Below are positions 1 through 64,000 of a DNA stretch of 64,000 bases, one piece after another. The first letter of the stretch is position 1. Each line of letters starts with the position of its first letter. The notes below the pieces were generated by a model. The model ran no database searches and was not told the DNA's origin. It saw nothing but the letters and a program-made list of their open reading frames with translations. Made by a program: the position numbers and the translations under genes. This stretch comes from Stappia stellulata DSM 5886 (lineage in GTDB: Bacteria > Pseudomonadota > Alphaproteobacteria > Rhizobiales > Stappiaceae). The stretch is taken from contig NZ_AUIM01000004.1 of assembly GCF_000423705.1 (NCBI RefSeq), forward strand, positions 724,587 to 788,586. Direction: 5' to 3'.

Positions 1-1
1 C

Positions 2-307
2 CTGTCGGGCGGCCAGCAGCAGATGCTCGCCATCGGCCGCGCGATGATGAGCCGGCCCAAGCTGCTGCTGCTCGACGAGCCGTCCATGGGCCTTGCGCCG
101 GTTCTCGTCGACCAGGTGTTCGAGATCATCGCCCGGCTGCGCGACACCGACGACGTGACGATCTTCCTGGTGGAGCAAAACGCCTTCGCCGCGCTGTCGA
201 TTGCCGACCGGGGCTATGTCATCGAGACCGGCGACATCGCCATGAGCGGTCCGGGCAAGGAACTGCTCTCCGACGACCGGGTGCGCGAGGCCTATCTCGG
301 CGTGTGA
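2..307 (+). CDS. livF: Branched-chain amino acid ABC transporter ATPase LivF, C-terminal part
   Basis: Only the C-terminal third (about 101 residues) is in the window; the gene runs in from the left edge. The frame opens with the ABC signature LSGGQQQ, followed by the Walker B segment [11 protein letters not shown] and the switch histidine region, here FLVEQN. The ending [11 protein letters not shown] is typical of LivF, the smaller of the two ATPases of the Liv/HAAT family importing branched-chain amino acids or similar acids. The rest of the operon is off-window, so the substrate is unknown. The stop codon overlaps the convergent cyclase gene by 16 bases. Confidence 0.9.
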
Positions 308-1806
308 GGCGCGACCCGCGCCGCGATCCGCTCGTCGGACGGCAGATCCCCGGCCCCCGCCTCGTCTGCCCCTTGATCTTGCGAAAGATAGGCGCGCCCG
401 CGCCCGTCTTCCTTGGCGCGGTAGAGCGCCTCGTCGGCGCTGCGGATCACCGATTTTGCGGTTCGCGCATCCTCCGGCCACCAGGCAACGCCGATGCTCG
501 CGCCCACGCTCGCGCGTCCGCCCTCGATGGGGATTTCGGCGCAGATGCTCTCCACGATACCGTCGCACAGGAGACGTACGGCATCTCGCCCTAGCCCCTC
601 GTGCAGCAGGACGATGAATTCGTCGCCGCCCACCCGCGCGGCAATGCCTCGCCCCTCGACAATGGCCAGGATCCGGGACGCAACGGTGCGCAGCACCTGG
701 TCGCCTGCCGAATGGCCGTAGGTGTCGTTCACGGCCTTGAAGCGGTCGAGATCGATGCAGAGCACGGCACAGCGGTCCTGTTCGCCCCGGCTCAGGATCT
801 CTTCCAGCAGACGGTCGAAGTAAAGCCTGTTCGGCAAGCCGGTCAGCGCATCGTGATGGGCGAGGAAGCGGTTGCGCGCCTCGCTTTTTTGCATGCGCTG
901 CAGAGCCCGGCCGTAAAGCACAGCCACCGCACCGAGCGACAGCATTGCCAGGGCGACCACGCCGGCGAGAACCGGAAGCGCCTGGCTCCAGATCACGGTT
1001 GAGGGATGCGACAGCGTCCAGGAGGCGTAGAGGGCATCGGCATCCGCCTTGCGGCTGACCCGCAGGGCCCCGGCCCCTTCCGGCACCCGGTCGCCCGACG
1101 TGACGGCGAAGTCCTGCAGCCCGAGTTTCGCGCCCGCCGTCTCCATCATCGCCGAGGTCAGTGGCTTCAGCGTCAGGAGCACATTCGGCTGCCCGTCGGG
1201 CAGCGTCTCATCGTCGTCGGGAACGATCGCCTGCGCGACGATCATGTTGACGTCGCCGTCGACCATCCGGAAATCGGACACATAGATCGGCACCGGGGAG
1301 CGCACCGGATGCGCCAGGATCGTGAACCGTTCCCCGCGCGGCAGCCGTTTGGCCATATAGACCTCCCGGGCGGCGGCGATCAGGTCAAAGGCCAGGTCGA
1401 CGTGTCTTTGCGCTTCCGCCACCGCGAGAATGTCGTCCTCAAACACCATCACGCGCGGGGCATCGTCCGGTCCGATCACGATGGTGGTCTGGATGCCGAA
1501 ATCGTCCCACAGCCAGTCCGCCATTTCCTCGCGGACGAACTCCCAGTCGATGCGCGACATCAGTGCACGCACCGCCTCGTCCCAATGCGAGATCTGCGAC
1601 TGGTCCCGGGCCAGGATTTCCGTCTGACGGGCCACCTCGTTGCGCACGAGGTTCTGCTCGTCGGCAGCGCGCACCTCGTCGGCGATCCCGCCGGCCCGCG
1701 TCAGCACATGCGCATTCGACACGACGAAAGCGATCACCACCGCCGCACAGATCAGATAGATCCCCACGGCAATATTGCTCTCCCGCATCTTCAACCAGCG
1801 CGCCAT
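292..1806 (-). CDS. CHASE4-GGDEF diguanylate cyclase, membrane-bound
   Basis: A 504-residue inner-membrane protein. One membrane helix follows the start, then an external sensor region of about 240 residues with CHASE4-like features (the WLWDDFG stretch), a second helix near residue 280, and a cytoplasmic GGDEF domain. The active site reads ARVGGDEF, so c-di-GMP synthesis from two GTP is expected. The residues five before GGDEF do not form RxxD, so the usual product-inhibition I-site appears absent. An ATG at 1839 would add 11 residues. I prefer 1806, which has an AAGGGA ribosome site 8 bases upstream and places the first helix right after the start. The sensed ligand is unknown. Confidence 0.88.
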
Positions 1807-1849
1807 CAACCGTCCCTTTTCATTGTTCGTCAGCACCATGGCGGATACT

Positions 1850-1863
1850 GTTGAATCTTCAAC
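1850..1863. promoter_or_regulatory. Palindrome between the cyclase and amine oxidase genes
   Basis: GTTGAA and TTCAAC are perfect inverted arms separated by TC. The site sits in the divergent region, 43 bases upstream of the cyclase start and 51 bases upstream of the oxidase start. An operator for either gene is possible, but no regulator is identified. Confidence 0.35.
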
Positions 1864-1914
1864 TAAACGTTATGGTTCGCAGGTGGTTAACGGGAGACGG
1901 TCGCAAACGCCACA

Positions 1915-3315
1915 ATGACACGCAACGGACGGCTTTCCGTCCCCAACCGTCGGGACATGCTGAAATGGGGCACGGGCGCGGCCCTGTCGGGACTTGCCGC
2001 AGGGTCCCTCGCCGGCGTGCCCCCCGCAAAGGCACGGGCGCAGGTCCGCGAGGCCGATGTCATCGTGATCGGTGCGGGCGTTGCCGGCCTTGCCGCCGCG
2101 CGCCGCCTCACCGAACTGGACTATGACGTTATCGTGCTGGAGGCAACGCACAAGATCGGCGGGCGCCTGCGCACCGACCGCTCGCTGGGCGCGTCCTTCG
2201 AGGTCGGCGCCGGCTGGATCCACGGCCCCGACGGCAATCCCTTGAGCGACCTGGCAAGGGCCGTGAACAGCCCGACCTTCGTCACCGACGACGACAGTTT
2301 CGACGTCTTCGCCGCCGACGGCACCCGGCAGTCGCGCGCCGCCGTCTTCACGGCGGAACAACGGCTGCAGGGACTCGCGGCGCGGATCGACGCGACGCTT
2401 GCCAGCGACCTCTCCCTTGCCGAGGCGATCCGCACCATCGACCCGGCCGCGCTGAGCGACCCACTCACCCGCTGGATGCTCTCCGCCTATACCGAGTTCG
2501 ACACGGGCGGGCCGCTGGAGCGGCTTTCCGCGCTCCACTTCGACGAGGACGAGGCGTTTGACGGCGCGGATGTGATCCTGACGCAGGGCTATGACGCGAT
2601 TGCCGCCCATCTGGCGCAAGGGCTCGACATCCGCCTCAATGCGGTCGTGGAGGCTGTCGACTATGAGGCCGGCGACGGGGCCGCCGTCCATGCAGGCGAT
2701 GCGATCTATGAATCCCATTTCGTGATCTGCACCGTCCCGCTCGGCGTGCTCAAGGCGGAAACAATCGCCTTCGACCCGCCGCTTCCCCAGGCGATGCGGG
2801 CGCGCCTTCAGCGGCTGCAGATGGGCAATGTCACCAAGATCGCGCTGAAATTCGACCACGCCCACTGGCCGGTCGACACGCAATATTTCGGGCTGATGAC
2901 GTCCGAGAAAGGCCGCTGGAACTACTTTTTGAACTACCGGACGTTCTCGGAGGAAAACATCCTGCTCGGCTTCAGCGTCGGCGCCTATGCCGCAAAGGCG
3001 GAGGCGATGCACGACGCCGAGATGACGGCGGACGCGATGGACGCGGTCCGGACGATGTTCGGGCGCGAGGTGCCGGAGCCGGAAGACGTGCGCCTGACCC
3101 GCTGGTCGCAGGACCCGTTCACGCGCGGTGCCTATTCCTTCACCGCCTTCGGCTCAGAACCGCAAGACTTCGACGCCCTCGCGCGACCTGTCGAAAAGAC
3201 GCTGCTCTTCGCCGGCGAACACACCACCTTCCGCCACCACGGCACGGTCCACGGAGCGTATCTGAGCGGACTGGAAGCCGCCCGCATCATCGACGACGAA
3301 CTGTGGGAGGGGTGA
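1915..3315 (+). CDS. Tat-exported flavin monoamine oxidase
   Basis: A 466-residue FAD-dependent amine oxidase. The N-terminus carries a twin-arginine signal (NRRDMLKWG, then an Ala/Gly-rich stretch ending near PAKARAQ), so the folded flavoprotein is probably exported to the periplasm. The Rossmann motif VIGAGVAGLAAARRL binds the FAD ADP moiety, GGRLRTD is the second dinucleotide motif, and the C-terminal LLFAGEHTT...GTVHGAYLSG segment completes the FAD site. Such enzymes oxidise primary amines to aldehydes with release of ammonia and peroxide. The substrate cannot be read from sequence. The paa genes about 0.6 kb away make an aromatic amine such as phenylethylamine a reasonable guess. No good ribosome site is seen, but the start is needed to include the Tat motif. 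Confidence 0.85.
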   Translation: MTRNGRLSVPNRRDMLKWGTGAALSGLAAGSLAGVPPAKARAQVREADVIVIGAGVAGLAAARRLTELDYDVIVLEATHKIGGRLRTDRSLGASFEVGAGWIHGPDGNPLSDLARAVNSPTFVTDDDSFDVFAADGTRQSRAAVFTAEQRLQGLAARIDATLASDLSLAEAIRTIDPAALSDPLTRWMLSAYTEFDTGGPLERLSALHFDEDEAFDGADVILTQGYDAIAAHLAQGLDIRLNAVVEAVDYEAGDGAAVHAGDAIYESHFVICTVPLGVLKAETIAFDPPLPQAMRARLQRLQMGNVTKIALKFDHAHWPVDTQYFGLMTSEKGRWNYFLNYRTFSEENILLGFSVGAYAAKAEAMHDAEMTADAMDAVRTMFGREVPEPEDVRLTRWSQDPFTRGAYSFTAFGSEPQDFDALARPVEKTLLFAGEHTTFRHHGTVHGAYLSGLEAARIIDDELWEG

Positions 3316-3330
3316 GCGTGAGCGGCAGGC

Positions 3331-3876
3331 TCAGCCGCGCTCCAGCGCGGCGAGCACGAAGGCCGCGCGCTCGGCGACCGGGAGCTTCGGCAGCAGCCGG
3401 GTCTCGTAGCCGAGCGTGGGCAAGACATCCGCAAGCCGCTCGTATTCCTCGACCGCGGCGGCAAAGCCGTGCCGGCGCTCATCATCGCCGGCATGGATCT
3501 CCGGCCAGGGCGGCGCGAGAAAGACCAGCGGCCGGTAGCGGTAGCGGCGGGCGAGCGGCGCAACAACCTGGCGCCCGGTCGCAGCCTCGAAGGCGGAGGC
3601 GGCATCGATCACACCCCGGTCGAAGAAGGTCCAGCCGCCGGCACCCGCTCCGGCATGCGCGCTGCGCCAGTCGGCGACCGCCATGCGGATCGCCCGCCGG
3701 GCAAAGGCGGCGAGATCGGTCCAGGGCAGTGCGGTACCCTTTCCCGCCAGTTCTTCGCGGACGATACGCCGGCCGGGTTCCTCGATCGTTCGGTGACCGC
3801 GGCGGGCAAGCTCTTCGATCAATGCGGATTTTCCGCCACCGGAACAGCCGGTGACGAGCACGAAACGCTCATGCAT
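3331..3876 (-). CDS. AAA/P-loop NTPase (AAA_28-like)
   Basis: A 181-residue single-domain protein beginning MHERFVLVTGCSGGGKSALI, a clear Walker A loop (GCSGGGKS). A second acidic segment, WTFFDRGVID, is likely the Walker B or lid contact, and FLAPPWPEIHAGDDERR follows. This layout matches the AAA_28/predicted-ATPase family of small kinase-like P-loop proteins, whose substrates are mostly unknown. The start at 3876 is chosen because the P-loop begins nine residues later. A longer frame to 4095 would run into paaE. It converges on the amine oxidase gene with a 15-base gap. Confidence 0.75.
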   Translation of the reverse strand: MHERFVLVTGCSGGGKSALIEELARRGHRTIEEPGRRIVREELAGKGTALPWTDLAAFARRAIRMAVADWRSAHAGAGAGGWTFFDRGVIDAASAFEAATGRQVVAPLARRYRYRPLVFLAPPWPEIHAGDDERRHGFAAAVEEYERLADVLPTLGYETRLLPKLPVAERAAFVLAALERG

Positions 3877-3941
3877 GGGAAGGCTCACAGTGTGGGAAAC
3901 GGGCGACGGCGCATCAAGCTTTCTGCCCCGCTTCCTAGAGC

Positions 3942-5021
3942 CTACATCGCGTCGTAGTCGAGGACCACCGTCTTGCTGACGGGGCGGGACTGGCAGGTGA
4001 GGACGAAGCCGGCGTCGACTTCCCAGGGTTCCAGCGAATAGTTCACCGCCATGTCGACCGCGCCGCTGTCCACCTTGGCGCGGCAGGTGCAGCACATGCC
4101 GCCCTTGCAGGAGTAAGGCGCCTCGATGCCCGCGCGGATCGCGGCGTCGACGATGGTCTCGCCCGCGTTGACCGGGACGGATACGCGGGTGCCGTCGATG
4201 ATCAGTTCGGCGGTCGCCGCATGATCGGTGTCGGCGCCGTCATGCGCGGGCTTGGGCGCATGCGGCGCGGAGCCGTCGGCGGGCGTGAAGAACTCGCGGT
4301 GGATGCAGGCCTCGTCGATGCCCAGCGCCGACAAGGCACCCGTCGCCGTCTCGATCATCTCGCCCGGACCGCAGAGGAAGATCCCGTCGGCGTCCCTCGC
4401 CGGCACGGCGTGGGTCAGGAGCACCTGAAGCTTGTCGGCATCGAGCCGGCCGGACAGCATGTCGACGTCCTGCGTCTCGCGCGACAGCACGTGGAAGACG
4501 CCGAGCCTGGTCGGGAACAGGTCCTTCAGGTTCTCGATCTCTTCCTTGAAGATGATGCTCTGCGCGGTCCTGTTGCCGTAGAACAGATAGAACTCGCTCT
4601 CCGGCTCGCGGGTCAGCACCGTGCGGATCATCGCAAGCACCGGCGTGATGCCGGAGCCGGCGGCAACGGCGATCAGCGTTCGCTTGCCGCCGTCATGCGC
4701 GGGCAAGAGAAAGCGCCCCGAGGGCGTCATCACGTCGATTTCGTCGCCGGGCGCGACATTCTCGTTGGCGAAGGAGGAAAAGGCGCCGCCATCGATCTTC
4801 TTGACCGCGACGCGCAGCTCGCCGTCGTCCTCGCCGGCGCAGATCGAATAGGAACGGCGCACGTCCTCGCCGTCGATCATCGTGCGCAGCGTCAGATACT
4901 GCCCGGCGGCAAAGCGATAGGCCTCGCGCAGATCTTCCGGCACCTCGAAGGAGATCGACACCGCCTCCGCGGTCTCGCGCCTGACATCCTTGACCTTCAA
5001 CGCATGAAAACGCGGCGACAT
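3942..5021 (-). CDS. paaE: Phenylacetyl-CoA 1,2-epoxidase reductase subunit PaaE
   Basis: A 359-residue NAD(P)H:ferredoxin-type reductase that passes electrons to the PaaABC(D) epoxygenase. An FAD-binding barrel (RSYSICAG) comes first, then the pyridine nucleotide domain (AGSGITPVLAM, FLCGPGEMI), then a C-terminal plant-type 2Fe-2S domain with the cluster cysteines in YSCKGGMCCTCRAKV and a final Cys in LTCQSRP. Length and order match PaaE/PaaK. A GGAGG ribosome site precedes the start. It is the last gene of the paaABCDE run. Confidence 0.95.
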   Translation of the reverse strand: MSPRFHALKVKDVRRETAEAVSISFEVPEDLREAYRFAAGQYLTLRTMIDGEDVRRSYSICAGEDDGELRVAVKKIDGGAFSSFANENVAPGDEIDVMTPSGRFLLPAHDGGKRTLIAVAAGSGITPVLAMIRTVLTREPESEFYLFYGNRTAQSIIFKEEIENLKDLFPTRLGVFHVLSRETQDVDMLSGRLDADKLQVLLTHAVPARDADGIFLCGPGEMIETATGALSALGIDEACIHREFFTPADGSAPHAPKPAHDGADTDHAATAELIIDGTRVSVPVNAGETIVDAAIRAGIEAPYSCKGGMCCTCRAKVDSGAVDMAVNYSLEPWEVDAGFVLTCQSRPVSKTVVLDYDAM

Positions 5022-5095
5022 GCGGCTTCCTCCCTCAAAACCGGCGGGCCATCTCTCCGTGAAGGGCCGGGCCGGCGTGTTCTGTCAGATTTCGA

Positions 5096-5614
5096 TCAGT
5101 GACACTTGAAATAGTCGAACGGTTCGGAACACGCCGTGCAGCGCCACAGCGCCTTGCAGGCGGTCGAGCCGAACTCCGAGACCTTCTCGGTCGCAAGCGA
5201 CCCGCAACGCGGACAAGCGACCTCGTCGTCGCCGAAGAGCGCCCGGCGCGAGGCCTTTCCGGCCGGCGGCGCAATGCCGTAGGCGCGCAGCTTCTCGCGC
5301 GCCTCCTCGCTCAGCCAGTCGGTGGTCCAGGCCGGCGACAGCACCGTCCTGATCCGCACGGACGGGAAACCCGCCTTGAGGAGGGCTGTCTCGATGTCCA
5401 TGGTGAAGACCGACATGGCCGGACAGCCGGTATAGGTCGGCGTGATGTCGACCTCGACCGCGCCGTCCTCCAAAAGCCGCACATCGCGCAACACGCCGAG
5501 ATCGCCGATGGTCAGCACCGGAACCTCGGGGTCCGGCACCTCGGCCGCGATCTCCCAGGCCCGCATGCGGGCCGCGGCGGCATCGATGGCGGCGGTCTGC
5601 GGTTCGGTGGTCAT
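5096..5614 (-). CDS. paaD: Phenylacetyl-CoA epoxidase assembly subunit PaaD
   Basis: A 172-residue protein with an N-terminal MIP18/DUF59-like domain (IGDLGVLRDV, TPTYTGCPAM) and a C-terminal Cys4 zinc-ribbon-like tail (CPRCG...CKALWRCTAC...FKCH). PaaD is needed for epoxygenase activity, probably in iron or iron-sulfur maturation of the complex. It begins three bases after the paaC stop, so the two are translationally linked. Confidence 0.94.
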   Translation of the reverse strand: MTTEPQTAAIDAAAARMRAWEIAAEVPDPEVPVLTIGDLGVLRDVRLLEDGAVEVDITPTYTGCPAMSVFTMDIETALLKAGFPSVRIRTVLSPAWTTDWLSEEAREKLRAYGIAPPAGKASRRALFGDDEVACPRCGSLATEKVSEFGSTACKALWRCTACSEPFDYFKCH

Positions 5615-5617
5615 GGC

Positions 5618-6370
5618 CTACCACCGCATCCCGGGATAGGCGCGCTGCATGTACTGCATCTCGGAAAGCAGATGGCCGAAACTCTCCGAATGCCGGCCCG
5701 ACCGTCCGCCCGACTGCATCCAGCCCTCGGGGGGAAGCGGCAGCGTCGCCTCGTCGCAGACGCGGGCGAGCGTCGCCCGCCATTCGTCGCGGAGGGTCTC
5801 GGGATCGACAGCGACGCCCTCCGCCACCAGCCGTTCCACCACGCCGTCAGCCTCGAAGAGCTCGCCCGTATAGGGCCACAGCAGATCGATGGCGTCTTGC
5901 ATGCGCGCCCGGCTTTCCGCCGTGCCGTCGCCCAGACGAATGGTCCACTCGCCGGAATGGCGCAAATGGTAGGCGGCTTCCTTCTCGGCCTTGGCGGCGA
6001 TGGCGGCGAGCGTCTCGTCCGTCGAGCCGGTCAGCTTGCGCCAGAACGGCAGCATGAAGGCGGAGAAGAACAGCTGGCGCGCGATCGTCTGCGCGAAATC
6101 GCCGTTTTGCTGTTCCACCAGCAGGCAGTTGCCGAACTCGCGTTCCTTGCGCAGGAAGCAGAGCTGGTCCTCGTCGCGGCCCGCCCCCTCGACCTCGCCT
6201 GCGTAGGAATAGAGGTTGCGCGCCTGGCCGATGTGATCGAGCGCGACATTGGCAAGACCGATGTCCTCTTCGAGCGTCGGCGCGTGGCCGCACCATTCGC
6301 CCAGCCGCTGGCCCAGAATGGCGGCGTCGTCGGCAAGGCGAAGCGTGTAGGTAAAAAGATCGCTGGTCAT
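5618..6370 (-). CDS. paaC: Phenylacetyl-CoA 1,2-epoxidase structural subunit PaaC
   Basis: A 250-residue ferritin-like helical protein beginning MTSDLFTYTLRLADDAAILGQRL. PaaC pairs with PaaA in the A2C2 core of the di-iron monooxygenase but lacks the catalytic iron site. The start at 6370 is preferred because GGGAGAG lies six bases upstream. An in-frame ATG at 6391 would overlap the paaB stop without a better ribosome site. The C-terminal SEMQYMQRAYPGMRW is typical of the family. Confidence 0.95.
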   Translation of the reverse strand: MTSDLFTYTLRLADDAAILGQRLGEWCGHAPTLEEDIGLANVALDHIGQARNLYSYAGEVEGAGRDEDQLCFLRKEREFGNCLLVEQQNGDFAQTIARQLFFSAFMLPFWRKLTGSTDETLAAIAAKAEKEAAYHLRHSGEWTIRLGDGTAESRARMQDAIDLLWPYTGELFEADGVVERLVAEGVAVDPETLRDEWRATLARVCDEATLPLPPEGWMQSGGRSGRHSESFGHLLSEMQYMQRAYPGMRW

Positions 6371-6387
6371 CGCTTCTCTCCCGCCGC

Positions 6388-6675
6388 TCACATGTTTCCG
6401 ACTTCTTCGGGGATCTCGTAGAAGGTCGGATGGCGGTAGATCTTCGACGCGGTCGGCTCGAACATCTCGTCCTTCTGCGCCGGGTCGGAGGCGATGATCT
6501 CGGCGGACGGCACGACCCAGATCGACAGGCCCTCGCCGCGCCGCGTGTAGACGTCGCGCGCCGCCTGAAGCGCCATCTCCGCATCACCCGCATGCACCGA
6601 ACCGCAGTGGCGATGCGCCATGCCGGTGCGCGAACGGATGAAGACTTCCCAAAGCGGTGTGGTTTTCTCGGTCAT
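6388..6675 (-). CDS. paaB: Phenylacetyl-CoA 1,2-epoxidase subunit PaaB
   Basis: A 95-residue small subunit with the diagnostic opening PLWEVFIRSRTGMAHRHCGSVHA and the end YRHPTFYEIPEEVGNM. PaaB bridges the PaaAC core dimers. The start at 6675 is supported by GGGAGAG a few bases upstream and by the family length; the longer frame is out-of-family. It lies 34 bases after paaA and 17 before paaC. Confidence 0.95.
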   Translation of the reverse strand: MTEKTTPLWEVFIRSRTGMAHRHCGSVHAGDAEMALQAARDVYTRRGEGLSIWVVPSAEIIASDPAQKDEMFEPTASKIYRHPTFYEIPEEVGNM

Positions 6676-6709
6676 CTGCGTCTCTCCCTCGGGCAAATCG
6701 TTCGGCCGC

Positions 6710-7711
6710 TCACTCGGCCGCGTGACGGGCGGCCTCGCGGCGGTCGGCGCGTTTTTGCGAATAGGCAAGGGCTGCCTCGCGCACCCAGGCGCCGTCGGCA
6801 TGCGCCTTGTTGCGCGCGGCCAGCCGTTCGCGGTTGCACGGGCCGTTGCCGGCGACAACGCGCATGAACTCGTCCCAGTCGATCTCGCCGAATTCCCAGT
6901 GGCCGCTCTCCTCGTTGAAGGCGAGCTTGTCGTCGGGAATGGTCAGGCCGAGGTAATGCGCCTGCGGCACCGTCGCGTCGATGAACTTCTGGCGCAGCTC
7001 GTCGTTGGTGAAGCGCTTGATCTTCCAGGCCATCGACTGGGCGGAGTGCTTGCTGTCGGTGTCGGAAGGCCCGAACATCATCAGCGACGGCCACCACCAG
7101 CGGTTCAGCGCGTCCTGCACCATCTCCTTCTGCTCCTTGGAAGAGCGGACCATCTCCAGCAGCAGCTCGTAGCCCTGGCGCTGGTGGAAGCTCTCTTCCT
7201 TGCAAACGCGGATCATGGCGCGCGAATAGGGTCCGAAGGAACAGCGGCACAGCGGGATCTGGTTCATGATCGCCGCACCGTCGACCAGCCAGCCGATGGC
7301 GCCGATGTCGGCCCAGGTCAGCGTCGGGTAATTGAAGATCGAGGAGTATTTCGCCTTGCCGGAGAGAAGCTGCTCGGTCAGTTCCTCGCGCGACACGCCC
7401 AGCGTCTCGGCGGCGGAATAGAGGTACAGCCCGTGGCCGCCCTCGTCCTGCACCTTGGCAAGGAGCGCTGCCTTGCGCTTCAAGGTCGGCGCGCGGGAAA
7501 TCCAGTTGCCCTCCGGCAGCATGCCGACGATCTCGGAATGGGCGTGCTGGGAGATCTGGCGCACCAGCGTCTTGCGGTAGCCCTCCGGCATCCAGTCGTT
7601 CGGCTCGATCTTCTCTTCCGCATCGACCCGCGCCTGAAACGCCGCGACGCGATCCGCGTCCTCGACGGCGCCTGCCTCGGTGTCGCGCGCATTGAGTGCC
7701 TGGGTGTACAT
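6710..7711 (-). CDS. paaA: Phenylacetyl-CoA 1,2-epoxidase catalytic subunit PaaA
   Basis: A 333-residue catalytic subunit of the bacterial multicomponent oxygenase that converts phenylacetyl-CoA to the ring 1,2-epoxide. Carboxylate and histidine ligands of the di-iron site lie in [14 protein letters not shown] and in [11 protein letters not shown], each an ExxH-type motif. The start at 7711 has a strong AGGAGG ribosome site nine bases upstream; 50 extra residues in the longer frame would lie across the promoter. It is the first gene of paaABCDE. Downstream pathway genes (isomerase, ring hydrolase, beta-oxidation) are not in this window. Confidence 0.96.
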
Positions 7712-7795
7712 CTGGTGAAACCTCCTCGAACCGACCGTCATCCGTTTCCGGACAAAAGCGCGCGGATCCGTCCCGTCCCGCGCCGGCATGCAAGG

Positions 7796-7841
7796 ACTAT
7801 ACGTGACGAATATTTCCAGCTTCAAGCATTTTTTGTCACAT
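7796..7841 (-). promoter_or_regulatory. paaA promoter with PaaX-like inverted repeat
   Basis: Reading the minus strand, TTGAAG (7825-7820) and TATAGT (7801-7796) are 18 bases apart, a good sigma-70 pair upstream of paaA. Two inverted arms bracket the -35 box: ACGTGACGAATAT at 7801-7813, and at 7829-7841 the complement of ATGTGACAAAAAA. They match at 9 of 13 positions. PaaX represses paa operons in other bacteria by binding palindromic sites at the promoter, so this pair is the obvious operator candidate. Confidence 0.6.
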
Positions 7842-7879
7842 AATACGATGCACTGCGGCAAGTCTCTGAAATTGCGAAA

Positions 7880-8776
7880 CTAAGCGGAAAAGCGCGCGCT
7901 GTCCCCGGCGGCCCGGGCCGGCAGGTCGCCGCTGCTGGAGCGGCCGTTTGCGGCAATCCAGCGCTCCGCGCCGGGACGAAGCGCGGCATAGATCCGGGCC
8001 GTCAGCGCATTGGCCTCCGCGCCCGGCCAGTCGGCCGGCAAGAGGTCGGCGGCCAGCATCGGGTCGCGCAGGATCAGCCGGCGATAGTCGTGAATGAGCA
8101 GCGTGCGGGCCACCATCGCGCGGGCATCGGACGAGGCTCTCCCACTCGCCATTGCCGCATCGAGCGGCGTGAAGGCGGCGATGAACCGGCGATAGCGCTC
8201 CGCCAGCGGCGCCAGATCGAAGGCGCGCGCTGCAAGTTCGGCGGCGGATCCGCCGATCACCTCGGCGGCGAGATGGATACAGCGCTCCGCGCCCGCCCCC
8301 TCGAGCGGCGGACTGGCGGAGGTGCCGACCAGCACCGACGGCCCGAGCGTCCCGTAACCGGACTTCAGTGCTGCGTCGCGCAAGGCGACACGTTCCTCGC
8401 CCTCGGGGAGCACGACAACGCGCAGGGCGGCTGCGGCCCGCGCATCGCCGCTCAGCCGGTAGACGCGCGCCAACGCCGGGACGAAGGCCCGGTGTCCCTC
8501 GGCGGAAAGGCGATAATAGCTGAGCCGTCCGACCTTCATCCGGTCGACCCAGCCGTCGCGGGCGAGCCGGGAAAGGGCTGCCCGCACGGCCGCCGCGTCG
8601 ATGCGCATTTCTGCAAGCAGATCGGACAGCGTCCCGGCCCAGACCTCGCCGCCGCGCGGCGCGACCATGTCGCCGAAAATCGTGACGATCAGCGACCAGA
8701 CCCTGAGCGGCTGCGTCGCCTGCAAGCGGTCGACAAGCGCCGCGACACAGGCGTCGGGAGGAGAGTGCTTATCCAT
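7880..8776 (-). CDS. paaX: Phenylacetate-responsive repressor PaaX
   Basis: A 298-residue regulator with an N-terminal winged helix (SLIVTIFGDMVAPRGGEVWAGTLSDLL, then AAAVRAALSRLARDGWV) and the PaaX central and C-terminal domains. PaaX proteins are repressors released by phenylacetyl-CoA. It is transcribed toward paaA and lies 168 bases upstream of it; the paa promoter is in that gap. The start ATG has only a weak ribosome site, but no nearer alternative keeps the DNA-binding domain. Confidence 0.92.
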   Translation of the reverse strand: MDKHSPPDACVAALVDRLQATQPLRVWSLIVTIFGDMVAPRGGEVWAGTLSDLLAEMRIDAAAVRAALSRLARDGWVDRMKVGRLSYYRLSAEGHRAFVPALARVYRLSGDARAAAALRVVVLPEGEERVALRDAALKSGYGTLGPSVLVGTSASPPLEGAGAERCIHLAAEVIGGSAAELAARAFDLAPLAERYRRFIAAFTPLDAAMASGRASSDARAMVARTLLIHDYRRLILRDPMLAADLLPADWPGAEANALTARIYAALRPGAERWIAANGRSSSGDLPARAAGDSARFSA

Positions 8777-8865
8777 CGACAGCCGACTTCATTGCCGGGA
8801 ACCAAGGAGATGATGTCAAACTGCTATACCCCTGAACAACACGAAGCAGCTCAGCTTAGCCGCAG

Positions 8866-8997
8866 CGTCATACCGGGCAAGGCGCAAGCCGCGACCCGGT
8901 ATCGGAGAGCCAGGAGACAAGCCTTTTTGGTGACGACTTCCAACCGGCCACGCCTCCCCGATCCCGGATCTGCGCTGACGCTCCGTCCGGGATGACG
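8866..8997. repeat. REP/MITE-like intergenic palindromic element
   Basis: A 132-base noncoding element with inverted ends, CGTCATACCGG on the left and the complement CCGGGATGACG on the right. Internally it holds two hairpins, one bounded by TACCGGG and CCCGGTA and one by ATCCCGGA and TCCGGGAT. The sequence resembles the repeated GTCATCCCGG-type palindromic units common between genes of Rhizobiales. Only one copy was noticed in this window. It fills most of the gap between paaX and the allantoinase gene. Confidence 0.6.
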
Positions 8998-9053
8998 CAA
9001 ATCATGACTTCTCTGCCAGGAAACGAGGCTTGCCCGAACACATGTGGCCCGCC

Positions 9054-9962
9054 TCAGCCGGCGTGGTGGGCATGCCAGTGCCAGGCGATGTCGATGCGGC
9101 GCGCGACCCAGGCGTCCTCGTGGGCAGCGACATAGTCGAGGAAGCGCGCAAGCGCCGCCGCGCGGCCCGGACGGCCCGCCAGCCGGCAATGCAGGCCGAC
9201 CGACATCATCTTCGGCGCGCCCGCCTCGCCTTCGGCATGGAGCGTGTCGAAGGTGTCCTTCAGGTAGGTGAAGAACTGGTCGCCGGCGTTGAAGCCCTGC
9301 GGCGTGGCAAAGCGCATGTCGTTGGCATCCAGCGTATAGGGAATGACCAGATGCGGCGCCGACGGGCCCTCGACCCAATAGGGAAGATCGTCGGCGTAAC
9401 TGTCGGAATCATAGAGGAAGCCACCCTCCTCCATCACAAGGTCGCGGGTGTGCTCGGACGAGCGCCCCGTGTACCAGCCAAGCGGACGCGAGCCGGTCAC
9501 TTCCTCGTGGATGCGGATCGCCTCGTCCATGTGGCGGCGCTCGTCGTCGCGCGAGAAATCCTTGTATTCGATCCACTTCAGCCCGTGGGAGGCGATTTCC
9601 CATCCGGCCTCGTTCATCGCCTCGACCGCTTGCGGATTGCGTTGAAGCGCGGTGGCGACGCCATAGACGGTGAGCGGCATGGCGCGGCTCGTGAACATCC
9701 GCCACAGCCGCCAGAAGCCGGCACGCGCGCCGTATTCGTAGATCGATTCCATGTTCATGTGGCGCTGGCGCGTCCAGGCCGCCGCCCCGACGATCTCCGA
9801 CAGAAACGCCTCGGAGTGCGTGTCGCCATGCAGGATGCAGTTCTCGCCGCCCTCTTCGTAGTTAAGGACGAACTGAATCGCGACCTTGGCGCCATTCGGC
9901 CATTGCGGGTCGGGCGTCTCGCGTCCGTAACCGATCAGATCGCGCGGATAGATGTCGCTCAT
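9054..9962 (-). CDS. puuE: Allantoinase PuuE (polysaccharide deacetylase fold)
   Basis: A 302-residue cofactor-independent allantoinase, which opens allantoin to allantoate in purine and ureide breakdown. The N-terminus MSDIYPRDLIGYGRETPDPQWPNGAKVAIQFVLNYEEGGEN is diagnostic of PuuE, as are LGWYTGRSSEHTR and the DDLPYWVEG segment. The start at 9962 follows the family N-terminus; a frame from 10004 adds 14 non-conserved residues. No other purine catabolic gene is adjacent, so pathway context is missing here. Confidence 0.9.
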   Translation of the reverse strand: MSDIYPRDLIGYGRETPDPQWPNGAKVAIQFVLNYEEGGENCILHGDTHSEAFLSEIVGAAAWTRQRHMNMESIYEYGARAGFWRLWRMFTSRAMPLTVYGVATALQRNPQAVEAMNEAGWEIASHGLKWIEYKDFSRDDERRHMDEAIRIHEEVTGSRPLGWYTGRSSEHTRDLVMEEGGFLYDSDSYADDLPYWVEGPSAPHLVIPYTLDANDMRFATPQGFNAGDQFFTYLKDTFDTLHAEGEAGAPKMMSVGLHCRLAGRPGRAAALARFLDYVAAHEDAWVARRIDIAWHWHAHHAG

Positions 9963-10064
9963 GGAAATGGATCCCGTGTTCGCCCCCGGCGGGGGTGATC
10001 GCATGCTGTTGCGAAGAAACCCAAAACCCGACCGCGATGCAAGACATTCCCACGATCGGAAGTT

Positions 10065-10484
10065 TTAGCGCACCCGCACGCGGACCGGCTGGAGCGCGGG
10101 CCGGAGCCCGGACAGACCGGCGGCGAAGCCCTCGTCGGCGCGCTCGCGCGTGCCGCCCTTGCCGCCGCTGTCGCCGCGGTCCTCACCGGGCAGCGCCATG
10201 ATGGCCGCTCCCATCGCCGCCGAACACAGCGTGATCATCAGCCCGAACAGCAGGACGACGATCGGCAGCACCGGATTGTCGGAATTGAGGATGAGGCTGC
10301 GCAGGTTCGCCGTGTCGAAATACATCAGGCCACCCAGCACCATCACCGAGACGAAGGCGCCGATCAGCCAGTTGATCGCCAGAAGCCGAAAGAAGGGAGA
10401 GGCCCAAAGGCCGCGCAGGCTGCCGGGCGTGGTGCTCTGCGCCTCGCCCGAAGTCGCGTCTCGACCGGTTTCGTCAATCGCCAT
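10065..10484 (-). CDS. Small two-helix membrane protein, unknown function
   Basis: A 139-residue protein that I do not recognise. After a polar N-terminus of about 25 residues there are two clear membrane helices (LAINWLIGAFVSVMVLGGLMY, and PVLPIVVLLFGLMITLCSAA into the following alanines), then a Gly/Arg-rich tail of about 40 residues. The start at 10484 has GGAG eight bases upstream. It diverges from the PadR gene across a 347-base region. Confidence 0.6.
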   Translation of the reverse strand: MAIDETGRDATSGEAQSTTPGSLRGLWASPFFRLLAINWLIGAFVSVMVLGGLMYFDTANLRSLILNSDNPVLPIVVLLFGLMITLCSAAMGAAIMALPGEDRGDSGGKGGTRERADEGFAAGLSGLRPALQPVRVRVR

Positions 10485-10831
10485 CGGTTTTCTCCACCTG
10501 TCTCGCGCACGCATGTCGCCGCGAAAGCCGCTACACAAAACTGTAGCCGGGGACCATTTAATGTCCACGCGGCCCTTTGGCGCAGCCCTGTCGCTGGCCC
10601 CGCACGATCGATCCTTTCCCGATTCTGTCGCCTCCGCCGTCCAATTCAAGGCTCCGCGGGAAAATTTACGCAGGGTCTTGCGTCATTTTCGCAAGCCTAT
10701 ATATACAGCGAGGATATATCAGATCGATATATAACGACTTGCGAATATTGCAGAGCAGTCCCGCGGGCGCCGGCGAACCGGACGCTTGGCACGCGACCGG
10801 TCAGGGACGGCAATCGGAAAGGACGAACCTC
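10485..10831. promoter_or_regulatory. Divergent intergenic region with PadR-type operator
   Basis: No gene is seen in this gap. From 10688 to 10745 it holds an inverted repeat, TTCGCAAG (10688-10695) against CTTGCGAA (10738-10745). Between them lie AT-rich repeats: TATATATAC, the perfect palindrome GATATATC and GATATATAAC. The cluster is about 90 bases upstream of the PadR start and is the likely autoregulatory and efflux-control site. Bases 10485-10687 show nothing else clear. Confidence 0.5.
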
Positions 10832-11383
10832 ATGAGCGTACGGACCCTGTGTCTCGCGATCCTCAACTTTGGCGACGCCACCGGCTACGAGATCCGCAAG
10901 CTCTCCACCGAGGGTCGCTACGGCTATTTCGTCGACGCCAGCTTCGGTTCGATCTATCCCGCCCTTGCCCGCCTTGAGGCCGACGGTCTGGTGACGGTTC
11001 GCGAGGAAGCACAAAGCGGCAAGCCGTCGCGAAAGGTCTATTCCATCACCGAGGCCGGTCGCGCCGCGTTTATCGCGGCACTGAGCGAAACGCCCGCGCC
11101 AGATACCTTCCGTTCGCCGTTCCTTCTCGTTGCCATGTGCGCGGATCTCGTCAGTCCGCAGACCATCCGCTCGGCCATCGACCATCGAATGCAGAACCTG
11201 CATGACGAACTCGCCAAACTCGACGGCATCGCGCAGGAGTGCGGCCACGAACCGACGAACTTCATTCTCGACTACGGGCGTCACTGCATCCGTCAAGACA
11301 TTGCCTTCCTGGCCGAAAACCGCGCAAGGCTCGAGACCCTCGACCAACATACCGCCGCAGCCCTTCCCGCTGCAGCCGAGTAG
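10832..11383 (+). CDS. PadR-family transcriptional regulator
   Basis: A 183-residue regulator with the PadR winged helix: the opening MSVRTLCLAILNFGDATGYEI, FGSIYPALARLEADGLV as recognition helix and wing, and a helical C-terminal dimerisation region. PadR repressors commonly control efflux pumps and respond to phenolics or drugs. The start at 10832 has AAGGA upstream and gives the normal N-terminus; a frame from 10577 runs through the operator region. The RND adaptor gene starts 24 bases after the stop, so this looks like the first gene of a self-regulated efflux operon. Confidence 0.88.
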   Translation: MSVRTLCLAILNFGDATGYEIRKLSTEGRYGYFVDASFGSIYPALARLEADGLVTVREEAQSGKPSRKVYSITEAGRAAFIAALSETPAPDTFRSPFLLVAMCADLVSPQTIRSAIDHRMQNLHDELAKLDGIAQECGHEPTNFILDYGRHCIRQDIAFLAENRARLETLDQHTAAALPAAAE

Positions 11384-11407
11384 AAAACGCCCCGGAGACA
11401 TCAGGTC

Positions 11408-12511
11408 ATGACGATCCGCTTTTCCCACATTCTCGCGGTGGCAATCACCGCCGCCGTCGCCGGCTGGATGTGGACCGGCACCTACATCGAGGGCGGGCGC
11501 GCCGATGCCGCCAACGCCACGCCGCCGCCGGCGGAACGCAGCAGCGAGCAGGATGGCACTCCGTTTCGCGTCGCCGTGCGCGACATTGCGGCCGAGGAGC
11601 GCAGCTCGGTGCTGGTGATCCGGGGCCGCACGGAAGCCGAGGCATCGGTGGCGGTGCGCGCGGAAACCACGGGCCGCGTGGCGCAACGCAAGGTCGCCGA
11701 AGGTCAGCGCGTGGAGCGCGACGACGTGCTTTGCGTGCTCGACAAGGGAGCCCGGCAGGCCAAGGTTCTGGAGGCGGAAGCGCGGTTGGCGCAGGCGAAA
11801 CTCGACCACTCGGCCGCAACGCAGCTGCAGGACAAGGGCTTTACGGCGCAAACCCGCGTCGCGGCACTCAAGGCGGCCATGGACGCCGCCGCCGCCATGC
11901 TTGAGGAACAGCAGCTTGAGCTGTCGCGCACCGTTATCACCGCGCCGATCGGCGGCGTGGTGGAAAGCCCGATGGTCGAGACCGGAACCATCCTCGCCAC
12001 GGGCCAGGTCTGCGCGACGCTGATCGACGCCGATCCGGTTCTTGCCATCGGCCAGGTCTCGGAACGCGACGTCGGCAAGCTTGAAATCGGCCAGGCGGCC
12101 GAGGTCGAACTGGTCACCGGCGAGACCGTCAACGGCGCGATCCGCTACATCGCGCCTGCGGCGGAGGATGCGACCCGCACCTTCCGCGTGGAAATCGAGA
12201 TCGCCAATCCCGACGGCGCGGTGCGCGACGGCATCACCGCCACCGCGCGGGTTCCGCTCGCGATGCAAAAGGCGCACCGGCTGAGCTCGGGCATCCTGAC
12301 GCTCAACGACGCCGGCACGCTCGGTGTGCGGGCAGTGACCGACGACAACACGGTCGTCTTTCACCCCGTCACGATCCTGGGCGGCGACACGGACGGCATC
12401 TGGGTGTCCGGACTGCCGCAGACGCTCTCTGTGATCACCGCCGGGCAGGACTACGTAATCGAAGGCCAGACCGTCGAGGCGGTGCGGCAAGTGGCGGAGA
12501 TGCCGAAATGA
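11408..12511 (+). CDS. RND efflux periplasmic adaptor (membrane fusion protein)
   Basis: A 367-residue HlyD/AcrA-type adaptor. An N-terminal signal or anchor (AVAITAAVAGWMWTG) leads into a biotinyl-lipoyl-like half-motif (VRAETTGRVAQRKVAEGQ), a short coiled-coil hairpin rich in Ala and Glu (residues about 110-170), the second lipoyl half (VITAPIGGVVESPMVE) and beta-barrel domains. It links the inner-membrane RND pump to an outer-membrane channel, which is not encoded here. The start is 24 bases after padR and the stop overlaps the pump start by four bases (ATGA). Confidence 0.9.
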   Translation: MTIRFSHILAVAITAAVAGWMWTGTYIEGGRADAANATPPPAERSSEQDGTPFRVAVRDIAAEERSSVLVIRGRTEAEASVAVRAETTGRVAQRKVAEGQRVERDDVLCVLDKGARQAKVLEAEARLAQAKLDHSAATQLQDKGFTAQTRVAALKAAMDAAAAMLEEQQLELSRTVITAPIGGVVESPMVETGTILATGQVCATLIDADPVLAIGQVSERDVGKLEIGQAAEVELVTGETVNGAIRYIAPAAEDATRTFRVEIEIANPDGAVRDGITATARVPLAMQKAHRLSSGILTLNDAGTLGVRAVTDDNTVVFHPVTILGGDTDGIWVSGLPQTLSVITAGQDYVIEGQTVEAVRQVAEMPK

Positions 12512-15500
12512 TCGACATGCTCGAAAGCATCCTGCGTCGTCCGCGCACGGTCCTCACCCTCATGGCGGTGATGGTGACAGCCGGCATTCTTGCCTATATC
12601 GCCATCCCCAAGGAAGCCGACCCGGATATCGACGTGCCCGTGTTCTATGTCTCCGTGACACAGCAGGGCATTTCGCCGGAAGATGCCGAACGTCTGCTCG
12701 CCCGGCCGATGGAAACCGCCCTGCGCGGTCTCGACGGCCTGAAGGAAATCACTGCGGTCGCCTCGGAAAGCCATCTGGGCATCGTGCTGGAATTCGACAT
12801 CTCCTTCGACAAGGACAAGGCGCTCGCCGATGTCCGCGACAAGGTCGACCAGGCGAAGGCGAAGCTGCCCGAGGAGGCCGAGGAACCGACGATCTCGGAA
12901 ACGAATTTCGCGCTGCAACCGACGATCTACGTCGCGCTGTCGGGCGCGGTGCCCGAACGCACGCTCTATCAGCACGCGCGGCGGCTGAAGGACGAGATCG
13001 AGGCAGTCCCGACCGTGCTGGAGGCGGAACTTTCCGGCCACCGGGAAGAGCTGCTCGAGGTCGTGATCGATTCCATGAAGCTGGAATCCTATCGCGTCAC
13101 CCAACAGGATCTGCTGACCTCGCTGTCGCAGAACAACCAGCTCGTGCCGGCCGGCTTCCTCGACAACGGCCAGGGCCGCTTCAACGTCAAGGTGCCCGGT
13201 CTCCTGGAGAACGCCGAAGACGTCTATTCGCTGCCGATCAAGCAATCGGGCGAAGGCGTCGTCACGCTCGGCGACATCGGCGAGATCCGCCGCACCTTCA
13301 AGGATCCGACGAGTTTCAACCGCGTCAACGGCAAGCCGGCGATCACGATCAACGTCGTGAAGCGCAAGGGCACCAACATCATCGAGAACAATGCCTCCGT
13401 GCGCGAGGTCGTGGACAGCGCGACCAGCGACTGGCCGGACGCGATCCGCGTCGACTACCTGCTCGACAAGTCGGAAAACATCTTCGAGATCCTGGGATCG
13501 CTGCAATCGTCGATCATGACCGCCATCTTCCTGGTGATGATCCTCGTGATCTGGGCGCTCGGTCCGAAGTCCGCGCTGCTCGTGGGCATCTCGATTCCGA
13601 CGTCCTTCATGATCGGCTTCCTGATCCTGTCGACAATCGGCATGACCGTGAACACCATGGTGATGTTCGGCCTGGTGCTCACCGTCGGCATGCTGGTCGA
13701 CGGGGCCATCGTCATGGTGGAATACGCCGACCGCAAGATCGCGGAAGGCATGCCCGCGCAGGAAGCCTATATCCGCGCCTCCAGGCTGATGTTCTGGCCG
13801 ATCGTCTCCTCCACGGCGACGACGCTGGCCGCCTTTCTGCCGATGCTTCTGTGGCCGGGGGTCGCGGGCGAGTTCATGAGCTACCTGCCGATCATGGTGG
13901 TGATCGTGCTTTCCGCCTCGCTGCTGACGGCGCTCGTGTTCCTGCCGGTCACCGGCGTGGTGCTGTCGGGCGCGATCTCCGCAATCGGGCGCCATGCGGC
14001 CGCCGTGCTGGCGGGCATGGTCGGCCTTGCCGTCGCCCTTGCGGTGGCGCTCCTTCCCGTCGGGCTTCCGCAGGCGGCGCTCATCCCGCTCGGCGTCGCG
14101 GCAGGCCTCGGCCTTGGCGTGCTCTCCTTCCGGCTGTTCAAGCCGGTCGTGGCCCGCTCGCGCGCCCGGGCGCAACGCCTGGCGGATCGGGAGCAGACCG
14201 CCGCCCGGCAATTGTCGGCGGACGCGCATTTCGATCCTCAGACGGTGACGGGCGCAACCGGTTCCTACGTCCGCTTTCTGAGCTTTGCCGCCGGAACGGC
14301 GCTCGGCAACGTGCTGACGCTTGGCGCGGTCATCGCCATCGCGGGCGGAATAACGCTGTATTTCCAGCAAAACATGCAGGGCATCGAGTTCTTCGTCGAC
14401 GACGAACCGGATGCCGCCGTGATCCTGGTTTCGGGACGCGGCAACTTCTCGGTGCGCGAGGCGCTCGACCTCGTCGACGACGTCGAAGCGGTGGTGCTCA
14501 CCGTGCCGGGCATCGACAACGTGGTGATGAACGCGACCGCCGGCGGCGGCGGGGGCGGCGGCGACATGCTGGGCGGGGTCCAGGACAAGCCCGCCGACGT
14601 TATCGGCGAGCTGAACATCGAGCTGGCCGATTTCTGCTGCCGGCGCAAGGCGGAGGATATTTTCGCCGAAATCCGCGAACGCACCGCCCCCCTGCCCGGC
14701 ATCAAGGTCGAGGTGCGCAAGATCGAGGGTGGCCCGCCGACCGGCAAGGATGTGAACCTGCAAGTCACCTCGACGAGCTACGACGACGCTGTCGCCGCCG
14801 TCGCCCGCGTGCGCGACCATGTCAATGCAATGGACGGCCTGCAGGACCGCGAGGACAGCCGTCCTCTGCCCGGAATCGAATGGCAGATCACCATCGACCG
14901 CGAGCAGGCCGGCCGCTTCCAGGCCGGCATCGGCTCGGTCGGCGCGATGGTGCAGCTCGTCACCAACGGCGTGTTGATCGGCAAGTACCGGCCCGACGAT
15001 TCCGAGGACGAGGTCGATATCCGCGTGCGCCTGCCGGAAACGGAGCGCACGCTCGACCGTTTCGACAGCTTGCGTCTGCAGACCGACCTCGGACTTGTGC
15101 CGCTGTCGAACTTCATCGACCGCCAGCCGCAGCAGAAAGTGACCTCGATCACCCGCCGCGACGGCCTCTACGCAATGGACGTGAAGGCCAATGTGGCAAG
15201 CGACGCAACCATCACCACCGACGACGGCGTGACGCGCGCAGCGACCGCCGACGACAAGGTGAAGGAGCTTCAGGCGTGGCTCGACGGCGAGAGCTTCCCG
15301 GACAATGTGTTCCTGACGTTCCGGGGCGCCGAGGAAGACCAGAAGGAGTCCGGCGAATTCCTGGTGAAGGCGATGGTTGGGTCGCTGTTCCTGATGTTCA
15401 TCATCCTGGTGACCCAGTTCAACAGCTTCTACCAGACGATCCTGACGCTCTCGACAGTGATCATGTCGGTCTTCGGCGTGCTGCTCGGCATGGCGGTGAT

Positions 15501-16122
15501 GGGACAGAAGTTCTCCATCATCATGACCGGCACCGGCGTCGTCGCGCTTGCCGGCATTGTCGTCAACAACGCCATCGTGCTGATCGACACCTACAACCGC
15601 TTCCGGGACGACGGGATCGAGCCGATAGAAGCGATCCTGAAGACCTCGGCCCAGCGCGTCCGGCCGGTGCTGCTGACCACCACCACCACCATCGCCGGCC
15701 TGATCCCGATGATGACGATGGTCAATTTCGACTTTTTCAACCGCGTCATCGAGGTGGGGTCGATCACCGCCGTTTGGTGGGTGCAACTGTCGACGGCGAT
15801 CATCTTCGGCCTCGGGTTCTCCACGATCCTGACGCTGATCATGATCCCGACGATGCTGGCGGTTCCGACCGTCTGGAGCCGCCTCTTCACCCGGCGCAGG
15901 GGGTCGCAAGGGGATGCGGAAACCGGCACCGCCGCGGCCGAGACGTCCCCGGCCGCACCGGGACCGCAGTTACCGCCGACGCCAGCGGATGCCGCCTTCG
16001 GGACAAGGGTTTCAACGACCCCCGCGCCGGCCAATGTCACACCCATCGGCAAGAAGGCGGCTGCAAAAGAAGACGCAGCAGCGCACGGCAACCGGGACGA
16101 CCTGCCGCAGGCGGCCGAGTAA
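12508..16122 (+). CDS. RND family efflux permease with extra central membrane segment
   Basis: A 1204-residue resistance-nodulation-division pump, longer than the usual 1020-1050. N-terminal helix, then periplasmic porter domain and TM2-6. The TM4 proton-relay motif reads MLVDGAIVMVEYADRK, so only the first of the AcrB Asp pair is present. TM10 reads VVNNAIVLIDTYNR, with Asn at the AcrB Lys position. Between TM6 and TM7 (residues about 490-585) there is an insertion containing two hydrophobic stretches rich in Ala, Val, Leu and Gly plus an Arg-rich loop. A run of seven glycines lies near residue 680. The C-terminus after the last helix is a Pro/Ala-rich tail. Substrate unknown. Confidence 0.9.
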   Translation: MIDMLESILRRPRTVLTLMAVMVTAGILAYIAIPKEADPDIDVPVFYVSVTQQGISPEDAERLLARPMETALRGLDGLKEITAVASESHLGIVLEFDISFDKDKALADVRDKVDQAKAKLPEEAEEPTISETNFALQPTIYVALSGAVPERTLYQHARRLKDEIEAVPTVLEAELSGHREELLEVVIDSMKLESYRVTQQDLLTSLSQNNQLVPAGFLDNGQGRFNVKVPGLLENAEDVYSLPIKQSGEGVVTLGDIGEIRRTFKDPTSFNRVNGKPAITINVVKRKGTNIIENNASVREVVDSATSDWPDAIRVDYLLDKSENIFEILGSLQSSIMTAIFLVMILVIWALGPKSALLVGISIPTSFMIGFLILSTIGMTVNTMVMFGLVLTVGMLVDGAIVMVEYADRKIAEGMPAQEAYIRASRLMFWPIVSSTATTLAAFLPMLLWPGVAGEFMSYLPIMVVIVLSASLLTALVFLPVTGVVLSGAISAIGRHAAAVLAGMVGLAVALAVALLPVGLPQAALIPLGVAAGLGLGVLSFRLFKPVVARSRARAQRLADREQTAARQLSADAHFDPQTVTGATGSYVRFLSFAAGTALGNVLTLGAVIAIAGGITLYFQQNMQGIEFFVDDEPDAAVILVSGRGNFSVREALDLVDDVEAVVLTVPGIDNVVMNATAGGGGGGGDMLGGVQDKPADVIGELNIELADFCCRRKAEDIFAEIRERTAPLPGIKVEVRKIEGGPPTGKDVNLQVTSTSYDDAVAAVARVRDHVNAMDGLQDREDSRPLPGIEWQITIDREQAGRFQAGIGSVGAMVQLVTNGVLIGKYRPDDSEDEVDIRVRLPETERTLDRFDSLRLQTDLGLVPLSNFIDRQPQQKVTSITRRDGLYAMDVKANVASDATITTDDGVTRAATADDKVKELQAWLDGESFPDNVFLTFRGAEEDQKESGEFLVKAMVGSLFLMFIILVTQFNSFYQTILTLSTVIMSVFGVLLGMAVMGQKFSIIMTGTGVVALAGIVVNNAIVLIDTYNRFRDDGIEPIEAILKTSAQRVRPVLLTTTTTIAGLIPMMTMVNFDFFNRVIEVGSITAVWWVQLSTAIIFGLGFSTILTLIMIPTMLAVPTVWSRLFTRRRGSQGDAETGTAAAETSPAAPGPQLPPTPADAAFGTRVSTTPAPANVTPIGKKAAAKEDAAAHGNRDDLPQAAE

Positions 16123-16150
16123 CAGCGGTCAGCAGGGCGTCATGAAAAAG

Positions 16151-16186
16151 GCCGGCGAGGAGCAATCTCCGCCGGCTTTTTTGTTT
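16151..16186 (+). terminator. Intrinsic terminator of the padR-RND operon
   Basis: GCCGGCG and CGCCGGC form a stem extended by GGAG/CTCC with one bulged base, followed by TTTTTTGTTT. It lies 28 bases after the RND stop and is positioned to end the operon. Confidence 0.8.
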
Positions 16187-16215
16187 GTCCGGTCCCCCGA
16201 ACCAAAGGCCCTGGC

Positions 16216-17970
16216 CTATTCAGCCGGTCTTTCGTTCGCCGCCGTGGCGTTCGTCCTCGTCCCGCCCTCTTCCGGGACGGTCGGGTGGATTTCCGCCTCG
16301 GCCTTCTCGGCCGCCTCGCGTTCGGATTCGCGAAGCAGCCAGCGTTCGATGCGCACGTCGAGCATCCTCGCCTTTTCGTCGCGCATCGCGAGTTCCTGCG
16401 CCAGATCGCGATAAAGAGAAACGGCGATCATGATCATCAAAAGCATGAACGGAAACGCCGCGACGATGGAGGCGGTCCTCAGGCTTTCCAGCCCGCCGGT
16501 GAGCAGGAGCACCACGACCATCAGCAATTGCAACGTGCCCCAAAGCAGCCGCACCGCCCGGGTGGGGTTGAGCACGCCCTTCGACGTGAACATGCCGAGC
16601 ACGAAGGTCGCCGAGTCCGCCGAAGTCACGAGGAACATGCCAACCAGCAGGATCGACGCCAGGGTCAGCACGTTGCTGCCAGGCAGCTGTTCGAGCAGGA
16701 CGTAGAGACCGGACGGCACCTCCGCGGCCACCGCATCGGCGATGCCCGCATGCTCGTAAATCTCGAAATGCAGGGCAGCCCCGCCGAATGTCGAAAACCA
16801 CAGCATGCTGAGCGCGACCGGCACGATCATCACGCCAAGCACGAATTCGCGTATCGTCCGCCCCCGCGAGATCCGCGCGATGAAACTCCCGACGAAGGGC
16901 GCCCAGCTCAGCCCCCAGGCCCAGTAGAACAGCGTCCATTGCTCGACCCAGTCACCGTTGGAATACGGCGAGGTGACGAGGCTCATCTGCATGATGGTGC
17001 CCAGGTACTCCCCCAGGGTCTGTGTCATCACACCGAAGATGAAGGACGTCGGTCCGAAGACCAGCACGAAGCCGAGCAGCGTCGCCGCCAAGAGCATGTT
17101 GGCGTTGCTCAAGAGCCGCACGCCCCGGTCGAGCGGGGTCATGGCCGATAGCATGAACAAGCCGCCGACGACGGCGACGATCACCAATTGCGCGGAAAAG
17201 CCGAAGGGGATCCCCGCCAGCCGCGCAATGCCGCTGTTGATCTGAAGCGCGCCGAGCCCCAGGGTCGTTGCCACGCCGAAGACGGTCGACACCACGGTCA
17301 GCACATCGATGGCCTTGCCCCAGCCACCGTCCACACGATCCCCGATGAGCGGTCGGAGCGTCTCGCTGATCAGGCCGTGGCTGTCGTGGCGGAACCGGAC
17401 ATAGGCAATGGCGAGCCCCACCAGCGTGAAGTTCGCCCACTGGTGCAGGCCCCAATGGAAGAAGGCATAGCGCATGCCGGTCTGCGCAGCCGAAACGGTG
17501 CGCGGCATTCCGTCGTCGAGCGGCGGATCGGTGAAATGCATGATCGGTTCGGCGACACCCCAGAACACCAGCCCGACGCCCATCCCGCCGGAAAAGATCA
17601 TCGCCAGCCAGCTCGCAAAGGAGAACTCGGGTGGGGCGTCCGCCGGGCCGAGCTTGATGGACCCCATCCGCGACAGCGCCAGGACCAGCATGAAGCCGAC
17701 AAATCCGGTCGTGACCAGAACGTACATCCAGCCGACATTCGTCGCGGTCGCATGCAGGAGCTCCTGCGCGACGCGCTGGACGGTGTCGGGCGCGAGGCTC
17801 GTCATGACGACGAAGATCAGCACGATCCCCGCCGAGACGCGCAACACCGCGCCGACATCGCCGAGACTGAACGCCTCGAAATTTATGGGCCGTTTCAAGT
17901 GCCGCCCTCCTTTCGCGTCGGTCGGCGCGGGAGCCCCGCGCGCCTCATGGTCCGGCTGCGACGTGCTCAT
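16216..17970 (-). CDS. BCCT-family transporter (betaine/choline/carnitine type)
   Basis: A 584-residue inner-membrane protein with twelve or so hydrophobic helices and the family motif GMGVGLVFWGVAEPIMHF, plus the Trp-rich segment FYWAWGLSWAPFVGSFIARISRGRTIREF. BCCT carriers import quaternary ammonium compounds such as glycine betaine, choline or carnitine, usually with sodium or proton coupling. The C-terminal tail is charged and cytoplasmic. The true start may be the in-frame TTG at 17898 (560 residues), which has a strong AAAGGAGG site seven bases upstream; the ATG at 17970 has only a weak one. Ligand cannot be assigned. Confidence 0.92.
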   Translation of the reverse strand: MSTSQPDHEARGAPAPTDAKGGRHLKRPINFEAFSLGDVGAVLRVSAGIVLIFVVMTSLAPDTVQRVAQELLHATATNVGWMYVLVTTGFVGFMLVLALSRMGSIKLGPADAPPEFSFASWLAMIFSGGMGVGLVFWGVAEPIMHFTDPPLDDGMPRTVSAAQTGMRYAFFHWGLHQWANFTLVGLAIAYVRFRHDSHGLISETLRPLIGDRVDGGWGKAIDVLTVVSTVFGVATTLGLGALQINSGIARLAGIPFGFSAQLVIVAVVGGLFMLSAMTPLDRGVRLLSNANMLLAATLLGFVLVFGPTSFIFGVMTQTLGEYLGTIMQMSLVTSPYSNGDWVEQWTLFYWAWGLSWAPFVGSFIARISRGRTIREFVLGVMIVPVALSMLWFSTFGGAALHFEIYEHAGIADAVAAEVPSGLYVLLEQLPGSNVLTLASILLVGMFLVTSADSATFVLGMFTSKGVLNPTRAVRLLWGTLQLLMVVVLLLTGGLESLRTASIVAAFPFMLLMIMIAVSLYRDLAQELAMRDEKARMLDVRIERWLLRESEREAAEKAEAEIHPTVPEEGGTRTNATAANERPAE

Positions 17971-18153
17971 GCCGTTTCGGCGCCTTCGAGAGACAGCGTC
18001 ACGCTCGGGAGCACCACGAGGAAATACCCGATTCCGGAAGAGCTTACGAATTCGACGTCAGGCAGGCGCTCGCGGCGGGCCGCATGCGCACGCCAAGAGC
18101 ACACCGGCCAGGCAAGCGACCAAAAGGCATTTGTGTCGGCGCGCGCCGTTCCC

Positions 18154-18756
18154 TCACGCCGGAATGTAGCGCACGCCCTCTGTGGCCAGCAGCTCGTCGA
18201 AAAAGGCCAGAAGACCGGCATCGATCGCCTGCGCGCGCGGGTAGCGCGGCGCCATCCGGTCGGCGAGCATCGGCGCATCCCACCCGTCGGTCGTCGCGAT
18301 AAACCGGCGCACGCCCGCCTCGCCCCAGAAGGCATGGAAGCCCGCCATCACGCAGTCGACATAGCTTTGCAGGATCGGGTGGTCGTCGTCGCCCTTGTGG
18401 CGGATCTCGGTATCGGCTTCATAGAGAAACGCACCGTCGGGCGCGGGATTTCCCCGCGCATCGCAGGAAAACGCATCGGCAATGCCATCGGTGACGCGCA
18501 CATAGCGCTTCTCGCGCGCGTCGAGCACGGCCAGCCGCGCGGCCGGCTCGCTGACCATCACGCCCTGGATTGCGCTTTGCGGATCGCGCCGCACGGTCAG
18601 CGTGCACACGCCCGGCCGCTGCGAGGCGCTGTCGGCGCGCCACCAGGCGCGCCATTCCCGGCGCCAGCCGTCGAGCGTCCCCGCGACCGGCGTCGCCTCG
18701 GCGCCCAGCGTGCGGGTGTTGACCAGCGAGCCGTAGCCGAAATAGGTAATCTGCAT
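18154..18756 (-). CDS. Gamma-glutamylcyclotransferase-like protein
   Basis: A 200-residue protein beginning MQITYFGYGSLVNTRTL. The FGYGSL loop is the substrate-binding signature of the GGCT/AIG2 fold, and a conserved acidic residue of the family may lie in FSCDARGNPAP or FLYEADTE. GGCT enzymes cyclise gamma-glutamyl amines or peptides to 5-oxoproline. Several subfamilies act on glutathione or gamma-glutamylamines, and the exact one cannot be chosen here. The start at 18756 puts the motif at the N-terminus as usual, preceded by GGCGGGA. It diverges from the class-V PLP enzyme with a 71-base gap. Confidence 0.75.
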   Translation of the reverse strand: MQITYFGYGSLVNTRTLGAEATPVAGTLDGWRREWRAWWRADSASQRPGVCTLTVRRDPQSAIQGVMVSEPAARLAVLDAREKRYVRVTDGIADAFSCDARGNPAPDGAFLYEADTEIRHKGDDDHPILQSYVDCVMAGFHAFWGEAGVRRFIATTDGWDAPMLADRMAPRYPRAQAIDAGLLAFFDELLATEGVRYIPA

Positions 18757-18827
18757 GAAATGTCCCGCCTTTCCGGCGCATGCCGTTTGTTGCGCTGCGC
18801 CGTAAGTTCTAAAGGATCGAAAAAGCC

Positions 18828-20024
18828 ATGACCAGCGCACCGAACGCCTGGAGCGACGCGGACACGGCCGTCCTTCGCGCCGCAACGCCTGCGTGCGAGA
18901 CGACGATCCACTTCAACAACGCCGGCGCCGGACTGATGCCCGCGTCCGTTCTCACGGCGGTGAAGGACCATCTCGACCTGGAAGCCACCATCGGCGGCTA
19001 CGAGGCCGCGGACCGGGCGGCAGCAGACGTGGCTGACTTTTACCCCGCCGTCGCGGCTCTTCTCGGCGCGCGTCCGGACGAAATCGCCTATGTCGAGAAC
19101 GCGACCCGCGCCTGGGACATGGCGTTTTATTCCATCCCCTTCGAGCCCGGCGACCGGGTGATCACCGGCCGGGCCGAATACGTCTCCAACTTCGTCGCGC
19201 TGTTGCAGATGAAGGCGCGCGCCGGCATCGAGATCGACTTGATCGACGACGATGCCAGCGGCCAGATCGATCTGGCCGCGCTGGAAACGGCGATCACACC
19301 GCGCACCCGGCTGATCGCGCTGACCCATGTTCCGACCTTCGGAGGGCTGGTCAATCCAGCGGAGGCCGTTGGCGAAATCGCACGCCGGCACGGCCTGCTC
19401 TATCTGCTCGACGCCTGCCAGTCGGCCGGCCAGATCGACCTCGATGTCACCCGTATCGGCTGCCACATGCTGTCGGGCACCGGCCGCAAGTACCTGCGCG
19501 GACCGCGCGGCACCGGGTTCCTCTATGTCTCCAGCGAGGTCGTGGACACGCTGGAGCCGCCCTTCGTTGACCTGGAATCGACCGACTGGCTGGACGCGGA
19601 GCGCTACCGGCTGGTCGCGGGGGCCAGGCGCTTCGAAAACTGGGAACGTTTCTTTGCCGGCCAGATCGGCCTTGGCGTCGCCGCCCGGCTCGCCTGCAAG
19701 ATCGGCATGGCCCGGCTGGAGGCCCGCATCTCGGAGCTTGGCGACACATTGCGTGCCGAGCTCTCGCGGCTTCCCGGCATTGCCGTGCACGACAAGGGCG
19801 AAAAACGCTGCGGGATCGTCACCTTCCTGGTCGATGGCGAGACGCCGGCCGCCACGAAGGCGCGGCTGACACAGGCCGGGATCAACGTCTCGGTTTCCGG
19901 TGCCGGATCGGCGCGCATCGACCTTCCGGCGCGCGGGCTCGAAGCGCTGGTGCGCGCCTCCGTCCATGCCTACAACACCCATGCCGAGATCGACACGCTT
20001 TTGAAGGTCCTGCGCGACCGCTGA
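18828..20024 (+). CDS. Class-V aminotransferase-fold PLP enzyme (EgtE/cysteine-desulfurase-like)
   Basis: A 398-residue fold-type I PLP enzyme. The opening [12 protein letters not shown], the [11 protein letters not shown] segment, the Asp-containing [10 protein letters not shown] (contacts the PLP pyridine) and the Schiff-base lysine in [19 protein letters not shown] are all present. The sequence resembles the isopenicillin N epimerase / hercynylcysteine sulfoxide lyase branch of class V rather than serine aminotransferases. No other ergothioneine gene is nearby, so a C-S lyase or epimerase role is only a suggestion. Confidence 0.82.
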
Positions 20025-20054
20025 CGCCGTCGGGCAACAAAGGCACTCCCCCTG

Positions 20055-20564
20055 CTAGTGTGCGGGCCGCGCACGCCGCAGGCGGCCGGAAACGGCCAGC
20101 CCGTCGGCGATGTTTCGCCCGATCAGGAAGAGATTGAGCGCACCGGCGACAAGCTCCACGGCCTGGACCGTATAGAAGGGCGTGTCGAAGATACCGGCAC
20201 GCGCCTTCATCGCGAGAAACACGGCGGACGGCACGAGGATCAGGATCCCGTTGGCCGCGATCAGCGGCATGCGGCGGCGTTTCGCGTCGATCCGCGCGCC
20301 GCTGCGCCCCTTGCCAAGCGAAAACCCGCTGGCGCCGGCGACCGCAAGTGCGGGCACGAGCACGATCATCGCGTAGAGGATCGCCTGCTTCACGGCCGCG
20401 ACGGCCTGCGCCGATCCGACAAGCTCAGAGACGACCGTCGAGACCCAGAAGGTCGCGATCATCGCAAAGGCAAGCAGGCCGGCGGTTCGATGGGCAATCT
20501 TGCGGGGCGAGACGGACAGCGGCCGACTGGCGCGCGGTCCAGGCGCCCGATTGGCATGTGACAT
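20055..20564 (-). CDS. Four-helix membrane protein controlled by the adjacent MarR regulator
   Basis: A 169-residue protein with four predicted membrane helices: around AGLLAFAMIATFWVSTVV, ILYAMIVLVPALAVAGASG, LIAANGILILVPSAVFLAM and VELVAGALNLFLIGRNIA. I do not recognise a named family. Its ATG overlaps the marR stop (TGATG) and a good AAGGAGA site is eight bases upstream, so translation is coupled to the regulator. The job is unknown. Confidence 0.7.
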   Translation of the reverse strand: MSHANRAPGPRASRPLSVSPRKIAHRTAGLLAFAMIATFWVSTVVSELVGSAQAVAAVKQAILYAMIVLVPALAVAGASGFSLGKGRSGARIDAKRRRMPLIAANGILILVPSAVFLAMKARAGIFDTPFYTVQAVELVAGALNLFLIGRNIADGLAVSGRLRRARPAH

Positions 20565-21073
20565 CAACGGTCTCCTTCGCAACGTACCGAAATCCGGCGC
20601 AGAACGGCGAGGCAGGCGGCAAGCGCCTCCGCGCCAAGGTCCTCGGACAGCTCCTTCGCCCAGGCGATCTGGCGGCGGTCGGCCTCGGCATAAGCGGCCT
20701 CCCCCGCGCCCGTCATCACCACGAGCCGAGCGCGTTTGTGATCGGGATTGTCCTCAAGGGCGACAAGCCCGGCGGCCGTCAGATCGTTGACGACCCGCTG
20801 CACCGCCTGCCGCGACAGCCCCATGCGCCGGGCGATCTGCGCCACCGACAGCGGCCGGCCCTCCAGCGCAACGGCCCCGAGCACCTGCCAGCGCGCGCTC
20901 GTCAGCCCAAGATCGCCAACCAGCGCGTCCCCCGCCGAAAGCAATGCCCCGTTGAGGCGAAAGGTTTCCAGGATCACCTGCGTCACGAGCCCGCTTTCGG
21001 GCGAATGCGCAGGCGTCGCGTCACGGGCCTTTGCGCTGTCGTCCGCGCGCCCCTTGTCCGATGTGCTCTTCAT
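20564..21073 (-). CDS. MarR-family transcriptional regulator
   Basis: A 169-residue MarR protein. A polar N-terminal tail of about 25 residues precedes the helical dimerisation segment, then the winged helix: LTSARWQVLGAVALEGRPLSVAQIARRMGLSRQAVQRVVNDL as helix-turn-helix and DNPDHKRARLVVMT as the wing with its DxR turn. MarR repressors usually bind palindromes in their own promoter; one is present at 21090-21107. It is co-transcribed with the membrane protein that follows. Confidence 0.88.
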   Translation of the reverse strand: MKSTSDKGRADDSAKARDATPAHSPESGLVTQVILETFRLNGALLSAGDALVGDLGLTSARWQVLGAVALEGRPLSVAQIARRMGLSRQAVQRVVNDLTAAGLVALEDNPDHKRARLVVMTGAGEAAYAEADRRQIAWAKELSEDLGAEALAACLAVLRRISVRCEGDR

Positions 21074-21089
21074 GCAACAAGCTTACGAT

Positions 21090-21107
21090 TTGACAACATG
21101 CTGTCAA
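21090..21107 (-). promoter_or_regulatory. MarR operator overlapping the marR promoter
   Basis: TTGACAACATGCTGTCAA is a nearly perfect 18-base palindrome with one mismatched pair. On the minus strand its first half supplies a consensus TTGACA -35 box, followed 16 bases on by TAAGCT, just upstream of marR. The geometry is typical of MarR autorepression. Confidence 0.6.
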
Positions 21108-21203
21108 TAAGCAGATACCCGGACGACGGAAGGCTGGCTGGCACGACATGGCCAAACCCGCGACGGGCTCGACGCCGCCGCGCAACTTGAATCAAGACTT
21201 CAC

Positions 21204-21267
21204 CTGAAAAAACAAACGCCTGGCGCAAGGTCCGGATTCAAATCCTTCAGACCCCGCCCCAGGCGTT
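21204..21267 (-). terminator. Intrinsic terminator downstream of gor
   Basis: On the minus strand, AACGCCTGG (21267-21259) pairs with CCAGGCGTT (21223-21215) over a loop of about 35 bases, and TGTTTTTTCA follows. It sits 37 bases beyond the gor stop and should end the rpiA-DUF2059-gor transcript. Confidence 0.6.
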
Positions 21268-21304
21268 CTCAATGTTCAAACCCGGCGACCCACCGCCGAA
21301 TGGC

Positions 21305-22681
21305 TCAGGCCGTGACCCGCTCGGTCGGCTCACGCATGGTGACGAGCTCTTCGGCGGCGGTGGGATGCACGGCCATCGTGGCATCGAAATCCGCCTTGGT
21401 CGCGCCCATGCGCATGGCAACGCCAAGCACCTGCGCCAGTTCGCCGGCATCGTGACCGAGCACATGGACGCCGAGCACCTTGTCGCTCGACGGATCGACC
21501 AGAAGCTTCATCAGCATCTTCTCGTCGCGCCCGGACAGCGTGTGCCTCATCGGACGGAAATGCGCGCGGTAGACATCCACGGTCCCGTGCTTGGCAACGG
21601 CCTCGGCCTGCGTCATGCCCACGGTGCCGATTTCCGGCTGCGAGAACACCGCTGTCGGGATCATCGTGTGATCGGCCGACCAGCTCTTGCCGCCGAACAG
21701 CGTGTCGGCGAAGGCATGGCCCTCGCGGATCGCCACCGGCGTGAGATTGACCCGGTCGGTGACATCGCCCACCGCGTAGACCGACGGCACATTGGTGCGC
21801 GACCGGTCGTCGACCGCGATGGCGCCCGAGGCCGAAGTCACGACGCCGGCGGCGTCCAGTCCGAGACCCGCGGTGTTCGGACGACGCCCGATGGCGAACA
21901 TGATCCGGTCGGCCTCGATGGCCTCGCCAAGCTTCGTGTGCCCGACGAAATCACCGCTCTCGCGCTTCTCGATCGAGGTGAAGACATCGCCACAAAGGAC
22001 TCTGATGCCTTTCTTTTCCATTTCCTCGTGAAGCGCCTTGCGCAGATCGTCATCGAAACCGCGCAGGATTTCCTCCCCCCGGTAGATCAGCGTCGTCTCG
22101 GCACCGAGCCCGGCGAAAATGCCCGCGAATTCCACCGCGATATAGCCACCGCCGGCGACGACCACCCGCTTGGGAAAGTCGGCCAGATGGAAGGCTTCGT
22201 TGGAGGTGATGACATGCTCGCCGCCGGGAAGATCCGCATCGACGTTCGGCGTCGCGCCGGTGGCGATGAGGATCGTTTTGGCCCGCACCCGCCGGTCATC
22301 CGACATGATGTGAACCGTGTGCGCATCCTCAAGGACCGCGCGGCTGTCGAACATCTCGACGCCCGAGCGTTCCAGGTTGCGGCGATAGACGTTTTCAAGG
22401 CGCGCGATCTCGCGGTCCTTGGCGTCGATCAGCCGTTCCCAGTTGAAGCTGCTTGCTCCCACGTTCCAGCCGAACCCGGCCGCGTCCTCAAACTCCTCGG
22501 AGAACTTGGAGGCATAGACGAACAGCTTCTTGGGCACGCAGCCCCGGATCACGCAGGTGCCGCCATAGCGGAACTCTTCCGCGATCCCGACCCTGGCGCC
22601 GTGCCCGGCGGCAATCCGTGCCGCGCGTACGCCGCCCGACCCGCCCCCGATGACAAACAGGTCGTACTCAAAGTCGCTCAT
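21305..22681 (-). CDS. gor: Glutathione-disulfide reductase
   Basis: A 458-residue NADPH-dependent flavoprotein disulfide reductase. It has the FAD motif VIGGGSGGVRAARIAA, the redox-active disulfide in GGTCVIRGCVPKK, the NADPH motif VAGGGYIAVEFAGIFAGLG and the C-terminal interface base in AVHPTAAEELVTM. The RGCVPKK form separates it from mercuric and lipoamide reductases. It keeps the glutathione pool reduced in the cytoplasm. A GAGG site lies six bases from the start. It is third in the apparent operon rpiA, DUF2059 gene, gor. Confidence 0.95.
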   Translation of the reverse strand: MSDFEYDLFVIGGGSGGVRAARIAAGHGARVGIAEEFRYGGTCVIRGCVPKKLFVYASKFSEEFEDAAGFGWNVGASSFNWERLIDAKDREIARLENVYRRNLERSGVEMFDSRAVLEDAHTVHIMSDDRRVRAKTILIATGATPNVDADLPGGEHVITSNEAFHLADFPKRVVVAGGGYIAVEFAGIFAGLGAETTLIYRGEEILRGFDDDLRKALHEEMEKKGIRVLCGDVFTSIEKRESGDFVGHTKLGEAIEADRIMFAIGRRPNTAGLGLDAAGVVTSASGAIAVDDRSRTNVPSVYAVGDVTDRVNLTPVAIREGHAFADTLFGGKSWSADHTMIPTAVFSQPEIGTVGMTQAEAVAKHGTVDVYRAHFRPMRHTLSGRDEKMLMKLLVDPSSDKVLGVHVLGHDAGELAQVLGVAMRMGATKADFDATMAVHPTAAEELVTMREPTERVTA

Positions 22682-22779
22682 GCCATGCCTCGTCTTGTGC
22701 CGTTACGCGCGCCAACCGGCGCATGCGTGCCGGCAGCAACTGCCTGCGCCGGTGCGCCGTTGGGGGAAAGCCCGGACGA

Positions 22780-23310
22780 TTATTCGCTCTTCGTCTCGGC
22801 TTCCGGCGCCTGACGCTTGTTCAGCTCCTCGCGCACCAGCGTGACCATCTCGGTGGAAATGGCATCGCCCCACTGCTTGGCCGCGCCGATCGACAGGGCC
22901 CTGAGCTCCGGCTCGACCTTGGAATACTTCTGGCCGAGCGGCGACTTGTAGAACTCGGCGAGCTGGTTCAGCTCCTCGATGGAGAACCGACGGGCCCACA
23001 CCTCGTAGACCACCCGGTTCAGCTCCGGACGGCGTTCGGCGAGCTTCAGCGCGACCTCGTTGACCACCAGGTCGATCTCGGTGGTGTTTGCCGGATTGCT
23101 CTGGATGAAGAGCGTGCGCGTGCGGTCCGCCATCAGCGGAAGAACATTGTCGAACGCGCGGATCGCATTGGCGGCCATGACCGTCTCGCGCGCGGCGGCG
23201 ATGTGCTCGTCGGAGATGGTCTCCTGCGCGCTCGCCGGCACGGCAACGGCCGCCAGCAGGAACAGCGCGGAGGCTGCGGAAGTCAATTTGTGGCGAAGGG
23301 TCGAAAACAT
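22780..23310 (-). CDS. DUF2059 secreted protein
   Basis: A 176-residue protein with a signal peptide (hydrophobic ALFLLAAVAVPASA, likely cleavage before QETIS) and a helical mature domain. The C-terminal FSIEELNQLAEFYKSPLGQKYSKVEPEL is the DUF2059 signature. Function is unknown; it is probably periplasmic. The start at 23310 has GGAG seven bases upstream; an ATG at 23322 lacks a ribosome site. It lies between rpiA and gor on the same strand. Confidence 0.85.
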   Translation of the reverse strand: MFSTLRHKLTSAASALFLLAAVAVPASAQETISDEHIAAARETVMAANAIRAFDNVLPLMADRTRTLFIQSNPANTTEIDLVVNEVALKLAERRPELNRVVYEVWARRFSIEELNQLAEFYKSPLGQKYSKVEPELRALSIGAAKQWGDAISTEMVTLVREELNKRQAPEAETKSE

Positions 23311-23372
23311 CGAAAACTCCATGACATAGAGGCGGTCGCCCTTGGCGAAACGCGCCGCGGTCCTTCTAGGGT

Positions 23373-24065
23373 TCAAGTGACCGGAACGAGGCGGGTCACG
23401 CCTCCCGGTCCGGCCAGATAAGCGGCATCGGCGATGCCGATGAACAGTCCGTGATCAACGACACCGGGAATATCGAGGAGCGCGCGCGACAGCGCGCCGG
23501 CATCCTTGATCTGGCCCAGTTCGATGTCGAGAATATGGTGTTGCCCGTCTGTCACGAACGGCGTGTCCCCGCCGCGCAGCGAAATCGGCGCGTCATGGCC
23601 GAAAGTGGCAAGCGCCGCCTCGATGGCGTTGCGCGTGGCCCGCAGACCGAAAGGCACGACCTCGACCGGCAACGGAAACGCGCCAAGGGTCGCGACCTGT
23701 TTGCTCTCGTCCGCAATCACCAGCATGCGTTGCGAGGCGCGCGCGACGATCTTCTCGCGCAGCAGTGCCCCGCCGCCGCCCTTGATCAGGGTCAGCCGGG
23801 CATCGAGCTCATCGGCGCCGTCGACGGTCAGGTCGAGTTCCGGACAACTGTCCAGGGTGGCGAGCGGCACGCCAAGGCTCTCGCACAAGGAGGCGGTGCG
23901 CTCGGAGGTCGGGACGCCGACAATCTCGAGCCCCTCGGCGACGCGTTCGGCAAGCGCCCGCACGAAATGTTCGGCGGTCGATCCGGTGCCGATACCCAGC
24001 CGCATGCCGTTGCGGACCTCTTCCAGGGCCGATACGGCGGCAAGTCGCTTGAAGTCGTCGCTCAT
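23373..24065 (-). CDS. rpiA: Ribose-5-phosphate isomerase A
   Basis: A 230-residue RpiA, interconverting ribose-5-phosphate and ribulose-5-phosphate in the pentose phosphate pathway. Key segments are [12 protein letters not shown] (phosphate loop), [27 protein letters not shown] (catalytic Asp and the conserved Lys-Gly-Gly-Gly-Gly) and VIADESKQV. Length is normal. It is the first gene of the leftward rpiA-DUF2059-gor run; the DUF2059 start is 62 bases beyond its stop. Confidence 0.95.
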
Positions 24066-24408
24066 TCAATCCCGCTCATGCATTCCGCTCATGATTCCGG
24101 TCCGAAACGGGCCTTAAACATTCGCGGTCCAAAGACGTTCGTTAACGCGCCCGCGCACGGATCCCGTGCGATGCGGAACAGCGGGGCGGGTGTAGCATGG
24201 CGGGGCGGCAAGGCAAAGGGACTGCGCATTCTCACTGACCACACCCAGCACAGGGGTGCAGCCGCAAAGAATACACGCCGAAAAAGGGCGCGCCGCCAAT
24301 TCGTCAAAAGCGACGTTGCGTTAACCGGAATTTCAACCGGAACATCTAAATATCGCACGTATTGTGGTGCTGGCCAGCCCAGCAAAAATCGCGTCCGGGA
24401 GGATCGTC
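24066..24408. promoter_or_regulatory. Divergent gap between rpiA and the chemoreceptor gene
   Basis: No gene is seen. AACCGGAA occurs twice in direct orientation (24323-24330 and 24335-24342), one helical turn apart, about 70 bases upstream of the chemoreceptor start. This could be a regulator site. A TAAATA about 60 bases upstream of the start could serve as a -10 box, but the -35 is unclear. Confidence 0.3.
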
Positions 24409-26178
24409 ATGCGCCTTTTTTCTGTTTCACAGCGCAAGGGCGTCGTGGAAAAAAGCATTTCGCAGGTCGTGACAGAGCCGGAAACCCCGCCCGACGCCGA
24501 GGTGACCACAACATCGCTGGCCGGCGATCACCAGACATCGCTGACGCTCGATCTGATGGAGACGGATCTTCAGGCGGCGGCGGCGAAAATCGGCAATGAG
24601 GCACAGGCGCTCGGACTGAGGGTCGGCGAACAACTCGTCGTGCTGTCCGACATTCGCGGCCAGTCCGAAGCGCTTCGCGAGGAATCGCGCCACGCCGACA
24701 CCACCGCGCAGGACCTCTCGACGGCAATCGCCCATCTGGCGGAGGCGAGTGGCGAAATCGATGCGCAGGTGCGCACATCCTCGGAACTCGCCGAGGAGGC
24801 CCGCGAGGTCGCCGACACCGCCAACGCCGGCATCGAGGAGCTCAAGGGCGCCATCGACGACATCGCCAGCGTGGTGCAGCTGATTTCCGATGTCGCCAAG
24901 CAGACCAACCTTCTGGCCCTCAACGCAACGATCGAGGCCGCCCGGGCCGGAGACGCCGGCAAGGGGTTCGCGGTCGTGGCAAACGAGGTCAAGGCGCTGT
25001 CGGTGGAGACCCAGACGGCAACCGACGAGATCGTCGCCAATATCGGCCGCCTGCAGCACTCCGCCGAGGGCAGCATCCTGGCGGTCAACCGCATCATCGG
25101 GGTGATCGGCGAAATCCTGCCGAGCTTCGCCAAGGTGGCAGACCAGGTCGGCGACCAGCTCGAGACCTCGCGCTCGGTCGGGGAAACCGCCCGCCAGACC
25201 GCCGACTTCGTGCGTGCTGTCAGCGAAAAGGTCGACACCATCGCTTCCGCGACCGACACCGCCGAACGGGCCGGCGAGGCCGCCCGCGGCGCGTCGGAGG
25301 GAATGATGGCGCTGGGCGCGGGCCTTGGCCAGCGCTTCACCATGATGATCCGCCAGACCGCGATTGGCGACAGGCGCGCCGGCGACCGCCTGCCGGCGGA
25401 GCGCTGCGGAACCCTGTCCGCGCGCGGCGCAAGCCTCAAGGTAAAAACCCGAGACATTTCCGAAGGCGGTGCGCTGCTGGTGCCCCAGGACGGCGAAACC
25501 TGGAGCCAGTGCGGCCCGGCCACCGCGGAGCTCGATGGGCTCGGCACCGTCGATCTGGCAATTGTCGCAACTTCCGAAAACGGCCTGCACTGCGCCTTCC
25601 AGGAGCCTTCGGCCGCGTTTTGCGCCAATGTCGCGGCGCTGCTCGCCGACGTTCGCGGGCAACTGGATCCGCTGATCGCGCGCGCCCGTGGCGGCGCCGA
25701 ACGGGTCGAAACCGCGATGCGCGCAGCGCTGGAGGAACGCCGCCTGACGATGGACGCGCTGTTCGACACCGACTACCGGGCAATTGCGGGAACCGATCCG
25801 CAGCAGATGGAAAACCGGGCGCTCGCCGTCCTCGAGGACATTCTGCCGCCGATCCAGGAGGAAATCCTCGCCGCCTCGACGGGCATGGCCTTTTGCGCCA
25901 CCGTCGACCGCAACGGCTACCTGCCCGTCCACAACATGATCTATTCCAGGCCGCAACGCGCCGACGATCCGGCCTGGAACGCGGCGAACTGCCGAAACAA
26001 ACGCATCTTCGACGACCGCGCCGGCCTGAGCGCGGCGCGAAACACCCGCCCCTTCCTGGTCCAGACCTATCCGCGCGACATGGGCAACGGGACCATCGTG
26101 TGGATGCGCGAGGTCGATGCCCCGATCGTGCTCGACGGGCACCACTGGGGCGGCTTCCGCACCGCCTACAAGCTGTAA
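24409..26178 (+). CDS. Soluble methyl-accepting chemotaxis protein with PilZ and C-terminal sensor-like domain
   Basis: A 589-residue protein with no membrane helix. Residues about 40-310 are coiled coil with the chemoreceptor signalling tip ([35 protein letters not shown]). A PilZ domain follows, with the c-di-GMP-binding pattern RAGDR (RxxxR) and DISEGG (DxSxxG). The C-terminal domain of about 150 residues ([43 protein letters not shown]) resembles the C-terminal domain of many alphaproteobacterial soluble receptors. The start at 24409 has GGGAGGA seven bases upstream; a GTG at 24364 is possible. It should report to a CheA kinase encoded elsewhere, with input from c-di-GMP. Confidence 0.88.
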
Positions 26179-26240
26179 GCATGTTTCGGCCCGGAGAGTT
26201 TTGCGTATATAACGGCGCGCCCTTTCAACCGGAGCCGCCC

Positions 26241-26918
26241 ATGACCCCGACCGTCCTCGTGTTCGATCTCGACGGCACGCTTGTCGACACGAAACATGAC
26301 CTGGTCAACGCCCTGAACGCGGTGCTTGCGCGCGAAGGACACGCCTGCGTGACGACGCAAAGCCTTGGCCATCTCTTCGGACATGGCGCCCGGGCGCTGT
26401 TGGGAAAAGGACTTGAGCTGAACGGCGTCGTCGCACCGGACAGCGCGCTGCTCGACAGGCTGCAGGACGCTTTCATCGACCACTACCGGGCAAACATCGC
26501 CGTCGAGAGCCGCCCCTTTCCAGGTGCCGTCGAGGCGATGACCGCGCTCCGGGCGCGCGGCTTTCGCATCGCGATTTGCACCAACAAGAGAGAAACACTG
26601 GCCCGCCGGCTGCTGGACACGCTCGGCCTGAGCGCCGGCATCGACGCCTTCGTCGGCGGCGACACCTACCCGCTTTCAAAACCCAATGCCGAACCGGTGC
26701 TCGGCGCGATCAGCCGCGCCGGCGGCCGGCCCGCGCGCGCCGTGATGATCGGCGACAGCAAGACCGACATCGACGCCGCCCGCGCCGCGCAGATCCCGGT
26801 CATCGCCGTCACCTTCGGCTACACCGCAATTCCCGTGGCAGAGCTTGGACCCGACGCCGTCATTTCGGCGTTTCACACATTGCCGGAAACGCTCGCGGCC
26901 CTCGGCCTGGTGCCCTGA
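26241..26918 (+). CDS. gph: Phosphoglycolate phosphatase-type HAD hydrolase
   Basis: A 225-residue HAD phosphatase: motif I VFDLDGTLVDT with the nucleophile and general acid Asp, motif II ICTNK, motif III Lys in SKPNAEPV and motif IV MIGDSKTDIDAA. The helical cap between motifs I and II fits subfamily IA. Phosphoglycolate phosphatase is the best name by similarity, though related HAD enzymes act on other phosphates. GGAG lies six to seven bases before the ATG. It starts 62 bases after the chemoreceptor gene. The rpiA neighbourhood of gph is common in Rhizobiales, so the chemoreceptor may be an insertion between them. Confidence 0.85.
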   Translation: MTPTVLVFDLDGTLVDTKHDLVNALNAVLAREGHACVTTQSLGHLFGHGARALLGKGLELNGVVAPDSALLDRLQDAFIDHYRANIAVESRPFPGAVEAMTALRARGFRIAICTNKRETLARRLLDTLGLSAGIDAFVGGDTYPLSKPNAEPVLGAISRAGGRPARAVMIGDSKTDIDAARAAQIPVIAVTFGYTAIPVAELGPDAVISAFHTLPETLAALGLVP

Positions 26919-27312
26919 GACGTGCCGCGCGCCTTTCGCGACGAAGAAGAGCCCCGATCTTCGTGAAGACCGACGGACAAGAAAACGGCTTCGCGGCGCA
27001 TCCTCAGCGTCCGCGACCGGCCCCGGCCCGAGCGCCGCGCCCATTTCGCCATGCATCGCCATTTTCCGTGTCATGTCAGCCACATTTGCGGACCCCAAGC
27101 CTAACGCCCCATAAACCGTCTTGGAGAATACAACCGCCGGGGAGCAATCTTGAATTGCGTTGACGTGTATTCTGCACGTTAAATGCACTCTCGCACGCCA
27201 GGCATTGGCCTTTCGGATCCCGGCCGGCTTTCCCGGAGATTTGTTGGGGAATCACGCTATGCACCGGTTGTTGCCTTCCGACTGCTCGATGCAGCGCCGC
27301 ACAGAGGACGCC
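26919..27312. other. Intergenic stretch without a recognised gene
   Basis: Short frames here have no ribosome site or recognisable product. TTGACG at about 27160 followed by AT-rich sequence could be part of a promoter for the small gene at 27313, but no good -10 is at proper spacing. Nothing else is clear. Confidence 0.3.
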
Positions 27313-27507
27313 ATGAAACCCAGCACGAACTCTCGCATGTTCATTTCAACGGAAATCAACCGTTGCATGTTCGAAGGCGACGTCGACGGGGCGCTGCAGC
27401 TGATTGGCACCTACATGCGCGACAACGGCCTGCAGGCGTCGATCGAGACGGTCGCCGCGATCCCGATCAAATCCGTGCCGAACTCCGGCCGCCGCTCCGT
27501 CCAGTAG
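27313..27507 (+). CDS. Small protein of unknown function (64 residues)
   Basis: The frame begins MKPSTNSRMFISTEINRCMF and contains MFEGDVDGALQLIGTYMRDNGLQ, which looks like one amphipathic helix. GAGGA lies five to six bases before the ATG. I do not recognise it, and no domain, signal peptide or membrane helix is visible. It stands alone between gph and tRNA-Val. Codon use looks normal for the window, but at this length coding status is uncertain. Confidence 0.45.
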   Translation: MKPSTNSRMFISTEINRCMFEGDVDGALQLIGTYMRDNGLQASIETVAAIPIKSVPNSGRRSVQ

Positions 27508-27628
27508 CATTGCCGGACGCTTCGTCGCCGCACCGGCGATGTGTTGATAAATCCGCAGGCAGACCCGAAACCACCTTGCGCTCCTCCCTGACCTCCATTA
27601 GAAAGCCGCAACCAGCCGCACGAGGCGC

Positions 27629-27703
27629 GGGCGATTAGCTCAGCGGGAGAGCGTTCCGTTCACACCGGAAAGGTCACTGGTTCAATCCCAGTATCGCCCA
27701 CCA
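27629..27703 (+). tRNA. tRNA-Val(CAC)
   Basis: Acceptor arms GGGCGAT and ATCGCCC pair fully. The D arm is GCTCAGCGGGAGAGC, and the anticodon stem TTCCG/CGGAA carries loop TTCACAC with anticodon CAC. The T arm holds GGTTCAATCC and the CCA end is encoded. It reads GTG valine codons. Confidence 0.95.
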
Positions 27704-27763
27704 TTCCCTTCGACGACCGCAAATACCCTGACCGGACATGCCGGCTCGTTGCCTTCGGGCGCG

Positions 27764-28651
27764 CTACACGGCGGGCACGGGCAAATCGTCCGGCGACGGC
27801 GCACAGCGCCCCTCCCCGATGCAGCGAAGCAGGACACGATAGGCCGCGTGCGTGTGCGGCGCCGCGCTCGCGACCAGGAACGACAGAAGCTCCATGCCCG
27901 TGATCACGTCGCAGACGTAGGCATTGGCGAACGCCTCCGCCGGATGGCCGACGGTCAGCGACGGCCCAATGAGTGGCGGAAGTTCGCGGTAATAGGTGCG
28001 CGCATGCCCGCCGCCGCGCCGCCCGTCGTAGACCGCGCCGATGAAATCCCCGACCTTTGCCAGCGCATAGAGCTGCAGCCGTGCGTCCTCCCGGCAAGCG
28101 GACACGACCGCAGTCGTGCGGCGCAGGCGGATAAAGCCGCCGATCGCCTCCTCCAGCCGCCCGTCCGCCCATGCAACGGCAAAACGCCCCGCCGCGCCGT
28201 CCGCCGGAAGCCATGCCAGAAGCACCGCGCGCGCCGCATCGGGGAATGCGCAAAGCGCCCGCTCGAATTCTCCGCGCCGCGGCCGTCCGAAGTCCGGCTG
28301 CGGGCGCGGCGGCATTGCGGCGCGGTCACGGCGGATTGCCGGCGCCAGCCACAGCGACCTGCCGCCGCGCGGACCGCGCCCGTGGAGGTCGATGGCATGG
28401 CCGATCTCATGGGCGAAAACGCCGACCCACACCTTGCCGTCCACGGTCCGCTCCCAGCGCTGAGGCGCGACGACATAGTGATGCCCGGCCCGATAGGCAC
28501 CGCGGCTTCCGGCAAAGAACTTGCGGCGCACCGGCGGCGTCGCATTGAACGCCCGCACGGCGTCCGGATGCGCGTTGACCGCCAGATCCTTGACGTAGTG
28601 GCGTTCAAACGACGTACGCACCGCGAATCCGGCGGCACAGCCCCCCGACAT
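27764..28651 (-). CDS. Putative zinc metallopeptidase (HEIGH motif, lethal-factor-like fold)
   Basis: A 295-residue protein with FAHEIGHAIDLHG at residues 79-91, the HExxH zinc motif (H81, E82, H85) followed by Asp88. A downstream PAEAFANAY segment (Glu239) could give the third zinc ligand, as in gluzincins and the anthrax lethal factor C-terminal-like families with HEIGHAxD motifs. No signal peptide or membrane helix is evident. The start at 28651 is preceded by GAGGGGG. Substrate and partner are unknown. It lies next to tRNA-Val with no operon partner. Confidence 0.6.
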   Translation of the reverse strand: MSGGCAAGFAVRTSFERHYVKDLAVNAHPDAVRAFNATPPVRRKFFAGSRGAYRAGHHYVVAPQRWERTVDGKVWVGVFAHEIGHAIDLHGRGPRGGRSLWLAPAIRRDRAAMPPRPQPDFGRPRRGEFERALCAFPDAARAVLLAWLPADGAAGRFAVAWADGRLEEAIGGFIRLRRTTAVVSACREDARLQLYALAKVGDFIGAVYDGRRGGGHARTYYRELPPLIGPSLTVGHPAEAFANAYVCDVITGMELLSFLVASAAPHTHAAYRVLLRCIGEGRCAPSPDDLPVPAV

Positions 28652-29170
28652 ACCCCCTCATGCGCCCATGGAAGCGCGCGGTCGCGACAGGCAGCCCGCA
28701 AGCCCTCCCGCCCCGAAACTGCCCGCAGGGGCTTTCCAGGGGCTTGAAGATCGCCGCCATCCCCTTGCGCAACGCCCGTGAACAGAACAAATCCGGCTAC
28801 GGCAAATAGAAGACCGCCGCCACGGCCTCCGGCTTGGTCCTTGCGGAAGGTCGGAGAGATTTTCGGACCAGCCCGGGTCCAGATCCGAAATTCTCAAGGG
28901 CGCGCGCAACCGATACGCATTTCCCCGGAGCGGCCCGAGAACCGGACACACCGATGGATCGAATGTGCGATTTCGAAGTTCCGGTGTGGAAATACGTGAC
29001 ATGAAAAACAATTTCTCAATAAAAAACCGATGTTGCATATATACAAAAATTAGATACATGACGGGGCATGTATTGCCTTGAATTTTATTTGACAGCCCCA
29101 ACGGCGAGGCACAGACTGAACGAAAATATAATGGGAATCCTTCCGGGCCATCTTGAAGCGGGCAAAAAAC
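28652..29170. promoter_or_regulatory. AT-rich divergent region upstream of the GlxA-type regulator
   Basis: No gene is seen. Bases 28990-29130 are strikingly AT-rich for this window and include a perfect inverted repeat ATACATG/CATGTAT with a six-base spacer (29054-29073), plus TTGACA at about 29090 and a TATAAT at about 29127 that are too far apart to be one promoter. Likely control DNA for the regulator downstream. Confidence 0.4.
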
Positions 29171-30208
29171 ATGTCGGCAGCGAACAACAGCGAAATCCAG
29201 CGGGTCGCGATCATCCTTCTCGACCAGTTTTCCCTCATTGCCTACACGTCGACGATTGAACCGATACGTCTGGCCAACCGGGTTCTGGGGCAGCAGTACT
29301 ACTCCTGGAAAACATATTCGCTGGATGGCGCCGGGGTCGAGGCAAGCAACGGCTGCACCGTGTCGGTCGATGGCGGCATCGCGGATCTCGACGACGCCGA
29401 CATCACGCTGATCTGTTCGGGCGTCGACGTCGAGCGCACGCCGCTGCCGCGCGAACTCGGAACACGGCTGCGAAAACTGAACTCCCGCGGGCGTACCTAT
29501 GGTGCGATCTGTACGGGCGCCTTTGTGCTTGCCCGTTTCAACCTGCTCGACGGCCGCCGCTGCACGATCCACTGGGAGAACCTGCGTTCGTTCCGCGAGG
29601 AATTCCCGGATATCGAGGTGTCAGGGGATCTTTTTGCCATCGACCGCAATTGCATCACCTGCGCCGGCGGGATGGCCGCGCTCGACATGATGCTGCGGGT
29701 GATCGCGATCCAGCACGGCGCCTATCTGGCGCATGAGGTCGCCGAGGTGGCGCTGTACCAGAACATGCGCTCCGGCGAGAGCGCGCAACGCCACGACCTG
29801 GAAAGCCGCACGGGCATCTCCAACATCAAGATCCTCGACGCGATCCGGATCATGGACCTGCACATCGAGGATCCTTTGTCGTGCCAGCAGCTCGCCATGA
29901 CGGTGAGCCTCAGCCCCCGGCAACTCGAGCGGCTTTTCCGCAGGCACTTCGACTGCACGCCCGGTCAGTATTACCTGAAGCTGCGTCTGGAAACCGCCCG
30001 CGACCTGTTGCGCCGCACCAACCGCGCGGTGCTGGACGTCGCCATCGCCTGCGGGTTCGCCTCGACCTCGCATTTCACCAAATGCTACCGGGAGCGCTAC
30101 AATTGTACCCCGACGGAAGAACGCCAGTCCTATTTCTGGGCGCAAGGCGGACGCAAGATGCCGTCCCGGGCCGCCATCGTCCCGGCGCAGGCGCTCACCG
30201 CGCCCTGA
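29171..30208 (+). CDS. GlxA/GbdR-family AraC-type regulator with DJ-1/PfpI-like domain
   Basis: A 345-residue regulator. Residues about 10-180 form a DJ-1/PfpI-like (type 1 glutamine amidotransferase-like) ligand domain, seen in RVAIILLDQFSLIAYTSTIEP and the elbow YGAICTGAFVLARFNLLDGRRCTIHW. The C-terminal third is an AraC helix-turn-helix pair (PLSCQQLAMTVSLSPRQLERLFRRHF and VLDVAIACGFASTSHFTKCYRERY). Related proteins activate genes for glycine betaine, carnitine or arginine catabolism, but no such genes adjoin it. The ribosome site is weak; the start could also be upstream at 29153 with a non-ATG codon. Confidence 0.85.
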   Translation: MSAANNSEIQRVAIILLDQFSLIAYTSTIEPIRLANRVLGQQYYSWKTYSLDGAGVEASNGCTVSVDGGIADLDDADITLICSGVDVERTPLPRELGTRLRKLNSRGRTYGAICTGAFVLARFNLLDGRRCTIHWENLRSFREEFPDIEVSGDLFAIDRNCITCAGGMAALDMMLRVIAIQHGAYLAHEVAEVALYQNMRSGESAQRHDLESRTGISNIKILDAIRIMDLHIEDPLSCQQLAMTVSLSPRQLERLFRRHFDCTPGQYYLKLRLETARDLLRRTNRAVLDVAIACGFASTSHFTKCYRERYNCTPTEERQSYFWAQGGRKMPSRAAIVPAQALTAP

Positions 30209-30236
30209 CCGGCACAAGCCGCGACACGACACCGCG

Positions 30237-30262
30237 CTGCCGGGCTGGAGCGAGCCCGGCAG
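30237..30262. terminator. GC-rich hairpin after the GlxA-type regulator
   Basis: CTGCCGGGCT and AGCCCGGCAG form a perfect 10-base stem with a six-base loop, 28 bases after the regulator stop. No T-run follows, so it may be an mRNA 3-prime end or a weak terminator. Confidence 0.4.
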
Positions 30263-30306
30263 TGCGGTGTCGTTCGTCAGGGGCAGTGCGGTGTCGTTCG
30301 TCAGGG
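30259..30306. repeat. Perfect tandem duplication of 24 bases
   Basis: Two adjacent identical 24-base units (30259-30282 and 30283-30306) beginning GCAGTGCGGTG. The first unit overlaps the right arm of the hairpin at 30237-30262. It looks like a recent slippage or duplication in noncoding DNA. Confidence 0.8.
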
Positions 30307-30448
30307 TATGGGGACGCAGGCCTGATGCCGGACAGGTGAAGCGGATCGTTAAAATTCGACCGGCGCAGATTACCCGGAATTTCCCTAACGTCGAAGATCA
30401 ACAAACATTCCGGAAGAATTAGCTCCCTATTTACCTGACTCAACGTAA

Positions 30449-30472
30449 GTGACCTAAAAAGGAATTGGTCAC
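30449..30472 (+). promoter_or_regulatory. Inverted repeat enclosing the kinase ribosome-binding site
   Basis: GTGACC (30449-30454) and GGTCAC (30467-30472) are perfect inverted arms. The 12-base loop holds the AAGGA ribosome site, and the start ATG follows the right arm directly. The hairpin could tune translation of the histidine kinase, or the repeat could be a DNA operator. Confidence 0.45.
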
Positions 30473-32080
30473 ATGCGTCATCATGTTGCTAACCAAGGCA
30501 CGGTGTACCCCGTCCTGCATCACCTTCTTGACAGCGTGCACCAAGGCGTCACGGTCTTCGATGCGGATCTGCGTCTGGTCATCGCCAACAACACGGCGTT
30601 GGGAATGCTCGGCATTCCCGACGAGATGCTCGCGGGCATGCCGACAATGGAAGACCTGTTCCGCTTCAACGCCGAACGCGGCGACTACGGTCCCGGCGAC
30701 CGGGAGCAGCAGGTCCGCAGCCGTCTCGAACTGGCCGCGCAGCGCCAAGCTCACGACTTCGAGCGCACCCGCCCGGACGGGACGGTCCTGCGCGTCCAGG
30801 GCACGCCGATGGAGGATGGCGGTTTCGTCACCATCTATTCCGACATTACCGAGCTCAGGCGCCAGGAACGGGACCTCGCCGATGCACGGGACCGGCTCGA
30901 GGAGCGTCTGGAAGCCCGCACGGCCGAGCTGCGCAAGGGCCACGACATGCTTGTCAACGCGGTCAATGCGGTGCGTGACGGACTGGTCATCGTCGGTTGC
31001 GACGGGCGCATCGTCCTCGCCAACGAGACCTTCGAGCGCCTGTTTCCCTATCGCGAGGATTTCGGTCGCCAAGACGCCGAAATCCTCCCGGTCCTGAGCC
31101 GTTACGGTCCCGCGGGACTGGTCGAGGCACTCGAGGGGCTGGACCAGGATCCGGAGATTCCAAGCGAGTTCCGCTTCGGCCAGGCCGTCTGGTATCGGGT
31201 CAGCTGTCGGCCCACCGGAGACGACGGAACGGTAACCTACAAGTTCACCGACATCACCACCTTCAAGAAGCAGCACCGCACCTTGCAGCGGCACACCGAC
31301 AAGCTGGTGAAAATGCTGCGCCACGAACAGGAAATCAACGAGATGCAACGCGAGTTCGTGTCGATGGCATCGCACGAATTCCGCACACCGCTTGCAATCA
31401 TCGACAGCAATGCCCAGCGCCTCCTGCGCCGGTTGCAGGCGGCGCTGGCCCGCGGCGACGGACAGCCGCTCGATCCCGGCATCCTGGTGGAACGGCTCGG
31501 CCACATCCGCGAATCCGTCGAACGGATGCAATATCTGATCAACCGCTTCCTGCGCTTTTCGAAAGGCGAATCGGGTGCACTCGAGATCGAGCCCGTCGAC
31601 ACGCTGCTGCACGCGCTCGTCGAGGCCGTCTGCACGCGTCACACGCAGGTCTGCACCACGCATCAGATCGATGTCGATCTCTCCGGCCTGCCCGAAACCT
31701 CGCGCATCGACGCAAGCCTCATTGAACAGTCTCTCGACAACATCGTGTCGAACGCAATCAAGTATTCGCCCGGCGGCGGCCCGATAAAGGTGCGCGGTGG
31801 CGCCAACGGCCGGCACGCCGTCATCAGCGTCACCGATCGCGGTGTCGGCATCCCGACCTCCGAGATCCCGAAAATCTGCAATCGCTACTATCGCGCGACA
31901 ACCGCAAGCGGCATCGCCGGCACCGGGATCGGATTGCACATGGCCAACATGATCGTCACCGAACACGGCGGGAAACTGGTGGTCTCCAGCACCGTCGGAA
32001 ACGGCACGACCGTGGAGGTCCACCTCCCCGACCCGCGGAACGAAATGGCACTCTCAAGTTCGAGCAAGGCGGCATCATGA
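30473..32080 (+). CDS. PAS-domain sensor histidine kinase
   Basis: A 535-residue soluble kinase without membrane helices. Two PAS domains (residues about 10-125 with VTVFDADLRLVIANNTALGML, and about 165-265 with GLVIVGCDGRIVLANETFERLF) are joined by a coiled coil. The dimerisation helix carries the phospho-His in ASHEFRTPLAIIDSNAQRLL. The ATPase domain shows the N box (QSLDNIVSNAIKYSP), G1 (VTDRGVGIP) and G2 (GTGIGLHMAN). It overlaps the response regulator by four bases (ATGA), so the two are partners. The signal is unknown; cytosolic PAS domains suggest redox, oxygen or a small ligand. Confidence 0.93.
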   Translation: MRHHVANQGTVYPVLHHLLDSVHQGVTVFDADLRLVIANNTALGMLGIPDEMLAGMPTMEDLFRFNAERGDYGPGDREQQVRSRLELAAQRQAHDFERTRPDGTVLRVQGTPMEDGGFVTIYSDITELRRQERDLADARDRLEERLEARTAELRKGHDMLVNAVNAVRDGLVIVGCDGRIVLANETFERLFPYREDFGRQDAEILPVLSRYGPAGLVEALEGLDQDPEIPSEFRFGQAVWYRVSCRPTGDDGTVTYKFTDITTFKKQHRTLQRHTDKLVKMLRHEQEINEMQREFVSMASHEFRTPLAIIDSNAQRLLRRLQAALARGDGQPLDPGILVERLGHIRESVERMQYLINRFLRFSKGESGALEIEPVDTLLHALVEAVCTRHTQVCTTHQIDVDLSGLPETSRIDASLIEQSLDNIVSNAIKYSPGGGPIKVRGGANGRHAVISVTDRGVGIPTSEIPKICNRYYRATTASGIAGTGIGLHMANMIVTEHGGKLVVSSTVGNGTTVEVHLPDPRNEMALSSSSKAAS

Positions 32081-32895
32081 ACACAAAAACGATTCTTTGT
32101 ATTGAGGACGAACCCCTCCTGCTCAAGGACATCAAGGAGGAGCTCGAGGATGCGGGTTACAAGGTCGTCACTGCAAGCAACGGCAAGGAAGGGCTGGACG
32201 CCCTCATCCAGAGCAAGCCGGATCTCATCCTGTGCGATGTGATGATGCCGGTCATGAACGGCCCTGACCTGCTCGACCGCGTGCGCAAGGACCATCCGGA
32301 ATTCACCGGCGTGCCCTTCATCTTCCTGACCGCGCTCGCCACCCGCGAGAACATCATCAAGGGCAAACGCCTGGGGGCCGACGACTATCTGACCAAACCG
32401 ATCGACTACGACATGTTGCTGGCCACCGTCGAGACCCGGCTGAAGGAGGTCGAACGCATCAGCAACGCCCACAAGCAGCAACTCTGCAAGATCGAGCAGG
32501 CGGTGCGCCGGATGACCCGCTCCAGGGGACCGCTCGAGATCGTCATCGTCAGTTCCAATCCGAAGATCACCGAACCGATCCGCTCCGCCCTCGACGAACT
32601 CGGCTGCAAGGTCACCCTGGTGCCGCAGGAGGGCCTGGCGAAACGGCCGCAGGGCCTGACGTCCGCCGATATCGTCCTGCTGGTCTACAGCAAGGTGGTG
32701 CATTATTTTCTGGAAAACCTGACGAAACCCGGCGGCGCCCCTCACCGCGGGAAAATCGTGGTGCTCGCCCCGCCGCAACTCCCGGACGGCACGCGCAGCG
32801 GTCTGGTCGAGACCGGCGTCGATGACTTTCTGGAGTATCCCTATCGCCCTGTCGACGTCTTCAAGCTGCTGATGGCCGGGCGTCAACCGGCCTGA
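32077..32895 (+). CDS. Response regulator with N-terminal receiver and degenerate second receiver-like domain
   Basis: A 272-residue protein without a DNA-binding domain. Residues 1-125 are a full receiver: acidic pocket IEDEP, phospho-acceptor Asp in LILCDVMMPVMNG, Thr in FIFLTALA and Lys in DDYLTKPID. A helical linker follows. Residues about 150-270 show the same beta-alpha layout (LEIVIVSSNPKITEPIRSAL, ADIVLLVY, KIVVLAPP, VDDFLEYPYRPVDVF) but lack the acceptor Asp and Lys, so this looks like a pseudo-receiver. Output is probably by protein contact. It is coupled to the kinase upstream. Confidence 0.85.
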   Translation: MNTKTILCIEDEPLLLKDIKEELEDAGYKVVTASNGKEGLDALIQSKPDLILCDVMMPVMNGPDLLDRVRKDHPEFTGVPFIFLTALATRENIIKGKRLGADDYLTKPIDYDMLLATVETRLKEVERISNAHKQQLCKIEQAVRRMTRSRGPLEIVIVSSNPKITEPIRSALDELGCKVTLVPQEGLAKRPQGLTSADIVLLVYSKVVHYFLENLTKPGGAPHRGKIVVLAPPQLPDGTRSGLVETGVDDFLEYPYRPVDVFKLLMAGRQPA

Positions 32896-32947
32896 TCCGA
32901 TCGCCGGCGCTCGGGAAACCGCCTTCCGGGAGCCTCCCCCATGACCG

Positions 32948-32985
32948 GAAACGGGCGGCGCCGATGCACCGGCGCCGCCCGTTTC
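32948..32985. terminator. Bidirectional hairpin between the response regulator and aapP
   Basis: A perfect 16-base stem (GAAACGGGCGGCGCCG and its complement) with a six-base loop, placed between two convergent genes. No long T-run follows on either strand, but the stem begins with AAA and ends TTTC, so it could end both transcripts. Confidence 0.65.
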
Positions 32986-33060
32986 ACCTGTCCACCCCCG
33001 CCGTCGTCGCGCGCTTGCGGCACGCAGCCGTCGATATGGGGACCGCCGCCCGCCCGCTCC

Positions 33061-33849
33061 TCAGTGCAGGATCTGGCTGAGGAACAGCTTGGTGCGTTCG
33101 TGCTGCGGATTTGTAAAGAACTGCTCCGGCTCGTTCTGTTCCACGATCATGCCCGCGTCCATGAAGATCACCCGGTTGGCGACCTGGCGCGCGAAGCCCA
33201 TCTCGTGGGTCACGCACAACATGGTCATGCCTTCCTCGGCAAGGCTCACCATGACATCGAGCACTTCCTTGATCATCTCCGGATCGAGCGCCGAGGTCGG
33301 CTCGTCGAACAGCATGATCTTCGGGCTCATGCACAGCGAACGGGCGATCGCCACGCGCTGCTGCTGGCCGCCGGAAAGCTGGCCGGGGTACTTGCTCGCC
33401 TGCTCGGGGATCTTGACCCGCTCCAGATAGTGCATCGCGATTTCCTCGGCCTTGGCCTTGGGCATCTTGCGCACCCAGATCGGCGCGAGCGTGCAATTCT
33501 CCAGGATCGTGAGATGCGGAAAGAGATTGAAGTGCTGGAAGCACATGCCGACCTCGCGGCGGATCTCGTCGATCTTCTTGAGGTCGTCGGTCAGTTCGAT
33601 CCCGTCAACCGCGATCAGACCCTTCTGGTGCTCCTCGAGCCGGTTGATGCAGCGGATCATCGTCGACTTGCCGGAGCCGGACGGCCCGCAGATCACGATG
33701 CGCTCGCCGCGCATGACCTTGAGGTTGATGTCGCGCAGCACGTGGAAATCCCCGTACCACTTGTTCATGTCCTTGATTTCGATGGCGACGTCGGTGTCCG
33801 AGATATGCATCGTCGGACGGGTGACGGCGGCGGCTGCAGTGTCGGTCAT
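33061..33849 (-). CDS. aapP: General L-amino acid ABC transporter ATPase AapP
   Basis: A 262-residue polar amino-acid ABC ATPase. Walker [12 protein letters not shown]-loop [16 protein letters not shown], signature LSGGQQQR, Walker [14 protein letters not shown] and switch VTHEMGFAR are intact. The start at 33849 has GGAG ten bases upstream; the longer frame to 34056 overlaps aapM. It is the last gene of aapJQMP and energises the AapQ/AapM pore. Confidence 0.94.
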
Positions 33850-33919
33850 GTCTAGTTGCTCCAAACCTGAATAAGCAAGGCGAAGTGGCGTGGAATGCCG
33901 GTCGGCGAACGGACACGCG

Positions 33920-35221
33920 CTAACGCGCGTGCCCTCTGTGCAGCCGCCGCTCCATGTACATGGAGTAGCGCGACATGCCGAAACAGAAGATCCAGAACAC
34001 GAAGGCCGCGAAGATGAAGCCCGTGGCCGGCGTGTTCGGCGACGCCCAGTTCGCATCCGAGAAGTTCAGCGTCACGATGCCCAGCAGGTCGAACAGGCCG
34101 ATGATGAGCACCAGGCTGGTGTCCTTGAACAGGCCGATGAAGGTGTTCACGATGCCCGGGATCACCAGCTTCAGTGCCTGCGGCAGAATGATCAGGCGCA
34201 TGCCCTGCGAATAGGACAGCCCCATCGCGTCGGCGGCTTCGTATTGTCCCTTGGAAATCGCCTGAAGACCGCCGCGCACCACTTCCGCCATATAGGCGGA
34301 GGCAAAGAGCGCGACGCCGATCAACGCCCGCAGAAGCTTGTCGAAGTTGACGCCGTCCGGCAGGAACAACGGCAGCATCACCGAGGACATAAACAGCACG
34401 GTGATCAGCGGCACGCCGCGCCAGAATTCGATGAAGATCACCGAGATCAGCCGGACGGCCGGAAGATGCGACCTGCGCCCGAGCGCCAGAACGATGCCGA
34501 CGGGGAAGGAGGCGACGATGCCGACAATGGCAACGACCAGAGTCACCAGCAATCCGCCCCAGAGCTGGGTCTCGACATACACAAGTCCGAAGTCGAAGGC
34601 CGCGATGGCGAAGACCAATGCCACCGCGGCAACGCCAAGGCCGACCCCGATCAGAGGTCTCGCCAGCGGCAGCTTCGCGTTGATGCAGACCGCTGCGACA
34701 ATGGCGAGCAGCCCGCCCGAAAGCGTCGCATAGCTGACCCAGAAACCGGCCGAGATGTCGACATTGCCACCGGTCAGCAGCACGAAGCCGGCGATCGGGA
34801 AGACCACGATCAGATAAAGCACCGTCTCGCGCTTGAACGGAACCTGCGGGATGGCGGCGGGAACCAGTCCCGCGATCAGCAGGATCCCCGTGAGATCGAC
34901 CCGCCAGCGCTCCTCGAACGGATAGCGGCCGTACATGAACTGGCCGAACTTCGCGTTGACGAAAGCCCAGCAGGCGCCCGCCCCTTCCACGACGCAGGCA
35001 TCCCGGCTGTCACCGGTGTAGACCGCGTCGATGAACAGCCAGTTGATCACCGGCGGCACGATCAAGGCCAGAATGGCGATGCCGACAATCGTCAGGATGG
35101 AATTTGCGACGGAATCGAACAGATTGTCGCGCATCCAGCCAACGGCACCCGTTTTTGTCGAAGGCGGCGCGTATTGCGGCGCGTCCTCGGTGCGCACATA
35201 GGCGACTGAACCCGTATCCAT
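33920..35221 (-). CDS. aapM: General L-amino acid ABC transporter permease AapM
   Basis: A 433-residue permease, longer than most HisM-type subunits because of an N-terminal extension with extra helices, as in AapM. The ABC-contacting EAA loop reads [37 protein letters not shown]. The start at 35221 follows the aapQ stop by five bases, preceded by TAAGG. AapJQMP imports many L-amino acids in rhizobia and can also mediate efflux. Confidence 0.93.
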
Positions 35222-35226
35222 CGCCC

Positions 35227-36429
35227 TTACCTCTCCACCAGCGCCACACGGCGGTTGTACCAATTCATGAAGGCCGACGTGGACAGCGAGATCGTCAGAT
35301 AGACAAGCATGGTGATGATGATCACCTCGACCGCCTGGCCCGTCTGGTTAAGCACTGTCCCGGCGAAGACCGCGACGATGTCGGGATAGCCGATCGCCAC
35401 CGCCAGCGACGAGTTCTTCGTCAGGTTCAGATACTGGCTGGTCAGCGGCGGGATGATCACCCGCATCGCCTGCGGAATCACAACGAGCTGCAGCGTGCGC
35501 CGGGGACGGATGCCGAGCGAAAAGGCGGCTTCCGTCTGGCCGTGGGAGACGGCGAGAATGCCCGCGCGCACAATTTCCGCGATGAAGGCGGCCGTGTAGA
35601 GCGACAGGCCGAGAAGCAATGCCATGAACTCGGGATTGACGACGGTGCCTCCGGCGAAGTTGAAGCCCTTCAGCTCCGCATAGGAGAGATCGACGGGCAT
35701 GCCGGTGACGAAGAAGGTCAACAGCGGCAGCAGGACGATCAGGGCGATGCCGACCAGAAGGCTGGGAAACTGCTTGCCGGTCGCGAGCTGGCGTTTGCGC
35801 GCCCAGCGCCAAATGCCGTAGGCGCCGGCGATCGCGGAGAGGATCGCATAGCCGATCAGTCCGCTTCCCGGCTGTCCGATCACCTCGGGGAGGATGAGGC
35901 CGCGGTTGTTGAGAAACACGCCCGAGACCGGCTCCAGGGACTGGCGCGGCGACGGCAGGACCGACAGCACCGCCTTGTACCAGAACAGCAGCTGCAGCAG
36001 CAGCGGAACGTTGCGCAGGATCTCGACGTAGAGCTGCGCAAGCTGGCGGATCACGAAGTTCTTGGAAAGCCGCGCCACGCCGACAATGAAGCCGATCACC
36101 GTCGCGATGAGAATGCCGATCGATGCCACCAGCAGGGTGTTCACGAGGCCGACAAGAAAGGCCCTGAAATACGTGCTGTCGTTCGTATAGGGCACGAGCG
36201 TCTGCGAAATGTCGAAGCCGGCACGTTCGGAAAAGAAGCCGAGGCCGGAGGCGATGCCGGCCCGTTCGAGATTGGTCTTTGCATTATAGGCAAAGAATGC
36301 AACCACCCCAAGAAGGGCGGCGACGACGAGCAACTGGAAGATCATCCCGCGCACCCGCGGGTTGTAGAACCAGGATGTCCCAGCTTCGTCGCCCGCATGC
36401 TCGCCCGTGGCAGAGCTCACAGGTGTCAT
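35227..36429 (-). CDS. aapQ: General L-amino acid ABC transporter permease AapQ
   Basis: A 400-residue permease. The N-terminus ([19 protein letters not shown]) is characteristic of AapQ/BztB, followed by about eight helices. The EAA loop reads [39 protein letters not shown]. It pairs with AapM. A 150-base gap with strong hairpins separates it from aapJ. Confidence 0.94.
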
Positions 36430-36538
36430 GTCAGACTGTATCCCCTCGCCCGAACCGGTCTGTCACCGGCCCGATACTCCCGCCCGTTTTCGGGCGTTTA
36501 TGGCCTGATTTTTCAGGTTTCCGGAAAGTGATGCAAAT

Positions 36539-36563
36539 GGACCCGGCGCCAGGCGCCGGGTCC
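36539..36563 (-). other. Hairpin between aapJ and aapQ
   Basis: Arms of 12 bases (GGACCCGGCGCC and its exact complement) are separated by one base, so the real loop will be slightly larger. No T-run follows on the coding strand. A smaller hairpin, CGCCCG/CGGGCG with a four-base loop, lies at 36481-36496. Such structures after a binding-protein gene usually protect the upstream mRNA and lower downstream expression, fitting a high AapJ to AapQMP ratio. Confidence 0.6.
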
Positions 36564-36579
36564 GGATCGTAAGCCGTGA

Positions 36580-37596
36580 TTAGCGGATCGGCGGGGCGTA
36601 CTGCAGGCCGCCCTTCGACCACAGCGCATTCACGCCGCGCTCGATGCCGAGCGGGGTGTCCGGGCCGACGTTCTTGTTGAACATCTCGCCGTAGTTGCCG
36701 ACATGCTTGATGATGCGCACGGCCCAGTCGTTGGACAGGCCGATCGACTCGCCAAACTTGCCGTCAACACCGAGAAGGCGCTTGATGCTGGGGTTGTCGG
36801 AGCCCTTCATCTCTTCGACATTGGCCGAGGTCACGCCCAGCTCTTCGGCGTTGACCATGGCAAACAGCGTCCACTTGACGAGGTTGAACCACTGGTCGTC
36901 GCCCTGACGCACCACCGGACCGAGCGGCTCCTTGGAGATGATCTCCGGAAGCACGACGTGGTCGCCCGGATTCGTCAGCTGAAGACGGATCGAATAAAGG
37001 CCCGAGGCGTCCGTGGTGTAGACGTCGCAGCGGTTGGCATCATAGGCCGCATTGACCTCTTCCAGCTTCTCGAACACCACCGGCTGATACTCCATGCCAT
37101 TGGCCTTGAAGTAGTCGGTGAGGTTCAGCTCCGTGGTGGTGCCCGTCTGCACGCAGACCGAAGCGCCGGACAATTCGAGCGCCGACGTCACGTCGAGGCT
37201 CTTGCGCACCATGAAGCCCTGGCCGTCGTAATAGTTCACGCCGGTGAAGTTCAGGCCGAGCGTGGTGTCGCGGGTCATGGTCCAGGTGGTGTTGCGCACC
37301 AGCACGTCGACTTCGCCGGTCTGCAGCGCGGTGAAGCGCTCCTTGGCGGTCAGCGGGGTGAACTTGACGGCTTCCGGATCGTCGAAAATCGCGGCCGCGA
37401 CGGCGCGGCAGGTGTCGACATCGAGGCCGGTCCATTCGCCGGCGTCGTTCGGAGCGGCAAAGCCGGCAAGGCCGGTGTTCGAACCGCACTGCAGGAAGCC
37501 CTTGGCCTTGACATCGTCAAGCGTCGCGGCGGAAGCGGCCGTGGCGCTCAACCCTAGCGCGGCGCCAAGCGCGATCGTCAGAAATTTCTTCGTCAT
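36580..37596 (-). CDS. aapJ: General L-amino acid ABC transporter binding protein AapJ
   Basis: A 338-residue periplasmic protein with a signal peptide (KKFLTIALGAALGLSATAASA, cut before ATLDDV). Family segments CGSNTGLAGFAAPNDAGEWTGLDVD, RNTTWTMTRDTTLGL and the C-terminal HVGNYGEMFNKNVG are diagnostic of AapJ/BztA. It captures a broad range of L-amino acids for AapQMP. It diverges from metC across a 289-base region. Confidence 0.95.
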   Translation of the reverse strand: MTKKFLTIALGAALGLSATAASAATLDDVKAKGFLQCGSNTGLAGFAAPNDAGEWTGLDVDTCRAVAAAIFDDPEAVKFTPLTAKERFTALQTGEVDVLVRNTTWTMTRDTTLGLNFTGVNYYDGQGFMVRKSLDVTSALELSGASVCVQTGTTTELNLTDYFKANGMEYQPVVFEKLEEVNAAYDANRCDVYTTDASGLYSIRLQLTNPGDHVVLPEIISKEPLGPVVRQGDDQWFNLVKWTLFAMVNAEELGVTSANVEEMKGSDNPSIKRLLGVDGKFGESIGLSNDWAVRIIKHVGNYGEMFNKNVGPDTPLGIERGVNALWSKGGLQYAPPIR

Positions 37597-37829
37597 GGAT
37601 ATGCAGCCTTCTCTTTTGCCCTGTCTGAATATCGGGTTCGTCCGAGATCACGTGCAAGGGATACAGCATGCAACCATGCGCAGCATTGGTGTCACTGGAA
37701 TTCCCCTCCCGGCAGTGCCGCGACCATTGTTGTTTTCAGGTCGTCAAACATGCCACCGTTATCTCACGGGTGCATTCGATGGCATTTATGGCTAAGGGTC
37801 AAGGGGCGCAGCGTCATGCCACCTGCGAA

Positions 37830-37851
37830 TTGTGAAAATCTTTTCACAATC
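37830..37851. promoter_or_regulatory. Perfect 22-base palindrome upstream of metC
   Basis: Arms ATTGTGAAAA (37830-37839) and TTTTCACAAT (37842-37851) are exact inverted repeats with TC between. The site ends 34 bases before the metC start, where a repressor would block transcription. No known binder can be named; it may also affect the divergent aap operon. Confidence 0.6.
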
Positions 37852-37885
37852 CGAAAATACAAACAGCCATTCCGAAAGGAAGATG

Positions 37886-39064
37886 ATGTCCGCCTCCCAG
37901 TCGAACAGCCGTGCCGGTCTCGCGACACGCCTGACCCAGGCCGGCCGTGCGCCGAGCAACTTTCACGGCTTCGTCAATCCACCCGTCGCCCATGCCTCGA
38001 CGGTGCTTTTTCCAGACACCGCGACCATGCTGTCGGGCAAACAGGCCTATCATTACGCCCGCCGGGGCAACCCGACCTCCGACGCGCTGGAAGACGCCAT
38101 CGCAGAGCTTGAAGGCGCGGCCGGCGCCAAGCTTGCCTCCTGCGGGCTGAACGCCGTGGCACTGGCGCTGCTGTCCTGCCTGTCGTCGGGCGATCACGTG
38201 CTGATCGCCGACAGCGCCTACGGGCCGACACGGCATCTGGCGGAGACGACGCTCAGGCGGCTGGGCATCGAGGTCGACTATTACGATCCGCTGGTGGGCG
38301 CAGGCATCGCCGCGCTGATGCGGCCGAACACAAAGGCGGTGATGACCGAAGCGCCAGGGTCGCTCACCTTCGAGATGCAGGACATTCCGGCGATTGCAGA
38401 GGCCGCCCATGCCGGCGGCGCGCTGGTGGTGATGGACAACACCTGGGCGACGCCCTGTTACTTCCAGCCGATTGCCCATGGCGTCGACCTGTCGATCCAG
38501 GCGGGAACCAAATACATCGTCGGCCATTCCGACGCGATGCTGGGAACGGTGGCGGCAAGCCCGCGCGCCTTGGAGGCGCTCGACGCGACCGCCGGCGCGC
38601 TCGGCATCCATGTCGGACCGGATGACGTCTTCCTCGGTCTGCGCGGACTGCGCACCATGCACGTTAGACTGCGCCAGCACATGGAAAGCGGTCTGGAGAT
38701 CGCCCGCTGGCTGCAGACCCGCGAGGAGGTCGCCCGGGTGCGCCACCCTGCCCTGCCCGAAGATCCCGGCCATGCGATCTGGCGCCGCGATTTCTCCGGC
38801 GCCTCCGGCCTCTTCGCCTTCGACTTCACCGACGATGTGACACCGGAGCAAAGCCATGCCTTCCTGGATGCGCTGCGCCTCTTCGGGCTTGGCTATTCCT
38901 GGGGCGGTTTCGAGAGCCTGGCGATCCCCGTGCGGCTGAAGGGCATGCGCAGCGCAACGCCGATGCCGGAGGGCGGTCCGAGTGTCCGCCTGCATGTCGG
39001 TCTGGAAGACATTGCCGATATTCGTGCCGACCTTGAGGCCGGCTTCGCGGCGCTCAAGGGCTGA
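37886..39064 (+). CDS. metC: Cystathionine beta-lyase / Cys-Met metabolism PLP enzyme
   Basis: A 392-residue Cys/Met-metabolism PLP enzyme. The YHYARRGNPTSDALEDAIAELEGA opening, the Asp of VVMDNTWATP and the Schiff-base Lys in QAGTKYIVGHSDAMLG match the cystathionine beta-lyase branch, which cleaves cystathionine to homocysteine, pyruvate and ammonia. Other C-S lyases of this family cannot be excluded. Two ATGs stand in tandem (37883, 37886); the second has better spacing from AAAGGA. A metC gene next to aapJ is also known in rhizobia. Confidence 0.87.
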   Translation: MSASQSNSRAGLATRLTQAGRAPSNFHGFVNPPVAHASTVLFPDTATMLSGKQAYHYARRGNPTSDALEDAIAELEGAAGAKLASCGLNAVALALLSCLSSGDHVLIADSAYGPTRHLAETTLRRLGIEVDYYDPLVGAGIAALMRPNTKAVMTEAPGSLTFEMQDIPAIAEAAHAGGALVVMDNTWATPCYFQPIAHGVDLSIQAGTKYIVGHSDAMLGTVAASPRALEALDATAGALGIHVGPDDVFLGLRGLRTMHVRLRQHMESGLEIARWLQTREEVARVRHPALPEDPGHAIWRRDFSGASGLFAFDFTDDVTPEQSHAFLDALRLFGLGYSWGGFESLAIPVRLKGMRSATPMPEGGPSVRLHVGLEDIADIRADLEAGFAALKG

Positions 39065-39151
39065 GCCGCCGCCCACCGACAACCGCCCGCGGCCCCAGCG
39101 CTTCGCACCGGGGTTGCGGGCGCTTGCTTTCGCGCCGTGCCGATGGCCGTA

Positions 39152-39469
39152 TCAAACGTCGGGATCGCGACGCTTTTCGCGGAAAATCAGCCAGAGATTG
39201 CGGAGGTAGATGATCAGGCCGAGGCCCTGGCCCGCGATGAACACAGGGTCGCCGACCTGGATCGCATAAACGAACAGCAGGCTTCCGCCGGCGATGGAAA
39301 AGAACCAGAAGGCAACCGGCACGATGGAGCGTCCGACCCGTTCGGACGCGACCCATTGCACCACGAAGCGCATCATGAACATCGCCTGCGCGACGAACCC
39401 GAGCGCCACCCAGCCGTCGAAACGCTCGATGAAGACGCTGTAGAGCCAGGCTGTCAGATCGGCTAGCAC
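39152..39469 (-). CDS. Lipid A biosynthesis N-terminal-domain (LAB_N) membrane protein
   Basis: A 105-residue protein with three membrane helices. VALGFVAQAMFMMRFVVQWVASERVGRSIVPVAFWFFSIAGG and the end AGQGLGLIIYLRNLWLIFREKR match the LAB_N domain, found alone or ahead of lipid-A-disaccharide synthase. A GTG start at 39469 is chosen because AAGGAG lies nine bases upstream and the gene then follows the glycosyltransferase stop by five bases. It closes the four-gene lipid-modification operon. Confidence 0.85.
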   Translation of the reverse strand: MLADLTAWLYSVFIERFDGWVALGFVAQAMFMMRFVVQWVASERVGRSIVPVAFWFFSIAGGSLLFVYAIQVGDPVFIAGQGLGLIIYLRNLWLIFREKRRDPDV

Positions 39470-39474
39470 CGCCG

Positions 39475-40245
39475 CTACTCCTTCGCCACGTCGGCCGGCA
39501 CTCCGGCGATGTTGGAGACCTGCGGGATACGCTTGCGCCGACGGCGCAGCCACCACACGCCGAAAAGATCCAGAATCCCGACGAGCGCCCGGTCGAAAAT
39601 CCCGTATTTGGACGCACCGTGACGACGCTGCCGGTCGACGATGTCGACATGGGTAACGCCATAGCCCTCCCGGAGCACGAGCGCGGGCAGGAACCGGTGC
39701 CAGCTGTCGAAATACGGCAGGCGCAGAAAGACGTCCCGCCGCAGGGCCTTCAGCCCGCAGCCCGAATCGCGCGTCTGATCCTTGAGCATCCAGCCGCGCA
39801 GCCGGTTGGCAAAGCGCGAGGCCAATCGCTTGGCGGCGCTCGCCTTGCGGCCGGTGCGCTGCCCGGCCGCCAGCGCCACCGACGGCCCGGCGGCCTCGAG
39901 CGCGGCGAGAAGTGCGGGGATATAGGCCGGGTCGTTTTCACCGTCGCCGTCGATGGTCACCACCACCGTGCCGCGCGCGGCGTAGAGCCCGGAGCGGACC
40001 GACGCGCTCTGCCCGCAGGCAGTGGCATGGCGCAACGCGCGCAGGAACGGCAGCTCACGCGCCCGCGCGGCGAGCATGTCCGCACTGCCGTCGCCGGACC
40101 CGTCGTCAACCACGACGATCTCGAAGGCCCTCCCGGAAAGGGCCGCGGCGATCTCCCCGATCAGGCCCTCCAGGTTCTCGCGCTCGTCCTTGGCAGGCAC
40201 GATCACGGAGACCTCCAGCACGCCGGCGGCCGCTTCCGCGCTCAC
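39475..40245 (-). CDS. Polyprenyl-phosphate glycosyltransferase, GT2 (DPM1/ArnC-like)
   Basis: A 256-residue GT2 enzyme: VSVIVPAKDERENLEGLI, FEIVVVDDGSGDGS and the nucleotide-binding IDGDGENDP, with the acceptor-side RDSGCGLKALRRDV and RHGASKYG near the C-terminus. There is one possible C-terminal membrane segment. Such proteins load a sugar from a nucleotide donor onto undecaprenyl phosphate. The start is GTG, with GGAG eight bases upstream and a four-base overlap (GTGA) with the PAP2 gene. It would supply lipid-linked sugar to the GT39 enzyme of the same operon. Confidence 0.88.
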   Translation of the reverse strand: MSAEAAAGVLEVSVIVPAKDERENLEGLIGEIAAALSGRAFEIVVVDDGSGDGSADMLAARARELPFLRALRHATACGQSASVRSGLYAARGTVVVTIDGDGENDPAYIPALLAALEAAGPSVALAAGQRTGRKASAAKRLASRFANRLRGWMLKDQTRDSGCGLKALRRDVFLRLPYFDSWHRFLPALVLREGYGVTHVDIVDRQRRHGASKYGIFDRALVGILDLFGVWWLRRRRKRIPQVSNIAGVPADVAKE

Positions 40246-41177
40246 GATGCGTCTCCGGCGTCACGCATTTCGGTGGCCACCGGCCTGGTGAAGGCACGCG
40301 CCCCCGTCGCGGCGCGCCACAGTGCACGAACGCTCGCGCGAAAGCTGACGCGCCCCATGATCGGGGTGATCGCGCCGAGCCGGTTGAAACGGAACCCGAT
40401 GCGCCGGTGCGCCATCCAGCGCGCGGCGACAACGCCGACGCTCAGGCCAAGCAGCGTTCCGGCGATCACGTCGCTCGGATAATGCGCGCCGACCATGATG
40501 CGGCTGAACGCGATCCAGAACCCGCACACGACGATCAGCCAGCGGTAGGTCGGAAAGATCAGCGCAAGCGAGGTTGCCAGCGCGGCAATCGTGGTGGAGT
40601 GGCCGGAGGGGAAGCTGGTGTAGGCGCCCTTCAGCGCCAGGAAATCGAAGTGTACCGGCCCGACCTGCTCGTAAAGCTTCGGACGCGCCCGCCCCAGCAC
40701 CCACTTGAGGAAGAGAACGATGACGCCACTCGAAGCCACGACCACGAAGATATAGGCACAAAAGGTCCACAAGCTGGACAGCGCCATGCGCACCCGCCAG
40801 GTCAGGCGATCCCAGTCGAGCGCAAGCGTTGCAAGACAGTAGATGCCGGTCGTCCAGAGGATCCAGTGCCCCTTGCCGAGATCGGTGATGGCGATGAAGG
40901 CGTTCTTGTATTGCTGCGGCAGCGAGCGCAGCCAGGGGTAGGTCGGAATATCCAGCACGATCACCGCGATGCCGACCGTCAGCAGCAGCACAGCCAGAAT
41001 GTCCTGCGGCCGGTGGCCCGGCGGCAGCGGCAGGCGCTGCGCGGCAACCCGGTGCTCGCGCCCGGCCAGAAGCGCGCGGATCGCGACCGCATTGGCGCGC
41101 GCCCGGTCAAGGGCACCCCGGATCCGCCCCCCGGTCGCGGGCGCCGGGGCCTGGGAATTTACGTTGTCGTCACTCAC
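40242..41177 (-). CDS. PAP2-superfamily lipid phosphatase (LpxE-like candidate)
   Basis: A 311-residue membrane phosphatase with all three PAP2 motifs: KWVLGRARPKL, FPSGHST and SRIMVGAHYPSDV, spread over about six helices. A PAP2 enzyme in a lipid A sugar operon could remove a lipid A phosphate, like LpxE, or recycle undecaprenyl pyrophosphate. Sequence does not decide between these. The start is GTG at 41177, with GGAG eight bases upstream. It overlaps the end of the GT39 gene by eight bases. Confidence 0.85.
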   Translation of the reverse strand: MSDDNVNSQAPAPATGGRIRGALDRARANAVAIRALLAGREHRVAAQRLPLPPGHRPQDILAVLLLTVGIAVIVLDIPTYPWLRSLPQQYKNAFIAITDLGKGHWILWTTGIYCLATLALDWDRLTWRVRMALSSLWTFCAYIFVVVASSGVIVLFLKWVLGRARPKLYEQVGPVHFDFLALKGAYTSFPSGHSTTIAALATSLALIFPTYRWLIVVCGFWIAFSRIMVGAHYPSDVIAGTLLGLSVGVVAARWMAHRRIGFRFNRLGAITPIMGRVSFRASVRALWRAATGARAFTRPVATEMRDAGDAS

Positions 41178-42897
41178 GCCCCGTCTCCTGTGCGCTGTAG
41201 AGGCCGATATCCATTTCGTCGCCACCGTTGATGTTCAGCCCCGTGACCCGCACGGAGCTCTTGTCGCGGGTGACGCCAAGCGCCGCCAGGGCCGACAGAA
41301 AATCGGCCTCATGCCGCGTATCGACAACGGCGATCCGGCATCCCCCGTCGGCTTCTCCGTCCGCCTCCACCAGAAACCGCGCCGCGCCCTGCGCCGAGGT
41401 CGGCAGGGTGTCGGTGCCCTGCAGGAAGATGTAGCTCGGCTCGTTGAAGCCGACATTGGCGACACGCGGCGCGGGACAGGTTGCCTCCTGCGCGACCGCA
41501 TCGGCCAGCCGGGGGCTGACCCAGATCGGCGACAGCGCCGGCAAAGTGAAGCCCCAGGTGGCGACGATCAGCAGAAACCCGGCGAGCAGCGTCGTCGGCA
41601 GCGCGCGCAGGGCCGCCCCGCGCGCCATGTGCCGCATCGCCGTGATGCCCGGCGCCAGCGCCAGCGCGGCAATCACCGCGCCCGGCGGCGAGGGCCAGGC
41701 GCCGACGATCGGGCCTGCGATGAAATTGGCCGCCGCGACCCCGGCGACGGGAACGAACAACAGGCCGGCGGCGGCATAACGCCATCCCTTCGACGGCGGT
41801 TCGTCCTGGCGCGACAACAGCACGGCGGCAAGCAGCGCGACGCCGGGAAGCAACGGCAGGGTGTAATGCGGCAGTTTCGTCGCGGTGAACTCGAAGATCA
41901 CCCAGGTCGGCGCGATCCAGCACAGCGCGAAGATCACGGCCGGGGCGCGGCGCGCGGCAATCAGCCCCGGCAGGGCCAGAACCATGAAGGCCGACAACGG
42001 CCAGAAGGTGCCAAGTGCCGCGGCCAGATGGGTGAGCGGCGGCGCGCCATGGCTTTCCTGTCCGGTCGCGACCTTGCCCAGCAGATCCTTGCCGATCGCC
42101 TCGGCGAAAAAGGCGCCGTCGGTCTGGAGATAGATCGCCACGAACCACGGCAGCACCAGAAGCAGGAACGCGGCGATACCGCGCAAGGGATAAAGCAGCC
42201 TGATCCACCCGAAGTCGCGCGTCACGGCCGACAGAAGCACCACGGTAAGGCCGACCACGAGCGGTCCGACCGGGCCCTTGATGAGCACCGAGACGCCAAG
42301 CGCGCCCCAGAAAAGGGCGGCAAGAAGCGGATGCCCCCTGAGGGCCGCGCGTTCCAGCCAGATCCGTGCCAGCGCCCCTTGCGCTGCGAGAATGCTGGCG
42401 AGCAGCATCGCATCCGTCTTGGCCAGACGCGCCTCGACGCCGACGATCAGCGACGCTGCGACAAGCGCGCCGGCGACAAAGGCAACGCCGGGCGCGGCGA
42501 AGGCGCGCACGCACCAGTAGGTCAGCAAAACGGCAAGCAGCGCGCCCAGCTGCGAGGGAAGCCGATACACCCAGATCGGCGCATCGCGGCCCAGACCGCT
42601 CGCCTCCACGACCGCCGACTGCAGCCAGTAGATGCCCACCGGCTTCTTGTGGCGCGCCGTCTCCTGGAACCGGATGTCGATGAAGTCGCGGCTTTCCACC
42701 ATCTGCTTGGTGGCCTGGGCAAAGCGCGGTTCGTCGCGGTCGAGCGGCGGCACCTGCGTGAGCCCCGGCGCGAAGAAGACGAGCCCCAGAAGCAGCAGGA
42801 CAAGCGGGGCAAGGCCCCGCCGGCCGATGACGCGCAACCAGCGCACGCCGGCAGTCCCGAAGCCTTCCGTTGCCCGCCCGGCGGATGTTTCGCTCAT
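41170..42897 (-). CDS. ArnT/RgtA-like GT39 lipid A glycosyltransferase
   Basis: A 575-residue integral-membrane GT-C enzyme. The catalytic loop after the first helix reads LTQVPPLDRDEPRFAQATKQM, with the DRDEPR acidic motif, then RHKKPVGIYWLQS. About 11-12 helices and a C-terminal periplasmic domain follow. These enzymes move aminoarabinose, galacturonate or other sugars from undecaprenyl-phosphate carriers to lipid A at the outer face of the inner membrane. The sugar is unknown. It is the first gene of the operon; the ribosome site is weak. Confidence 0.87.
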   Translation of the reverse strand: MSETSAGRATEGFGTAGVRWLRVIGRRGLAPLVLLLLGLVFFAPGLTQVPPLDRDEPRFAQATKQMVESRDFIDIRFQETARHKKPVGIYWLQSAVVEASGLGRDAPIWVYRLPSQLGALLAVLLTYWCVRAFAAPGVAFVAGALVAASLIVGVEARLAKTDAMLLASILAAQGALARIWLERAALRGHPLLAALFWGALGVSVLIKGPVGPLVVGLTVVLLSAVTRDFGWIRLLYPLRGIAAFLLLVLPWFVAIYLQTDGAFFAEAIGKDLLGKVATGQESHGAPPLTHLAAALGTFWPLSAFMVLALPGLIAARRAPAVIFALCWIAPTWVIFEFTATKLPHYTLPLLPGVALLAAVLLSRQDEPPSKGWRYAAAGLLFVPVAGVAAANFIAGPIVGAWPSPPGAVIAALALAPGITAMRHMARGAALRALPTTLLAGFLLIVATWGFTLPALSPIWVSPRLADAVAQEATCPAPRVANVGFNEPSYIFLQGTDTLPTSAQGAARFLVEADGEADGGCRIAVVDTRHEADFLSALAALGVTRDKSSVRVTGLNINGGDEMDIGLYSAQETGRE

Positions 42898-43090
42898 TGT
42901 CGTAAAGCCTATGCGACCGACTGGTAATGGCAACCGCGCCCCCGCGCGGTCCGGCCCCCCGCGCGCTTCCTACATGAGCGCGCGCAAAAGGGAAACCGTT
43001 CACGCGCAACTCTCTCGCCATCGCCGCGCGCGGGCGCTAGCCTTCAGGCAGTCACGAGCGGCCCTCCCCGACGCACCACGGAGCACCTGA

Positions 43091-43912
43091 ATGACCCTGA
43101 TTGCGCAGATCACGGACCTCCACATCCGCCCCCGAGGCCTCGCCTGCTATCGTGTCAGCGAAACGAACATGCTGGCGGAACGCGCGATCGCCGCGCTGAA
43201 CGCGCTCGATCCCCAGCCCGATGCCGTGGTGGTGACCGGCGACCTCGCGGACGCGCCCGACGAGCGGGAATACGCCGGCGTCCAGCGGCTTCTGGGCAGA
43301 ATCAAGGCCCCCGTCTTCGTGATCCCGGGCAATCACGATTCGCCCGCGATGATGCGCGAACTGCTCAGCGAGCTCGGCCCGCTCGACCGGGGCAGTGCCG
43401 ACAAGATCCACTATGCCGTCGACATCGGCGACGTGCGGCTCGTCGCCCTCGACAGTTCCGTGCCCGGCAAGCCCCACGGCAAGCTTGGCGAAGCGCAGCG
43501 CGCCTGGCTGGATCGCACGCTCGGCGACAGCGACCGGCCGACCCTCATCGCCGTGCATCACCCGCCGGCGGCGACCGGCATTGCCCATATGGACCGCATT
43601 GGACTGAAGGATTCCGGCGAGCTTGCACAGATCCTGCGCAGGCACCCGCACGTCGAGCGGGTGATGTGCGGTCATATCCACCGCACCATCGTCGCCTCCG
43701 TCGGCGGAACCGTGATGACACTGGCCCCCAGCACCGGCCATCAGGTGCATCTCGACATCGCCGACAGCGAAGCCGGCAAATTCATCATGGAACCGCCCGG
43801 GTTCTTCCTCCATCACCACACCCCGGAGGGCGGCGTCGTCACGCATCTGGCCTTTGTGGAAGCGTTTCCCGGCCCGTTCCCCTTCTTTTCCGACGAGGGC
43901 GTGAGTTGGTAG
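43091..43912 (+). CDS. Class III cyclic-nucleotide phosphodiesterase-like metallophosphoesterase
   Basis: A 273-residue metallophosphoesterase with every metal-binding motif: QITDLHI, VVTGDLAD, VIPGNHD, IAVHHPP and MCGHIHR. Order and length fit the CpdA/GpdQ group, which hydrolyse cAMP or glycerophosphodiesters. No signal peptide is seen, so it is cytoplasmic. GGAG lies nine bases before the ATG. It is monocistronic and divergent from the lipid A operon. Confidence 0.85.
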   Translation: MTLIAQITDLHIRPRGLACYRVSETNMLAERAIAALNALDPQPDAVVVTGDLADAPDEREYAGVQRLLGRIKAPVFVIPGNHDSPAMMRELLSELGPLDRGSADKIHYAVDIGDVRLVALDSSVPGKPHGKLGEAQRAWLDRTLGDSDRPTLIAVHHPPAATGIAHMDRIGLKDSGELAQILRRHPHVERVMCGHIHRTIVASVGGTVMTLAPSTGHQVHLDIADSEAGKFIMEPPGFFLHHHTPEGGVVTHLAFVEAFPGPFPFFSDEGVSW

Positions 43913-44086
43913 CAATCCGTCATACACCCGCCAGAACCGAGACGGGCGCCTTCGGTCCTATCGGGGGCGCTGTCGATCGCCACGCGCAAGCGCCGGCAAT
44001 GTCCGGAAAAACACGACGAAAGGCCGTCATGCAACCGACGGGCGATTAGGGGAATTTATACCAATATCCTTTTGGATCATACGCTC

Positions 44087-44092
44087 TATAAT
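44087..44092 (+). promoter_or_regulatory. Candidate -10 box of the GGDEF-EAL gene
   Basis: A consensus TATAAT in the AT-rich 44050-44110 stretch. The -35 at 17-base spacing (ATATCC) is poor. If used, transcription starts near 44100, which excludes the longer reading-frame start at 44072. Confidence 0.35.
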
Positions 44093-44140
44093 ACCAAAAC
44101 CCCTGTCAAATCTGCGGTTTACCAGAACCATCGAGTATGC

Positions 44141-46366
44141 ATGTCGCAAAATGACAAGAACAGGCCCGGATCACGAGCAGGCCTGGTTTCCGGAGGAGCC
44201 CCGGTTCTTCGTGAAAACGAATCGAGCAGCGCGCAAGCCTCCGCGGACGCTCGAACAGACGATCCCATGGCCTATTTCGCCGTTGGAGGGGAAGCCCGCT
44301 TTCTGCTCGCCAATGCGCCTTCCTTTGTCGTGATGCGGGTTTCACGCACGTCCGCGGACAATTTCTCCATCGACTTCATCAGCGAGAGTTGCGAGGCGAT
44401 CTGGGGCCTCACGCAGGCCGAGATCGACGGGCAGCTGGACAGGCTCTGGAAACGCATTCATCCAGACGACGAGCGGCAGATGCTCGCCACCCTGCGTCGG
44501 GCCGGCCGGGAAGGTCGCGAATGGAGCGGCACGTTTCGGATCGCAAACTCCAGAGGCGGCCACAAATGGGTCGTGGGACGCGGCATGCCGCGCCGGGACA
44601 TTCCCTCTGCCGAGACCTGGAGCATCACGATCACCGATGTGACGGAGCAGATCCGGGCATTCCACGACCTTCAGGCAAGCGAAATCCGCTACCGGGCACT
44701 TGCGGAGAACACGCCCGGCGCGATCTTCCGCTATTGCATCCGTGCCGACGGAACCGACCAAATCATGGACATGAGCCAGGGATGCCTGGATCTTTGGGAG
44801 ATCACGCCGGAAGAAACCGTCATCGATGCAAACACGATCTGGCGGATGGTGTTCGACGAGGACCTTGCGGACATGCAGCGGTCCGTGGCGAACTCCTCCA
44901 GATCCCTGGAGCCCTGGCTTCACACGTGGCGGATCAGGACGCCTTCCGGAAAACTGAAATGGCTGGAAGGCCGCGGCCAGCCGCGGCGCCTCGCCAATGG
45001 CGATACGCTCTGGCACAGCGTCATCTTCGATGTCAGCGAGCAAAAGGCGAAGGATGTGGAGATCCGCCGCCTCGCGGAACAGGACGACCTTACGGGTCTT
45101 GCCAACCGGGGCGTTCTGCGAACCCGGCTGCAGGCGGCCCTGGATATCCAGCAGAACACCGCCGGCACGGGCGCGCTCATTCTCATCGATCTCGATCACT
45201 TCAAGGATATCAACGACACGCTCGGCCATGAAGTCGGCGACCGCGTGCTCACAACGATCGCCGAGCGCCTGTGCGGCTGCACCACCGAGAACGACGTTGT
45301 GGCTCGCCTTGGCGGCGACGAATTCGCGCTGCTTCTCGATCATGCCCCCGACGAAGCAGCGATCACGACCGTCATCGAGCGCCTGACGCACAAGCTGTGC
45401 GACGACGTTACGGTCGACGGACGCCAGATCGCCATCGGCCTGTCGATCGGCGCGGCCCTTTTCCCGCGCGACGGCGACACGCCGAGCGAAGTGCTGAAAC
45501 ATGCCGACATCGCATTGTTCGAAGCCAAGGCCGCCGGCCGGCAGACGCATGTCTTTTTCTCGCCCGAGCACAGCGCCGTGCGGGCCCGCAACCGGACACT
45601 CGCCGAAGCGCTGCGAACCGCGATCGGTTGCGGCGACCCGGATGTCGCCTTCCAGCCCATCGTCGAGACGCAAAGCGCCAGCCACCGCGGGTTCGAGGCG
45701 CTTGCCCGCTGGACCCACCAGGGAAAGGCCATTCCACCGTCCGAGTTCATTCCCCTGGCGGAAGACACCGGCCTTGCATCCGCCCTGGGTGGGCTGGTGT
45801 TCAACAAGGCGCTGTCGCGTGTCGCCGCGCTGCGCGAACAAGGAACGCCCCCCGGCCTTCTTTCGGTGAACGTCTCGGCACAACAGTTGCGCGATCCCGA
45901 CTTCGCCTGCACGGTCGGCGACGCCCTCTCCCGACACGGCCTTGCGCCGCAGGATCTGGAAATCGAGGTTACGGAAACGGTTATCTTCGGACGCTGGGCC
46001 GACCAGATCGCACGCACGGTCCAGGAGCTTCACGCCCTTGGCGTGCGCATCGCGCTCGACGATTTCGGAACGGGATATGCGTCGCTGATCCACCTGCGAC
46101 GCCTGCAGGTGCACCGCCTCAAGATCGACCAGTCCTTCATCCGCGACTGCACCGAAAATGCCGATGACGCGGTGATCGTGCGCTCCATCATCAGCCTGGC
46201 GCAATCGCTCGGCCTCGATGTGGTCGCTGAGGGCGTCGAGACGCAAAAACAGCGCAGCTTCCTGCAGCACCACGGCTGCGACTTCGCGCAAGGATACCTG
46301 TTTGGCCGACCGACAACCGATGTGGCGGTGACGGAAGACTATCTGCACAGCGCGCCCGCGGATTGA
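44141..46366 (+). CDS. PAS-PAS-GGDEF-EAL cyclic-di-GMP protein
   Basis: A 741-residue soluble protein. Two PAS/PAC domains (residues about 55-180 and 185-310, with LTQAEIDGQLDRLWKRIHPDD and VIDANTIWRMVFDEDL) precede GGDEF (RLGGDEFALL) and EAL (GFEALARW, VNVSAQQL, DDFGTGYASL, KIDQSFI, VAEGVE). Both catalytic cores look complete, so it could make and break c-di-GMP. The residues at the I-site read TEND rather than RxxD. The start is uncertain: 44141 has no good ribosome site, but the frame to 44072 overlaps a likely promoter. Confidence 0.9.
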   Translation: MSQNDKNRPGSRAGLVSGGAPVLRENESSSAQASADARTDDPMAYFAVGGEARFLLANAPSFVVMRVSRTSADNFSIDFISESCEAIWGLTQAEIDGQLDRLWKRIHPDDERQMLATLRRAGREGREWSGTFRIANSRGGHKWVVGRGMPRRDIPSAETWSITITDVTEQIRAFHDLQASEIRYRALAENTPGAIFRYCIRADGTDQIMDMSQGCLDLWEITPEETVIDANTIWRMVFDEDLADMQRSVANSSRSLEPWLHTWRIRTPSGKLKWLEGRGQPRRLANGDTLWHSVIFDVSEQKAKDVEIRRLAEQDDLTGLANRGVLRTRLQAALDIQQNTAGTGALILIDLDHFKDINDTLGHEVGDRVLTTIAERLCGCTTENDVVARLGGDEFALLLDHAPDEAAITTVIERLTHKLCDDVTVDGRQIAIGLSIGAALFPRDGDTPSEVLKHADIALFEAKAAGRQTHVFFSPEHSAVRARNRTLAEALRTAIGCGDPDVAFQPIVETQSASHRGFEALARWTHQGKAIPPSEFIPLAEDTGLASALGGLVFNKALSRVAALREQGTPPGLLSVNVSAQQLRDPDFACTVGDALSRHGLAPQDLEIEVTETVIFGRWADQIARTVQELHALGVRIALDDFGTGYASLIHLRRLQVHRLKIDQSFIRDCTENADDAVIVRSIISLAQSLGLDVVAEGVETQKQRSFLQHHGCDFAQGYLFGRPTTDVAVTEDYLHSAPAD

Positions 46367-46439
46367 TCCGCCCGGCGGCGACAACCGTCAAGGGCCTCGC
46401 CAGGGTGATGACGAAACCAGCTCAAGGCATTGAAAAGAA

Positions 46440-46515
46440 TGGCGACCCCGGCAGGATTCGAACCTGCGACCATCGGCTTAGAAGGCCGGTGCTCTATCCA
46501 CTGAGCTACGGGGCC
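46440..46515 (-). tRNA. tRNA-Arg(TCT)
   Basis: On the minus strand the gene begins GGCCCCGTAGCTCAGTGGA. The anticodon loop is CTTCTAA (anticodon TCT), the T arm holds GGTTCGAATCC, and CCA is encoded at 46442-46440. It reads AGA arginine codons. Confidence 0.95.
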
Positions 46516-46587
46516 ACTTGGACTGAAGTCATTGAGGCACGGGCCGCGGGAGCCGCATGCGCGATCCCATTGGACCGCGCGGCCCGC

Positions 46588-46893
46588 TCAATGCGTCCAG
46601 GGCATGAACCGGTCGTAGCGGAAATTGTCCGAATAGGTGAGCCTCGGAACACGACGGGTCTTCTGCTCCTCGACACGATAGGCAAGGCCGTTGCGCTTGG
46701 CATAGGCGACCGCCTCGTCCTGCGTTTCGAACGTGAGGCGCACCTGCTGCTTCATGTCCGAGGACGACGTGTAGCCCATCAGCGGTTCGATCGAGCGTGC
46801 GGTTTCCGGCACGAACTCAAGGATCCATTCCTGGGCATTGCCGCGTCCGGACTGGGTTGCCGTCTTTGCCGGCGAGTAAATGCGTGCGACCAT
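46588..46893 (-). CDS. Complex I accessory subunit, NDUFS4/ETC complex I family
   Basis: A 101-residue protein: VARIYSPAKTATQSGRG, WILEFVPETARSIEPLMGYTSS, then QQVRLTFETQDEAVAYAKRNGLAYRV and the RRVPRLTYSDNFRYDR end. This is the 18-kDa NADH dehydrogenase subunit (NDUFS4/AQDQ) family, found in mitochondria and in alphaproteobacteria. It stabilises the NADH-binding arm of complex I. The start at 46893 gives the conserved N-terminus. It stands alone beside tRNA-Arg. Confidence 0.93.
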   Translation of the reverse strand: MVARIYSPAKTATQSGRGNAQEWILEFVPETARSIEPLMGYTSSSDMKQQVRLTFETQDEAVAYAKRNGLAYRVEEQKTRRVPRLTYSDNFRYDRFMPWTH

Positions 46894-47036
46894 CGGGCGT
46901 GTTCCGTCAACATGAGCTTGGCCTGTCCCCGACGGGACAAGGTTCGTTCCGTTTATTCCGTCCAGACGGCGCGAAGTCAATGGCACGCTGCAGACAACCC
47001 GCTCCGCACACCCGCGCTCCTCCGTCCGGCGCGTCC

Positions 47037-47993
47037 TTACGGCTGCGGCAGGCGCAACCCGAAGACCGGGCGCAACCGGGCCGCATGCCACCGCGAGGGT
47101 GCAATGCGCGCCCGGATCCGGGGTCCCGCAACGCCGCCGAGCGCCTCGATGAAGGCCCGCATCCCGCGATCCACCGCCGCGTTGAAATCCGCGTGCCTGG
47201 CCCCCGCCTTCAACCCGATCGAGGGATTGGTGTTGATTTCATAGACCGCGAGCCGCCCGTCACGAAAACCGAAATCCGCGCGGCCGTAGTCGACGCCTGC
47301 GGCCTCGAACGCCGGCCGCAGCAGTTCGGCATGCGGATTGGCCGCCATTTCGGCAATGATCTCCTCGAACTCCGCGTCGGTGGCGAGACCGCGTCGGCCA
47401 TATTTCACAAAAGGACTGTCTTCCAGCACCGTGTTCCCGGGCAGCATTGCCGACCCCACCCGATAGATCGTGTGACGCCGGTAGACCCCGTCGCGCAGTG
47501 GCGTGTTGGCGAATTCGGTCACGAGGACACGCGTCAGCGGCACGCCTTCGTCCCGGAGCTTGTCGAGACAGGCGTCGAGGGCCGACTGATCCTCCAGCAC
47601 GTCGAAGAAATGCTGGCTGTGCCCCTCCTCGCACTTCAGGAAGACGGGGAAGCGCTCCGGACGCGGACGCTGCGCCGCAGGATAAACCCGGTAGTCGTTT
47701 ATGCCCAGCGCCCGCAAACGACTCAGCAGGTCGTAGCGCAGCAGCACGCGGGCGGGATCGTTGAACACCCGCACGCCGGCCTCCCGCAGCCTGCGGCACA
47801 CCGTTGCAGCCTCGGCGAGTTCGAAATAGCGCAGCCGGTCGAGGTCCGTGAAGACGCAGGCGCCGGTCGAAATCGTGCTCTGGCGGAACAGCCAGTCGTA
47901 GCTTCGTCCCGTCACGTCGAACGTGCGATACGGCGACTTGCGAATGCCTTTCAACGTATAGGCGTGTTCCGCTGTGGTAATGAAGTGTATCAT
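47037..47993 (-). CDS. ATP-grasp family enzyme, candidate RiPP-modifying ligase
   Basis: A 318-residue protein. Residues 1-105 form an N-terminal pre-ATP-grasp-like part (VFTDLDRLRYFELAEAATVCRRLREAG, VFNDPARVLLRYDLLSRL). The ATP-grasp core has the ATP-binding Lys in FPVFLK (K120) and the metal site in YGRADFGFRDGRLAVYEINTNPSIG (D240, E252, N254). ATP-grasp ligases join a carboxylate to an amine or thiol through an acyl phosphate, and several build ester or amide crosslinks in ribosomal peptides. It diverges from the repeat peptide gene by 128 bases, which is the basis for linking them. Other ligase roles remain possible. GGAGG lies 17 bases upstream, so the start is not fully certain. Confidence 0.75.
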   Translation of the reverse strand: MIHFITTAEHAYTLKGIRKSPYRTFDVTGRSYDWLFRQSTISTGACVFTDLDRLRYFELAEAATVCRRLREAGVRVFNDPARVLLRYDLLSRLRALGINDYRVYPAAQRPRPERFPVFLKCEEGHSQHFFDVLEDQSALDACLDKLRDEGVPLTRVLVTEFANTPLRDGVYRRHTIYRVGSAMLPGNTVLEDSPFVKYGRRGLATDAEFEEIIAEMAANPHAELLRPAFEAAGVDYGRADFGFRDGRLAVYEINTNPSIGLKAGARHADFNAAVDRGMRAFIEALGGVAGPRIRARIAPSRWHAARLRPVFGLRLPQP

Positions 47994-48121
47994 GCAACGA
48001 AGCGACAGCCTCCCGTGAAATCGAAAAAGAGCTGCTACGGCAGGTGAGGACGGCAGCAGGCAATTGAATGCACACATACGTTGTGATACGCATTTTTATC
48101 AATTTCAACAAGGTGGTGATC

Positions 48122-48325
48122 ATGTCCTTTCCTGTTTCCATTTCTCCGTCCAAAGTTCTGGGCAATTGCCTGTCCAACGAACAGATGGTCGGATCGGCCA
48201 AGCCGACGGGTCCTTCGCACATCGATGCGGTTGCGCTCGACGACAGCAAGACCCTGGGCGCGCGGATCGCCAACCCGCAGATGGTCGGTTCCGGCAAGCC
48301 CGTCGGCGCTCAGAACGGGGGCTGA
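48122..48325 (+). CDS. Putative RiPP precursor peptide with two core-like repeats
   Basis: A 67-residue peptide with AGGTGG six bases before its ATG. Residues 19-30 read NEQMVGSAKPTG and residues 51-62 read NPQMVGSGKPVG, an imperfect internal repeat 32 residues apart sharing QMVGSxKPxG. The first 18 residues (MSFPVSISPSKVLGNCLS) could be a leader, and the C-terminus is a short AQNGG tail. The peptide has no signal sequence or known domain. An intrinsic terminator follows within 40 bases, as is common for highly expressed precursors. The flanking ATP-grasp and HExxH enzymes support a precursor role. It matches no family that I know by sequence. Confidence 0.6.
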   Translation: MSFPVSISPSKVLGNCLSNEQMVGSAKPTGPSHIDAVALDDSKTLGARIANPQMVGSGKPVGAQNGG

Positions 48326-48363
48326 TCGCCCCGCCGGTTTTCACGCGGACCGATCGATATCGA

Positions 48364-48394
48364 AAGGCGGCGGATGAAGATCCGGCGCCTTTTT
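48364..48394 (+). terminator. Terminator/attenuator between the peptide and HExxH genes
   Basis: AAGGCG and CGGAT pair with ATCCG and CGCCTT (one mismatch, GAAG loop), followed by a run of five T. It lies 38 bases after the peptide stop and 61 bases before the HExxH start. Partial read-through would give much more peptide than enzyme mRNA. Confidence 0.7.
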
Positions 48395-48455
48395 CGTCCG
48401 CTTGCGCCGGGCCTCATGCATGTCCGGCCGCCCCTTTCCCATCCAGGATTCCCTG

Positions 48456-49454
48456 ATGTCCGCTTCCTGCTTTCTTCCTGGAAAAGACGCCGCATTGCGC
48501 CACCTGGGCGCGCTGAACGGCCGGTTCCGGGAGAGCCTGGCGCATCTCTTCGAGCGATGCAGCGGCCATGTCGACTTCGACCCCACCCGGGCCGATGCGC
48601 TACTCGCGCAACTTGACCGGCCGTTGCGCGTCGCCCCTGCCCTGTTCGGTCACTATTTCGACGCGGTCGATGCGGTTGCCGCGCAGGACCTGCCCGCGCT
48701 GCAACGCGCGATCGACGAGCTGACGACGCGGGCGCCGGAAACCGCGCCGCCCGCGCTGCAGTTGCGTCCGCTGAACCGTGAGGGCTTCACCGAGGAGGAA
48801 GAAGCCGCCTTTCGCCGCCAGTTCGTCTCCGACTCGCTCCACGACAGCCAGCTTTCGCATCTGACCGGCCCCCCTTGCGATGCGGCCCTTGTCGAACTGC
48901 GGGCAAGTCTCGCCCTCCTGCGCGACCATGCACCGACGAGTTACAGCGAAATGGAAACCCTGGTTTCGGAGATCGTTCCCGCGCATGGCGAGGCCGTCAA
49001 CGACCTGGAATTCGACGGTGCCAGCAGCCTGAAGCGCTGGGGAACGGTGCTGATCAACATGTCACGCAGCCGCAGCCCGGCGGCGCTCGCCGAAACGCTT
49101 GTCCACGAAGCCGCGCACGGCACGCTTTTCGCCATGTCGCCGGTGGAATTCTACCTGCACAACGGTGCGGACGCACGCTATGCGTCGCCGTTGCGTGCCG
49201 ACCCGCGCCCGCTCGACGGCATCTATCATGCCACCTTCGTCCTCGCCCGCATGCATTTCGCGATGCGCGAATTGACCGATGCGCCGGGGATCACGCAAGA
49301 CGCGCGCACGGAGGCGATCGCCCTTGCCCGGCAAAGCCGCAAGGGCTTCCTGGACGGCCATGCGGTGCTTTCCGCTCATGCGGACTATACGCCGACGGGT
49401 CGACGGATCATGGAAGGCGCCCACGCATACATGCAGACGCTGGAAACGTGCTGA
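48456..49454 (+). CDS. HExxH-type (aKG-HExxH) putative peptide hydroxylase
   Basis: A 332-residue protein. The helical N-terminal half leads to LVHEAAHGTLF (H217, E218, H221), then YASPLRADPRPLDGIYHATF with Arg247/Arg251 and His258. This HExxH plus xSPLRxDPRPLxGxxH layout is the HEXXH-motif family tied to RiPP clusters, where members act as Fe(II)/2-oxoglutarate peptide beta-hydroxylases. Here the second His would be the third iron ligand and an Arg would bind 2-oxoglutarate. It is not a typical peptidase. The start at 48456 has AGGA eight bases upstream; 48402 and 48423 are weaker alternatives. Its substrate is probably the 67-residue peptide upstream. Confidence 0.78.
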   Translation: MSASCFLPGKDAALRHLGALNGRFRESLAHLFERCSGHVDFDPTRADALLAQLDRPLRVAPALFGHYFDAVDAVAAQDLPALQRAIDELTTRAPETAPPALQLRPLNREGFTEEEEAAFRRQFVSDSLHDSQLSHLTGPPCDAALVELRASLALLRDHAPTSYSEMETLVSEIVPAHGEAVNDLEFDGASSLKRWGTVLINMSRSRSPAALAETLVHEAAHGTLFAMSPVEFYLHNGADARYASPLRADPRPLDGIYHATFVLARMHFAMRELTDAPGITQDARTEAIALARQSRKGFLDGHAVLSAHADYTPTGRRIMEGAHAYMQTLETC

Positions 49455-49566
49455 AACGGGCCCGCAGGCCAGACAACCGGCACACACGAAGGCCCTGCGC
49501 GGCAGGCCAAATGTCGCGTGCAAGACCCTGAAGGCCTTGGATAAACGGAAAGATGTCCTGATGAAA

Positions 49567-49643
49567 TGGTCGGGGCAGCAAGATTCGAACTTGCGACCCT
49601 CTGCTCCCAAAGCAGATGCGCTACCAGGCTGCGCTATACCCCG
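49567..49643 (-). tRNA. tRNA-Pro(TGG)
   Basis: On the minus strand it begins CGGGGTATAGCGCAGCCTGG. The anticodon stem TCTGC/GCAGA carries loop TTTGGGA (anticodon TGG), the T arm holds AGTTCGAATCT, and CCA is encoded at 49569-49567. Confidence 0.95.
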
Positions 49644-49816
49644 TCCGGTCTGCCGTGTATCGGTGTTCGGACCACTCCGTCAAGCTGGAAATGCAGATCG
49701 CTCCCCCTGCCCGGATCAGCGCGGGGGAGCGTCCCGGCCAGGCCGCTGCGTTGCCTGCTCCTGGCGGCCTTTTTCCGGTTCCAACATCACGCCAGCGCCA
49801 TTCACGGGTCGACGCC

Positions 49817-50785
49817 CTAGCCGGCGCGGCGCTTGTGCCGCTTCGCCAGATACATCGCTTCCTCCGCTTCGTGCTGGAGAGCTTCAAGCGTCGAGGTTGC
49901 ATCCGTGGCAGAGGAAATCCCGAAGGAGGCCACCGGCTTGATTGTACTCACGGCGCCTTGTCCGGGGGACGACCAGGACAGTGGCCTCGAGATCCCGGTG
50001 GCAATGCGCCGGGCGATCGTGGCGGCCGCCTCCAGGTTCGCGTTCCGCAAGGCCACCATGAATTCATCCCCGCCGAGACGTCCGGCAATGTCGCCTTCGC
50101 GGATGGTCCTGTGCAACACGCGCGCCGTCGAGCGGATCACCGCGTCGCCGGCCTGATGGCCGAATGTGTCGTTGACCCATTTGAAGTTATCGAGATCGAT
50201 ATAGATAAAGGCCGCTTCCGCGATGCGCACGGGCACGTCCGCGAGCAACCGCTCCGCCTGATGGCGAAAGGCAACCGGATTGAGCAACCCCGTCATCGGG
50301 TCGGTCTCGTTCAGCCGCTTGAGCCGGGCCGCCTCGTGACGAAGGTCCTGCTGTTGCGCCAGACTGTCGGCCAGGCGGCGATTGGTGCGCATCGCGTCCT
50401 CGGTGGCTGACAGAAACTTCCCGACGAGCGACTTCGATTGATCCAGCTGGAGAATCGCGAGCGGCCGGCCCAGCCCCGGGATCTCCGAAAGTCGCCAGCC
50501 GGAAAACGTCATCCTGTCGCCCGACACCCCCTCCAGCCCGATGAAAACCGGGGTGGACGACTTGAACGCCCGCGAAAGGCGCGCACGCGCACGCTCCGGT
50601 TTCTCGGAAAAAAGCACCAGGAAGTCGTCCCGGACCAAGCTACCGTACTGGCGCTGTGCCATGCGGTTGGAAAGCCAGAGGCCGCCATCCTCGTCGACGA
50701 CGAAAGTGGCCTTCGGCATGTTCTCGATCGCAATTGTCAGCCCGCGCAACAGAAGCTGCGCTTCAGGGATAGAACTCGTAACCAT
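49817..50785 (-). CDS. PAS-GGDEF diguanylate cyclase with I-site
   Basis: A 322-residue soluble cyclase. Residues about 15-120 look like a PAS domain (AIENMPKATFVVDEDGGLWLSNRMAQRQYG); a coiled coil leads to GGDEF with GRLGGDEFMVAL. REGD lies five residues before GGDEF and fits the RxxD product-inhibition site, unlike the other two GGDEF proteins in this window. It overlaps the preceding MetOD1 gene by 23 bases, so the two are one transcription unit. Confidence 0.9.
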   Translation of the reverse strand: MVTSSIPEAQLLLRGLTIAIENMPKATFVVDEDGGLWLSNRMAQRQYGSLVRDDFLVLFSEKPERARARLSRAFKSSTPVFIGLEGVSGDRMTFSGWRLSEIPGLGRPLAILQLDQSKSLVGKFLSATEDAMRTNRRLADSLAQQQDLRHEAARLKRLNETDPMTGLLNPVAFRHQAERLLADVPVRIAEAAFIYIDLDNFKWVNDTFGHQAGDAVIRSTARVLHRTIREGDIAGRLGGDEFMVALRNANLEAAATIARRIATGISRPLSWSSPGQGAVSTIKPVASFGISSATDATSTLEALQHEAEEAMYLAKRHKRRAG

Positions 50786-51281
50786 TCAGGTTTTCCCCAG
50801 GCGACAGAAGGATGCGCACCCGACAGCCCGCATGCCCGGTCGCGATGGCCTCCTCGATCTCGACATGCGCATATCCGTTGGCTGTCGCGACAATGCGCCC
50901 GAAGACATTCGTGGTCATCATGCACAAGGACGGGCGGCCCTTGACCTGCTCGGCAAAGGGACAGCGGGAGTTGACCAGGACGATCTCCTCTCCATCGGCC
51001 GACTCGACCCGGAACCCCCCTCCGATCCGCGCTTTCATGTCGACCAGAATCGCACCGATCGCCTCCGCGCTTGGCGGCTTGCCCTGCAATTCGGAGACAT
51101 ATTGCGAAGCGAGATCATCACCGATCTTGCCACCGACGACCCCGACAAAAGAGGCGGCATCCTCAAGGCCCACGACTTCCTCGAGAGTGCCGGCCAGCGT
51201 TCCGATCATTCCCTGAAAAAAGCCCGTGTCATCGAGTTCGATATTAAAGCCGGACGCAGTAGCAGAAGTCACTTTCGACAT
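50763..51281 (-). CDS. MetOD1-like (methanogen output domain 1) protein
   Basis: A 172-residue soluble protein. The C-terminal half holds conserved cysteines in SRCPFAEQVKGRPSLCMMTTNVFGRI and HAGCRVRILLSPGENLNGYEFYP, matching what I recall of the MetOD1 domain, a sensory or output module. The N-terminal half (FFQGMIGTLAGTLEEVVGLEDAASFVGVVGGKIGDDL) is helical. Cys107, Cys120 and Cys153 could bind a metal or sense redox. The start at 51281 is preceded by AAGGG. Translation is coupled to the cyclase, suggesting it modulates that enzyme. Confidence 0.65.
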   Translation of the reverse strand: MSKVTSATASGFNIELDDTGFFQGMIGTLAGTLEEVVGLEDAASFVGVVGGKIGDDLASQYVSELQGKPPSAEAIGAILVDMKARIGGGFRVESADGEEIVLVNSRCPFAEQVKGRPSLCMMTTNVFGRIVATANGYAHVEIEEAIATGHAGCRVRILLSPGENLNGYEFYP

Positions 51282-51473
51282 TCGTCCGACCCTTTCGAAC
51301 AAACAACCATGATTGACCACCCAGGAAGGTTAGTTGAAAACAGAAAACAACCTAAGGTGCAGCAGCATCTTCAGGGTATTAACACATAAACCATCCGGTT
51401 CTGACAACCGACAAAAGAAATAAGCAAATTCGAAAAAGAGTGGAGCAAAGGGTGCCCGGCCCGGCCAACGGAA

Positions 51474-52022
51474 CTAACCGGGGTTTCCCGCCGCGGAAAT
51501 CACATCGCTCTGGACGACGTCACCGGGAACGATGCCCAGTCTTGCCGCCGTTCCGCCAGGCACCTCGAGCACGAACCGCACCACCGCACGCGAGGGAACG
51601 AGTTCCTCCGACAGCGGCTCGGTTTCGCGCGCGATATGGGCAATCCGCCCCGATGCCTCGATGAAGATCATGTCGAGCGGAATCAAGGTGTTCTTCATCC
51701 AGAAGGCAACCTCGCGTTCCTCCTGGAAGTCGAACAGCATGCCCGCGTCGGATGCCAGCGCTTCGCGGTACATCAGCCCGCGCGCCCGCGCCTGCGGCGT
51801 TTCGGCGATTTCCACCTCGAAGCGGTGACGACCGGAGGCGGAGACAACGAACAACGGCTCGCGCGGCAACTCCAGGACCGTCTCGATCCGCGTCCCGTCC
51901 GCGCGCAGGCCGCCATAGGGAAGAACGAGGAAAAGCGCTCCGAAAAGACAGGCCGCCAGAAAGACGGACATCACCAGAGACACGATTCCCCGGAGCTTGC
52001 CCGGTGCGGCATGGGAAAGCAT
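51474..52022 (-). CDS. DUF192 protein, membrane-anchored or secreted
   Basis: A 182-residue protein. A hydrophobic N-terminal segment (IVSLVMSVFLAACLFGALFLVLPYG) anchors or exports it. The DUF192 domain follows, with FEVEIAETPQARARGLMYREALASDAGMLFDFQEEREVAFWMKNTLIPLDMIFIE. Function is unknown; the domain may bind a ligand in the periplasm. Its ATG overlaps the cold-shock gene stop (ATGA). Confidence 0.85.
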   Translation of the reverse strand: MLSHAAPGKLRGIVSLVMSVFLAACLFGALFLVLPYGGLRADGTRIETVLELPREPLFVVSASGRHRFEVEIAETPQARARGLMYREALASDAGMLFDFQEEREVAFWMKNTLIPLDMIFIEASGRIAHIARETEPLSEELVPSRAVVRFVLEVPGGTAARLGIVPGDVVQSDVISAAGNPG

Positions 52023-52606
52023 CAGTGCGACGACGGAATATGCACGCCCTCGCCGTCCGGGCGGATTTCGGCGGCCATGCGGCCCTTGGGGCCCTGCCCG
52101 AAACGGACCATCACGGTCTGACCGGGCCGCAATTCGGTAATGCCGAAGCGGCGCAGGGTTTCCATGTGCACGAAGATATCCTCCGTGCCCTCCCCCTGGG
52201 TCAGGAAGCCGAACCCCTTCACGCGATTGAACCATTTGACCGTGGCGCGCTCGTATCCGCTTTCGGGGACGACCTGCACATGGGTGCGCGAGGGCGGAAG
52301 CTGCGAGGGGTGAACGGCCGTGCTCTCGTCCATCGACAGGATGCGAAAGGCCTGAAGACCGCGGGTGCCCGGCGTCACCTCGCAAACGATCCGCGCGCCC
52401 TCATAGGCCGTGCGGTAGCCGTCGCGGCGCAGGCAGGTCACATGCAGGAGAACGTCGGGGGCGCCATTGTCGGGAACGATAAAGCCGTAGCCCTTCGCGA
52501 CGTCGAACCACTTGATCGAACCGGCGAGCACATCCAGGTCGGCCCCGGGGTCCTCTGCTGTCCCGTCCGGCACCGCCATGGCGTGTTTTGATCCCATGTC
52601 CTTCAT
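52022..52606 (-). CDS. Cold-shock protein with two CSD domains
   Basis: A 194-residue protein with tandem cold-shock domains: GSIKWFDVAKGYGFIVPDNGAPDVLLHV and ATVKWFNRVKGFGFLTQGEGTEDIFVHM, each with RNP1/RNP2-like aromatic motifs. Double-CSD proteins of this length are typical of alphaproteobacteria and bind single-stranded nucleic acid. I use ATG 52606; ATG 52597 has its ribosome site too close. DUF192 follows with a four-base overlap. Confidence 0.88.
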   Translation of the reverse strand: MKDMGSKHAMAVPDGTAEDPGADLDVLAGSIKWFDVAKGYGFIVPDNGAPDVLLHVTCLRRDGYRTAYEGARIVCEVTPGTRGLQAFRILSMDESTAVHPSQLPPSRTHVQVVPESGYERATVKWFNRVKGFGFLTQGEGTEDIFVHMETLRRFGITELRPGQTVMVRFGQGPKGRMAAEIRPDGEGVHIPSSH

Positions 52607-52971
52607 AGTCCACGCCCCTGATACGCCGTAAGCTGGATACGCCTTCGCGGGAACCGCAACACCAACGATTCCGCCTGTTGAGGATAACATCCCGCGCGGA
52701 CGGGACCACACCTAATTGCGAAAAAGTGTCAATGGCCCCGAGGGAAGAGTGTGAAACGCTTTTGATCGATTCGCAAAGGCCGGACTTGGCAGTTGCCTGC
52801 CAAAAAGCCCGGCATGGGCACGAAAACCGTCGCCACGAAACGATCCGCCATTGATCTGGGCGCGCAACTCCATAGTGTTTCGGGCACACGCCGCCGGCAT
52901 CCGGCCCGTTGCAGGACCCCGCTCCCGACGGCAATTCAAACACCAGACACGCCACCAGAAAAGAGGCACAC
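52607..52971. other. Divergent gap between the cold-shock and gloA genes
   Basis: No gene is seen. TTGGCAG and CTGCCAA form a 7-base hairpin with a TTGC loop (52786-52803). The position suits a 5-prime leader or operator, but no promoter boxes are convincing. Nothing else is clear. Confidence 0.3.
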
Positions 52972-53412
52972 ATGCGCTATCTTCACACCATGGTTCGCGT
53001 CGCCGACGTCGATAAATCGCTGGAATTCTACTGCAAAATCTTCGGCCTCGAAGAAGTGCGCCGTCACGAGAGCGAAGCCGGCCGCTTCACCCTGATCTTC
53101 CTGGCAGCCCCCGACGACGTGGCGGCGGTGAAGGCAGGCTCCGCGCCGGCGCTGGAACTGACCTACAACTGGGATCCGGAACAGTATGACAGCGGGCGCA
53201 ACTTCGGCCACCTCGCCTATGAGGTCGACGACATCTACGCGACTTGCGAAAAGCTCCAGGCCGCCGGCGTGACAATCAACCGGCCGCCGCGCGACGGGCG
53301 GATGGCCTTCATCCGCTCTCCCGACAACATTTCCATCGAATTGCTGCAAAAAGGCGAGGCGCAGGCGCCGAAGGAACCCTGGGCCTCGATGGAGAACACC
53401 GGCAGCTGGTAG
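52972..53412 (+). CDS. gloA: Lactoylglutathione lyase (glyoxalase I)
   Basis: A 146-residue glyoxalase I, converting the methylglyoxal-glutathione hemithioacetal to lactoylglutathione. The metal ligands are placed as in GloA: His5 (MRYLHTMVRV), Glu in ALELTYNWD, His in NFGHLAYEV and Glu in SIELLQK. The loop FGLEEVRRHESEAGRFTLIFL is typical. GAGG lies before the ATG. Confidence 0.94.
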   Translation: MRYLHTMVRVADVDKSLEFYCKIFGLEEVRRHESEAGRFTLIFLAAPDDVAAVKAGSAPALELTYNWDPEQYDSGRNFGHLAYEVDDIYATCEKLQAAGVTINRPPRDGRMAFIRSPDNISIELLQKGEAQAPKEPWASMENTGSW

Positions 53413-53587
53413 GCCGAAGACCGGCGGCCGGGCCTTGCGGTTCCGGCGGTCGCGCGCATGGCGGCGGCATTCGACCTCGTCATGCGCAGTTTTTCGCGGC
53501 TGCGAAGACGGCTGTGGATTACCATGCATCTACCCCCTTGCCTGACCAAAAAAACCCGCCTATAAACCGCCCACATCAACGGACCGG

Positions 53588-53663
53588 GCGCCCATCGTCT
53601 AGCGGTCTAGGACGCCGCCCTTTCACGGCGGAAACACGGGTTCGAGTCCCGTTGGGCGTACCA
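53588..53663 (+). tRNA. tRNA-Glu(TTC)
   Basis: Acceptor GCGCCCA pairs with TGGGCGT (one G-T). The anticodon stem CCGCC/GGCGG carries loop CTTTCAC (anticodon TTC), the T arm holds GGTTCGAGTCC, and CCA is encoded at 53661-53663. Confidence 0.95.
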
Positions 53664-53852
53664 CTCTTCTTTCTGGTCCACACCTCTCCCGGCCGCGCGC
53701 CGGTCGAGAGCAAAGCTTCCCGAAAGCCTTCAGCCACGTGACCGCATTGGCCTTTCGCAAGGAAAGCCGCGCGATGCGCTTCCGCGCTGCAATGCGACAC
53801 TCCAGCTTTGCCGATCCGCCGAACGGCGCGCGCCATGCCAGGCGCAAGCGCC

Positions 53853-54749
53853 TCACACCGCGTATTTTTCGATCATCGCTTCCAGGTATTCCGCCGCGTC
53901 CTTGCCCTTGAGCGCATCCTGCCAAAGCCCCTTGGCGATCTCCTCATGCAGCGTCATGGCTTCCTGCGCCCCGGTGATCAAGGCAACGCCCAGCCGGATG
54001 TTGGGCTGCTCGCCAAGCCGGAACGGGCTGATCGCCATCAGCGAGCGCCCGTCCTGGCGGAAGATCTGGAAGCTCGTGGCAGGGACGGGTTCGCGCACGA
54101 TCCCGATCTGGATGCCGATGGGCTCTTCCCGCAACATCTCCAGAATCGATTCCGCCTCACGGCGCGCCTGCTCCCGCCGCGCCCGGACGACGTCGGACGG
54201 CAGATCGTGACGCCCGATCAATCCGTGCAGCAAAAACCGCTCCAGATCGGCGGAGGCGATCAGGCTGACGATCAGCGGACGGCGCTGATGGAAGGCACTT
54301 TTGCGGGCGCGCAGGATATCGAGCAGGGAGGCCACGAGATCGGCTGCGGCCGCATCGCTCATCGCGCTTTCCGGGACCGATTCCAGCAGCACCTCGCGCA
54401 GCATGTCGTCATAGGCGTCCGAGGTCAGCAGATAGGAGACCGGACTGAACAGGCCGATGATCTGCTCGCAATTCTGTTCCAGCTGCCGCATGCGCTCGAA
54501 AAACGCCACCGCGCTGCTGACATATTCGACGCCGACCCCCATCAGGCTGGCGAGTGACACGCCCAGCTCCGAGGCAATGCTCGTCAGCGTCTCGATCTTG
54601 CGGATCTCACCCTTTTCCGCCCGGTAAAGCGCGGCGCGCGACATTCCAAGCTTCTCGGCAAGCGTTTCCGGCGACAGGCCCTTGCCCAGGCGATGGGCTC
54701 TCAATCTCGCGCCAATATCGGAAAAGCTGATGGTTTCCTCGTCCGGCAC
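53853..54749 (-). CDS. XRE-family regulator of the TRAP/pyrimidine operon
   Basis: A 298-residue regulator. An N-terminal XRE helix-turn-helix (IGARLRAHRLGKGLSPETLAEKLGMSRAALYRAEKGEI) is joined to a C-terminal domain of about 220 residues with no family I can name. The C-terminal part (IGIVREPVPATSFQIFRQDGRSLMAISPFRLGEQPNIRLGVA) presumably binds a small effector. It diverges from the TRAP binding-protein gene across 198 bases containing a palindrome and a consensus promoter. Confidence 0.82.
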   Translation of the reverse strand: MPDEETISFSDIGARLRAHRLGKGLSPETLAEKLGMSRAALYRAEKGEIRKIETLTSIASELGVSLASLMGVGVEYVSSAVAFFERMRQLEQNCEQIIGLFSPVSYLLTSDAYDDMLREVLLESVPESAMSDAAAADLVASLLDILRARKSAFHQRRPLIVSLIASADLERFLLHGLIGRHDLPSDVVRARREQARREAESILEMLREEPIGIQIGIVREPVPATSFQIFRQDGRSLMAISPFRLGEQPNIRLGVALITGAQEAMTLHEEIAKGLWQDALKGKDAAEYLEAMIEKYAV

Positions 54750-54859
54750 GCCTCTTTCCTTCCACTGAAATTTCCATTGGCTCGACAGCCCGGCCTTGTC
54801 AACGCAACCGACATCCGAACAGACGTAGCGTACAAATTATTAGACTTAAAGACCCATCG

Positions 54860-54909
54860 TCTCAATTTTGAGATTTGTCGTTGACAGAAAAAATGTCCGC
54901 TCCTAACCT
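54860..54909 (+). promoter_or_regulatory. TRAP operon promoter with adjacent palindrome
   Basis: TTGACA (54881-54886) and TAACCT (54904-54909) stand 17 bases apart, about 40 bases before the dctP start. Just upstream, TCTCAA and TTGAGA are perfect inverted arms two bases apart (54860-54873). The site suits an activator, or an operator for the divergent XRE protein. The spacing to the -35 box favours activator binding. Confidence 0.6.
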
Positions 54910-54947
54910 CACGTCTTTCCGGATGTAAAACTCCAGAGAGGGTAACA

Positions 54948-55973
54948 ATGAACACGCGCATTCGTAACTTATCGGCCTCTTGCCTGCTTGTCGCCGCCAC
55001 CGTATCCGGTGCGTCCAATGCTTACGCCGCCGACTTCACCGCGAAGATCGGTCACCTGGAATCAGCGCAACAGTCACGGCACGTCCACCTGGAAAAGGTT
55101 GCAGAACTCGTCGCGGAACGCACCGACGGCGCCGTCGAATTCCAGATCTTCCCGCAGGGCCAGCTCGGCTCGCAGCGTGAAATGACCGAAGGCGTCCAGC
55201 TCGGCTCGCTGGAAGGCACGGTCGCTCCGGCAGCATTCCTCGGCGGCTTCAACCCGGCGGTGTCCATTCTCGACATTCCCTTCCTGCTGCCGAACGACGA
55301 AACCGTCGCTCAGGAGATCCGCGGCGGCGCCTTCGGAGATGCACTCTGCGCCTCCTTCAACGAGCGCGGCGTGACCTGCATCGGCCTGTGGCCGAACGGG
55401 CGCAAGAACTTCACCTCCTCCAAGCCGCTTGCCAGCCTTGACGACTTCTCGGGTCAGAAGTTCCGCGTGATGGATTCCAACATCCTGATCGAGCAGTTCA
55501 ATTCGCTCGGCGCATCGGCGATCGCCCTGCCCTTCGGCGAACTCTACACCGCCCTTCAGACTGGCGTCGTCGATGGCGAGGAAAACCCGCTCGACACCAT
55601 CCAGCGCATGAAGTTCCACGAAGTGCAGAAGCACCTCGTTGTCTCCAACCACGGCGCGATGGAAGACGTGATCCTGTTCAATCCGGCCTGGTGGTCGAGC
55701 CTGCCGCAGGAGCACAAGGACACGATCGTCGCCGCCTTCGAGGAAGTCGTCCCGGACCTGATTGCGCACAAGGGTGCCGCTGTCGACGCCGCTCTTGAGG
55801 AAATCAAGACGTCCGATATCGAGATCCGCGAGATGAGCGACGAGGAAAAGGCGGCCTTCCGCGAGGTGATGTATCCGGCCGGCCGCGCTGCCTATCTGGA
55901 GCGCGCCGGCGAGGAAGGCGAAGAGCTGATCACCGTCTACGAAAAGGAATACGAAGCCGCAACGGCCAAGTAA
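54948..55973 (+). CDS. dctP: TRAP transporter solute-binding protein (DctP)
   Basis: A 341-residue periplasmic protein with a signal peptide (LSASCLLVAATVSGASNAYA, cut before ADFTAK). Family traits are AAFLGGFNPAVSILDIPFLLP, LWPNGRKNFTSSKP with the Arg that usually salt-bridges a carboxylate ligand, and FGELYTALQTGVVDGEENPLDTIQ. TRAP systems import organic acids with sodium. The gene order suggests a carboxylated pyrimidine or ureido acid as ligand. AGAGG precedes the ATG. Confidence 0.92.
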   Translation: MNTRIRNLSASCLLVAATVSGASNAYAADFTAKIGHLESAQQSRHVHLEKVAELVAERTDGAVEFQIFPQGQLGSQREMTEGVQLGSLEGTVAPAAFLGGFNPAVSILDIPFLLPNDETVAQEIRGGAFGDALCASFNERGVTCIGLWPNGRKNFTSSKPLASLDDFSGQKFRVMDSNILIEQFNSLGASAIALPFGELYTALQTGVVDGEENPLDTIQRMKFHEVQKHLVVSNHGAMEDVILFNPAWWSSLPQEHKDTIVAAFEEVVPDLIAHKGAAVDAALEEIKTSDIEIREMSDEEKAAFREVMYPAGRAAYLERAGEEGEELITVYEKEYEAATAK

Positions 55974-55985
55974 GTCCCGGTCCGG

Positions 55986-56037
55986 TGCCGCATCGCGGCA
56001 TCGGACGCTCCCCTGTCGGGCCCTGGACAAGGGCCCG
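55986..56037 (+). other. Two hairpins between dctP and dctQ
   Basis: TGCCGC/GCGGCA with a three-base loop (55986-56000) and CGGGCCC/GGGCCCG with a seven-base loop (56017-56037). No T-run follows. These probably stabilise the dctP message and reduce read-through into the permease genes. Confidence 0.6.
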
Positions 56038-56068
56038 GCACCGGGACCCACAATGCAAGGACAGTCCC

Positions 56069-56569
56069 TTGAAGATCCTGACCGTCATAAGAACGGCTGA
56101 GCGTATCGCCGCTGTCTCCATCTTCCTGTCAATGGTCGCCCTTTACTTCTCGAATGTCCTGGCGCGCCAGGTCGGGGGCACCTTTGCGTCGGATTTCGCC
56201 TGGGTGGAAGAGGCGGTTCGGCTGATGAGCCTGTTCCTCGTGTTCTTCACGGTCGGGCTTGCGCTGGAAAAGGGCCGCCATGCCGGCGTTCACACCTGGC
56301 GCGACCGCATCGCACGGACCACCGGCCTGCCCTTGCGCAAGGCGATCGACATGGTCGGCTTCGTCTTCTGCGTCTATCTCGTCTACCTCAGCTACCAGAT
56401 GACAGCCTTTGTCTACGGCATGGGTCAGAAGAGCCCGACCCTGAACGTTCCCGTTTTCTGGATCTATCTCGCGCCCACCATCGGCTTTGCCCTCATGGCC
56501 CTGCGTTACGCGCTCAGCTTTTTCGGCCGCATCGATCGTTTCGCCGAACAGGCGTCGGAGGAACTATGA
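56069..56569 (+). CDS. dctQ: TRAP transporter small permease (DctQ)
   Basis: A 166-residue protein with four membrane helices. ASDFAWVEEAVRLMSLFLVFFTVGLALEKGRHAGV is the DctQ signature. The start is taken as TTG at 56069 (LKILTVIRTAERIA) because AAGGA lies seven bases upstream, while the ATG-started frame from 55985 would translate the intergenic hairpins. The stop overlaps dctM (ATGA). Confidence 0.9.
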   Translation: MKILTVIRTAERIAAVSIFLSMVALYFSNVLARQVGGTFASDFAWVEEAVRLMSLFLVFFTVGLALEKGRHAGVHTWRDRIARTTGLPLRKAIDMVGFVFCVYLVYLSYQMTAFVYGMGQKSPTLNVPVFWIYLAPTIGFALMALRYALSFFGRIDRFAEQASEEL

Positions 56570-57852
56570 TCCTTATCGCACTCGTCATCTTCGCCGCGGT
56601 TCTGCTGCTCGTTCTCGGGTTCGAGATGTTTCTCGTGCTTGGCATTCCCGCGCTCATGATCAAGGAATTCTTCTACGGAAGCCTTCCCGATCCCGTTCTC
56701 GCACAGAAGATCCTGGGTGGCATCAATCACACCACGCTTCTGGCGATCCCCTTCTTCATCCTGGCCGCGGAGCTGATGGGCGCCGGACAGATCGCAAGCC
56801 GGCTGACCGGACTGGTCAAGACGTTGATCGGTCACCTGCGCGGCGGCATGGGCTACACCACCATTGGCGGTTCCATGGCCTTCGGGTCCGTTTCCGGCTC
56901 CGCGCCGGCGACCGTCGCGGCCATGGCGCGCATGGTCTACCCGGAATTGCGCAAGGCCGGTTTCAGCGACCGCTTCTCGCTCGGCCTCATCGTCTCCAGT
57001 GCGGAGACGGCCCTGCTCATCCCGCCTTCCATCACCTTCATCATCTATGGCTGGATGACCGGGACCTCCGTCGCCAAGCTGTTCGTCGGCGGACTTGCCG
57101 TCGGTCTCGTGCTGGGGGTTGCCTTTGCGGTCATGGCGGCCATCGAGGCCCGCCGCAGCGGCGTGGCGCGCAACCCGCGCACCAGCTGGCGCGAGCGCCT
57201 CGTCGCCATCCGCCAGTCCGGCTGGGCGCTCGGCATGCCGTTCATCATCCTGGGCGGCATCTACAGCGGCTACTTCACCCCCACAGAAGCAGCCGCCGTC
57301 AGCGTCATCTATGCCATTCTCGTCGAAGGACTGGTGTTTCGCGAGCTGACATGGCGCAAGCTCTTCGATGTGACGGAACGCGCCGCGATCTCCACCGCGA
57401 TCATCTTCATCCTGCTCGCGATGGGCAGCCTGCTGTCCTATTTCATCACGCTGGCGCAGGTGCCGACCGCAATCACCAACTTCCTGGAGGCAATCCACGC
57501 CGGGCCGGTGATGTTCCTTTTGATCGTCAACGTCTGCTTCCTGATCGCCGGCATGTTCATCGACCCGAACTCCGCGCTGCTGATCCTGGTCCCCCCCCTC
57601 TTCCCGGTCGCCATGGCGCTCGGCATCGACCCCGTCCACTTCGGCATGGTCGTCACGCTGAACATCTCCATCGGTATGATCACGCCGCCCTTCGGCCTCG
57701 ATATCTTCGTCGCGTCCTCGACGCTGTCGAAGCCGGTCCTGACCATCATCTCGGGACTGTGGCCCTTCATCATCGCCAATCTGATCGTCCTGGCGATCAT
57801 CACCTATGTGCCGGATATCTCGACGTTCCTGCCCCGGCTCGTGTTCGGATGA
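56566..57852 (+). CDS. dctM: TRAP transporter large permease (DctM)
   Basis: A 428-residue protein with about 12 helices. It has the DctM motifs LLAIPFFILAAELMGAG, GGMGYTTIGGSMAFGSVSGSAPATVAAM, ALLIPPSITFIIYG, FIDPNSALLILVPPLFPVA and ITPPFGLDIFV. It forms the sodium-driven translocation path with DctQ. The stop overlaps the following reductase gene (ATGA), an unusually tight link between a transporter and pyrimidine enzymes. Confidence 0.94.
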   Translation: MILIALVIFAAVLLLVLGFEMFLVLGIPALMIKEFFYGSLPDPVLAQKILGGINHTTLLAIPFFILAAELMGAGQIASRLTGLVKTLIGHLRGGMGYTTIGGSMAFGSVSGSAPATVAAMARMVYPELRKAGFSDRFSLGLIVSSAETALLIPPSITFIIYGWMTGTSVAKLFVGGLAVGLVLGVAFAVMAAIEARRSGVARNPRTSWRERLVAIRQSGWALGMPFIILGGIYSGYFTPTEAAAVSVIYAILVEGLVFRELTWRKLFDVTERAAISTAIIFILLAMGSLLSYFITLAQVPTAITNFLEAIHAGPVMFLLIVNVCFLIAGMFIDPNSALLILVPPLFPVAMALGIDPVHFGMVVTLNISIGMITPPFGLDIFVASSTLSKPVLTIISGLWPFIIANLIVLAIITYVPDISTFLPRLVFG

Positions 57853-58697
57853 GTGCTATGCTGCAAACACCCCACGTAACCGCAGGGGCGGACGCGCCGA
57901 GCGCCTTCGACCTCGATCTTCGGGTCAAGAGCAATATCGCGGTCAACGGCGAATACCGGATGATGGTTCTGGACGCGCCCACGCACCTTCTGGAGCAGTG
58001 CAAGGCCGGTCAGTTCTTCAATATCCTGTGCCCGCAGGCCGGGGGCGAAAGTCCCTACCTGCGCCGCCCGATGAGCATCTACGGCTTCTATCCGGAGAAG
58101 AACGAGCTGCATTTCCTCTACAAGGTCGGCGGCGCGGGAACCCGCGCAATGGCGACGCTTGGGGAAAACGACAGTCTCACCGTCTTCGGACCGCTGGGAA
58201 CGCCCTTCACCATCGAGGATGACTGGAAAAATCTGGTTCTCGTCGCCCGTGGCGTGGGGCTTGCGACACTCGCCCCTCTGGCGCTGGAGGCCAAGCGTCT
58301 CGGTCGCCGGCTGACGGCGATCTGCAGCGCACGCCATCCCGACTACCTGATGTCCATCGACCTCTTCGAGGGGCTGGGCGCCAGGGTGATCGCGCTGACC
58401 GATGCGGAAGGAACCTCGACGCCGGAAAACCTCGAGGTCGTTGTGGAGAAGCTGATCGCCGACGGACGGGCGGATGCCTTCTACACCTGCGGGTCGAACC
58501 GCATCCTGCGCCTGCTGCAAAAGCTCGGCGAGGCCCACGGCATTCCGGGCCAGGTGGCGCTTGAGCAGCAAATGGCCTGCGGCGTCGGCATGTGCCAGTG
58601 CTGCGTGCGCAAGTTCAACCGGGACGACAAGGTCGTCAATCTGAGGGTCTGCCGCGAAGGACCCGTTTTCGATATGGCAGAGGCCATCGCATGGTAG
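57849..58697 (+). CDS. Dihydroorotate dehydrogenase electron-transfer subunit, PyrK-like
   Basis: A 282-residue FAD/NAD(H) and 2Fe-2S protein. The FAD barrel motif is LRRPMSIYGF, with a pyridine-nucleotide domain in the middle. The C-terminal cluster region reads MACGVGMCQCCVRKFN and VCREGPVF, giving four cysteines as in PyrK. It would let the adjacent class-1B PyrD exchange electrons with NAD. The gene overlaps dctM by four bases and pyrD by seven. The start is ATG 57849; ATG 57858 is possible. Confidence 0.85.
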   Translation: MSAMLQTPHVTAGADAPSAFDLDLRVKSNIAVNGEYRMMVLDAPTHLLEQCKAGQFFNILCPQAGGESPYLRRPMSIYGFYPEKNELHFLYKVGGAGTRAMATLGENDSLTVFGPLGTPFTIEDDWKNLVLVARGVGLATLAPLALEAKRLGRRLTAICSARHPDYLMSIDLFEGLGARVIALTDAEGTSTPENLEVVVEKLIADGRADAFYTCGSNRILRLLQKLGEAHGIPGQVALEQQMACGVGMCQCCVRKFNRDDKVVNLRVCREGPVFDMAEAIAW

Positions 58698-59635
58698 ATC
58701 TCACAGTCGATATTGCCGGGTTGAAGCTCAAGAACCCGATCATGCCGGCCTCCGGCACCTTCTCGGAAGAACTGGCCGAGGTCTTCGACCTCGAGCAGCT
58801 TGGCGCGCATGTCACCAAGACGATCACGCGGGACTGGCGGGACGGCAATCCGACCCCGCGCGTCTGCGAGGTCAACGGCTCGATGCTCAATTCCATCGGC
58901 ATTCCGAGCAAGGGCGTCGGCGCCTTTCTCGAAAAGGTCGTGCCCTTCTTCAAGCGCTATGAAACCCCGCTGGTTGTCAGCATCTCCGGCAACACGGCGG
59001 ACGAATTCGCGACGCTGTGCCAGGAGGTCAGCGTGGAGGGTGTCGACGCCATCGAGGTCAACATCTCCTGCCCGAACATCGAGGAAGACGGCAAGGCGTT
59101 TGCCATCCGCCCGTCCTCGACCTTCGAGATCATGCAGCGCCTGCGCGCCGCAAGCCCCTTGCCGCTGTGGGCGAAGTTGACACCGAACACCGGCGAGGTC
59201 GCCGAAGTGGCGCGGGCCGCCGAAGAGGGTGGCGCGGACGCGCTCGTCGTCTCCAACACCATCCTGTCGATGGCCATCGACATCCACACCCGCCAGCCCA
59301 GGCTCGGCAACCTGATGGGCGGCCTGTCGGGTCCGGCGCTGAAGCCCATCGCCCTGCGCATGGCCTATCAGTGCGCCCGGGCCGCCAGCATTCCGGTGAT
59401 CGGCTGCGGCGGCATTTCCACCGCCGAGGACGTGATCGAATACCTGATTGCCGGCGCCACCGCGGTTCAAGTCGGAACGGCGACCTTCATTCATCCGACC
59501 GCAATGCTCACCATCCTTCACGACCTCGAAGCCTGGCTTGCCGCGCAGGGCATTGCGTCCGTTTCCGAACTGATCGGCTCGGTGATCGACGGCGAGCAGG
59601 ATATCGAGACCTCAGCGATTGCGGTGGCACAATGA
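58691..59635 (+). CDS. pyrD: Dihydroorotate dehydrogenase, class 1B catalytic subunit
   Basis: A 314-residue FMN barrel. VDLTVDIAGLKLKNPIMPASGTFS and the active-site Cys in VNISCPNIEEDGKAFA (C127) place it in class 1B; class 1A also has Cys, and class 2 has Ser. VVSNTI and GCGGI bind substrate and phosphate. With PyrK it interconverts dihydroorotate and orotate using NAD. Most alphaproteobacteria use a quinone-linked class-2 PyrD for synthesis, so this may be an added enzyme. Confidence 0.9.
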   Translation: MVDLTVDIAGLKLKNPIMPASGTFSEELAEVFDLEQLGAHVTKTITRDWRDGNPTPRVCEVNGSMLNSIGIPSKGVGAFLEKVVPFFKRYETPLVVSISGNTADEFATLCQEVSVEGVDAIEVNISCPNIEEDGKAFAIRPSSTFEIMQRLRAASPLPLWAKLTPNTGEVAEVARAAEEGGADALVVSNTILSMAIDIHTRQPRLGNLMGGLSGPALKPIALRMAYQCARAASIPVIGCGGISTAEDVIEYLIAGATAVQVGTATFIHPTAMLTILHDLEAWLAAQGIASVSELIGSVIDGEQDIETSAIAVAQ

Positions 59636-60918
59636 CCCTTGCAGGAAAGCCCCAGTCCGCCGCCTCGCAAGAGGACGACCACGCCCTCGCCTCGCGCCTG
59701 TTTCGCGAAATCGCCGAAATGACACCGGATGTCGAGGGCGTCAGCCGCCCGGCGTTTTCCGACGTCGAGACGAAGACGCTTGCCTATCTGGAAGATTTCG
59801 CCCGCTCGGAAGGACTGGACGTCTGGTACGACGACGGCTGCAACGCGAATTTCTGCCTGCCGCAGGACCGCGACGCGGAGCGCTTCATCGTCATCGGTTC
59901 GCATGTCGACAGCGTCCCCTTCGGCGGCAATTACGACGGTCTCGCCGGTGTGATCGCGGGGCTGATGTGCCTGGTGCGCGCGCGGCGCGCCGGAAAATCC
60001 TTCCGCCGGCCTGTTCACGTGCTCGCCATGCGCGGCGAGGAAAGCGCCTGGTTCGGCCCCTGCTACATCGGCTCCAAGGTCTTGACCGGGCAACTGACGG
60101 AAACGGAGGCAAAGGCGCGCCACAAGGGCGACGGTCGCACGCTGGCCGATCACATGGGCGAGATCGGCCTTCCGACAGAGCGTATTGCCGATCGCGAACC
60201 GCTGATCGACTGCAGCCGGATCGAGGCCTATCTGGAACTGCATATCGAGCAGGGTCCGCTCTTGATCGGCAAGAACCTTCCCGCCGCCATCGTCTCCGGG
60301 ATCCGCGGAAACTTCCGCCATCGCGCGATCGACTGCATCGGCGAGGCCGGGCATTCCGGCGCCGTGCCGAAGGCCTACCGGCGCGATCCGGTGCTTGCCT
60401 TCGCCGATCTGATGGTGCGGCTCGACGAGAGCTGGACGACGATTCTGAACAAGGGCGCCGATCTGGTACTGACCAGCGGCATGGTGTCCACAGACCGGGA
60501 AACAAACGCGCTGTCGCGCATTCCCGACCGGCTCACCTTCAGCCTCGATATCCGCAGCCAGAGCGCGGAGACGCTGGACGAGATGCGCAGCCTCGTCGCG
60601 ACCGAGATGAAGCAGATCGAGAAGGACCGCAAGGTCCGCTTCGAACTCGATGAGGGCATGTATTCTGCCCCGGCGATCTGCGACGCCTCCGTGGTATCCG
60701 ATCTGCGCGACGCCATGGGACGCACCGGCCTGGAGCCCTTCGTCATGCCGAGCGGCGGCGGTCACGACGCGGCGGTGTTTTCCGCCGCCGGCGTTCCGGC
60801 GGGAATGGTCTTCGTGCGCAACCGCAACGGTTCGCACAACCCCGATGAAGCGATGGACGTTTCGGACTTCCTCGCGGCATGCGATATCTTCTCCGCATAT
60901 CTCGAGGAGCAAGCATGA
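59632..60918 (+). CDS. M20-family N-carbamoyl-amino-acid hydrolase, candidate ureidosuccinase
   Basis: A 428-residue hydantoinase/carbamoylase-family amidase. The metal ligands lie in [15 protein letters not shown] (His91, Asp102), RGEES (Glu136/137), LELHIEQGP (His204) and [10 protein letters not shown] near the end. Known members hydrolyse N-carbamoyl-L-amino acids, beta-ureidopropionate or allantoate. Lying between pyrD and pyrC with four-base overlaps on both sides, it most likely acts on N-carbamoyl-L-aspartate, giving aspartate, ammonia and CO2. The substrate is inferred from context. Confidence 0.82.
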
Positions 60919-61955
60919 CCACACTTACGATTCGCCGCCCGGACGACTGGCACCTGCACCTGCGCGACGGCGACGTACTGGAAGGTGTCCTCCCCCACAC
61001 CTCCCGCGACTTCGCCCGCGCCATCATCATGCCCAACCTGGTGCCGCCGGTCGTCACCACGGCGCAGGCCGCATCCTACCGCGACCGCATTCTCAAGGCC
61101 CTGCCGGATGGCGACGCCTTCACGCCGCTGATGACGCTCTATCTGACCGAGACGACCGATCCGGCGGATGTGGAAGCCGGCTTTCGCGACGGGCTGATCT
61201 CGGCGGTGAAGCTCTACCCCGCCGGCGCGACGACGAATTCCGAAAGCGGCGTGCGCGATCTTACCAGGGTCCATTCCGTTCTGGAGAAAATGGCCGAGAT
61301 CGGACTGCCGCTTTGCGTTCATGGCGAAGTGACGGACCCGGAGATCGACATCTTCGACCGGGAGGCCGTGTTCCTTGAGACGGTTCTCGCGCCCTTGCGC
61401 GAAAGGCTGCCGGAGCTGCGCGTCGTGCTGGAGCATGTGACGACGGAAAACGGCGTCGACTATGTCAAGGCGCAGGACAAGAACGTCGGGGCGACGATCA
61501 CCACCCATCACCTGATGATCAACCGCAACGCCATTCTGGCGGGCGGCATCAGGCCGCACTACTACTGCCTGCCCGTCGCCAAGCGCGAGACGCACCGTCT
61601 GGCGCTGCGTGCCGCCGCGACATCGGGAGATCCCCGTTTCTTCCTGGGAACCGATTCCGCGCCCCATCTCGATCCGCTGAAGCTGTCCGCCTGTGGCTGC
61701 GCCGGGATCTTCACCTCCATCAACACGATGGCCTGTCTGGCCGAGGTCTTCGAACAGGAAAACGCGCTGGACAAGCTGGAGGCCTTCGCCTCGCTCAACG
61801 GTCCGGCGTTTTACGGCCTGCCCGTGAATGAGGCCACCATCACCCTCACGCGCCAGGACGAACCGGTTGTATTCCCCGACAAGGTCGCGGTCGGCGAGGA
61901 CGAGGTGACGGTGTTCGACCCGATGATCCCGATCCACTGGAATGTGGGTAGCTAG
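60915..61955 (+). CDS. pyrC: Dihydroorotase, E. coli-type class II
   Basis: A 346-residue amidohydrolase: WHLHLRDG (His13, His15), the Lys carbamylation segment [37 protein letters not shown] and LGTDSAPH. It interconverts N-carbamoyl-aspartate and dihydroorotate. The ATG overlaps the carbamoylase stop (ATGA). It is the enzyme shared by pyrimidine synthesis and the proposed orotate breakdown route. Confidence 0.95.
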
Positions 61956-62016
61956 ACCGGTCCAGATTCAGTAAAGCACCTAGCGAAGAATCCGCTCGCA
62001 GCACAGGACCCAGCCC

Positions 62017-62712
62017 ATGTTCCCCAACACCTTCCCCGACAAGGCCCTCGTTTCCGAGTTGGTCGCCAAAATGCTGCTCGAAATCGAAGCCGTCCATTTC
62101 CGCGCCGATCAGCCGTTCACCTTTACCTCCGGCCTCGCGAGCCCGGTCTACATCGATTGTCGCAAGCTGATTTCCTTCCCCCGCATCCGCTCCGCGGTCA
62201 TGGATTTCGCGGCCGGCACGATCCTGCGGGACGCAGGCTTCGAACAATTCGATTCCGTCGCCGGCGGGGAAACGGCCGGAATTCCCTTCGCCGCCTGGCT
62301 GTCGGAGCGCCTCGGCCTGCCGATGCAATATGTGCGCAAGAAGCCCAAGGGCTTCGGCCGCGATGCCCAGATCGAGGGCTATCTCAAGGAAGGCTCGCGT
62401 GTCCTTCTGGTCGAGGACCTGATCACCGACGGCGGCAGCAAGGTCAAATTCGCCGAAGCCATCGAGAAGGCCGGATCGAAGGCGACCGACACGTTTTCGG
62501 TCTTCTACTACGACGTCTTCCCGGGCACGCCCGAACGGCTGGAGGCGGCCGGCATGCGCCTGCACTATCTTGCGACGTGGTGGGACATCCTCGACGTCTG
62601 CAAGAAGCAGAAGCACCTGTCGCCCGACGTTCTCAGGGAAGTGGAGAACTTCTTGCACAATCCGCTGGAGTGGTCGGCCAACCACGGCGGCATTGCCGAA
62701 CTGTCCAGTTAA
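62017..62712 (+). CDS. pyrE: Orotate phosphoribosyltransferase
   Basis: A 231-residue type I PRTase, making OMP from orotate and PRPP. The PRPP loop reads [17 protein letters not shown], and the orotate and PRPP contacts lie in [16 protein letters not shown] and the flexible loop [17 protein letters not shown]. It starts 61 bases after pyrC. Any imported orotate could enter UMP synthesis here rather than be degraded. Confidence 0.95.
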
Positions 62713-62729
62713 TAGGATCGGAGTTGGAA

Positions 62730-63053
62730 ATGTTTGAAAGTCTCGTCGAGATCGTTGTCGATGGTGGTCACGGGGTGCGCGCCTACAATGCCTGCGCAAA
62801 GGCCGCGCGGGCGCGCATCTCCAGCGAGCCGGACAATGCCGCCGCCCTCACGCTGATCATGTTCGCGGCCCAGGGCGTGGTCGAAGCCTATGACGACCAG
62901 CCGCTGCCGGTCGATGCCGCCGACGCGCTCCTCGACAACTTCAGGGGCATGATCGCGACGCTCGACGCGGCCTACGCGGACGGATCCGGCGACGCGAAGA
63001 TCGCCGCGCTGAACGCCGTGTCGATCCAGCTCGTGGAAGCGGCGAAGAACTGA
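62730..63053 (+). CDS. Small helical protein of unknown function after pyrE
   Basis: A 107-residue soluble protein beginning MFESLVEIVVDGGHGVRAYNACAKAARAR. It appears all-helical and acidic, with no known domain. GGAG lies seven bases before the ATG and the gene starts 17 bases after pyrE, so it is probably the last gene of the operon. I do not recognise it. Confidence 0.65.
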   Translation: MFESLVEIVVDGGHGVRAYNACAKAARARISSEPDNAAALTLIMFAAQGVVEAYDDQPLPVDAADALLDNFRGMIATLDAAYADGSGDAKIAALNAVSIQLVEAAKN

Positions 63054-63058
63054 TCGCG

Positions 63059-63109
63059 AGAGCCGGACGGCTCTTTCACCTTCGGACGCGGCGGAGACCC
63101 GCCGCGTCC
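63059..63109 (+). terminator. Double hairpin ending the pyrimidine operon
   Basis: AGAGCCG/CGGCTCT with a two-base gap (63059-63074, then TTC), followed by an 11-base perfect stem, GGACGCGGCGG and complement, with an AGAC loop (63084-63109). T-runs are short, so this is a likely but not classic terminator. Confidence 0.55.
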
Positions 63110-63757
63110 TGCCCCCGCAAGGGCCGCGGATGAGGGAGCGTTCCGGCGCCCCCACCAGGACTAGCGCGCCCCGCGCCGAGGCCGGCCGCGCACAGCCTGC
63201 AGCGCCCTGCCTCCCCGAACATCGGCACGAGAACCCGGATCCGCGATTGCATCCGTATGGAACGGTTCCTTCCGGAATTGCATACGTTTGCAAATTCGAA
63301 AGCCCGGATTCGCTTTTCGCAAAGACAAAATCGATGGACAAAAGTGCCATTTGCAAAATGCGATAGGCAGGCAGGCCATTTTCGGACGCCAACGCAGAAA
63401 ACACGCAATTTAAGCACTTACCAAAAGTGGCACGCTTCTTGGATACATGAGAACAAGCCTGGCACGCAACGCTTCGGAGGGTCAGCCCGAAGCCCGCAAG
63501 CCGGTCACAAAACCGCGATGCCCCATCGATCAAAATCGCGGAAACAAAAACTCCCGAGCGCCCGCCGCGGCACAAGTCATCGTTTCCACCCCAGATGACT
63601 TAACCCCCGGCGGGCGTTTTCTCTCCTCCCCCCGATGATACCGCCGTCTCGGCCCTGCCGCTCGCTCCTGTGTGCGGTTTCCCCCTTGCGGCCTCCGCCC
63701 GCGCCTGCGGCGTCGCCCCCTGAGACGCGCAATCAAACGGCATTGCGGACACACAAA
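63110..63757. other. Noncoding stretch between the pyrimidine operon and the outer-membrane gene
   Basis: No supported gene. Around 63285-63365 the motif TTTGCAAA or a close variant (TTCGCAAA, TTTGCAAAA) occurs three times within about 70 bases in AT-richer DNA, perhaps a regulator cluster. The 63-codon frame at 63447 has no ribosome site. Confidence 0.35.
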
Positions 63758-63785
63758 CGGCCCGCGACTTGAGAGCCACGGGCCG
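63758..63785 (-). terminator. Hairpin downstream of the outer-membrane protein gene
   Basis: CGGCCCG and CGGGCCG pair around a 14-base loop. On the minus strand TTTGTGTG follows. It lies 20 bases after the stop of the gene at the right edge. Confidence 0.5.
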
Positions 63786-63805
63786 TGTCTGCGCATCCAT
63801 CCGCC

Positions 63806-64000
63806 TCAGAAGCGAAGCTTCATCCGGGCATAGCCGCCAAGGTCGGTCGTGTTCTCACTGAAGCCCGCCTGTCCGAGCAGCGAAACCGAGAAACGCTCGC
63901 TGACGTCCATGTCGAAGCCGGCCGCGAAATCGGCACGTACACGGTCGGAACTCGAAACGCTGGAGAGCGATCCGAAGGAGGCATCCGCGCCGGCAAGCAC
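63806..64000 (-). CDS. Outer-membrane beta-barrel protein, C-terminal part
   Basis: The last 64 residues of a gene that continues past the right edge. Alternating polar/aromatic strands (DRVRADFAAGFDMDVSERF, FSVSLLGQAGF, LGGYARMKLRF) and the C-terminal Phe are the beta-signal of an outer-membrane barrel, of the autotransporter or OmpA-like porin type. The passenger or N-terminal part is not visible, so no class can be given. Confidence 0.6.
   Translation of the reverse strand: MLAGADASFGSLSSVSSSDRVRADFAAGFDMDVSERFSVSLLGQAGFSENTTDLGGYARMKLRF

Follow-up and report, generated by a model that had tools for sequence, protein, structure and literature searches.

Can three adjoining genes of Stappia stellulata DSM 5886, which code for an ATP-grasp protein, a short repeat-bearing peptide and an HExxH protein, make up a complete RiPP pathway, and if so, of which kind? 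The first-pass annotation of the window (the whole stretch of 64,000 nucleotides analysed here) had placed these genes, with the peptide gene divergent from the ATP-grasp gene, at 47037-49454, and all of the open reading frames were found there. Taken whole, the observations are best explained by a self-contained RiPP-type cassette, and this reading is considered likely. The earlier proposal that the three genes form one unit with a precursor-like peptide agrees with the recurrence of the trio in other genomes, with a precursor profile and with a single insert in the genus.

Organisation of the locus

The features of the locus are collected in Table 1. The HExxH frame initially read opens at TTG 48402; the relatives L148 and L149 favour the ATG that gives the 332-aa protein. 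The hairpin between the precursor and HExxH genes is a possible attenuator; it was listed by a terminator scan that returned 2 sites in total vs. 2.6 in shuffles. No sigma-70-like promoter was found.

Table 1. Features of the cassette and its flanks, in window positions.
Feature	Position	Strand	Details
NDUS4-family gene, left flank, outside cassette	46588..46893	-	Pfam PF04800, E 1e-33
ATP-grasp ligase-like protein, no named family	47037..47993	-	318 aa, starts MIHF
AAGGTGG, ribosome-binding-like	48110-48116	+	5 nt upstream of precursor ATG; sequence
Precursor peptide gene	48122..48325	+	67 aa, ATG 48122; family profile E 8.6e-12, peptide within training set
Precursor module 1, ISPSKVLGN...MVGSAKPTG	48140..48211	+	sequence; like modules in L147-L149
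Precursor module 2, LDDSKTLGA...MVGSGKPVG	48236..48307	+	sequence; relative L147 has three modules
Terminator-like hairpin with T run, precursor/HExxH gap	48362..48393	+	RNA fold -22.6 kcal/mol, z -2.5
Stand-alone aKG-HExxH-type peptide beta-hydroxylase	48456..49454	+	332 aa; TIGR04267, PDB 8s5f
HEAAH metal motif, residues 217-221	49104..49118	+	H217, E218, H221 invariant 47/47
SPLRADPRPLDGIYH, aKG-HExxH family motif, residues 244-258	49185..49229	+	aligned to same motif of 8s5f
tRNA-Pro(TGG), right flank, outside cassette	49567..49643	-	ARAGORN

The ATP-grasp gene is present in 4/14 genomes of the window's genus. In the window, L147 and L148, the cassette lies between the same two flanks, and the NDUS4-family gene is also found near tRNA-Pro in members of the genus that have no cassette; six of the seven cassette-free members aligned have only about 175–350 bp between these flanks. 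The insert consists of just the three genes, without a peptidase or an exporter, as had been pointed out from the start. At the level of aligned genomes, it is shown that in this genus the three genes constitute one piece between conserved flanks that otherwise lie close together. Compared with three genus relatives, the dN/dS values are 0.12–0.20 for the enzymes and 0.37–0.59 for the peptide, with dS near 0.8–1.0 for most pairs.

A modular family of precursor peptides

The precursors of the family share a common layout, in which an LDxSKLLG(F/N) motif is followed by Lys-Gly repeats. The window peptide consists of two such modules, and that of L147, from the same genus, of three. The internal repeat reported earlier is genuine and extends beyond QMVGSxKPxG to a duplicated module, LDxSKxLG...MVGxxKPxG. 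The peptide had also been described as matching no recognised family, and in Pfam and NCBIfam neither it nor 10 others passed a curated cut-off (best E 0.053).

With a motif that was picked after sight of these peptides, the leader element was present in 27/2685 short ORFs lying no more than 1.5 kb from the ATP-grasp gene vs. 0/6157 elsewhere in the same 76 loci. Profile matches to the precursor were found on 30 loci with both enzymes, 25 of which had helped to build the profile. Searches of whole genomes added five out-of-sample matches (G242, G414, G559, G585 and G309), with an adjoining HExxH gene in 5/5 and an ATP-grasp gene in 4/5. As far as sequence comparison reaches, the motif and the repeat are not due to chance, because the motif is enriched near the ATP-grasp gene and all five out-of-sample matches lie beside an HExxH gene.

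The general traits of RiPP systems are present, namely, a short precursor, a conserved N-terminal element, a variable core and adjoining modifying enzymes. Gene comparison shows a modular precursor, made up of the LDxSKxLG motif and a Lys-Gly core, which adjoins a stand-alone aKG-HExxH gene and lies opposite an ATP-grasp gene. The LDxSKxLG motif is a probable enzyme-recognition element.

The HExxH protein and the ATP-grasp enzyme

The assignment of the HExxH protein to the aKG-HExxH peptide beta-hydroxylase family is borne out by three lines of evidence. It matches TIGR04267 with 99.7 bits against a cut-off of 40 (E 1.8e-28, scanned from TTG 48402), a PDB profile search retrieves 8s5f (E 2.8e-13), and its predicted fold matches the same structure, ChlB-HExxH (E 3.5e-11, TM 0.65). 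The sole other fold match at E<=0.001 is SjiH (22ob). The active-site set of the family, HExxH plus SPxRxDxRPxxGxxH, is present, and the HEAAH and SPLRADPRPLDGIYH motifs already singled out at first sight hold up, with H217, E218 and H221 and S244, R247, R251, G255 and H258 invariant in all 47 HExxH sequences.

The ATP-grasp enzyme is more difficult to place. Profile searches gave no NCBIfam or Pfam match above noise. Its AlphaFold2 model has a pLDDT of 92.8, and in Foldseek the model resembles Ddl, LysX/ArgX, RimK and PsnB to much the same degree, with 9–17% identity and a TM of about 0.4–0.6 among the 50 matches listed; Ddl, RimK and LysX/ArgX are also its weak profile matches. The first-pass annotation had highlighted two elements of the protein. 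The metal site D240/E252/N254 is invariant in 65/65 aligned relatives. Lys120 is present in the window protein but is no signature of the family, because the other 11 of the 12 sequences in alignment A1 have Arg there.

Distribution of the trio

The pairing of the two enzymes in an alphaproteobacterium had been put forward as a would-be new class. It is not peculiar to such an organism, and the three genes are found together again in Alpha-, Beta- and Gammaproteobacteria as well as in Verrucomicrobiota. Within the order, 13 of 297 genomes have relatives of the ATP-grasp enzyme, 10 of them at E<1e-37, own genome included. In the 47 loci with both enzymes (a set in which L019/L083 and L021/L105 are two genomes counted twice, and L069 and L090 are overlapping, unreliable ORFs), 35 pairs are divergent, 8 are on the same strand and 4 are convergent.

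Separate occurrence of the genes had been named as an argument against a joint pathway, and the outcome is mixed. Of 80 ATP-grasp loci taken from named genomes, 44 carry an HExxH gene; none is visible on the other 36, where some contigs are short and two loci (L121, L124) have no ORF matching either profile. Moreover, an HExxH gene and a precursor-like peptide occur together in five genomes that lack this ATP-grasp. On the other side, in all eight genomes where whole-genome searches found a precursor match, the HExxH gene lies beside the precursor. A precursor by the ATP-grasp gene with no HExxH gene seen occurs in L051 and L087, whose contigs measure just 5.7 and 4.2 kb, respectively, and in L094, which lies near one end of its contig. 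Three genomes (G015, G130, G225) have both enzymes and no match to the precursor profile; the peptides there were chosen by eye.

In the ATP-grasp tree, the window protein falls within a clade of seven with a support of 100/100, in which Alpha- and Gammaproteobacteria are mixed. The tree label requires 8 changes vs. 21.3 in shuffles, and 12/65 rows have an HExxH gene but no precursor recognised by the profile. In groups with the ATP-grasp alone, such as those of Mesorhizobium, Azospirillum and Dongia, no convincing precursor-like peptide was seen by eye except those of L051, and in a small-ORF comparison (up to 26 rows listed per group), the candidates resembled shadow ORFs.

No ATP-grasp relative was found among 50,697 phage records. 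Two distant relatives are encoded on plasmids of Paracoccus and Deinococcus, where no HExxH gene is named among the neighbours in an incomplete annotation table, and the former sits in a polysaccharide cluster. Four plasmid relatives of the HExxH protein were detected, with <60% identity and none spanning 80% of the query. Judged by gene context, the ATP-grasp family has other roles too, because it includes relatives without a visible HExxH gene and one in a polysaccharide cluster.

ABC-transporter-like genes lie a few kb off in some other loci. By eye, they are the commonest group of recurrent neighbours (14 loci, median identity 31%, median distance 3.1 kb) and might serve for export of the product at certain loci. 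Several of the loci with such neighbours have no HExxH gene.

Proposed chemistry and alternative explanations

From these parts, a course of maturation can be suggested. The HExxH enzyme, with Fe(II) and 2-oxoglutarate, would hydroxylate one core residue per repeat, with the core Lys itself or the P/I/V after Lys as candidate sites. The ATP-grasp enzyme, still unclassified, probably links the lysine-rich peptide to something; it would turn a carboxylate into an acyl phosphate and then join it through an amide bond to the conserved lysine of each core repeat. Many cores have few acidic residues or none, so that this carboxylate more probably comes from a small molecule, an amino acid or the C-terminus of the peptide itself than from an Asp or Glu side chain. 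Leader removal and export, if any, would depend on proteins encoded elsewhere. The predicted product is a cationic, oxidised and acylated peptide.

A division of labour in which the second Lys (K.G.K) serves the ATP-grasp and the first (AK[IV]G) the HExxH enzyme was considered and rejected, with 13 of the 30 loci that have both enzymes lacking K.G.K. By eye, K.G.K is absent in four of the five systems without ATP-grasp, yet the fifth, G309 (PKLGIKLVK), has it.

The first-pass annotation had instead taken the ATP-grasp enzyme for a crosslinker of the graspetide type, a claim that is not supported: no family model matched, the fold is unspecific and the cores are poor in Asp and Glu. This reading as a graspetide variant, in which side-chain macrolactams are formed between core Lys and Asp/Glu of the core or leader and HExxH hydroxylates the product, is judged distinctly unlikely. 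The window enzyme has the graspetide trait of an ATP-grasp fold with a D/E/N metal site, and PsnB is among its fold relatives, at rank 33. Acidic residues (Asp or Glu) occur in 50 of 54 distinct cores, some repeats read KIGEKP or KIGDKP, and acidic LLGF peptides lie by the ATP-grasp gene of L051 (by eye). Nevertheless, a graspetide core has conserved Asp/Glu acceptors and Ser/Thr/Lys donors, and here Lys is conserved and acids are rare (Lys is the second commonest residue, 13.4%, vs. 6.5% for Asp plus Glu). The graspetide reading is weak because the cores are rich in Lys and poor in acids, four lack Asp and Glu altogether, and no graspetide model of NCBIfam matched at E<=1 among the 12 ATP-grasp members searched. 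Three of the acid-free cores (L117, L049, L097) belong to loci that carry both enzymes, the acids of the others occupy no fixed position in the repeat, and the leader Asp is absent in L055, L056 and the first module of the window peptide. TIGR04184 and NF038074 are among the graspetide models. A further synthetase model, TIGR04187, is named in PMC13097080, which also gives Lys as a donor in graspetides, a point in favour of macrolactams.

It is unlikely, too, that the ATP-grasp enzyme adds an amino acid at the C-terminus of the peptide while HExxH modifies the core. LysX/ArgX and RimK act on protein or peptide carboxylates and stand high in the list of fold matches (ranks 2, 3 and 12), but by eye the precursors share no conserved C-terminus, and the retention and multiplication of the Lys-Gly repeats would be left unexplained. 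Very unlikely is the explanation that the ATP-grasp enzyme serves another target, such as a cell-envelope polysaccharide, and that regulation or history accounts for its place beside the HExxH-precursor pair. The Paracoccus plasmid relative, the glycosyltransferase-like and ABC-transporter-like genes near some cassettes (by eye) and the five genomes without this ATP-grasp are in line with it. Against it, both partners are kept in 7/7 rows of the window's clade, and the insert in the genus comprises the three genes alone.

Lysine-directed amide formation beside hydroxylation is retained as the preferred reading. Whether the family amounts to an undescribed, widespread RiPP class is evenly balanced; such a class would be defined by modular LDxSKLLG precursors with (GxK[IVP])n cores, a stand-alone aKG-HExxH hydroxylase, a new ATP-grasp family that acylates lysine side chains, or links them by an amide in another way, with no use of Asp/Glu acceptors in the core, and a minimal three-gene cassette.

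Significance and comparison with known systems

Two families of peptide-modifying enzymes are joined here on a precursor family that is unnamed in Pfam and NCBIfam. In the literature searched, which left most subscription papers outside its scope, no description of an ATP-grasp and HExxH RiPP pairing was found, nor any mention of the leader strings. At about 2.4 kb, the cassette makes the chemistry approachable by a single co-expression, and the natural systems with and without ATP-grasp offer a built-in comparison for assigning the target of each enzyme. If the ATP-grasp enzyme does use an outside carboxylate on lysine, the reaction would, to our knowledge, be new among RiPPs and might be put to use for the enzymatic acylation of lysine.

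Graspetides (microviridin and plesiocin; PsnB) resemble the window system in combining an ATP-grasp enzyme with a repeat-containing precursor, as in plesiocin, whose precursor has repeats. They differ in that no graspetide model was matched here, the cores of the window family are of the Lys-Gly type and poor in Asp/Glu, and the graspetide leader is not like LDxSKxLG. RimK, LysX/ArgX and D-Ala-D-Ala ligase share the ATP-grasp fold at the low identity given above for the 50 matches listed, and we know of no case in which their genes lie together with those for a peptide and an HExxH oxygenase. ChlB-HExxH is a fused domain, whereas the window protein stands alone with the same motifs and predicted fold. 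Stand-alone aKG-HExxH hydroxylases are known, according to the available parts of the sources, from PesO of the nitrilobacillins (PMC13060819) and from PflC/PosC (PMC12636437). They resemble the window enzyme in belonging to the TIGR04267 family, and as described there, PesO and PflC also have a small precursor gene alongside. However, the partners of PesO and PflC/PosC in these accounts are MNIO, nitroreductase-fused MNIO, AS-like and transporter genes, in contrast to the ATP-grasp of the window, and their precursors bear ARMD and R(V/T)DN motifs, unlike those of the window family (PMC13060819, PMC12636437).

Organization and Evolutionary History of the Cassette

The ATP-grasp, precursor peptide, and HExxH genes of the window form one inherited unit. 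The start codon assigned to the HExxH gene is backed by the relatives at loci L148 and L149. A role of the intergenic hairpin as an attenuator is a guess, because the pattern scan of the window returned no more terminator-like sites than shuffled sequences and no sigma-70-like promoter.

Features of the cassette and of related loci (window positions unless a locus is named)
Feature	Position	Orientation	Description
Three-gene cassette	47037-49454		
ATP-grasp gene		minus strand	318 aa
Precursor peptide gene		divergent from ATP-grasp gene	67 aa
HExxH gene	ATG 48456 as start	divergent from ATP-grasp gene	332 aa
Terminator-like hairpin	48362-48393		between peptide and HExxH genes; -22.6 kcal/mol, z -2.5
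NDUS4-to-tRNA-Pro interval	46894-49563		
L153, Paracoccus sp. MC1862 plasmid	4229-5278		ATP-grasp relative annotated 'hypothetical protein'
L025, genome G093	6802-9788		three tandem ATP-grasp genes of this family
L022	8324-9052		~240-aa conserved protein (MIFYRIHDRAPQ...)
L051	1791-2150; 2376-2738		two acidic LDTSxLLGF peptides
L091, Histidinibacterium lentulum	5575-6809		six consecutive precursor matches between HExxH and ATP-grasp genes

Within the genus, the ATP-grasp gene is present in 4 of 14 genomes, and it occurs in none of the 73 genomes from other genera of the family. Conserved flanks, tRNA-Arg with NDUS4 at one end and tRNA-Pro at the opposite end, border the site. In the flank alignment, which leaves out G146, G173, and G723, they lie approximately 175–350 bp apart in the genomes G726, G720, G729, G195, G725, and G728 (with tRNA-Pro inverted in G195 and G728), approximately 1.2 kb apart with other DNA between them in G722, and 2.7 kb apart in the window. 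The sequences therefore indicate that gain or loss has involved the three genes together as one unit. Across the genus, the NDUS4-to-tRNA-Pro interval holds the cassette, a short spacer, an inverted tRNA-Pro, or other DNA. The insert contains neither a peptidase nor an exporter, and the first-pass annotation had noted no leader peptidase or exporter next to the three genes.

In the ATP-grasp tree (65 sequences), the window clusters with six others with a support of 100/100, and an HExxH gene and a precursor are found in 7/7 members of this clade. The seven are drawn from Stappia, Oricola, one member of the Rhodobacteraceae, and three Gammaproteobacteria, including Thiogranum and Thiohalobacter; the mixture of Alpha- and Gammaproteobacteria suggests horizontal transfer. 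Within the genus, where dS is approximately 0.8–1.0 for most pairs, dN/dS is 0.12–0.14 for the ATP-grasp gene, 0.18–0.20 for the HExxH gene, and 0.37–0.59 for the peptide. All three genes look coding, and the peptide appears to evolve fastest, in line with what is expected of a precursor.

Association of the Three Genes

Among the 297 genomes of the order, with weak matches counted, ATP-grasp relatives occur in 13 and HExxH relatives in 14, and the two lie at most approximately 2 kb apart in G000, G015, G130, G132, G225, and G242. A contig scan with the ATP-grasp alignment gave 171 relatives. The observation that would speak against the first-pass proposal, homologues without their partners, was made in part: among the best 80 of the 171, the HExxH gene is present on 44 loci but was not seen on 36, which counts against the association, and in five genomes (G235, G040, G145, G158, and G309) an HExxH gene accompanies a precursor-like peptide while the ATP-grasp has no match at E<=0.001. 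Of these five peptides, two score at the profile threshold or better, that of G235 (a training-set member) and that of G309; the other three were recognised by motif. Loci L051, L087, and L094, which lie near contig ends, carry a precursor and an ATP-grasp gene with no HExxH gene seen and also count against the association.

The leader motif, picked once the peptides were known, occurs in 27/2685 short ORFs lying no more than 1.5 kb from the ATP-grasp gene (spread over 21/76 loci) vs. 0/6157 farther off. On whole genomes, in many of which the first 15–20 candidates were scored, the precursor profile matched at least 4/297 and at least 5/398, making at least eight different genomes. In the five matched genomes outside the profile training (G242, G414, G559, G585, and G309), the precursor adjoins the HExxH gene in 5/5 and the ATP-grasp gene in 4/5. 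The profile found no match in G015, G130, and G225, though both enzymes are present, and their peptides (LVGF/LFGF type) were assigned by eye.

Other arrangements were also observed. The tandem ATP-grasp genes of G093 (L025, also L123) show no HExxH gene or precursor match on L025. In G182, the ATP-grasp and HExxH relatives lie on separate contigs, C94 and C24 (L023 and L128), and the former sits within an open frame that, at 902 aa, is unusually long, perhaps a fusion or a GC-rich overrun. The ~240-aa protein accompanies one ATP-grasp-only group at six loci (L022, L086, L101, L108, L112, and L118), counting L118 and L022 of the same contig separately.

Precursor Peptide Family

The precursor is conserved. 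Short ORFs between or beside both enzymes in other genomes share an N-terminal LDxSKLLG(F/N/C) and a Lys-Gly-rich tail. The 54 distinct cores, a count that leaves out L051 (a further profile match without the motif used), contain 14.4% Gly, 13.4% Lys, 3.9% Asp, and 2.6% Glu, and 4/54 are acid-free. A common repeat among them is GxK[IVP]GxK, replaced in the window's clade by MVGxxKPxG and similar. The internal repeat noticed previously is real, being a duplicated motif-plus-core module, of which the window peptide has two and its relative L147 (G727) three. The peptide does lack a named family: neither it nor ten other members scored above a cut-off.

Precursor matches can be multiple, as in Histidinibacterium lentulum and at the Verrucomicrobia loci L087 (five) and L094 (four). 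The acidic L051 peptides adjoin an ATP-grasp gene, have Asp-rich rather than Lys-rich tails, and are possibly a graspetide-like branch of the same precursor family.

The Enzymes and Their Proposed Chemistry

The HExxH protein is a member of the RiPP beta-hydroxylase family, as had been proposed. It scores 99.7 bits with TIGR04267 (aKG-HExxH-type peptide beta-hydroxylase), a model whose cut-off is 40. In the PDB, a profile of 12 sequences matched 8s5f (ChlH; E 2.8e-13) and 22nu (E 4.3e-12), which carries the name radical SAM protein, with an alignment spanning HExxH and SPxRxDxRPxxGxxH. The only fold matches of the AlphaFold2 model (pLDDT 95.2) at E<=0.001 were four 8s5f chains (best E 3.5e-11) and SjiH (22ob). 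The enzyme would hydroxylate the precursor core.

The ATP-grasp protein matched no Pfam or NCBIfam family, nor did 11 aligned relatives above noise, and the PDB matches of its family profile were D-Ala-D-Ala ligases only (best E 0.003). Its AlphaFold2 model (pLDDT 92.8) has the ATP-grasp fold and resembles Ddl, LysX/ArgX, RimK, synapsin, and PsnB, a graspetide synthetase, to about the same degree. The metal site D240/E252/N254 is intact and invariant in 65/65 sequences; Lys120, named alongside it in the first-pass annotation, is present in the window, but the remaining 11 sequences in the first alignment all have Arg there. Envelope polysaccharide may be the setting of a second role of the wider ATP-grasp family. 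On the Paracoccus plasmid, the relative is flanked by oligosaccharide flippase and O-antigen ligase genes.

The ATP-grasp enzyme would form an amide at a core Lys. Ligation of an outside carboxylate to this residue is favoured over a graspetide macrolactam, the type of crosslink originally proposed, because the core repeats conserve no nucleophile other than Lys and have no acid partner at a fixed place. Extension of the peptide at its C-terminus by the ATP-grasp enzyme is the second choice.

Characterised relatives of the HExxH protein perform Gln hydroxylation and backbone cleavage (PMC12636437) or Pro hydroxylation (PMC13060819). A literature search, with most subscription papers outside its coverage, found no paper that places an ATP-grasp together with an aKG-HExxH enzyme in a single RiPP locus. 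As a RiPP locus, the cassette is of a known kind, and there is a fair chance that it represents a new class.
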